Source of the DNA: a virus
Direction: 5' to 3' (one strand)
IMG/VR virus record: IMGVR_UViG_3300033571_012604
Location: 1-26,194 of that record
DNA: 26,194 nt
Position 1 is the stretch's first letter; each line of letters begins with the position of its first letter. Positions 1-26,194 of the stretch are shown here, one piece after another. The notes beneath the pieces are model-generated. The model was not told the origin of the DNA. It saw only the letters and a list, made by a program, of their open reading frames with translations, and did not search any database. The translations under genes and the position numbers were made by a program.

Positions 1-92
1 CAACCGTGAGCAAGGAAGTTGGTATTAGTTATTTCCAACCCACTCATATTGGTGTCATACTCGCCTGCGTATACCAATTCCGCCACCCGACT
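1..92 (-). tRNA. partial class II-like tRNA with an oversized interior (3' end outside window)
   Basis: Read on the minus strand from 92, the sequence gives an acceptor strand AGTCGGG, TG, and a D arm GCG-GAATTGGTATA-CGC, which is the start of a Leu/Ser-type tRNA. A possible anticodon stem is GGCGA pairing with TTGCT, but these strands are separated by about 47 nt rather than 7, and the T arm has not been reached by base 1. An insertion (intron-like) or an unusual fold is therefore likely. A hairpin GTTGG/CCAAC lies inside the extra sequence. The anticodon cannot be assigned. It closely resembles the second tRNA at 581-718. Confidence 0.6.
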
Positions 93-99
93 ATTTGAT

Positions 100-318
100 T
101 TATTTTAATTTACCATAATACCTTTTGGTAATTTCTCTCAAAATATTATCTCTTAATCCAATTAATCCACAAGTGAAATCACTTTGTGATAGTTTGAACT
201 TACTAATTAGCTCTCTAACAATCGAATCTTCTTCAAATGTACTTGAGTTTGTTTTTTCTGATAAATCCATAAGGGATTCAACACTTAAATTTGATAGATA
301 ATCATCAATACTTTCCAT
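100..318 (-). CDS. hypothetical 72-aa protein
   Basis: Short acidic-then-basic helical protein with no motif I recognise. It starts with MESIDDYLSN and ends in a basic tail (KRYYGKLK). The gene sits between the two tRNA genes, 7 nt upstream of the first tRNA in the reading direction, so it may be co-transcribed with it. A TATCTTTG box lies 20 nt before the ATG, which supports it as a real gene. Function unknown. Confidence 0.6.
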   Translation of the reverse strand: MESIDDYLSNLSVESLMDLSEKTNSSTFEEDSIVRELISKFKLSQSDFTCGLIGLRDNILREITKRYYGKLK

Positions 319-338
319 TTTTTTTCTTATTTGTTACA

Positions 339-346
339 CAAAGATA
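339..346 (-). promoter_or_regulatory. Bacteroidetes-type -7 box TATCTTTG
   Basis: Matches the TAnnTTTG consensus used by the Bacteroidetes primary sigma factor. The position 20 bp upstream holds TTTC, one base from the TTTG -33 box. The core and the next bases (18 nt) are identical to the promoter of the second tRNA. Confidence 0.6.
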
Positions 347-376
347 CAACAAAAATTTGAATTGGTGAAATTTATT

Positions 377-553
377 TTAATTTTCCAAATTCATTTTTAA
401 AACATCAATATGTTTTTTGATTGCGTCTCTGTATTGTTTAACAATTACAAATGGTGCCGTGGTACAATTAAAATTATTTTCGTTTACAAATAACTTCGCT
501 CTAAGTTGTTCTTCTTCTAATAACTTAATTTGTTTTTCAATTTCTTCGTTCAT
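377..553 (-). CDS. small hypothetical protein (58 aa)
   Basis: A short minus-strand reading frame from the ATG at 553 to TAA at 377. It begins MNEEIEKQIKLLEEEQLRAK, a charged amphipathic helix, and ends with a second lysine-rich helix. It fills the space between the 100-318 gene and the second tRNA and would be read through from the tRNA promoter. Function unknown. Confidence 0.5.
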   Translation of the reverse strand: MNEEIEKQIKLLEEEQLRAKLFVNENNFNCTTAPFVIVKQYRDAIKKHIDVLKMNLEN

Positions 554-580
554 AACTTTATTTTAATCTTATTTATTTGT

Positions 581-718
581 AGTCAGGACAGGATTCGAAC
601 CTGCAATGGCAATCTAACAACCATTTTTTATCAATTCTCCGAGGCTTACAGTCTTTCGAGTTCAATTCCTCTATGTTTAGTTTTATCGATAGCGTCTAAC
701 CAATTTCGCCACCTGACT
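581..718 (-). tRNA. class II-like tRNA of 138 nt with about 50 nt extra
   Basis: The ends are clearly tRNA: acceptor AGTCAGG pairs with CCTGACT, the D arm is GCG-AAATTGGTTAGA-CGC, and the T arm is GCAGG-TTCGAAT-CCTGT. No CCA is encoded. A likely anticodon stem ATCGA/TTGAT is separated by 51 nt instead of 7, and a variable arm AATGG/CCATT follows. At 138 nt it exceeds a normal class II tRNA by roughly 50 nt, so an intron-like insertion in the anticodon loop is the simplest reading. I could not assign an anticodon. It is transcribed from its own promoter at 738-769 and lies next to the CCA-adding enzyme gene. Confidence 0.7.
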
Positions 719-737
719 ATGTTAAAGAACAACAGTA

Positions 738-769
738 TAAAGATACAACAAAAATTCGAAATTACCAAA
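738..769 (-). promoter_or_regulatory. tRNA promoter, TTTG-20 bp-TATCTTTA
   Basis: On the minus strand TTTG (769-766) is followed after 20 bp by TATCTTTA (745-738), one base off the Bacteroidetes TAnnTTTG box, about 20 nt before the tRNA 5' end. It shares an 18-nt identical block with the promoter at 339-346. Confidence 0.65.
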
Positions 770-770
770 T

Positions 771-1514
771 TTACTGTTCCATTGTTGGTTTTAACCACAT
801 TCCGTTACCAAACATAATTTTCAGAATCTTTGGGTTAATGTTTCTAATCTGTTCAAAAAGTTCAAGAGTTTTAATTGTATCATGTTTCATCATTTTCAGA
901 ACCTCTTCTCGGATTCTTTCCTGTGAAACAACTTTTTCAAGTTTATCCACAACACCATCCATCAAACAAGTTTCCCAAATTCTTGGTGAAATTCTAAATC
1001 CTTTTGTAATTGAAAACCTGAAAGCTCTTAGGAGTCTAAGAGGGTCATCCAACATTGTTATGTGAGCATCCAATGGTGTAATCAACAATCTGTTTTCCAA
1101 CGCCCATAGACCATCAAAATAATCAATAATATTACCTTCACTGTCTTTTGCAAGTGCGTTCAACGTAAAATCTCTCCTCTGCAAATCATCATACAATGTA
1201 CCAGGAACAACAATCGGTGTTCGGGTTCCTTCCACATAGCCAATCTCTTTCCTTGACATTACAAAGTCTGCAACCCCCTGATATTTATGTTCTTTTGGAA
1301 ACTTTGCTCTGATGGTAAAACAATCAGGTGTTACCAAAAACACCTCAAAACCACTTTCTTTAAGGTGAGCTTCAAGAACTCCAAACATGATTTCTGCGGA
1401 ATTAACATCCTTTAACAAATCTTCACTTGGAACCGCAACATAATCAATGTCTTTGGATTTCATTCCAAGGATTTCATCTCTTACACTTCCGCCTACTTGA
1501 TAGAATTTAAACAT
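771..1514 (-). CDS. cca: CCA-adding enzyme / tRNA nucleotidyltransferase (class II), short form
   Basis: Adds or repairs the 3' CCA end of tRNA. The class II motifs appear in order: GGSVRD (residues 8-13), the catalytic DID (22-24), RRDFTLNALA (113-122), DYFDG (131-135), DPLRLLRAFRF (157-167) and ERIREE (199-204). The protein has 247 residues, shorter than most bacterial enzymes (about 400), so it keeps the head and neck domains but lacks most of the body and tail. The start is the ATG at 1514, 4 nt after a TATATTTG box. Because the neighbouring complete tRNA gene does not encode CCA, the enzyme probably matures phage tRNAs. Poly(A) polymerase activity cannot be excluded from motifs alone. 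Confidence 0.9.
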   Translation of the reverse strand: MFKFYQVGGSVRDEILGMKSKDIDYVAVPSEDLLKDVNSAEIMFGVLEAHLKESGFEVFLVTPDCFTIRAKFPKEHKYQGVADFVMSRKEIGYVEGTRTPIVVPGTLYDDLQRRDFTLNALAKDSEGNIIDYFDGLWALENRLLITPLDAHITMLDDPLRLLRAFRFSITKGFRISPRIWETCLMDGVVDKLEKVVSQERIREEVLKMMKHDTIKTLELFEQIRNINPKILKIMFGNGMWLKPTMEQ

Positions 1515-1518
1515 ATTA

Positions 1519-1526
1519 CAAATATA
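1519..1526 (-). promoter_or_regulatory. -7 box TATATTTG before cca
   Basis: Matches TAnnTTTG and ends 4 nt before the ATG, so the message should be leaderless or nearly so. No good -33 TTTG was seen. Confidence 0.5.
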
Positions 1527-1550
1527 ATGATTTTTCTTCGATTTAAAAAA

Positions 1551-1931
1551 TTATTTGGTTCTTACCAATTTCATTTTTGAAGGGTCTTTTCCCATCTTAA
1601 TGAGCAACTCTTTTCTTTCATAATCGATTTGTCCGATAATCTCTTGAACAACCCTCATCAACTGAGTTTGGGAAAATTCATTATATTTATTAAAGATTTT
1701 TTCTTGGATTGTTGAATAATCTGACAATACGTTGGTCTTTTGACCCATCAACGCTCTAATGTTTGATGATTGCATTTTCAACGAACCGATTGAGACTCCA
1801 ATAAAATTTGAAATGTCCTTATCGGTTTTCAAATAAAGACCTTTGGTCCCATATTTGGTGAAATACAATGTAAGAATCGTGTCGTTTTCTGACCATTCGT
1901 GAAGACCTAAAGTTTTTGCCCTTGTTTTCAT
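1551..1931 (-). CDS. conserved hypothetical protein, possible helix-turn-helix
   Basis: A 126-aa protein starting MKTRAKTLGLHEWSEND. Residues about 30-60 (DKDISNFIGVSIGSLKMQSS) look like a helix-turn-helix region, and similar short proteins with a GLHEWSE start are, from memory, common in Bacteroidetes. The start at 1931 is preferred over an upstream in-frame TTG because a full promoter lies 13 nt upstream and the TTG would be outside the transcript. Function unknown; a DNA-binding role is an inference. Confidence 0.65.
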   Translation of the reverse strand: MKTRAKTLGLHEWSENDTILTLYFTKYGTKGLYLKTDKDISNFIGVSIGSLKMQSSNIRALMGQKTNVLSDYSTIQEKIFNKYNEFSQTQLMRVVQEIIGQIDYERKELLIKMGKDPSKMKLVRTK

Positions 1932-1944
1932 ATGATTTGTATTA

Positions 1945-1976
1945 CAAAGATACAAAAAAATAATCTTCAATACAAA
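1945..1976 (-). promoter_or_regulatory. promoter TTTG-20 bp-TATCTTTG
   Basis: TTTG at 1976-1973 and TATCTTTG at 1952-1945, separated by 20 bp: the best match to the Bacteroidetes consensus in the left part of the window. It drives the gene that starts at 1931. Confidence 0.7.
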
Positions 1977-1986
1977 AAAGTCTGTT

Positions 1987-2271
1987 TCATTTTATTTCTT
2001 TATAAGATGTTGATTTAACTTTACGACTATTGTCGTTTTCTAATTGTTGTTTATATGATTCAATTGCTTTTAATGCTGCATCTTCTGTTGAATACATATT
2101 AGACATAGTTTCACTAATAAAATAACCACCACTATCATCCCTACAGATATTTGACCATAATATTTCAGGTCTGGGTCTCCATTTACCAAAAAATGTAATT
2201 TTAGATACTTGAGGGACATATTCTTTATTTCCGTTATATAACGTATTAATTTTAATTCTATATTGTGTCAT
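1987..2271 (-). CDS. hypothetical 94-aa protein, last gene of the small-gene operon
   Basis: Starts MTQYRIKINTLYNGNKEYVP at the ATG 2271; an upstream in-frame TTG was rejected because the previous gene ends with ATGA on this ATG and a GGAGG sequence precedes it. The middle holds a WSNICRDDSGGYF stretch and the C-terminal part an amphipathic helix (EDAALKAIESYKQQ). No known function. It resembles short proteins of environmental Bacteroidetes phages. Confidence 0.65.
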   Translation of the reverse strand: MTQYRIKINTLYNGNKEYVPQVSKITFFGKWRPRPEILWSNICRDDSGGYFISETMSNMYSTEDAALKAIESYKQQLENDNSRKVKSTSYKEIK

Positions 2272-2381
2272 TTGCAACCTCCGTAAATTTTAATAATTTC
2301 AAGATATTCCCATATCAAAATACCAACCCCAATAGCAATCAATAATTTGAGTACTAACTCTATTTTTTTATACTTACTCAT
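2268..2381 (-). CDS. 37-aa single-pass membrane protein
   Basis: A small ORF from ATG 2381 to TGA 2268. It has a basic N-terminus (MSKYKKIE) followed by a hydrophobic segment (LVLKLLIAIGVGILIW), then a short C-terminal tail. It overlaps the gene before it by 8 nt and the gene after it by ATGA, so it is embedded in the translationally coupled operon. Function unknown. Confidence 0.6.
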   Translation of the reverse strand: MSKYKKIELVLKLLIAIGVGILIWEYLEIIKIYGGCK

Positions 2382-2652
2382 TTTCTACTTTTTCGTTATG
2401 TAATTTAACAAAGTATTCTGCTAATTTTTTATCCATTTCTACATCCTGCCACCTTTTTTCAACAGGAAGTATTGTTGCTGATGATAGGATTTCTTTTAAT
2501 TTTAATATCTCACCACTTCTTTCACCGATATAAAAGCAATCTTCATCACTGCAATTTTCAATATCATCAATAGTATGTTGATAGGTTTCAAGTTCAGCTA
2601 TCTTAGCTTCAATTTCAGCTTTAGCTTCTTCGGTTAGATATATTCCTTTCAT
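2374..2652 (-). CDS. hypothetical 92-aa helical protein
   Basis: Charged, largely alpha-helical protein. The N-terminal half (EEAKAEIEAKIAELETYQ) looks like a coiled coil and is followed by an acidic, cysteine-containing turn (ENCSDEDCF). It starts at ATG 2652 inside the ATGA junction with the upstream gene. Function unknown. Confidence 0.65.
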   Translation of the reverse strand: MKGIYLTEEAKAEIEAKIAELETYQHTIDDIENCSDEDCFYIGERSGEILKLKEILSSATILPVEKRWQDVEMDKKLAEYFVKLHNEKVENE

Positions 2653-3020
2653 AGTTTTTTGTCGTTGTAAAGTTTTGCGAAATCAGATACGGCTAAAAAT
2701 AATTCTGTTTTATCTGACAATAATCTTTCAGGAACTTTGGTTTCTCCCCACCATCCACCATGTAACAAATATCCCATAGTATAATGTAAATCCCTATAAG
2801 GATTATTGTTTTTGTGAGTTTTATTGATAAACTCAACAGCTTCCATCAGCCAGTTCCAGTCTGAGTGGAACTTCATAGACATGGTTTCAATCATATTTGG
2901 TATCACACCTATTTTGATATGGGATTTAAAGATGTTGAAATCTTTGTCTGTAGGAGTCGTATTTACATAACCAAGCATCAAAGCTATCTGTTCGTTGCGG
3001 TCTTGTATTTCTTGTGTCAT
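2649..3020 (-). CDS. conserved phage hypothetical protein (123 aa)
   Basis: Contains the string FHSDWNWLMEAVEFI in the middle and a RNEQIALMLGY start. I recognise this combination from memory as a recurrent uncharacterised protein of phages and mobile DNA in Bacteroidetes. The aromatic and histidine-rich region (HYTMGYLLHGGWWGE) may be a binding surface. It ends with an ATGA overlap into the next gene. No function known. Confidence 0.7.
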   Translation of the reverse strand: MTQEIQDRNEQIALMLGYVNTTPTDKDFNIFKSHIKIGVIPNMIETMSMKFHSDWNWLMEAVEFINKTHKNNNPYRDLHYTMGYLLHGGWWGETKVPERLLSDKTELFLAVSDFAKLYNDKKL

Positions 3021-3026
3021 AGTATT

Positions 3027-3299
3027 TTATGGAATTAGTTGAATTGTATTATTGTCTCCAATGTGTTCTATCTTAATTTTCAAAAGTTCACTATGCATAT
3101 CAGCAGCATAAACTTTACCACGTGGGTCTATTAAAATAAAATCGTATCCTGCTTTTCTAAGTATACCTTCAGTTGGTTTTACAGCATGGTCAGGAAACTT
3201 CTTTTGTAAGTAGTTCTGTTGCTTTTTTTCATAGTCATGAAATGCACACCCACTAATCAAGAGTATGAAGGCAATTAAGAATAATTTAGTCTGTGTCAT
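3027..3299 (-). CDS. small putative lipoprotein (90 aa)
   Basis: The N-terminus MTQTKLFLIAFILLISGC is a signal peptide with a lipobox (LISGC, Cys 18), so the mature protein is probably lipid-anchored in the cell envelope. The mature part has about 73 residues with no recognised domain. It overlaps the upstream gene by ATGA. An envelope role during infection, for example in superinfection exclusion, is only a guess. Confidence 0.7.
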   Translation of the reverse strand: MTQTKLFLIAFILLISGCAFHDYEKKQQNYLQKKFPDHAVKPTEGILRKAGYDFILIDPRGKVYAADMHSELLKIKIEHIGDNNTIQLIP

Positions 3300-3907
3300 A
3301 GTATTTTAGTTACTTTAAGTTTTCCGTTAGTGAATTTTGGTTTACTCATATCAGGAAACCCTATAGGTTCACCGTCAGAGTTTAAGCTGTACTCACCCAT
3401 CTCTACTTCAATAGTCCATGATTTAGGTTGTAGAGATTGGATATAATCTCTTGCTTCATCATAAGCGAATACATTTTTCATTCTGTACTCTCTTGCTGAA
3501 TTAAAACAATCAATCATATCATCCAAAGTAAACCTTCTATCAGATAGAAGTTCAAGAGCTTTTTCAAAGCCCTTTGTGAAATAAAACTTTCTCTTCTGAA
3601 TATCATCAAGTACTTCTTCTCTTGATTCTCCGCCAAAAATTCTAATTAACTGTTTATTTGTTGCTTCTTTTGCTAATTTTTCAACGTCAAAGTATTCAAT
3701 CTCTTTCTGTTCTTCTTCCTTAAGGGCAGAGAAATCTATTTGGTCTTGTTGTACGATTACTTTTTTCCAATCATCTGCAAAATATTTACCTACTGTTTTA
3801 ATATCTCCTCCTTGAAAAGGTATATAACCCAATTCTCCTTCTTTTGCTTGTTCATCAGAAGTAACAATAAATCCTTCTGGTAATTTGTGTAGTGTTAGTG
3901 TTGTCAT
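3296..3907 (-). CDS. mosaic hypothetical protein with YIQSLQ module (203 aa)
   Basis: Three parts can be seen: an N-terminal strand-rich segment (about 1-60), a middle helical segment holding GFEKA and FTLDDM (about 113-133), and a short conserved YIQSLQ (about 157) followed by a strand-rich tail ending in TNGKLKVTKIL. The middle and YIQSLQ parts recur in the protein encoded at 5277-5906, so the two share a module. It looks like a typical uncharacterised Bacteroidetes-phage protein. Both ends overlap neighbouring genes by ATGA. Confidence 0.7.
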   Translation of the reverse strand: MTTLTLHKLPEGFIVTSDEQAKEGELGYIPFQGGDIKTVGKYFADDWKKVIVQQDQIDFSALKEEEQKEIEYFDVEKLAKEATNKQLIRIFGGESREEVLDDIQKRKFYFTKGFEKALELLSDRRFTLDDMIDCFNSAREYRMKNVFAYDEARDYIQSLQPKSWTIEVEMGEYSLNSDGEPIGFPDMSKPKFTNGKLKVTKIL

Positions 3908-4617
3908 TGTTTCTTTTTAAACTGTTCAAACCATTCACTTTTTTTAGCAGGAAACCAATCTTTATTATTTTGATAGTTATAGCATAATTTTTCAAATGAG
4001 TTAATAATGTCTAAAACTTCTTCCTCACTATACATTCTTTCAGCTTGCCATTTAGTACCAACTTCAATACCATAATAAATTCCATCTTGATAATCTAATT
4101 TTATATTTTTATGCGATTCATCATTAGCAAATCTTTTTTTAAATTCTTCAAGTGTTTCTTGTTTAAATTCTTCTTGTGGAATGATGATTTTGTAAACCCA
4201 ATCTTTTTGATATATAGTTTTCAATCCTTCAACATAAGCATTTTCACAACTTGGATTCTTAACAAACCATTCTAAAAACTCATCATCAATAGCTTGAACA
4301 CCATCTTTGATTAGGTCTTGGTCTGTTGTTAAGAGGATTTGTAAATATTCAGTTTTACAAATATCCATAGTTGCACCACCCCTTAATTGTCTTGAAACAA
4401 TTTTACCTTCTTTTATTTCGGTTTTACATAAAACGCCGTTAATTAAAGCGAATACATTAGGTTTAATCTCTTCATCAGAAGTGATGTAGATGTGACGGTA
4501 TAGAAACATTGTAGGATGTCCTACTGGCGATATGAGGTCATCACCAAAAACCAATAGACCTTCCATATCAGCTAACCTACTTGGTTTATCTGTTGGTAAT
4601 ACGTGTATGTTTTTCAT
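3904..4617 (-). CDS. uncharacterised phage protein with LTTDQDLIxDGVQAIDDEFLEWF motif region
   Basis: A 237-aa protein. The middle part contains TTDQDLIKDGVQAIDDEF followed by LEWFVKNPSCE, a string I remember from many metagenomic Bacteroidetes-phage proteins without known function. It ends in a lysine-rich tail. The start is the ATG at 4617, sitting in an ATGA junction with the small upstream ORF; the longer form would need a GTG within that ORF. No catalytic motif was recognised. Confidence 0.7.
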   Translation of the reverse strand: MKNIHVLPTDKPSRLADMEGLLVFGDDLISPVGHPTMFLYRHIYITSDEEIKPNVFALINGVLCKTEIKEGKIVSRQLRGGATMDICKTEYLQILLTTDQDLIKDGVQAIDDEFLEWFVKNPSCENAYVEGLKTIYQKDWVYKIIIPQEEFKQETLEEFKKRFANDESHKNIKLDYQDGIYYGIEVGTKWQAERMYSEEEVLDIINSFEKLCYNYQNNKDWFPAKKSEWFEQFKKKQ

Positions 4618-4721
4618 TTGTCTAAAATTGCTGCTATTATCATGCAAGCGAAACACATCGCTATAAAAATTAGGATTGTCATGTTGTCGGATATATCCGA
4701 CCAGTGTCTTTTGTTTTTCAT
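4614..4721 (-). CDS. 35-aa single-pass membrane protein
   Basis: From ATG 4721 to TGA 4614: MKNKRHWSDISDNM, then a hydrophobic helix (ILIFIAMCFACMIIAAI). It overlaps both neighbours by ATGA. Its coding sequence includes the perfect 16-bp palindrome at 4686-4701. Function unknown. Confidence 0.6.
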   Translation of the reverse strand: MKNKRHWSDISDNMTILIFIAMCFACMIIAAILDK

Positions 4722-5110
4722 TGTAGTTTTTGTTTTACAAGTTGAATTAGTTTTCGAAGACAAGCAAGTTCTGCTTCTTCGTATGTTTTATAGATGTAGT
4801 GGGATTCGTGTAAAAATTGTTTTTCAAACCAAATTTCTATGTAATGACTTTCTTCTTCAGCGAGAGGAGAATCAATTATAACACTAAATCTGTAACCTTT
4901 TTTACGAAACCATCTGAATGCTTGGGAGTAGGTTGGTGCTGATATACTACCTGCAAATCCTCTATGAAAACCTTGAAATGGTGTATTAATATCTAAAACC
5001 AATTCTTTATTATCAATCCAGTAATAACCAAAACAAGGTTCATCAAATCCAAGTGGCTTTAATTCTAAAGCCTCGGGATACAGTACAAATTCTTTTTCAA
5101 GGTTGTTCAT
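4718..5110 (-). CDS. hypothetical 130-aa protein
   Basis: Starts MNNLEKEFVLYPEALELKPL and is rich in aromatic residues, with a conserved-looking FRWFRKKGYRFSVI segment at about 65-79 and a helical C-terminus (EEAELACLRKLIQLV). Proteins with the pattern YxxALxLKxLGFDEPCFGYY are, from memory, common in Bacteroidetes phages. It overlaps the gene on each side. Function unknown. Confidence 0.7.
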   Translation of the reverse strand: MNNLEKEFVLYPEALELKPLGFDEPCFGYYWIDNKELVLDINTPFQGFHRGFAGSISAPTYSQAFRWFRKKGYRFSVIIDSPLAEEESHYIEIWFEKQFLHESHYIYKTYEEAELACLRKLIQLVKQKLQ

Positions 5111-5271
5111 TAGTCTTTTACTTGATTGTTAAATAATAAATTTACTGCCGCAGTAACAAAAAAACCAGCGCCAATTAGAAGATGTTCGCGGACATCTTGT
5201 CCGTACATAAGGTATATTCCGAATGTTAAGAACGGTATGTTTACCGCATTGATTATATGCTTTCTATTCAT
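5110..5271 (-). CDS. 53-aa two-pass membrane protein
   Basis: From ATG 5271 to TAA 5110. Two hydrophobic stretches, about residues 8-22 (NAVNIPFLTFGIYLM) and 32-47 (LIGAGFFVTAAVNLL), are separated by a polar turn (YGQDVREH). The stop overlaps the next ATG as TAATG. Two-pass small proteins of this size include holins, but its place outside the lysis cassette does not support that role. Confidence 0.6.
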   Translation of the reverse strand: MNRKHIINAVNIPFLTFGIYLMYGQDVREHLLIGAGFFVTAAVNLLFNNQVKD

Positions 5272-5276
5272 TGTTG

Positions 5277-5906
5277 TTAATCTTTAAAAATGTACTTGCC
5301 TACCCACACAGTTTGACCTTGTGAGTTTGTGGTTGTTTTTGGTTCAGCTTGATGAAACTCAGGTATTTGTTTTGTATTCCATTCACACTCAAAGCCAACA
5401 GGCATCTTTGTCTGTTGGAGGGATTGGATATAATGTTCTAAATAATCACCTAAGAAAGCTTCACTTTTAGTTAATAATCCTCTTTCTGTCCACGCATCAA
5501 CTATAGCTTTTCTCAAATCCTCCTCTGTGAACTTATACTTCTCTTTGGCTTTGTTATAGCCTTCTATAAATCCAACTTGTCTTGCTCCACTTATCCATAT
5601 TTCTGTATTTATATCTTGTTCTCTATGTTCTTTTATAGGAGTTTTAGCATTTATTAAAGCCAATTTCTTAACATCATCTTCAATCGGAGGCAATAAATCT
5701 ACACCTTCAAGAACTGGTGCTCCATTAAGTGGGAGGTGAGCAATGATTTTTTTACACCAATGACCTGATGATGGTATCCTATATGTTAATTTCTCAATAA
5801 CATTACCTGTTTGATTGAGATACAAGTCATCTATTTTTATCTCCGAATCATCTACAATAAGTAGATAGTTTTCTGTTTGAATTAGTTGGTGTTTCATAAC
5901 ATTCAT
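5277..5906 (-). CDS. mosaic hypothetical protein with FTEEDL/YIQSLQ module, first gene of operon
   Basis: About 209 aa. The second half contains GYNKAKEKYKFTEEDLRKAI and then YIQSLQ, the same module as in the protein at 3296-3907, while the N-terminal part is unrelated. I chose the ATG at 5906; another lies at 5897, and an in-frame TTG at 5915 is less likely. A TATCTTTG box 13 nt upstream drives it and probably the whole operon down to 1987. Function unknown. Confidence 0.7.
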   Translation of the reverse strand: MNVMKHQLIQTENYLLIVDDSEIKIDDLYLNQTGNVIEKLTYRIPSSGHWCKKIIAHLPLNGAPVLEGVDLLPPIEDDVKKLALINAKTPIKEHREQDINTEIWISGARQVGFIEGYNKAKEKYKFTEEDLRKAIVDAWTERGLLTKSEAFLGDYLEHYIQSLQQTKMPVGFECEWNTKQIPEFHQAEPKTTTNSQGQTVWVGKYIFKD

Positions 5907-5919
5907 GTTTTTCAATCCA

Positions 5920-5927
5920 CAAAGATA
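5920..5927 (-). promoter_or_regulatory. -7 box TATCTTTG of the small-gene operon
   Basis: Matches TAnnTTTG, 13 nt before the first ATG of a run of eleven closely spaced or overlapping genes. No clear -33 TTTG. Confidence 0.6.
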
Positions 5928-5950
5928 TTATTTTTATTTGAAATAAAAAA

Positions 5951-6217
5951 TTATTCAACTTCGTTCTCTTCAGGGTTGAATGTTTCAAAATGGGTATCTT
6001 CATCCATTTCTTTCCAACCTCCTTCGCCGTCCATATATGTGAAAGCCAATGTTACAATACAACTTCTTAACCCATCCAATTCTCTTTGAATATAATCGGG
6101 GTTAATAACAATGGTCGGGTCCCAACTTTTATCCGTGATTTTATTATTCAATTTTTCTACTAAGGAGTTGTAATTATGTAACAAATGTTTCCTTAGCCCA
6201 TCCATGCTTACATCCAT
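5951..6217 (-). CDS. hypothetical 88-aa acidic protein
   Basis: Starts MDVSMDGLRKHLLHNYNSL; a second ATG (residue 5, at 6205) is equally possible because a TATCTTTG box ends only 7 nt before the first. The C-terminal third is strongly acidic (EGGWKEMDEDTHFETF). No motif recognised. Confidence 0.6.
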   Translation of the reverse strand: MDVSMDGLRKHLLHNYNSLVEKLNNKITDKSWDPTIVINPDYIQRELDGLRSCIVTLAFTYMDGEGGWKEMDEDTHFETFNPEENEVE

Positions 6218-6224
6218 AATACTA

Positions 6225-6232
6225 CAAAGATA
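6225..6232 (-). promoter_or_regulatory. -7 box TATCTTTG
   Basis: Matches TAnnTTTG, 7 nt before the ATG of the 88-aa gene. It lies between the stop of the HNH gene and that ATG. Confidence 0.5.
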
Positions 6233-6236
6233 CTAA

Positions 6237-6596
6237 TTATTTTTCAAAGAAAAAAATGATTTTTGAAGGTTTAACATCAATTAATCCAAAATCACGAGCT
6301 AATCTAAAGTTTGGTGTATCTCTTTCCAATCTATCTAACGATGTTTCAACCACTTTTCTGAATTGTTCCAAAGTATATGTGGATTTCCATTTGTTACATC
6401 TTGCACAGGATGGATTTAAATTTGAAATGTCGTGTGAACCTTTTTTCAGTTTCGATTTTTGTGCTTCCATTTCAGTTAATGTATGCCAATGAGGTTCAAT
6501 GTGGTCAATCTGCATTTGTTTAATAGTTATTTCTTTACCACAATACGCACAATGTTTTTCATATTTTAACCAAATTAATTCTCTATTAAATTTCAT
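6237..6596 (-). CDS. HNH endonuclease (119 aa)
   Basis: A small HNH nuclease. The first zinc knuckle CAYC is near residues 16-19, the catalytic DHIEPH near 31-36, and NLNPSCARCNKWKS near 59-72 supplies the Asn/His position and the second CxxC. Such enzymes act in phages as homing endonucleases or in packaging and recombination. The start at 6596 follows GGAGG and forms an ATGA overlap with the preceding gene, so it is preferred over an upstream TTG. It is not next to a recognisable terminase here, which favours a free-standing role. Confidence 0.85.
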   Translation of the reverse strand: MKFNRELIWLKYEKHCAYCGKEITIKQMQIDHIEPHWHTLTEMEAQKSKLKKGSHDISNLNPSCARCNKWKSTYTLEQFRKVVETSLDRLERDTPNFRLARDFGLIDVKPSKIIFFFEK

Positions 6597-6910
6597 CCTC
6601 CACAACTTTCCATATGATTAAATTCTTCAATTACCTCATCGATAAAAGGTTGGTTTTCTAATTCTTCTATCACAATATTTAGAGCTTCAGGATAGTGGTG
6701 ACCATCACCATGTCGAAAACATATTGTTGTTAGTCCCAATACCTCGTTATTAATATAGTGACGATTTTTACCCTTACCATTTATAATTTGATGGTCCATT
6801 GAAACGTCATTCCAATCTTCAAGAACACATTTGTGTCCGCCCTTGTCTTTGTACATCAATCTAACAATGTTGTTATGACTGAAGTTTTTAATGAATTCTC
6901 CTAGTTTCAT
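6593..6910 (-). CDS. hypothetical 105-aa protein
   Basis: Starts MKLGEFIKNFSHNNIVRLMY; the middle has several histidines (RHGDGHHYPE at about 71-80) that could bind a metal, and the end is acidic. It is coupled to the HNH gene by ATGA and follows the methylglyoxal synthase gene by 3 nt, so the three are probably one transcript. Proteins beginning in this way recur in Bacteroidetes phages from memory. Function unknown. Confidence 0.65.
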   Translation of the reverse strand: MKLGEFIKNFSHNNIVRLMYKDKGGHKCVLEDWNDVSMDHQIINGKGKNRHYINNEVLGLTTICFRHGDGHHYPEALNIVIEELENQPFIDEVIEEFNHMESCGG

Positions 6911-6913
6911 AAA

Positions 6914-7288
6914 TTATTTTTCAGAAAAATATTTTATTAAAATATGCCCACTTCTATAGTTTGTTGCCAATGGAACATCGTGGACATCACATAATCTCAA
7001 CAACATTTGAACATCTGGTTCATGTGGATGTTTATCTAATGGGTCCCTAAAGAATATAACACCATCCAATTCACCACGAGTAACCATTGCTCCAATCTCT
7101 GCGTCGCCACCCATTGGTCCTGAATTTAAAGTTATAACCTTCTCCACCCCTGCATGGATAATTCTTTTACCTGTTGTTCCCGTTGCGTATATTTCAACAT
7201 CAGGTCTATTAAAAAAATCCAATCGTTTCATAACAAAGGCTACCATATCAGCCTTTTTTCCGTCGTGTGCTATTAACGCTAATCTCAT
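6914..7288 (-). CDS. mgsA: methylglyoxal synthase
   Basis: Converts dihydroxyacetone phosphate to methylglyoxal and phosphate, a bypass of lower glycolysis that releases phosphate. The 124-aa protein is full-length for the core fold: AHD and K (residues 7-12), the phosphate-binding TGTTG (36-40), SGPMGGD with catalytic Asp 62, DPL (82-84), and HEPD with His 89 and Asp 92. These match the known active-site residues of the E. coli enzyme in order. It is the first gene of a small operon with the 105-aa and HNH genes. The product is toxic, so the phage presumably needs the phosphate, redirects carbon, or acts late. No truncation seen. Confidence 0.92.
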   Translation of the reverse strand: MRLALIAHDGKKADMVAFVMKRLDFFNRPDVEIYATGTTGKRIIHAGVEKVITLNSGPMGGDAEIGAMVTRGELDGVIFFRDPLDKHPHEPDVQMLLRLCDVHDVPLATNYRSGHILIKYFSEK

Positions 7289-7323
7289 TTTTTTTTATAA
7301 AAGATAAGAAAAACAAATCAAAT

Positions 7324-7352
7324 AAAAAACCCCCACCGTTAAGTGAGGGTTT
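7324..7352 (-). terminator. intrinsic terminator after the synthetase-like gene
   Basis: Stem of 10 pairs (7327-7336 with 7343-7352), six-base loop, then a T run on the minus strand. It lies 8 nt beyond the stop of the synthetase-like gene. The plus strand also has a T-rich tail, so it may work both ways. Confidence 0.85.
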
Positions 7353-7359
7353 CTTTTTA

Positions 7360-8193
7360 TTATACAAGTTCCGATTGTTCTTGTTTCATTAGTTCATATG
7401 CTCTAGCCATTCTTGTCATTCCAATTCCTCCACCAAATCTTTGGAAAAAGTCAAGAGACAAAAATTCTTTTAATTCTGATTCAACTCTTTCCCTACCAAA
7501 AAGTTCAAATAGTTTTTCACAATATGCCCCGCCTTCAATGTTATAAAAATTGTGCCTCATCTCTTCAACATCACAACTTCTTTCTGCACTACCAATTGTT
7601 TCTTGACCATAAAGAATAACATCAACTTTATTGAAGATATTATTTCCTTTATGTTTCATATTCCAAAATGGATTTGTTCTTAACGGGAAGTTTTGAAGTG
7701 ATACTACATTACCCATTTCTTCCCACATTCTTTGTTCATGTTCATGTTCCAAGATTGACACTCCACCGTATTCTTGACAAACATCATCATAGTTGACTTT
7801 TGCAATCGCATCTGTAAAACCAAGGTGATATAATAAATCACTCTCCAATTTAATTAGTTCTTTCATTCCACCTTTTGATTCAAATTCAAACATTGGAAAA
7901 ATTAAATCGTGTCTTCCTTCAATTGGATTTTTTTCTTCTCTGTATGATGTTGAAATGCAAAACACTCCATCCCATTCAGGATTTCTTAAAAGTTCATATT
8001 CGAGCCACATCTGACCGGTCTGTGGGAGTGGCCACATTAATCCACCATATTCAAATGTTTTTACCGAATGTGGATTCTCGCATGCCGCAAGAATTGATAA
8101 TCTACTTTGTGTAGGAACTTCTTTAAAGTTTCTGTTTAGGAAGAATTCTCTCATCTTCTGTACTAGTTCGTTGTAAATTTCTGTGTTTTTCAT
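7360..8193 (-). CDS. class II aminoacyl-tRNA-synthetase-like catalytic core (Asp/Asn/Lys type, possibly AsnA-like)
   Basis: A 277-aa stand-alone catalytic domain. Class II motif 2 is at STSYREE...GRHDLIFPMFEFE (residues 81-105) and motif 3 at GGGIGMTRM (254-262), where the usual GxGxxR arginine is Arg 261. PLPQTGQMWLEYELL (55-69) matches the motif of aspartyl/asparaginyl enzymes. There is no anticodon-binding domain. Related free-standing proteins include archaeal asparagine synthetase A and the lysyl-modifying EpmA; similar proteins occur in Bacteroidetes chromosomes as synthetase-related proteins. Substrate therefore undecided. It has its own terminator and no overlap with neighbours. Confidence 0.8.
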   Translation of the reverse strand: MKNTEIYNELVQKMREFFLNRNFKEVPTQSRLSILAACENPHSVKTFEYGGLMWPLPQTGQMWLEYELLRNPEWDGVFCISTSYREEKNPIEGRHDLIFPMFEFESKGGMKELIKLESDLLYHLGFTDAIAKVNYDDVCQEYGGVSILEHEHEQRMWEEMGNVVSLQNFPLRTNPFWNMKHKGNNIFNKVDVILYGQETIGSAERSCDVEEMRHNFYNIEGGAYCEKLFELFGRERVESELKEFLSLDFFQRFGGGIGMTRMARAYELMKQEQSELV

Positions 8194-8209
8194 ATGTTTA
8201 ATTATTTGT

Positions 8210-8434
8210 TTATGTTTTTAAATAAGATATAAGGGATATTATTGATATAGAACTGAAAAAATGGTTTATAATAATATCAGTTAATGTTAATGCTAAAATA
8301 CAGGATGTAATTCCTATGATTAAAGTCATTGTTGAAAACAATTTAGGCAAAAAAAATCCCTTCTCAACGGAAGGGATTAATAAATAATTCTCACTACTTT
8401 CAAATCGTTGCCTCTTATTATTTCTCAGATACAT
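8210..8434 (-). CDS. doubtful 74-aa ORF with a hydrophobic C-terminus
   Basis: The frame begins MYLRNNKRQRFESSE and ends with a hydrophobic half (TMTLIIGITSCILALTLTDIII). An ATATTTAT motif sits 5 nt before the ATG as for several other genes here. However a strong minus-strand terminator (8349-8379) lies inside the frame, encoding residues about 19-28, so transcripts may stop there. Either the real gene starts later (for example Met 36, at 8329) or the sequence is only a short RNA. Low confidence. Confidence 0.35.
   Translation of the reverse strand: MYLRNNKRQRFESSENYLLIPSVEKGFFLPKLFSTMTLIIGITSCILALTLTDIIINHFFSSISIISLISYLKT
8349..8379 (-). terminator. intrinsic terminator downstream of the TonB receptor/lipoprotein genes
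   Basis: AATCCCTTC (8356-8364) pairs perfectly with GAAGGGATT (8371-8379); on the minus strand an eight-T run follows. It probably ends the 8488-11939 operon, about 110 nt beyond its last stop. Confidence 0.85.
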
Positions 8435-8439
8435 TGGGA

Positions 8440-8447
8440 ATAAATAT
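8440..8447 (-). promoter_or_regulatory. ATATTTAT motif 5 nt before an ATG
   Basis: Same motif and spacing as in front of several plus-strand genes (see 18132, 20455, 21887, 23994). Here it could start a short transcript of about 80 nt ending at the terminator at 8349. Confidence 0.4.
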
Positions 8448-8487
8448 ATTCAACTTTTCAAAAAAATCAATGTTATTGTATTTTTTT

Positions 8488-9711
8488 TTAAAACTTTGTC
8501 CATCCAATTGTCCAATCGACTGAATTTGTTGGAATAGCCCCCCATTGTGAATTAACAACAGATGAATTGGTTCTAAAATTTACATCCACCGGACTTGTTT
8601 GTGATGAACTAATAATTGTTCCTTGTTTTTGACATAAAGACAACATATTATCTTTTGACAATAAAGATGAACTTGTTTTAACCGTGTTCAAAGTATCTAC
8701 GCTTGAAATATAATTGTTGAACATTGTGCTCACACCTGTATTAAAATACCCTGCGGATATGTCTGATTCAATACTAAAACCTCCTTTCATATATCCATAA
8801 AATATTGAATATTGAACGTTAAATGCCGTTCCTCTTCTCCATCTCATTGCTAAATTATGATTTGCCAATGAGTTTACATTGTTTGGCCCAATTAATGTAA
8901 AATTCTGTAAATTTGGTTTTGTCAATGGAATTGCAACCGAACCAGTTCCATCATTATCACATTCAATACCATTTCCCGCATCACCCATATCAACAAATTG
9001 TGGGTCTCTTTTTGATATCGCAAATTTTATTGTTCCTGTATAACCAAAGTCAAAATCATAATCATCATCAGCGGTCCCAACCGCAATTAAATGTGAACAA
9101 TTAACATTTCCACCAAAAAATTCAAATGCATCATCATTTGCATAATATGATTCACAATAGTCAACGACAGTTCCTTTTCCTACTCCACCAAATGTAAATG
9201 CGTTTATTTCTGAACCTGGAAATGCCGCAATACCTGCGTATTCAACTCTAACATACCTCAATATTCCACTGTTATCGTTTTCATTAACTCCTCCAAAACC
9301 ACGTCCAACCCCTCCTTCAATTGTTGGGTTTGGTTTATTTGTCGGCGCATTTCCCAAAATAATCAATCCTCCCCAATCACCTGGTTTTGGTGTTGGTTGT
9401 CCTGAAGTAAAGATGATAGGATTTGTGGATGTACCATCAGCAATTATTTTTGCATTTCTTTCAATACATAATGCACCTTTTTCACTAACATCACTAATGA
9501 TTTTAGTGCCAGGTTCAATTGTTAAAGTAACACCTTCAGGGACATATACATATCCTTTTAATGTCCAAACTTTATCACTAGTTAAAGTTTTGTTTTCGGT
9601 TAATGTTCCGACAAGTATTGCATTGTCATCAACAGGTGGTTTAATTGGGTCTTTTTGACAAGATTGAAATCCCAATAATAGTGCCATTAGAAATGGAATC
9701 ATTTTTTTCAT
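8488..9711 (-). CDS. outer-membrane/surface lipoprotein, right-handed beta-helix type
   Basis: 407 aa. A lipoprotein signal (MKKMIPFLMALLLGFQSC, lipobox Cys 18) is followed by a low-complexity linker with prolines and then a long strand-rich region with glycine, asparagine and aspartate repeats typical of a beta-helix (for example DWGGLIILGN, FEFFGGNVNCSHLIAVGTAD). An Asp-rich DDDYDFDFGYTG stretch may bind calcium. Such lipoproteins occur beside TonB-dependent receptors in Bacteroidetes and are sometimes misnamed multidrug transporters. The start codon overlaps the receptor stop as ATGA, so the two are translated together and probably form one outer-membrane system. Ligand unknown. Confidence 0.8.
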   Translation of the reverse strand: MKKMIPFLMALLLGFQSCQKDPIKPPVDDNAILVGTLTENKTLTSDKVWTLKGYVYVPEGVTLTIEPGTKIISDVSEKGALCIERNAKIIADGTSTNPIIFTSGQPTPKPGDWGGLIILGNAPTNKPNPTIEGGVGRGFGGVNENDNSGILRYVRVEYAGIAAFPGSEINAFTFGGVGKGTVVDYCESYYANDDAFEFFGGNVNCSHLIAVGTADDDYDFDFGYTGTIKFAISKRDPQFVDMGDAGNGIECDNDGTGSVAIPLTKPNLQNFTLIGPNNVNSLANHNLAMRWRRGTAFNVQYSIFYGYMKGGFSIESDISAGYFNTGVSTMFNNYISSVDTLNTVKTSSSLLSKDNMLSLCQKQGTIISSSQTSPVDVNFRTNSSVVNSQWGAIPTNSVDWTIGWTKF

Positions 9712-11939
9712 AGTTTGTAATTTATTGTTAAGTTTATTGTTTTTTCGTTATTTGTGTTAATTAAAACCCTATCTTTATTATTTTGATAGAATTTTGAATT
9801 TTGTGATAATAAATCAGAAATGGATAATTTAAATGAAAATTTATTCTTTTGATATTGAAATGTCAAATCAATTACGTCTCTCGAATTTTCATAGATATCA
9901 TCATATCCTTGAAAACCTACTGATGATATTCTTTCTCCGATTCTATTATATAATATATTAATTGAATAATTTGTTTTAGTATAAAATATACCTCCGTTTA
10001 TTACATACGGTGATTGTCCTTGTAATGGTCTAACCCTTCCTTGAACATTAACTTCTGATTTAAAATAAGAAAAGTTTGAATATACGTTAAAAAACTTGTT
10101 TATTGATTTTCTTATTTCAATTTCTCCCCCATATACTATCGCCAATTTTGGATTTGAATATGTTAGGATTAAATTACTAGGTACGGAACCATTATCAACA
10201 ATTTGTTCTATCGGATTAATAAATCTTTTATAAAATGTGGAAAATGTTATTAATTCTTTATTGGACGGAAAAATTTCATATCTTAAATCCAAATTTGTTA
10301 TTTTGGTTCTAATTAAATCTTCATTTCCAACTATTTGAGCGTTTCTTATAAAATCGTAATAAGAAAAATTACTTACTTCACGAAACTCTGGTCTTGCAAC
10401 AGTTTTACTTAATGAAAATCTTATATTTGTTTTTGAATTTTTATTATAAATTAAATTAATTGACGGTAATAAATCCAAGTAATTCCTATCAATACTTACT
10501 TTTTTACCACTGAAATCTGAAGTGTTAACACTGAAAATTTGATTTTCAATTCTTATCCCATAAGATGTTACAAATTTATTGTAAATTTTATTATTTAGAA
10601 CGTATGCGGATAATAGATTTGAAAATGCGGAATACCTATCAGTATTATTTGTTATTTCATCTAAAACAAAATTTGGTTGATATCTAAACACTCTAGCGTC
10701 AAAATTCCTAAATTTATATTGTTCAAATAATCCATATTTCAATTTTTTTATTGTATCGTTATATGTTCCAGTAAATGTGTGTTCATTCATTTTACTCCAA
10801 AAACGATAAGAATCTCTCCAAATATATGAACTATCTTTATTTGATGTAATATTTTTAGCATAAGGATTTACCCTATAATCAGGTTGATTTCTTCTTAATA
10901 ATGTATAACCTATGTTAATTTTCGGTAATCCGACTTGTGACATTATAATTAATTTTTGATTATGATTTGAACTACTTGTGGTTATAATTTGCTCATTATC
11001 GTAATTAATCCCTGTTCGGTTTGTTATTAAATTTTCGTTTAAAAAATTGATGTTGTTTTTTATGTCGACTTTTTTTATCCTGAAATTAGCTATTGACCCT
11101 ATGTTTAGGTTTTGTATATAAGTTAAATCATTATAATTATACATAAGGTCATCTTCACTCATATATTCTCTTCTCTGAACCTTGGTTATATTATTAGACT
11201 TTCTAATTGTTAGATTTGTAAAATATGAAAATTTCTTATCCCCTTTACCGAAGTTATAAACAAGAGAAGTGTTTGGTATGTTAAATGTTTGATTTAAAAT
11301 GTAACCACCATTTATTTTATTTGACTCTATTTGTTTTTTTTCAAAAGATAATGCCCTAAATTCTTTAGTTGTTGGAAATGTTTTTGGTAATATATCAACC
11401 CCTATTTTCCAAGAATTATTAAAAGTCGATAAACTTCCATAACTTAAACCAACATCAATACTTTTTACTTTGGTGTCTGAAGTTTTTGTTGTTATTTTTA
11501 TAATACCTCCTGAAAAATCACCAGGTAATTCTGATGAAGATGTCTTATACACAATTAAATTATCAATTGCGTTAGATGGTATTAAATCAAATGAAAATGC
11601 CTTTCTATCAGGTTCTGTTGAACCTATTAATACATTATTTACCATTACAGAATTATACCTATCTGATAATCCTCTAACGACAACAAATTTATCATTTTGT
11701 ATTGATGTTCCTCCAACTCTTTTTAAAACATCACTGATTGTTCTATCAGGAGTTTTTTTAATTGACTCATAAGAGACAACATCTAATACTGTGACACTTT
11801 TTCTTTGTAAATTAATTACAGAAGAAATTGTTTCTTTTTTAATTGAGGATTTAACTGTAACTGTAGTTAAATCTTGAGCCTTTGTAGAATCACCTGGACC
11901 TGAAAAAAGGGTCAAATAGATGGATAATAATAAATTCAT
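9708..11939 (-). CDS. TonB-dependent outer-membrane receptor
   Basis: 743 aa. A signal peptide (about 1-21) leads to a TonB-box-like segment (DLTTVTVKS), then the plug domain (about 45-150) with the typical strings RTISDVLKRVGG, VVRGLSDRYNSVMVNN, EPDRKAFSFDLIPS and ELPGDFSGGIIKITTK. The rest (about 155-743) is strand-rich with alternating aromatic residues, a 22-stranded barrel by family. It lacks the N-terminal carboxypeptidase-like domain of SusC proteins. The last residues are INYKL rather than ending in an aromatic. Family role: energy-dependent uptake of a bound substrate through the outer membrane. Coupled by ATGA to the lipoprotein. A phage location is unusual. Confidence 0.9.
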   Translation of the reverse strand: MNLLLSIYLTLFSGPGDSTKAQDLTTVTVKSSIKKETISSVINLQRKSVTVLDVVSYESIKKTPDRTISDVLKRVGGTSIQNDKFVVVRGLSDRYNSVMVNNVLIGSTEPDRKAFSFDLIPSNAIDNLIVYKTSSSELPGDFSGGIIKITTKTSDTKVKSIDVGLSYGSLSTFNNSWKIGVDILPKTFPTTKEFRALSFEKKQIESNKINGGYILNQTFNIPNTSLVYNFGKGDKKFSYFTNLTIRKSNNITKVQRREYMSEDDLMYNYNDLTYIQNLNIGSIANFRIKKVDIKNNINFLNENLITNRTGINYDNEQIITTSSSNHNQKLIIMSQVGLPKINIGYTLLRRNQPDYRVNPYAKNITSNKDSSYIWRDSYRFWSKMNEHTFTGTYNDTIKKLKYGLFEQYKFRNFDARVFRYQPNFVLDEITNNTDRYSAFSNLLSAYVLNNKIYNKFVTSYGIRIENQIFSVNTSDFSGKKVSIDRNYLDLLPSINLIYNKNSKTNIRFSLSKTVARPEFREVSNFSYYDFIRNAQIVGNEDLIRTKITNLDLRYEIFPSNKELITFSTFYKRFINPIEQIVDNGSVPSNLILTYSNPKLAIVYGGEIEIRKSINKFFNVYSNFSYFKSEVNVQGRVRPLQGQSPYVINGGIFYTKTNYSINILYNRIGERISSVGFQGYDDIYENSRDVIDLTFQYQKNKFSFKLSISDLLSQNSKFYQNNKDRVLINTNNEKTINLTINYKL

Positions 11940-12046
11940 TCTTTTTTGATATTAATAACTACACAATAATAAATGAATGGTGTTATGAAATGATTAAGAA
12001 GGTATTATATTTTTTTTATTTTTATTGTAATAACAATATTTTGGTG

Positions 12047-12054
12047 ATATTTAT
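12047..12054 (+). promoter_or_regulatory. ATATTTAT motif upstream of the lysin
   Basis: Closely similar flanks to the copy at 21887 (TGATATTTATTA). Here the ATG is 44 nt away, so unlike the other copies it would give a leader. Confidence 0.4.
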
Positions 12055-12098
12055 TAAAAAATACATAAAATAAATAAACAAAAAATATTGTAAAGTCT

Positions 12099-12932
12099 AT
12101 GTTATTAAAATTAGGAAGTAAATCAGAAGAAGTTAAAAAAATTCAGGAGAAATTAGGACTATCAGCAGATGGTACATTTGGTCCATTAACAGAAAGAGCG
12201 GTAAAGGAATTTCAATCTAAAAATGGATTAACTTCAGATGGTATTGTTGGTCCTGGCACTTGGGGTAAATTATTTTCTACCGAAAAACCAGCGGTTAAAC
12301 CTGATGTTGCAACTAAACCATCATCTGTTGGTAATATTAATTTAAGTAAACTTAAAGGTCATGTACCTGATTCAGTTTTATCAGAAATTCCAACGGTTAT
12401 TGAAAAGTTTGGATGTAACACACCATTAAGATTGGCTCACTTTTTGGCACAATGCGCTCACGAATCAGGTAATTTCAAATTTATTGAAGAAAACTTAAAC
12501 TATTCAAGTGATGGATTAAAAAAGATTTTTCCAAAATATTTCCCAAATAATCTATCTGAATCATATGCAAGAAATCCTGAAAAAATTGCATCTCGTGTAT
12601 ACGGTGGAAGAATGGGTAATGGTGATGAGTCAACAAAAGAAGGGTATAAATTTCGTGGACGTGGTTATATTCAATTAACAGGTAAAGAAAACTATACTAA
12701 GTTTGGTAAATTTATTGGTGAAGACACCGTATCTAACCCTGATTTAGTTTCAAAAAAATATCCATTAACATCTGCAGCGTTTTTCTTTAATTCGAACAAC
12801 CTTTGGTCTTTATGTGATAAAGGTAGTGATGATAATTCAGTTGCTGGAGTATCTAAAAGAGTTAACGGTGGAACAATTGGTTTGGCTGACCGTATAAAGC
12901 ATTTTAAAGAATACTACAACCTATTAAAATGA
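12099..12932 (+). CDS. endolysin: peptidoglycan-binding domain plus GH19 glycosidase
   Basis: 277 aa. Residues 1-60 form a PG_binding_1 domain (GSKSEEVKKIQEKLGL, DGTFGPLTERAVKEFQ, VGPGTWGKL). After a proline-rich linker, residues about 82-277 are a glycoside hydrolase family 19 (chitinase/lysozyme-like) domain with catalytic Glu 122 in AHESGNF, a second conserved Glu 177, and FRGRGYIQLTG (185-195). In phages these cut the glycan chains of peptidoglycan for lysis. No signal peptide, so it needs a holin or equivalent for access. First gene of the lysis cassette; it overlaps the next gene by ATGA. Confidence 0.92.
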   Translation: MLLKLGSKSEEVKKIQEKLGLSADGTFGPLTERAVKEFQSKNGLTSDGIVGPGTWGKLFSTEKPAVKPDVATKPSSVGNINLSKLKGHVPDSVLSEIPTVIEKFGCNTPLRLAHFLAQCAHESGNFKFIEENLNYSSDGLKKIFPKYFPNNLSESYARNPEKIASRVYGGRMGNGDESTKEGYKFRGRGYIQLTGKENYTKFGKFIGEDTVSNPDLVSKKYPLTSAAFFFNSNNLWSLCDKGSDDNSVAGVSKRVNGGTIGLADRIKHFKEYYNLLK

Positions 12933-13189
12933 AGTTACCTATAACATTTCAACAATTCCAAAAAGACCCTGTTAAAGGACTATTTTTCATGGTTATTTTA
13001 GCGGTTGGTTATCTTTATGTTGATAACAGAGTTAATTATACTTCACAGATTGAAAAATGTGAGTCTTCAACTATTGTTTTAACCAAAAAAGTTGACCTTT
13101 TGGAAGAAAAATTAAGAAAAAGTGATTCTACCTTGGCAAGAGCGGCCGCTAAACTTGAGTTTATCAATGGTGTGGAGGGTTTAAAATGA
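12929..13189 (+). CDS. inner-membrane spanin-like protein (86 aa)
   Basis: A single N-terminal hydrophobic helix (GLFFMVILAVGYLYV, about residues 17-31) is followed by a charged coiled coil (LTKKVDLLEEKLRKSD). This is the layout of an i-spanin, and a lipoprotein gene overlaps its end as in classical spanin pairs. It follows the lysin with an ATGA overlap. No sequence similarity to named spanins was recognised, so the call rests on topology and context; a membrane anchor of other function remains possible. Confidence 0.65.
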   Translation: MKLPITFQQFQKDPVKGLFFMVILAVGYLYVDNRVNYTSQIEKCESSTIVLTKKVDLLEEKLRKSDSTLARAAAKLEFINGVEGLK

Positions 13190-13560
13190 AAAAGTTTTTT
13201 ATCCTATCAAGTATTTTATTTGTATCTTCTTGTGTTAATGAAACAAGTCTACCTATAAAAGAGTCATCAATTCCTACACAACATAGTGATTCACATATAA
13301 ACAAAATGGAAAGTTTATTGGTAAAATCAGAAGGTTTAGAAGAATCCATTAAAAATGTGGTTCAAGTCAAACAAACTTTGATTGAAGAAAATGAACACTT
13401 AAAGGTTGAAATTAAAGAAAAAGATGAAACTATAAATAAGTTAAATTTTCAGATTAAAGAATATACTGTGAAAAAACCTGGTAAAAAGAATTTTTTTGAA
13501 AAAGTTCTTAATATTCAAGTTGACTCTATTACAGTAATTGAAAAGGACACAATAAACTAA
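13186..13560 (+). CDS. outer-membrane spanin-like lipoprotein (124 aa)
   Basis: Starts MKKFFILSSILFVSSC, a lipoprotein signal with lipobox Cys 16. The mature part has a long charged coiled coil (about 65-97, LIEENEHLKVEIKEKDETIN) and a basic C-terminal region. With the preceding membrane protein it fits a two-gene spanin complex linking outer and inner membranes to complete lysis. It overlaps that gene by ATGA. Longer than many o-spanins; called by architecture. Confidence 0.65.
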   Translation: MKKFFILSSILFVSSCVNETSLPIKESSIPTQHSDSHINKMESLLVKSEGLEESIKNVVQVKQTLIEENEHLKVEIKEKDETINKLNFQIKEYTVKKPGKKNFFEKVLNIQVDSITVIEKDTIN

Positions 13561-13580
13561 ACTAATTAATATAAAACAAA

Positions 13581-13781
13581 ATGAACAATTTTTGGAAATC
13601 CGTAATCAAATTTTTATTTTCTAAAACTCAGTTGGACGAAAAAATTGCTGACACTTTGGAAACCGTAAAAAATGAAACCGCTGAACTTGACGAGAAATTT
13701 GACAAGTTTAAAGAGGACATTGAAAAGGAAGATGAAGTGGTTGCATCTGCACCGAAAACGAGAAAAAAAAAAACAGCTTAA
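13581..13781 (+). CDS. small charged protein at the end of the lysis cassette (66 aa)
   Basis: Begins MNNFWKSVIKFLFSKTQ, an amphipathic aromatic start, then an acidic helical stretch (ETAELDEKFDKFKEDIEKED) and a basic end (KTRKKKTA). No full membrane helix, so not an obvious holin, but the N-terminus could lie on a membrane. It is separated by 20 nt from the spanin-like gene and followed by the terminator. Function unknown. Confidence 0.65.
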   Translation: MNNFWKSVIKFLFSKTQLDEKIADTLETVKNETAELDEKFDKFKEDIEKEDEVVASAPKTRKKKTA

Positions 13782-13800
13782 TCAAACCTAAACAAGTAAA

Positions 13801-13826
13801 AAACCCACATTTAAGTGGGTTTTTTT
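13801..13826 (+). terminator. intrinsic terminator of the lysis cassette
   Basis: AAACCCAC (13801-13808) pairs with GTGGGTTT (13815-13822), followed by a T run on the plus strand, 20 nt past the last stop of the cassette. Confidence 0.9.
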
Positions 13827-13830
13827 ATGC

Positions 13831-13861
13831 AAAAAAGAATCCCCCACAAATGTGAGGGATT
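13831..13861 (-). terminator. minus-strand terminator facing the previous one
   Basis: AATCCC (13838-13843) pairs with GGGATT (13856-13861), extended by further pairs past a mismatch; a T run (13836-13831) follows on the minus strand. It would end the 14034-18061 transcription from the right. The 13862-14033 stretch between it and the next gene holds no ORF I can support. Confidence 0.75.
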
Positions 13862-14033
13862 ATGTATGGTTAATGTTCTTTGTAAAAAAGAAGTTTGAAT
13901 TTATTGATTAATAATTTTTGACAATTTGAATTCTGAGTTTTGAGTTCTTATCAGTATCAATTATCGTTGAGTTGACCAAATTTTGTAGATTTGTCTCTGA
14001 AATAACAATAAAACACTAACACATACAATTTCT

Positions 14034-14468
14034 TTAAATATGTTTTACAACATTATGATAATCCAATTCAGATTGAAGTTCATCAATTTTTCTTTCAAGG
14101 TCTTCAATCATAGTATCCCTTTCAACCTCAGTGATAACTGTTGTTAGATTCCTTTGAGTTGATTCGCTATAACCTCGAATAACAATTGTACCTTCCGTAC
14201 AGTTAATTCCCCTGAGATGCGTTACGAGTGATTTATATTCAGACATTCTGAATATTTTGTCATACACCTCAACATTTGCTGTATGAATTTTGGTTTTTAG
14301 TTCAACCAACTGTTCTACTGATTGAAACAATTCTTCCAACATATTGTGTGGGTCATATGAACGAACACCACCAACATCCATAGAATTATTTTTGTTAATT
14401 CTTTCAATCAGCTTGGTGATTGTTTTTGATAGTTTGTTTTTTTCTTTGAGTCCTTCTTTAATATTCAT
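14034..14468 (-). CDS. DIP1984-like coiled-coil protein (144 aa)
   Basis: A helical protein starting MNIKEGLKEKNKLSKTITKL, followed by ERINKNNS, then a helix with ELKTKI-like pattern (VEQLVELKTKIHTAN) and a C-terminal coiled coil (MIEDLERKIDELQSELD). The order and spacing match the DIP1984 family of uncharacterised bacterial and phage proteins as I remember it. Size is near the family norm. Role not known. Confidence 0.65.
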   Translation of the reverse strand: MNIKEGLKEKNKLSKTITKLIERINKNNSMDVGGVRSYDPHNMLEELFQSVEQLVELKTKIHTANVEVYDKIFRMSEYKSLVTHLRGINCTEGTIVIRGYSESTQRNLTTVITEVERDTMIEDLERKIDELQSELDYHNVVKHI

Positions 14469-14480
14469 GTTTAAAATGTA

Positions 14481-14645
14481 TTAATTCTTTTTTTTATTAT
14501 CAATATCTTCAGCTTTTTTATTGTTAGTCTTTTTAATTTTGTGCGTTTTTCCAAAATTAATTTCGTCAATACCAAACTTATGCATAAAGTCATTCAATTC
14601 TTCCAACATCTTGTTTTCGATTTCTTCTTTAGTTAGTTTTTTCAT
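14481..14645 (-). CDS. small basic hypothetical protein (54 aa)
   Basis: From ATG 14645 to TAA 14481. Begins MKKLTKEEIENKMLEEL, helical, and ends in a run of lysines and asparagines. It overlaps the end of the macro-domain gene by 17 nt in another frame and is probably in the same transcript. Function unknown. Confidence 0.55.
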   Translation of the reverse strand: MKKLTKEEIENKMLEELNDFMHKFGIDEINFGKTHKIKKTNNKKAEDIDNKKKN

Positions 14646-15102
14646 ATTCCACAATATATATATCGTATTCGTTTAGTTCGTCTTTGATTGTCTTTTCGAT
14701 TAATTCTTTAGATTCAAATCCACCTAGCCCACAACCAATATATGGAAATCCAATCCTGATTTTCACATCACTATGGGAATTAGGTAAATCATTTTTCATA
14801 ACTTTTAATGCGGATTTAAATGAAGCGTAGTCGAAATATTTACCCGGTCTAACTTGTGTATACAAATTATAAATCCGTTTATCGTCATCAACATGTGTAA
14901 CAGAAAATGTCCCCATTTGTTCTGCAGGTTCATCAAACTTTGATTTATGTTCGATGTCAATCTTTGACGCTTGTGGATATCTTTCTGCAATTTGTTTCGC
15001 AACTCCCGCCCCCATAATTCCCATACAATTACAACCGTGAGCAATGATATCGAAAAATCCCATATCAAACAGTTTAACCAAGTCACCTTTTTTTCTTATC
15101 AT
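14629..15102 (-). CDS. macro-domain protein (ADP-ribose-phosphate hydrolase type)
   Basis: 157 aa. The ADP-ribose binding motifs are clear: GDL at residues 6-8, AHGCNCMGIMGAGVAKQI (21-38), and the second loop IGCGLGGFE (about 122-130). These match the Poa1p/ALC1-like macro proteins that remove the phosphate from ADP-ribose-1''-phosphate or hydrolyse ADP-ribosyl esters. In phages such proteins may process ADP-ribose products of RNA repair or reverse ADP-ribosylation-based defence. It lies in the same run of genes as the RNA ligase, with one secreted-protein gene between them. Confidence 0.88.
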   Translation of the reverse strand: MIRKKGDLVKLFDMGFFDIIAHGCNCMGIMGAGVAKQIAERYPQASKIDIEHKSKFDEPAEQMGTFSVTHVDDDKRIYNLYTQVRPGKYFDYASFKSALKVMKNDLPNSHSDVKIRIGFPYIGCGLGGFESKELIEKTIKDELNEYDIYIVEYEKTN

Positions 15103-15105
15103 AAT

Positions 15106-15489
15106 TTATTCAGGTTTTGTTTTATAATACCAAACGTAATCGGAAAATTCAACAGCGAAATATAAAAATTCGGGTTCTTCAGGGTTTGAAAAAATTAACA
15201 CGTGACAAGGAATACCTTTATCGTTTAAACAATAGAACCTCTTGAATTTTTCTCCGTCCTGTGATGCACTGATTAACCTGTAAACTTGTTTTTCTTTACT
15301 GTAAACAGTTGATTTGTTTTCTTCAATTTCAATCAATATGTTAACTTCTTTTCTAATTCCCCAAGTAACAGAATGATTAGTATCAGGTCTGTAACCTATA
15401 TTAAACTCACTGGCCCTTAGATAGACTTTTTGTGAAAATGCTGTCACACTTGTTAGTGTGAACAGCATCAATGTTAATAGTTTCTTCAT
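15106..15489 (-). CDS. secreted protein (127 aa)
   Basis: A clear signal peptide MKKLLTLMLFTLTSVTAFSQ suggests export to the periplasm. The mature part is strand-rich with an aromatic C-terminal region (EFLYFAVEFSDYVWYY). No catalytic motif recognised. It lies between the macro-domain gene (3 nt) and the RNA ligase gene (12 nt), so all three are probably co-transcribed although it acts in another compartment. The signal-peptide coding region contains a 13-pair hairpin (15438-15468). Confidence 0.7.
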   Translation of the reverse strand: MKKLLTLMLFTLTSVTAFSQKVYLRASEFNIGYRPDTNHSVTWGIRKEVNILIEIEENKSTVYSKEKQVYRLISASQDGEKFKRFYCLNDKGIPCHVLIFSNPEEPEFLYFAVEFSDYVWYYKTKPE

Positions 15490-15501
15490 TTTATTTTTTT
15501 A

Positions 15502-16584
15502 TTACTTTTCGTTCAACAAAAATTGGTTTGAAATTGATTTGAATGAAATTGTTCCATCCATTGACCTAACAACCACGCCTTCACGTTCTGTATTTGGATT
15601 CAACGCTGATTTACCTTCAGCATATTTCAACATATCTTCAACAGTATTAGGTAACATAAATGGAGTTTCCAAGATTGGAACATGTTCCAAGTTTAACATA
15701 TTCATAATCTCAGTGAATTGATTTATCGAAACTCTTTGGTGTTTCTCAATATCAAAGACATTAAAGAACTTTACGGTTTGTCCTTTAATTTTGTACGGGT
15801 TCCCTTGGATTCCTTCTCCAATAAGTTCTCCTTGGAAACAAATGTTTCTATTCAAAGACTTCATTTTATTTTCCAAATCAAGTTCACGAGCCACTTTCCA
15901 AAAAGTGTTTCCTTCAGTTTCCAACAATTCAAGGTTTCTTGAACATACACCAAAAACCCCATCATTAATGTAAAAAGTCGCTGATGAACCATCCAATTTT
16001 TCTGTTACGTAAAACTGATGTTTAGATTGGAATATCCATTCACCATATTCTTTTACCAAATTTTGAACACGTTCTTCATCCGTCTTGCTAAGGAATGATG
16101 GAAACGCTCCTTTTACTTTACCAGCAAGTTCTGCGGGAATTGGTGGTTCATATTTTACAATTCCCAAGTATTCAGTCACATCAACACCCTCTTCGATTAC
16201 CAAAGCGTCATCATATGGACCAACTTGTAATTGAAAACCCCAAGGTTGTTGTGAATACCCAATTTTCATTTCATCTTCACCTTCCAAAATTGAAATCGGT
16301 AAAACCAACCCTTGTGACAATTGGTTTCTAAGTCGAATTGTTCTCAAACGAAATCCTTCTTTATCACCCATCCTTTTGTATGAAGACTTCCTCAAAAATT
16401 CAAATTCCTCTCGAATTGGTAGAAACGAATCAATTTCACAATAAACACAAAAATCTCCGACCTTGTATTCACCTTTTTTGGTTACAACGCTCCAACCATC
16501 AACAATGACCAATTCGATTGCATCTGCATTTTCAATTGGTCTTACATCACTAATTTTTCTAATACTTGCAAGTTTTCTTTCCAT
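15502..16584 (-). CDS. RNA ligase, DRB0094/Rnl5-like (OB fold plus nucleotidyltransferase)
   Basis: 360 aa, near the length of the Deinococcus enzyme. An N-terminal OB-type region (about 1-140) precedes the nucleotidyltransferase core: motif I EKLDGSS with the adenylated Lys 196, motif III QGELIG (251-256), motif IV EREGVVVR (333-340), motif V SFKSIS (347-352). The family seals 5'-phosphate/3'-OH nicks in RNA, using ATP. Likely roles are repair of RNAs cut by host anticodon nucleases or other RNA joining. It follows the small lipoprotein gene by 7 nt. Very secure at family level. Confidence 0.92.
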   Translation of the reverse strand: MERKLASIRKISDVRPIENADAIELVIVDGWSVVTKKGEYKVGDFCVYCEIDSFLPIREEFEFLRKSSYKRMGDKEGFRLRTIRLRNQLSQGLVLPISILEGEDEMKIGYSQQPWGFQLQVGPYDDALVIEEGVDVTEYLGIVKYEPPIPAELAGKVKGAFPSFLSKTDEERVQNLVKEYGEWIFQSKHQFYVTEKLDGSSATFYINDGVFGVCSRNLELLETEGNTFWKVARELDLENKMKSLNRNICFQGELIGEGIQGNPYKIKGQTVKFFNVFDIEKHQRVSINQFTEIMNMLNLEHVPILETPFMLPNTVEDMLKYAEGKSALNPNTEREGVVVRSMDGTISFKSISNQFLLNEK

Positions 16585-16591
16585 TTTATTC

Positions 16592-16756
16592 TTATTTTGA
16601 AATGATTCTTGGGATTCTTACTGTGTCACCTTCATTTAGGTATTCTGTGGTGCATAAAGTCCCCGTTTCTTTACCATCAATACTTCTTACTTGGTAAGTG
16701 TTTACCGAGCCTTGTGTTTCACAACACAATATAATTAAGGTGATAATTGTTTTCAT
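16592..16756 (-). CDS. small putative lipoprotein (54 aa)
   Basis: From ATG 16756 to TAA 16592. Begins MKTIITLIILCCETQG, a short hydrophobic signal with a cysteine that could be lipidated. The remaining 40 residues have no motif. The best Bacteroidetes-type promoter in the window ends 5 nt before its ATG, and the RNA ligase gene follows at 7 nt, so the promoter probably also drives the ligase and macro genes. Confidence 0.6.
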   Translation of the reverse strand: MKTIITLIILCCETQGSVNTYQVRSIDGKETGTLCTTEYLNEGDTVRIPRIISK

Positions 16757-16761
16757 ACCTA

Positions 16762-16793
16762 CAAAGATATTGAATATTTTTTAAATATCAAAA
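16762..16793 (-). promoter_or_regulatory. promoter TTTTG-19 bp-TATCTTTG
   Basis: TTTTG at 16793-16789 and TATCTTTG at 16769-16762, 19 bp apart, a strong match to the Bacteroidetes consensus. It overlaps the 3' end of the purA-like gene and starts the RNA ligase operon, with almost no leader. Confidence 0.75.
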
Positions 16794-17797
16794 GGAGATT
16801 GACTAAATGTTATGTTTGTAACTGTTGGACAACTCTGAAAAATTTTATCTTCAATATCTAATTTGAATTGTTTTGTGTCCTTAACTTCCAGTAATTCGTT
16901 GTTGTAGTAATAACATAAACATCCTGCGGTTTCCAAAACATCTAATTTATTGAATATCAAATCAGAAACTCCGTTTATGTTACAAGCTTTAATAATGTCG
17001 TTAACATTCAACCAATCTACTTGTCTTTTTCTTCCTGTTGTTGCACCAAACTCTTGTCCTATTTCTCTTATTCTTTCAAATAGTGGGTTATCACCTTCAA
17101 AGTTTTTTGCCCCCACATATGTTCTGTATGCCTTTGCAATACCATACACACTTCTGATTTTTTGTGGTGGAACACCATTCATAATTGCAGAACCTACAGT
17201 ACAATGTGAAGATGTAACGTAAGGATAATCTCCCCAATCGATATCAAGTTCAAAACCTTGGGCTCCTTCAAAAAGTATTTTTGCATTTTTTACCTCATCG
17301 TTATTATACAATTCATCATAAATGTCAATGACCATTGGTTTAATAAAATCCACATCTTCGGCTCTTATACCGTTTCGTCCATATTTGTCTCTATAACAAG
17401 GTCCATTACCAGTTTTGGTTGTACCAATTTTTGTGTCCTTGGAATCTTCTTCAATATGTTTGTCCGTTATAATATGAACTCTTTTATCAATAAAGAGATT
17501 ACCATATACCTTAACAGAATTACTTTCTAATTCATTTATCTCTTTAACTAATTTATCGAGATTAACAACACAACCAGGGCCAATGATTGACTTGATACCA
17601 TAAAAAACCCCAATTGGGATAAAGTGGGTTACAAATTTTTTTCCGTTATGGTAAACCGTGTGTCCAGCATTTCCACCACCATTATACCTTATAATGTGTG
17701 TATAACGATTTGGTTTTTTCGCCAAAGCATGTGCCACTTTACCTTTACCTGTGTCACCAGCTTGTAGGTCAACAATTACATCCGCGCAATATACCAT
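16781..17797 (-). CDS. purA: adenylosuccinate synthetase-like enzyme, short form (PurA/PurZ family)
   Basis: 338 aa, the short archaeal/phage length rather than the bacterial 430. The N-terminal GTP/IMP loop is VDLQAGDTGKGK (residues 9-20): the catalytic Asp is kept (Asp 15) but the usual following Glu is Thr and the usual QWG is QAG. Other sites: NAGHT with His 46, GTTKTGNGP (125-133), EGAQG (177-181), YPYVTSS (191-197), GATTGRKR with the aspartate-binding arginines (251-258), NKLDVL (283-288). PurA makes adenylosuccinate from IMP and aspartate; phage PurZ uses dGMP for 2-aminoadenine. The kept Asp points to PurA activity, the neighbouring residues to PurZ-like enzymes. It follows the 86-aa gene by 3 nt. 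Confidence 0.85.
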   Translation of the reverse strand: MVYCADVIVDLQAGDTGKGKVAHALAKKPNRYTHIIRYNGGGNAGHTVYHNGKKFVTHFIPIGVFYGIKSIIGPGCVVNLDKLVKEINELESNSVKVYGNLFIDKRVHIITDKHIEEDSKDTKIGTTKTGNGPCYRDKYGRNGIRAEDVDFIKPMVIDIYDELYNNDEVKNAKILFEGAQGFELDIDWGDYPYVTSSHCTVGSAIMNGVPPQKIRSVYGIAKAYRTYVGAKNFEGDNPLFERIREIGQEFGATTGRKRQVDWLNVNDIIKACNINGVSDLIFNKLDVLETAGCLCYYYNNELLEVKDTKQFKLDIEDKIFQSCPTVTNITFSQSPFDI

Positions 17798-17800
17798 ATA

Positions 17801-18061
17801 TTAATATTTTTTAATAATATTTTTTATAATTTCTTCTTCTTCCAATGTGATTCTTTGTCTTAACGTCCATAGCTTGGTAATCATGTCATCCCACTCTATT
17901 TCTAAAAGATTTTTGTCATTATTGTTATTACCTACAACCCTAATAACATAACCGTCTTCAACTAAAGCATCGATTAAGTCTTCTCGTTCCCTTTTTGAAC
18001 ATGCTGACAAAAATTCGTCGACATCAACGTCGACATCCGAACTAAATTCTATATATGGCAT
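17801..18061 (-). CDS. acidic hypothetical protein (86 aa)
   Basis: Starts MPYIEFSSDVDVDVDEFLSA, with an alternating Asp/Val run encoded by a short DNA repeat containing two GTCGAC sites. A helix with SKREREDLIDALVEDG follows, then a helical C-terminus. Similar short acidic proteins with DVDVDEFL are known to me from phages without function. It is 3 nt upstream of the purA-like gene and probably co-transcribed. Confidence 0.65.
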   Translation of the reverse strand: MPYIEFSSDVDVDVDEFLSACSKREREDLIDALVEDGYVIRVVGNNNNDKNLLEIEWDDMITKLWTLRQRITLEEEEIIKNIIKKY

Positions 18062-18131
18062 ATTTTTTTTGTTTTACAATCAAAAGAATAAGAAAAATAC
18101 TTTTAAGAATCAACATTTTCCATCTTCCATC

Positions 18132-18139
18132 ATATTTAT
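18132..18139 (+). promoter_or_regulatory. ATATTTAT motif 6 nt before ATG
   Basis: Precedes the 122-aa gene with only six bases to the start codon. Part of the recurrent motif set; would give a leaderless or near-leaderless message if it is a -10-like element. Confidence 0.5.
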
Positions 18140-18145
18140 CATAAT

Positions 18146-18514
18146 ATGAGAAGATTAACGTTTACACAATTTAATGAAATGAACAAAGATATTTTTGTTC
18201 ATACAGTAACTGAATATCTTAAAGAATATTTTGAAGACATATCTGAATGTATAGCAGTAACCGATATAACATTGGGGAACTATTTCGAAAAGGTTGAAAA
18301 GCATAGATATACTTGGGACGATTCGTTACCTACTTTTGTTTCATCTTCAGCGTCTGCAACATTAAATATCAAAAACCTTTCTTGTTATTTTAAAACCTTT
18401 GGACCTAGTTCTGAAAAGAACCATGAAAAATTTTTGAAAGAAATGTATTTGGTTTTTGATTTCTTTCGAGTACCTCAAACACTTTTTTCTATTGAATTAA
18501 ACTTCTTAGATTAA
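18146..18514 (+). CDS. hypothetical 122-aa protein
   Basis: Starts MRRLTFTQFNEMNKDIFVHT; mixed alpha/beta with many aromatic residues and a serine-rich middle (SSSASATLN). No motif recognised. It converges on the zinc-ribbon gene, whose stop lies 4 nt beyond its own. Function unknown. Confidence 0.65.
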   Translation: MRRLTFTQFNEMNKDIFVHTVTEYLKEYFEDISECIAVTDITLGNYFEKVEKHRYTWDDSLPTFVSSSASATLNIKNLSCYFKTFGPSSEKNHEKFLKEMYLVFDFFRVPQTLFSIELNFLD

Positions 18515-18518
18515 GATA

Positions 18519-19187
18519 CTAATCTTCAAGGTCCTCAATAGTTTCTCGTTTGTCAACAATTCGTTTGAAAATTATTTTTCCCTCTACATTTTCAAAATTA
18601 TCAAAATCACTTATTAATGTTTCGGGTTCTAATTCTTTAAGGATTATTCTGTATTTAGTTTTCTGAATAAAGCTTTTTTCATTTGATATTAGGCTTTGAA
18701 TTTTATCTTCATCCAATAAATCCATAACAATCTTAGGTGTGAGCTCTATTGAAAAATTAGACTTAGTAAAACCATCGCCTCTACATTCTCTACAATCAAT
18801 AAGGCCGCTTCCATCACAATTGTCGCACCATTCTCCTCCGAAATCTTCACCGTTTAAAATACCATTTCCATTACATTCTCTACAATTTTCAGACCCTGTA
18901 CCTTTACAATCTTCACACGTTTGATATCCTACCATTTTATGTCCGTATATCTGAATAAGATAAAAAACTATATTTTTTTCCAATTTCATAACAAAGTCAA
19001 ATGGTTTATTTCTTGTAACGAAATAAATTCCATAAATTAATAAACCTAACTCAATAAGTGTTATTTTTTTATAATCATATCTTGTTAAAGGATGTAACAT
19101 AATATTTTTAACGATTTCTGACAATTTAGGTTGCGTTTTATATTCTTCTGAAATAATTTCTACTATCTCTTTAAGTGGCATTTTCAT
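18519..19187 (-). CDS. DnaJ-type zinc-ribbon protein without J domain (222 aa)
   Basis: Four CxxCxGxG repeats at residues 91-98, 102-109, 121-128 and 132-139 make two zinc centres like the cysteine-rich domain of DnaJ. There is no N-terminal J domain (no HPD), so it is not a classical Hsp40. The N-terminal 80 residues are helical with hydrophobic segments, and the C-terminal 80 are strand-rich. Such domains bind unfolded proteins, and J-less forms act as scaffolds or in redox folding. Its start shares the palindromic promoter region with the divergent 188-aa gene. Confidence 0.75.
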   Translation of the reverse strand: MKMPLKEIVEIISEEYKTQPKLSEIVKNIMLHPLTRYDYKKITLIELGLLIYGIYFVTRNKPFDFVMKLEKNIVFYLIQIYGHKMVGYQTCEDCKGTGSENCRECNGNGILNGEDFGGEWCDNCDGSGLIDCRECRGDGFTKSNFSIELTPKIVMDLLDEDKIQSLISNEKSFIQKTKYRIILKELEPETLISDFDNFENVEGKIIFKRIVDKRETIEDLED

Positions 19188-19190
19188 ATT

Positions 19191-19204
19191 TATAAATATT
19201 TATA
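19191..19204. promoter_or_regulatory. palindromic ATATTTAT element between divergent genes
   Basis: TATAAATATTTATA reads the same on both strands, so it presents ATATTTAT in both directions. The ATG on each side (19187 minus, 19208 plus) lies exactly 4 nt from its copy. Likely a bidirectional promoter. Confidence 0.6.
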
Positions 19205-19207
19205 AGT

Positions 19208-19774
19208 ATGAATTTAAATAAAGAACAAATTTTACAAATTTTGGAGTTTTTCAAAGAAATGGATACGATAACTCCTCAAGTGTTTGAAGGATTAATCGGA
19301 TTAAAAGGTATGATTAGATTTCATGATATTATTTCACCTGATTTAAAATATTTTGGTTTACAAAATGAATCTGAAAAATATGCGGATTTCTTTTTTCACC
19401 TTTATGGGTTAAACTTAGATAAAATTAAAAATAACACATTGACCGTTGATAACCTTCAAATACCTCAACTAAAACCATACTCTTTTGACCTCGTAGTAAA
19501 TGTAAATGTTAACAAAGCTGAAATTTATACTTTTAAGGATTATGAAGCATATTCTCAAAATACAATACGTTGGGATTATTATTCAGGAGTATTTGATTTT
19601 ATAGATGGTGAATTTGAATCTGAAGAAACATATGACTCGGATGTAATTGATGTAAATTTTGAAAATTTTGAAGTAGATAATTCTAATTCGGTGAAAGAAT
19701 CAAAGGAAAATAAATTAAAAAAACTCTTTAAAATGAGAGAAATAATAGACAACAAAATAAAAGATTTAATATGA
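19208..19774 (+). CDS. hypothetical 188-aa protein
   Basis: Starts MNLNKEQILQILEFFKEMDT; the middle is aromatic and strand-rich (YSFDLVVNVNVNKAEIYTF), with an acidic segment (DGEFESEETYDSDVIDV) and a lysine-rich helical C-terminus. No motif recognised. The stop overlaps the next ATG (ATGA), so it is coupled to the phage C-terminal-domain protein. Confidence 0.65.
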   Translation: MNLNKEQILQILEFFKEMDTITPQVFEGLIGLKGMIRFHDIISPDLKYFGLQNESEKYADFFFHLYGLNLDKIKNNTLTVDNLQIPQLKPYSFDLVVNVNVNKAEIYTFKDYEAYSQNTIRWDYYSGVFDFIDGEFESEETYDSDVIDVNFENFEVDNSNSVKESKENKLKKLFKMREIIDNKIKDLI

Positions 19775-20403
19775 AATTATCAAAATTAATACACGAAGAA
19801 TTAATTAACGAACAAAACAAATCGTTAATCTTAACAGAAGACGTTAAAGTGTCTGATGTTTTAAATTATCATATACAAGAAAAACTAAGTCTAGTTGAAA
19901 ATGTTTTTAGAATATATTCAAATAAATATTTTGACTTAATTAATGAGGTACGAGAACTATATAATCAGGGTTTAATTGAACTTAATGAAGAAGATACTGA
20001 ATTAATTTCTACCGACTTGGGTGAATCTGTAACACTACAAGATGGAAGTGTTGTCTATTTGGACGCTCCTTTCATTGATGAATATATCACGGAGGAAGAT
20101 GTTCAACAATTAAGTGAAGCATTACATAGAGGTAAGAAAGTAAAACTAAACAAACCGTTTAGAACACCAGGAGGTCCAAAGAAATTTGCGGTATATGTTA
20201 AAACACCAAAAGGAACAATTAAAAAAGTAACATTTGGTTATCCAGGTTTAAGAGTTAGAAACGCAAATCCTAAAGCGGCAAAATCATTCAGGGCTCGTCA
20301 CAAATGTGACCAAAAGAAAGATAGAACAACCGCAGGCTACTGGGCGTGCAACGTGGGTAGATATTCAAAACAACTCGGATTAAAATCTTCTTCGTCTTGG
20401 TAA
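19771..20403 (+). CDS. phage protein with conserved basic FRARHKC C-terminal domain (210 aa)
   Basis: Two parts. The N-terminal half (about 1-120) is acidic and helical. The C-terminal part (about 130-210) is basic, with KKFAVYVKTPKGTIKKVTFG, SFRARHKCDQKKDRTTAGYW and ACNVGRYSKQL. This C-terminal domain with its Cys/His pair recurs at the ends of head and prohead-related proteins of large tailed phages, from memory. A structural or DNA-binding job in the virion is plausible, but not shown. Good marker that the region is viral. Confidence 0.75.
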   Translation: MKLSKLIHEELINEQNKSLILTEDVKVSDVLNYHIQEKLSLVENVFRIYSNKYFDLINEVRELYNQGLIELNEEDTELISTDLGESVTLQDGSVVYLDAPFIDEYITEEDVQQLSEALHRGKKVKLNKPFRTPGGPKKFAVYVKTPKGTIKKVTFGYPGLRVRNANPKAAKSFRARHKCDQKKDRTTAGYWACNVGRYSKQLGLKSSSSW

Positions 20404-20454
20404 TTTTTTAGCTATAATTTAATAATTTATAAATATTTGTGTGACACATGAACT

Positions 20455-20462
20455 GTATTTAT
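20455..20462 (+). promoter_or_regulatory. GTATTTAT motif 7 nt before ATG
   Basis: Variant of ATATTTAT upstream of the glycosyltransferase gene. Confidence 0.45.
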
Positions 20463-20469
20463 ATATTAT

Positions 20470-21177
20470 ATGGAATTAAAAAAATTAGTTACAATTGTAA
20501 TACCTTGTAAGAATGAAAATAAATTAATTGGTAATTTATTAGAAAATTTAAACAATCAAAGAAATATTAAAGATACAAAAGTTTTTGTTGCGGATTCAAG
20601 TGATGATTTCACCACAATACATTATATTTCATCACAAAAAAATAAAGAAATATCATTAGAAATTATTAATGGTGGTTATCCAGCATTTGCCAGACATAAT
20701 GGGGCAATTAAATCAAAAACACCATACATTCTTTTTTTAGATTCTGATATGTCTATAGAATCTCAATCATTTATTAATGACATCTTAGATGAAATAATTA
20801 AAAAAGAAGGTACTCTTTTAACTTGTAAAGTAAGAAGTACTGAAAATAAATTTAACATTTATTTTAAAGTTTTTGATTTTATTCAAAAACTTCATTGGGT
20901 TACTAAACCGTTTGCTTTAGGCGGTATTATGTTATTTAATACTAAAGATTATTTTTATATTGGTGGTTTTAATCCTGATGATTTATTTGCCGAGGATTAT
21001 AATTTAAGTAAAAAAGTTAAATCTAACAAATTTATTCTATCAAAAAAAATAATTAAAACGTCCCCAAGAAGATTTAAAAATAAAAGTATTTTATACATTG
21101 TTAAAATGATGTTTCTATCATTTATACATCGTAATAATAAATCTTTCTTTAAAAAAAGTCACAATTATTGGTCATGA
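20470..21177 (+). CDS. glycosyltransferase family 2
   Basis: 235 aa GT-A enzyme that transfers a sugar from a nucleotide donor. It opens with the typical TIVIPCKNENKLI (8-20), has the metal-binding DSD at 91-93, the acceptor region FALGGIMLF (148-156) and the catalytic-base AED at 174-176. A hydrophobic C-terminal stretch (ILYIVKMMFLSFI) could attach it to the membrane. It is coupled by ATGA to the LpxH-like phosphoesterase. The pair suggests modification of a lipid or surface glycan. Confidence 0.88.
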   Translation: MELKKLVTIVIPCKNENKLIGNLLENLNNQRNIKDTKVFVADSSDDFTTIHYISSQKNKEISLEIINGGYPAFARHNGAIKSKTPYILFLDSDMSIESQSFINDILDEIIKKEGTLLTCKVRSTENKFNIYFKVFDFIQKLHWVTKPFALGGIMLFNTKDYFYIGGFNPDDLFAEDYNLSKKVKSNKFILSKKIIKTSPRRFKNKSILYIVKMMFLSFIHRNNKSFFKKSHNYWS

Positions 21178-21887
21178 AATATGAAACTATTATAATATCT
21201 GATTTACATTTAGGGTCAAAATCGAGTAGAACTAAAGACATTTTAAAATTTTTAGATTCAATAGAATGTAATACATTAATATTAAATGGTGATATTATTG
21301 ATGGTTGGGCATTAAAAAGAGGGTCTAAATGGAAATCTAAGGATACTAAAGTCATTAGGAAAATATTGAAGATGTCGGAAAAAGGAACTAAAATAGTTTG
21401 GGTTATGGGTAATCATGATGATTTTTTAGAACCTTTTATTGGTTTAAAAATTGATAATATTCAAATTGTTGATGAATTTAAATATGTTGGTAAAAACGAT
21501 AAGAAATATTATATCGTTCATGGTGATAAATTAGACGTTTTTTCATCAAAATTTAAATTAATTGCAAAAATAGGTTCTATTGGTTATGATTTTGCCATAT
21601 GGTTAAATCTAATTTATAATAAATACAGAGAGTGGAGAGGTTTACCTTATTTTTCATTATCCAATATTTTAAAACAGAATATTAAAAAAGCTATTAGTTT
21701 TATCGAAGATTTTGAAAATAATGCGATTAGACTATCTGAAAATAAAGAATGTGATGTAATTATTTGTGGTCATATTCACCATCCGAAAATTAATGAAAAA
21801 TACATGAACTCAGGTGATTGGTGTGAAAATTGTAGTTTTTTAGTTGAAGATTTTGATGGTAATTGGAGTGCATTGTATTTTCATTGA
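21174..21887 (+). CDS. LpxH-like calcineurin-fold phosphoesterase
   Basis: 237 aa. All metal-binding blocks of the metallophosphoesterase fold are present: SDLHLGS (9-15), NGDIID (38-43), GNHDD (79-83), VHGD (115-118) and GHIHHP (199-204), then MNSGDWCENC (211-220). This is the UDP-2,3-diacylglucosamine diphosphatase-related group that acts in lipid A synthesis or on other nucleotide-lipid substrates. The start is the ATG at 21174, overlapping the glycosyltransferase stop; a TTG two codons upstream was rejected. Substrate in the phage unknown. Confidence 0.87.
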   Translation: MKYETIIISDLHLGSKSSRTKDILKFLDSIECNTLILNGDIIDGWALKRGSKWKSKDTKVIRKILKMSEKGTKIVWVMGNHDDFLEPFIGLKIDNIQIVDEFKYVGKNDKKYYIVHGDKLDVFSSKFKLIAKIGSIGYDFAIWLNLIYNKYREWRGLPYFSLSNILKQNIKKAISFIEDFENNAIRLSENKECDVIICGHIHHPKINEKYMNSGDWCENCSFLVEDFDGNWSALYFH

Positions 21888-21894
21888 TATTTAT
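21887..21894 (+). promoter_or_regulatory. ATATTTAT motif 6 nt before ATG
   Basis: Lies between the phosphoesterase stop and the cupin ATG; matches the motif before other plus-strand genes. Confidence 0.5.
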
Positions 21895-21900
21895 TATTAA

Positions 21901-22170
21901 ATGTGTTTACCTTTTTATCAAGAGAAATTTGAAAACTACTGGATACGTACATTTTCCAAGGATGTTGAATCCGAAGAATTGAAATGGCACTTTGATAATG
22001 AAAATAGAAAAGTAACAATATTGGAATCTGATGGTTGGTATTTTCAAATGGATAACGAGTTACCAGTTGAATTAAAAGTTGGTGATGTTACTTACATACC
22101 AAAAGGTGTCTATCATAGGATTAAACGAGGTAAAAACGACCTAAAAATTAAAATAGAATTCTATGAATAA
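21901..22170 (+). CDS. small cupin-fold protein (89 aa)
   Basis: The C-terminal half has a cupin pattern (GWYFQMDNELPVELKVGDVT, YIPKGVYHRIKRG) with the PxGxxH motif and a single His, so metal binding would be incomplete. Small cupins of this type occur in many phages with unknown function. It overlaps the next gene by 8 nt. Confidence 0.7.
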   Translation: MCLPFYQEKFENYWIRTFSKDVESEELKWHFDNENRKVTILESDGWYFQMDNELPVELKVGDVTYIPKGVYHRIKRGKNDLKIKIEFYE

Positions 22171-22810
22171 GTTAAATATTAATATACCCCAATTTAAAGC
22201 AAAAGTAAAAAAATCTTTTTTCACTAAAAACGTGGAAGACAATGAAGAATTTTATGATGTTTATTGTTTTGCTGTTCAATCAATAACAGGTAAAATTCTT
22301 ACATTTCATGTGATGACTGACCAAGGAATGTTAAGAAGTAGGGTTCCAATTTCAGAAATATATACAAATGATTCACCTAATGATGTTCCTTTTTATTTCA
22401 AACAACTTTGGGATTGTTTTTCGGAAAATGTATCGGTTATTGTCTATGATTTTTTAAAAGGTAATAGAGCACAGGTAGTTTTAAGAGACGGTAATAAAAT
22501 TTGGTGTGAATATATGTTTACCGTTGATTGGTTCGATAATCCATATAGTGATGAACCTAGTGATTATAAATGTGGACACGTATTAAAGTCAGATGATGGA
22601 TATTTGGTTTGTATGCCAAACAATAGAATATTTTGGAAAGATTCTAATTGGATTACTAAAAAACTACCTGATAACCTAAAACAATTTAAAGTGGATACTT
22701 ATTTACCATCAGTGGAAAATGTTTCAGATAGATGGGTAAGTGAAGATACAGATAGTTTTTATTACGATATAGTTCATACAGAATTTTCACCAACCTCGGA
22801 AAATAAATGA
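22163..22810 (+). CDS. conserved phage hypothetical protein (215 aa)
   Basis: Aromatic-rich protein. Segments such as FHVMTDQGMLRSRVPISEIY (about 49-68), QLWDCFSENV and DNPYSDEPSDYKCGHVL are of the conserved kind that I remember from uncharacterised proteins of large tailed phages. Its 3' end overlaps the convergent 130-aa gene by 37 nt. Function unknown. Confidence 0.7.
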   Translation: MNKLNINIPQFKAKVKKSFFTKNVEDNEEFYDVYCFAVQSITGKILTFHVMTDQGMLRSRVPISEIYTNDSPNDVPFYFKQLWDCFSENVSVIVYDFLKGNRAQVVLRDGNKIWCEYMFTVDWFDNPYSDEPSDYKCGHVLKSDDGYLVCMPNNRIFWKDSNWITKKLPDNLKQFKVDTYLPSVENVSDRWVSEDTDSFYYDIVHTEFSPTSENK

Positions 22811-23166
22811 GGAAATTCTTCCTTTACCTCATTTATTTTAAAAGATAATCTTTCTTTTCTTTTTTCAAAGTCATCAATCATATACTTTAAAAAAGAAATA
22901 GTTTGAACCCCTTTAACTTTTTTCATTAAATCGGTTAATAGACTTGAGTTTTCTTTTTTAAAAATATTAATGTTTGTAAATTTTTCTGCTTTATCCCAAA
23001 CAAAATATGTGGAACAACCCAAAATACTTCCCATATAATACATCTTATTTGTTTTTGGTATTTCCAAAGAATCATAAAAAACTATTTGGGTTTCACCGTC
23101 TACCTTATAAATGGTTATCCAATAAAAATCTCTGATAAATTCTAAACAAATTTCGTATTCACTCAT
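22774..23166 (-). CDS. hypothetical 130-aa protein
   Basis: Starts MSEYEICLEFIRDFYWITIY; an aromatic N-terminal half and a helical, charged C-terminal half (DDFEKRKERLSFKINEVKEE). It overlaps the 3' end of the convergent 215-aa gene by 37 nt. Function unknown. Confidence 0.65.
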   Translation of the reverse strand: MSEYEICLEFIRDFYWITIYKVDGETQIVFYDSLEIPKTNKMYYMGSILGCSTYFVWDKAEKFTNINIFKKENSSLLTDLMKKVKGVQTISFLKYMIDDFEKRKERLSFKINEVKEEFPHLFSEVGENSV

Positions 23167-23184
23167 AATAAAAAATATACCAAA

Positions 23185-23595
23185 TTAAATGTATTTTTCA
23201 ACCATTTTAATATTAAAATGAATACCATGTCTATCAAAAAAATTATCAATTAAATATTTTTGTGCGGTTTCGTAACCTTTTTCACCTAACAGGACATATG
23301 CGTGTAAATCAGCATCAATTTCATCATTCAGGTTTCTAGTATCATGTTTTAAAATAAAATGACTTAATTCATGAGCCTCAATAAATCTTAAAACATCAAT
23401 ATCAAAATCATCATTATTATCAAATATTGTACCATCAATAATTACCAAAGATTTTTCAGGAGCTATAAAACCAAAACCAAGTTCATCAAACAATGGTTGT
23501 AACTCACCATATTTTTCATGACTCGGAAAAATGACCATTACATTAACTTGTGGGTCAAATTCGCTTGGATAAAATATTAAATTTTCTTTTTCCAT
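23185..23595 (-). CDS. HExxH zinc metallopeptidase-like protein (136 aa)
   Basis: HELSH at residues 75-79, followed by an acidic NDEIDAD (90-96) that can supply the third ligand, fits a minimal gluzincin-type or ImmA/IrrE-like domain. ImmA-type enzymes cleave phage repressors; minimal phage peptidases also cut virion or host proteins. No DNA-binding domain is attached. The gene follows a terminator and no clear promoter box was seen upstream. Confidence 0.75.
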   Translation of the reverse strand: MEKENLIFYPSEFDPQVNVMVIFPSHEKYGELQPLFDELGFGFIAPEKSLVIIDGTIFDNNDDFDIDVLRFIEAHELSHFILKHDTRNLNDEIDADLHAYVLLGEKGYETAQKYLIDNFFDRHGIHFNIKMVEKYI

Positions 23596-23601
23596 TTTTT
23601 T

Positions 23602-23634
23602 ATTTTAAAAAAAAGGGTGATAAAATCACCCTTT
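23602..23634 (-). terminator. intrinsic terminator between 23595 and 23689
   Basis: AAAGGGTGAT (23612-23621) pairs perfectly with ATCACCCTTT (23625-23634), loop of 3, then a T run on the minus strand. Ends transcription of the 89-aa gene. Confidence 0.85.
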
Positions 23635-23638
23635 AGGG

Positions 23639-23655
23639 CTGAACAACTTGTTCAG
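23639..23655. repeat. perfect 8-bp inverted repeat with one-base centre
   Basis: CTGAACAA-C-TTGTTCAG. On the minus strand it sits just before the terminator hairpin; it could be an RNA hairpin or an operator. Confidence 0.5.
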
Positions 23656-23688
23656 TTTCCACCACTTGCTTTAAATAAAAACAAGAAA

Positions 23689-23958
23689 TTAATTAGGTAT
23701 GGAATTTATGATTTCCATTAAGTGTTCTTTATCTACCCAACCAAGAATATCCTGATTTGCAGATGGTATCACTTTTTTTGTAACGTAATCACCAAAATCG
23801 TTAAAGATAATAATTTGAAAGGTATCTTTAAAATCTCCTTGAAACTTGTGTCCTCCCGCAATTACAACGGTATAAATACCAATTTCAAGGATGGTTTGGT
23901 AACCACCAAATAGATTTTTTTCTTTTCTTTCAAAAATATCATCTATTTTAAATTCCAT
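23689..23958 (-). CDS. hypothetical 89-aa protein
   Basis: Starts MEFKIDDIFERKEKNLFGGY; strand-rich with a helical end (KEHLMEIINSIPN). A TATATTTG box ends 4 nt before the ATG, and a terminator follows the gene, so it is a single-gene transcript. Divergent from the 240-aa gene. Function unknown. Confidence 0.65.
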   Translation of the reverse strand: MEFKIDDIFERKEKNLFGGYQTILEIGIYTVVIAGGHKFQGDFKDTFQIIIFNDFGDYVTKKVIPSANQDILGWVDKEHLMEIINSIPN

Positions 23959-23962
23959 TATT

Positions 23963-23970
23963 CAAATATA
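23963..23970 (-). promoter_or_regulatory. -7 box TATATTTG, 4 nt before ATG
   Basis: Matches TAnnTTTG. In the same 48-bp intergenic region the opposite strand carries ATATTTAT for the divergent gene. Confidence 0.55.
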
Positions 23971-23993
23971 ATATTTTTTTTTCTTATTATCAA

Positions 23994-24001
23994 ATATTTA
24001 T
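23994..24001 (+). promoter_or_regulatory. ATATTTAT motif 5 nt before ATG
   Basis: Upstream of the 240-aa gene, same spacing class as the other copies. Confidence 0.5.
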
Positions 24002-24006
24002 CAGAT

Positions 24007-24729
24007 ATGGATTACAAAAATTTAAAAGAAAATGATGTTGTATTTTGTGAGTCTAAAAAATCAAGAGTATTAAAATTGGTTTCACAAAAATCTAATGGTT
24101 GGTTATGTGAAGATATATTTACAAAACAATCTCATATCATAAATGAAAAAGATAATTTAAGATTGGTGAACACCTCTATAAAAGTTAAACCAATTTCTCT
24201 TAGGAAATTATTTGAGGAAGAAAATAGTAATGATACTTTAACAAAAAGAGAAGTTTTTATTGTTGAATATATTATAGATAATTATTCTTTAGATACTTTA
24301 AAAGAAATTGAATCTGCGATTGAAGATGGTCAAATACTTGATGTTAATTATAATAATTTGAATTCTTTTTTGAAGTATCTTGCAATTGATAAGAAATTTA
24401 CTACGGGTGAATTATCTCAATACTTTCTATGTGCATTAAATAATTATGGTTCTGAAATTAATCAATCAACAAAAATTGATAGATTTATCCCGTATAAAAT
24501 TTCATTTGTTGAAATATCTAATCAAGTTAGATATGATTATTGTGGTATTGAGGTGTATGGCCCAAATACCGAGTCTTACAGTAAAACAATTCGAGAATTT
24601 TTTATCAAAAATATACGTGAATATGATAGTTTACTTGAGTATAATGATGTGAATTATGGTGATACACTTGGCTCTGAATTCAATTATGAAGATTTAGATT
24701 CAGAACCAAATGATGAATTTATTCTTTAA
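24007..24729 (+). CDS. hypothetical 240-aa acidic protein
   Basis: Starts MDYKNLKENDVVFCESKKSR. A short strand-rich N-terminal part (about 1-60) is followed by a helical middle (TKREVFIVEYIIDNYSLDTL) and a very acidic, tyrosine-rich end (EYDSLLEYNDVNYGDTLGSE). No motif recognised. Its stop overlaps the convergent 89-aa gene by 11 nt. Confidence 0.65.
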   Translation: MDYKNLKENDVVFCESKKSRVLKLVSQKSNGWLCEDIFTKQSHIINEKDNLRLVNTSIKVKPISLRKLFEEENSNDTLTKREVFIVEYIIDNYSLDTLKEIESAIEDGQILDVNYNNLNSFLKYLAIDKKFTTGELSQYFLCALNNYGSEINQSTKIDRFIPYKISFVEISNQVRYDYCGIEVYGPNTESYSKTIREFFIKNIREYDSLLEYNDVNYGDTLGSEFNYEDLDSEPNDEFIL

Positions 24730-24988
24730 TTGAATTTTTTGCCATTTCTTTAGCATATTCAGGTAAAGTTATTCCATAAGAATCTGAAACAATTATAGTT
24801 TCCACCAACACATTATATGGAATATGTATAAACATTTCCTTTGCGTCATATGTAGTTAAATCTTCTTTAAGAGCAAGGGCAGATTGAACCAATTTACAAA
24901 AGATTCTGAATTGTGTTTGGTCAGAGAATTTTGGTGCTGCAAGTTCTCCCAACTCAGGATGTGTAAATTTTAATTCATAGGTAATCAT
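24719..24988 (-). CDS. hypothetical 89-aa protein
   Basis: Starts MITYELKFTHPELGELAAPK and contains a helical segment (FRIFCKLVQSALALKEDL). A TATATTTG box lies 4 nt before the ATG. The 3' end overlaps the convergent gene by 11 nt. Function unknown. Confidence 0.65.
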   Translation of the reverse strand: MITYELKFTHPELGELAAPKFSDQTQFRIFCKLVQSALALKEDLTTYDAKEMFIHIPYNVLVETIIVSDSYGITLPEYAKEMAKNSIKE

Positions 24989-24992
24989 GTTA

Positions 24993-25000
24993 CAAATATA
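24993..25000 (-). promoter_or_regulatory. -7 box TATATTTG, 4 nt before ATG
   Basis: Matches TAnnTTTG; no clear -33 box. Gives a leaderless or near-leaderless message. Confidence 0.5.
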
Positions 25001-25024
25001 TGATTAAATTTTGAAAATAAAAAT

Positions 25025-25501
25025 TTAAATAAGGATATTATTATCTGATATGAATTTTTCAAGACCTTCTATGTTAATATCTAAAGTTTTATATGCTTGG
25101 TAATTTAAAATGTTATGTTCTTTAGCATATGTCGTTACTTTAATATGTTCTTCTCTTGTTATTGATGCTGTTGATGCAATTGCAATAAGTAATTGAATAA
25201 ACTCTTCCAATTCCATATTTGGATTACATTCAAGTTTGTTAAAAATCAATCTCATAGCCTTTGTTCTTTGAATAAAGTGGTCCTCAACAGGTTTTCCCCC
25301 ACTTGATATTAAATTCTTACTTTTCAACCCCGTTTTAAACATTTTGTTGTTTGATATGTCAAACAATGGATTTCGGTTTCTTGATAGAAATAATTTTAAC
25401 AGACCATCATTATCCTTAACTTCGGTATATCTACCGACCAACGCTTTAAAATCTTTTAAAGTTTCAGATATTTTTTCTTCTATTGTAAATTTTGTCGCCA
25501 T
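25025..25501 (-). CDS. hypothetical 158-aa helical protein
   Basis: Starts MATKFTIEEKISETLKDFKA; helical, with a basic middle (NKMFKTGLKSKNLISSGGKP, QRTKAMRLIFNKL) and an acidic helical end. No motif recognised. It lies just downstream, in the reading direction, of the structured RNA's terminator. Function unknown. Confidence 0.65.
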   Translation of the reverse strand: MATKFTIEEKISETLKDFKALVGRYTEVKDNDGLLKLFLSRNRNPLFDISNNKMFKTGLKSKNLISSGGKPVEDHFIQRTKAMRLIFNKLECNPNMELEEFIQLLIAIASTASITREEHIKVTTYAKEHNILNYQAYKTLDINIEGLEKFISDNNILI

Positions 25502-25542
25502 TATGGTTTAAAATATAATAAAAATATTTGGTTTTATCAAAT

Positions 25543-25576
25543 AAAAAAACCCACGAAATTGGTTTATCGTGGGTTT
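25543..25576 (-). terminator. strong terminator at the 3' end of the structured RNA
   Basis: AAACCCACGA (25547-25556) pairs with TCGTGGGTTT (25567-25576), then a run of T on the minus strand. It fixes the RNA's direction and 3' end. Confidence 0.9.
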
Positions 25577-26194
25577 AAACACTTGTCGTGTCGACCAAGA
25601 GATACTATCTCAAGGGATGTTGGCTAAAACGCTGAGACTATACGTTTGTTTAACCCGTCTTTCGTAGAGATTATACCGACTAAGGTTTCCTCTCTTGTCC
25701 ACAAATGTTGCCATCTGTATCGAGTCATCACCGATTGTTTACGTCAATCACTCGTTTCGGTTAAACCTACTCAACTGTTACTTATCTCTATGGAATCTTG
25801 CGGACTCCCTAAACCCGTGCCCAGGTACTAGGACTTTCTCAGTTAAAACCGAAGGACTTGGGGTCCTACCGATTTCCTCGTTAGCTGTGGCTCAAGGAAT
25901 TAGGTGACTTTCAGTTTAACCGCTCAGAGACTTTTCCTTTTCTGTAGTTTTATTTTTTCATAAATAAATCAACATAGTGAGTGTTATGAAAGTTGAGCTC
26001 TGAGGTGGATAGCTTCTCTTTTGAAGAAGTAAATACCACTCAACTTTCTGTAATCCGCCAAGACTACGGTTCATCTCGATATCGGTAGGTTACCCTTTGG
26101 ATACCTGTGAAGAACTGGTGACCTAGCCCTACATCAGATTGGCGTCTGAGTCGAACCATTCCCTTTACCTTTTCCTGTTGGTGTCTCCACCTCA
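25545..26194 (-). ncRNA. large structured non-coding RNA (5' end outside window)
   Basis: At least 640 nt, visibly richer in G and C than its surroundings and without a believable reading frame on either strand. Many strong helices can be seen: 25988-25997 with 26039-26048 (10 pairs), 25721-25725 with 25750-25754 enclosing 25733-25737 with 25745-25749, and 25853-25857 with 25863-25867. The minus-strand terminator at 25543-25576 closes it. Size, structure and phage setting resemble the ornate large RNAs GOLLD and ROOL, but I cannot match a consensus by eye. It is not rRNA, tmRNA or RNase P RNA as far as I can tell. Confidence 0.75.

What the first reader, a model, noticed from the sequence alone, without database searches (positions are those of the whole stretch)
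25545..26194. A very long, highly structured RNA gene in a phage, possibly of the GOLLD/ROOL kind or new
The sequence shows a GC-richer, ORF-free stretch of at least 640 nt with many nested helices, including a 10-pair stem, and a strong terminator that fixes the minus strand. It extends past the window, so the full RNA is longer. Large ornate RNAs of this size are known from phages (GOLLD, ROOL), where they occur near tRNA genes and are made in large amounts. The identity here is inferred; it could be a new class.
Basis: partly seen in the sequence, partly recalled or inferred. Interest (0 to 1): 0.75.

Follow-up and report, generated by a model that had tools for sequence, protein, structure and literature searches.

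The report
GOLLD RNA in a Bacteroidota phage
The odd stretch at the end of this phage fragment is a GOLLD RNA, a very large phage RNA that in a relative builds a hollow cage of 14 copies; it is a new member of a known class, in a phage that probably infects Bacteroidota.

Summary
On the minus strand, 25629-26048 matches the whole Rfam GOLLD model (RF02032, positions 1-416, 311.8 bits, E 9e-89). It is the only Rfam match in the window. The window stops 146 nt into the upstream 5' domain, so roughly 290-320 nt are missing, judged from two close relatives (L002 and the phage of L072). A 68-sequence alignment of phage GOLLDs shows strong covariation. This includes the J13/15-L20 contact reported to lie between subunits of the GOLLD cage: Rfam consensus GC/GC, here GG/CC, with 67-68 of 68 sequences paired. 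So cage formation looks conserved here; oligomerisation, expression and function were not tested. New details: in 47 of 63 relatives a Bacteroidota-type promoter (TTG-N18-21-TAnnTTTG) lies 430-620 nt upstream of the 3' domain (shuffles 0.4), so many environmental GOLLDs probably belong to phages of Bacteroidota. Phage tRNAs flank many GOLLDs in the same sense. The window's lineage has none there and ends in its own terminator, whereas some other lineages carry a tRNA or a shortened tRNA-like hairpin just after the RNA. Verdict: a well-supported new member of a known class, in a divergent lineage; not a new class.

The parts
25629..26048 (-). GOLLD 3' domain (complete RF02032 model 1-416)
   Evidence: cmscan 311.8 bits, E 9.2e-89; covariation in 68 homologues
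26049..26194 (-). 3' part of the GOLLD 5' (cap) domain, cut off by the window end
   Evidence: 86-88% identical to L072 and L002 just upstream of their 3' domains; three-sequence consensus fold with 6 of 44 pairs changed on both sides
26180..26191 (-). GNRA hairpin GGUG-GAGA-CACC of the 5' domain
   Evidence: stem of 4 plus GNRA loop found at the matching place in about 60 of 68 homologues, with varied stem sequences
25938..25987 (-). 50-nt A/U-rich variable linker; the equivalent linker lies disordered inside the cage of env-38
   Evidence: position between P13 and J13/15; variable length and sequence in homologues; cage placement from PMC12286853
25936..25937 (-). J13/15 half of the inter-subunit kissing contact (B7): GG
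   Evidence: pairs with 25860-25861 in 67-68 of 68 sequences, by GC, CG, AU and UA pairs
25860..25861 (-). L20 half of the B7 contact: CC
25753..25755 (-). J17/22 strand (ACG) of the L22 pseudoknot
   Evidence: pairs with 25741-25743; central pair GC 37, AU 22, CG 5, UA 3, GU 1 of 68
25741..25743 (-). L22 strand (CGU) of the pseudoknot
25819..25820 (-). self-complementary GC in loop L21a (self-kissing B8 in env-38)
   Evidence: alignment columns; homologues carry GC or CG, as described in PMC12286853
25595..25616 (-). extra hairpin between the 3' domain and the terminator
   Evidence: similar stem-loops with different sequences at the same place in L072 and L002, read by eye
25541..25576 (-). 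intrinsic terminator (10-pair stem and T-run)
   Evidence: sequence; L002 and L072 have different terminator sequences at the same place
25025..25501 (-). next downstream ORF (158 aa, unknown); a neighbour, not part of the RNA
   Evidence: no Pfam or PHROG match; no relative found in viral contigs

Best explanation
It is a GOLLD RNA gene of a phage of Bacteroidota. Shown here: the 3' domain belongs to the family and its helices, its pseudoknot and the contact known to join subunits are kept by paired changes; close relatives have a Bacteroidota-type promoter upstream, and the window's copy ends at its own terminator. Inferred: the phage makes a stand-alone RNA of about 0.93-0.96 kb using the host's main sigma factor; copies assemble without protein into a closed cage like the 14-mer of GOLLD env-38, the 5' domains forming the caps, the 3' domains the ring, with the A/U-rich linker inside. 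Least certain (about 25%): the cage serves late in infection as a container or decoy that holds RNA or ribosomal parts. Because this lineage has no tRNA in the linker or next to the gene, any cargo would have to come in trans.
For: Rfam GOLLD full length, 311.8 bits, also at 298-306 bits in the two closest relatives. Covariation in 68 sequences: 1011 cells changed on both sides against 334 in shuffles, and pairing of 79.7% against 37-53% when partners are slid. B7: G-C 65 and U-A 3; C-G 39, G-C 27, A-U 1 and one unpaired. Promoter at 430-620 nt upstream in 47 of 63 loci against 0.4 in shuffles, maximum 3; same promoter in L002 and in the phage of L072, where its boxes are kept while the spacer differs. 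TAnnTTTG is the sigma-A -7 box of flavobacteria (PMC9723704). Cage architecture from PMC12286853.
Against: No expression data and no oligomerisation test for this sequence. The 5' domain, which makes most subunit contacts in env-38, is largely outside the window, and its arrangement differs from that of most relatives (GNRA hairpin 143 nt rather than mostly 203-225 nt before the 3' domain). The promoter itself lies outside the window. The cargo or decoy role rests on proposals in PMC12286853; in Lactobacillus brevis GOLLD was dispensable for phage production (PMC7567579).
Confidence: 0.85

Rival explanations
1. A GOLLD member whose 5' domain has diverged so far that it makes a different assembly (other copy number, open ring or monomer) rather than the env-38 14-mer.
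For: The window, L002 and L072 form a divergent group: the window is 85-91% identical to the other two but about 53% (median) to the other GOLLDs. The spacing within the 5' domain differs by about 60 nt from most others.
Against: The ring-forming 3' domain and its B7 contact are fully kept; total 5' domain length is similar (promoter 437-473 nt upstream).
Confidence: 0.2
2. A new class of large structured RNA unrelated to GOLLD.
For: blastn finds nothing in annotated phages.
Against: Full-length GOLLD match at twice the gathering score, and alignment with 67 other GOLLDs.
Confidence: 0.01
3. A decayed or inactive GOLLD remnant.
For: The window copy is truncated by the contig end and no transcript is known.
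Against: The window keeps nearly all model pairs and both pseudoknots with compensatory changes relative to the consensus; terminator intact.
Confidence: 0.03

Closest known systems
GOLLD RNA (Rfam RF02032; env-38 structure, PMC12286853)
   Same: Complete 3' domain, L22 pseudoknot, J13/15-L20 contact, L21a GC loop, A/U-rich linker, separate 5' domain, phage origin
   Different: Divergent branch; different spacing in the 5' domain; no tRNA nearby; own terminator; Bacteroidota-type promoter in close relatives
ROOL RNA
   Same: Large phage RNA that forms an RNA-only cage (octamer), often near tRNAs
   Different: Unrelated sequence and structure; no Rfam ROOL match in the window
Mycobacterial GOLLD in tRNA arrays (PMC6582537)
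   Same: Same family
   Different: There the gene lies inside a 32-tRNA cluster with a pseudo-tRNA inside it; here no tRNA

Membership tests
GOLLD (RF02032) | Score above the curated threshold over the whole conserved 3' domain | tested here: met
   311.8 bits against 150, model 1-416, not truncated
GOLLD (RF02032) | Covarying helices in homologues | tested here: met
   some helices (7, 10-13) pair poorly, which I attribute to the sequence-only alignment misplacing them
GOLLD (RF02032) | L20-J13/15 kissing contact (B7) | tested here: met
   67-68 of 68 paired with four pair types; the exact nucleotides were assigned here by covariation from the paper's description
GOLLD (RF02032) | L22-J17/22 pseudoknot | tested here: met
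   Two pairs intact in 68 of 68, third in 57 of 68
GOLLD (RF02032) | Self-complementary L21a (B8) and L21b (B9) loops | tested here: inconclusive
   L21a keeps GC; L21b reads CCGCA but its alignment to env-38 was not checked
GOLLD (RF02032) | 5' domain of about 400-500 nt | tested here: inconclusive
   Only 146 nt in the window; the promoter lies 473 nt (L002) and 437 nt (phage of L072) upstream of the 3' domain in relatives
GOLLD (RF02032) | Located near tRNA genes (common, not required) | tested here: not met
   No tRNA in the window or near the L002/L072 GOLLD; 38 of 68 GOLLD loci do have one within 1.5 kb
GOLLD (RF02032) | Forms a homo-14-mer; expressed during lysis | not testable with these tools
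   Needs experiments
ROOL | Rfam ROOL covariance model match | tested here: not met
   One search lists GOLLD only

The most novel reading that the evidence does not exclude
GOLLD 3' ends are made by cutting at a tRNA or a shortened tRNA-like hairpin (acceptor plus T arm) placed 4-17 nt downstream, probably by RNase P as in the eukaryotic MALAT1-mascRNA case (recalled, not looked up); the window's lineage has a terminator in that place instead, freeing the cage RNA from tRNA arrays.
Probability: 0.3. Interest if true: 0.6.

Novelty: new member of a known kind. Interest (0 to 1): 0.4.

Why it matters
RNA-only cages are a recent discovery and their function is open. This adds a divergent, tRNA-free lineage and, through promoters, links many environmental GOLLDs to Bacteroidota hosts, where culturable phages could be sought. 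The compensatory change in a contact between subunits supports, from independent sequences, that the cage rather than the single RNA is what selection keeps.

Tried and rejected
blastn of the RNA, and of the L003 copy, against 50,697 annotated phages: no match, so relatives were found by patterns from conserved loops. Relatives of the downstream 158-aa protein: none. The genome contigs pattern scan mostly gave chance hits; one real fragment at a contig edge, L184 in a Bacteroidetes MAG, found by the profile search but below Rfam's threshold, being only 77 positions long. L004-L008 matched a pattern but are not GOLLD. Flavobacterium phage immuto, the nearest annotated phage by one protein, has no GOLLD. 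A covariance model of the full domain was not attempted because it would exceed the size and time limits. No tRNA-like hairpin was found after the RNA in the window clade. Morgado 2020 on mycobacterial GOLLD is not held, so its content was not used.

Full report
Observation. The stretch 25545-26194 (minus strand) is GC-richer than its surroundings (0.41-0.43 against 0.21-0.31), has no credible ORF, folds far better than shuffled sequence (z = -5.1) and ends in a 10-pair stem with a T-run.

Identity. Rfam gives one match in the whole window: GOLLD, RF02032, complete model 1-416, at 25629-26048 minus, 311.8 bits against a gathering score of 150. The upstream 146 nt (26049-26194) belong to the less conserved 5' domain. 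They align at 86-88% with L002 and L072, two relatives with GOLLD at 306 and 298 bits. L002 shares the window's neighbouring genes as read from the ORF lists (RNA ligase, glycosyl transferase, phosphoesterase, phrog_3704-type protein). These phages show what the window lacks: their promoters lie 473 and 437 nt upstream of the 3' domain, so about 290-320 nt of the window's RNA are outside. The inferred RNA length is about 0.93-0.96 kb including the tail.

Comparative test. Patterns from conserved loops and a profile search gave about 105 GOLLD loci in viral contigs; 68 distinct 3' domains were aligned. With the Rfam structure of the window plus two tertiary contacts, 79.7% of cells pair against 64.4% in shuffles and 37-53% with slid partners, and 1011 cells are changed on both sides against 334. 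The shuffle control does not keep relatedness, so the slid control is the better yardstick. Poorly paired helices (7, 10-13) probably reflect the sequence-only alignment. The L22-J17/22 pseudoknot has five pair types at its central pair and no exception. The J13/15-L20 contact, shown by cryo-EM in env-38 to join different subunits (PMC12286853), pairs in 68 and 67 of 68 sequences by G-C/U-A and C-G/G-C/A-U; the window has GG/CC where the Rfam consensus has GC/GC. I located the exact nucleotides by covariation; the paper gives only the loop names. In the 5' domain a hairpin with a GNRA loop is found in about 60 of 68 members with changing stem sequence, including the window (26180-26191). Whether it is L11a of the paper was not tested.

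Host and expression. In 47 of 63 loci with enough upstream sequence a TTG-N18-21-TAnnTTTG promoter lies 430-620 nt upstream of the 3' domain; dinucleotide shuffles give 0.4. TAnnTTTG is the -7 box of the main sigma factor in flavobacteria (PMC9723704). In L002 and the phage of L072 both boxes are identical while the spacer is not. With the TonB-dependent receptor in the window and a homologue of one protein in Flavobacterium phages, though also in cyanophages and pelagiphages, this points to Bacteroidota hosts. Some groups (for example L010, L013, L040, L053) lack this promoter and may differ.

tRNA context. In 38 of 68 loci a tRNA lies within 1.5 kb, and every tRNA counted in the flanks is in the same sense; the density peaks at about 2 per kb 500-1000 nt downstream. 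The window, L002 and L072 have none there. In about a third of the loci a tRNA or a shortened tRNA-like hairpin starts 4-17 nt after the GOLLD 3' end. The automatic search finds 21 of 67 loci against 2.8 in shuffles, so a few of the 21 are chance; the form with a TTC T-loop is seen in 10 loci against 0.07 in shuffles and 0 of 160 control stretches. Four short ones fold as acceptor plus T arm (with only moderate z-scores of -1.0 to -2.4). Terminators take this place in the window, L002, L072 and many others. That tRNAs or pseudo-tRNAs occur in or near GOLLD is already reported (PMC12286853; PMC6582537); I found no statement about 3'-end formation in the papers I could search.

Mechanism. Shown: family membership, conserved secondary and tertiary contacts, terminator, promoter in relatives. 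Inferred from env-38: assembly into a 14-mer cage. Speculative (about 25%): a late container or decoy for RNA or ribosomal parts, with cargo in trans because this lineage carries no tRNA in the linker (50 nt, A/U-rich) or nearby.

Verdict. Right observation, right interpretation, known class. The member is divergent (about 53% median identity to the others) but not a new kind.

Noticed in passing
L096, L108, L116, L019, L028, L053, L121, L010, L122, L030: 4-17 nt after the GOLLD 3' end: Shortened tRNA-like hairpins (acceptor plus T arm, no D or anticodon arm). L103, a related GOLLD of the same branch as L122/L030, has a full tRNA with the same acceptor stem, suggesting decay of a tRNA to a processing signal.
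   Followed up: partly
G003 (phage of L072) 9869-9980, 10185-10307, 11640-11723: tRNA-family matches of 84-123 bases, two of them far longer than the 71-position model, as if the tRNAs carried insertions.
   Followed up: no
window 16781-17797 (-): Adenylosuccinate synthetase family, PHROG labelled PurZ-like (2-aminoadenine genome pathway); the motif GDTGKGK keeps the Asp of PurA, so PurA or PurZ0 type is possible (motif reading from memory).
   Followed up: partly
window 9708-11939 and 8488-9711 (-): TonB-dependent receptor and a Bacteroidota-type lipoprotein side by side in a phage contig, unusual cargo with no PHROG match.
   Followed up: partly
window 6914-7288 and 7360-8193 (-): Methylglyoxal-synthase-like domain and a class II tRNA-synthetase-core protein (possibly AsnA-like).
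   Followed up: partly
window 15502-16584, 771-1514, 14629-15102 (-): RNA ligase, tRNA nucleotidyltransferase-like protein and macro-domain phosphatase: an RNA repair set in a fragment that has no tRNA genes.
   Followed up: partly
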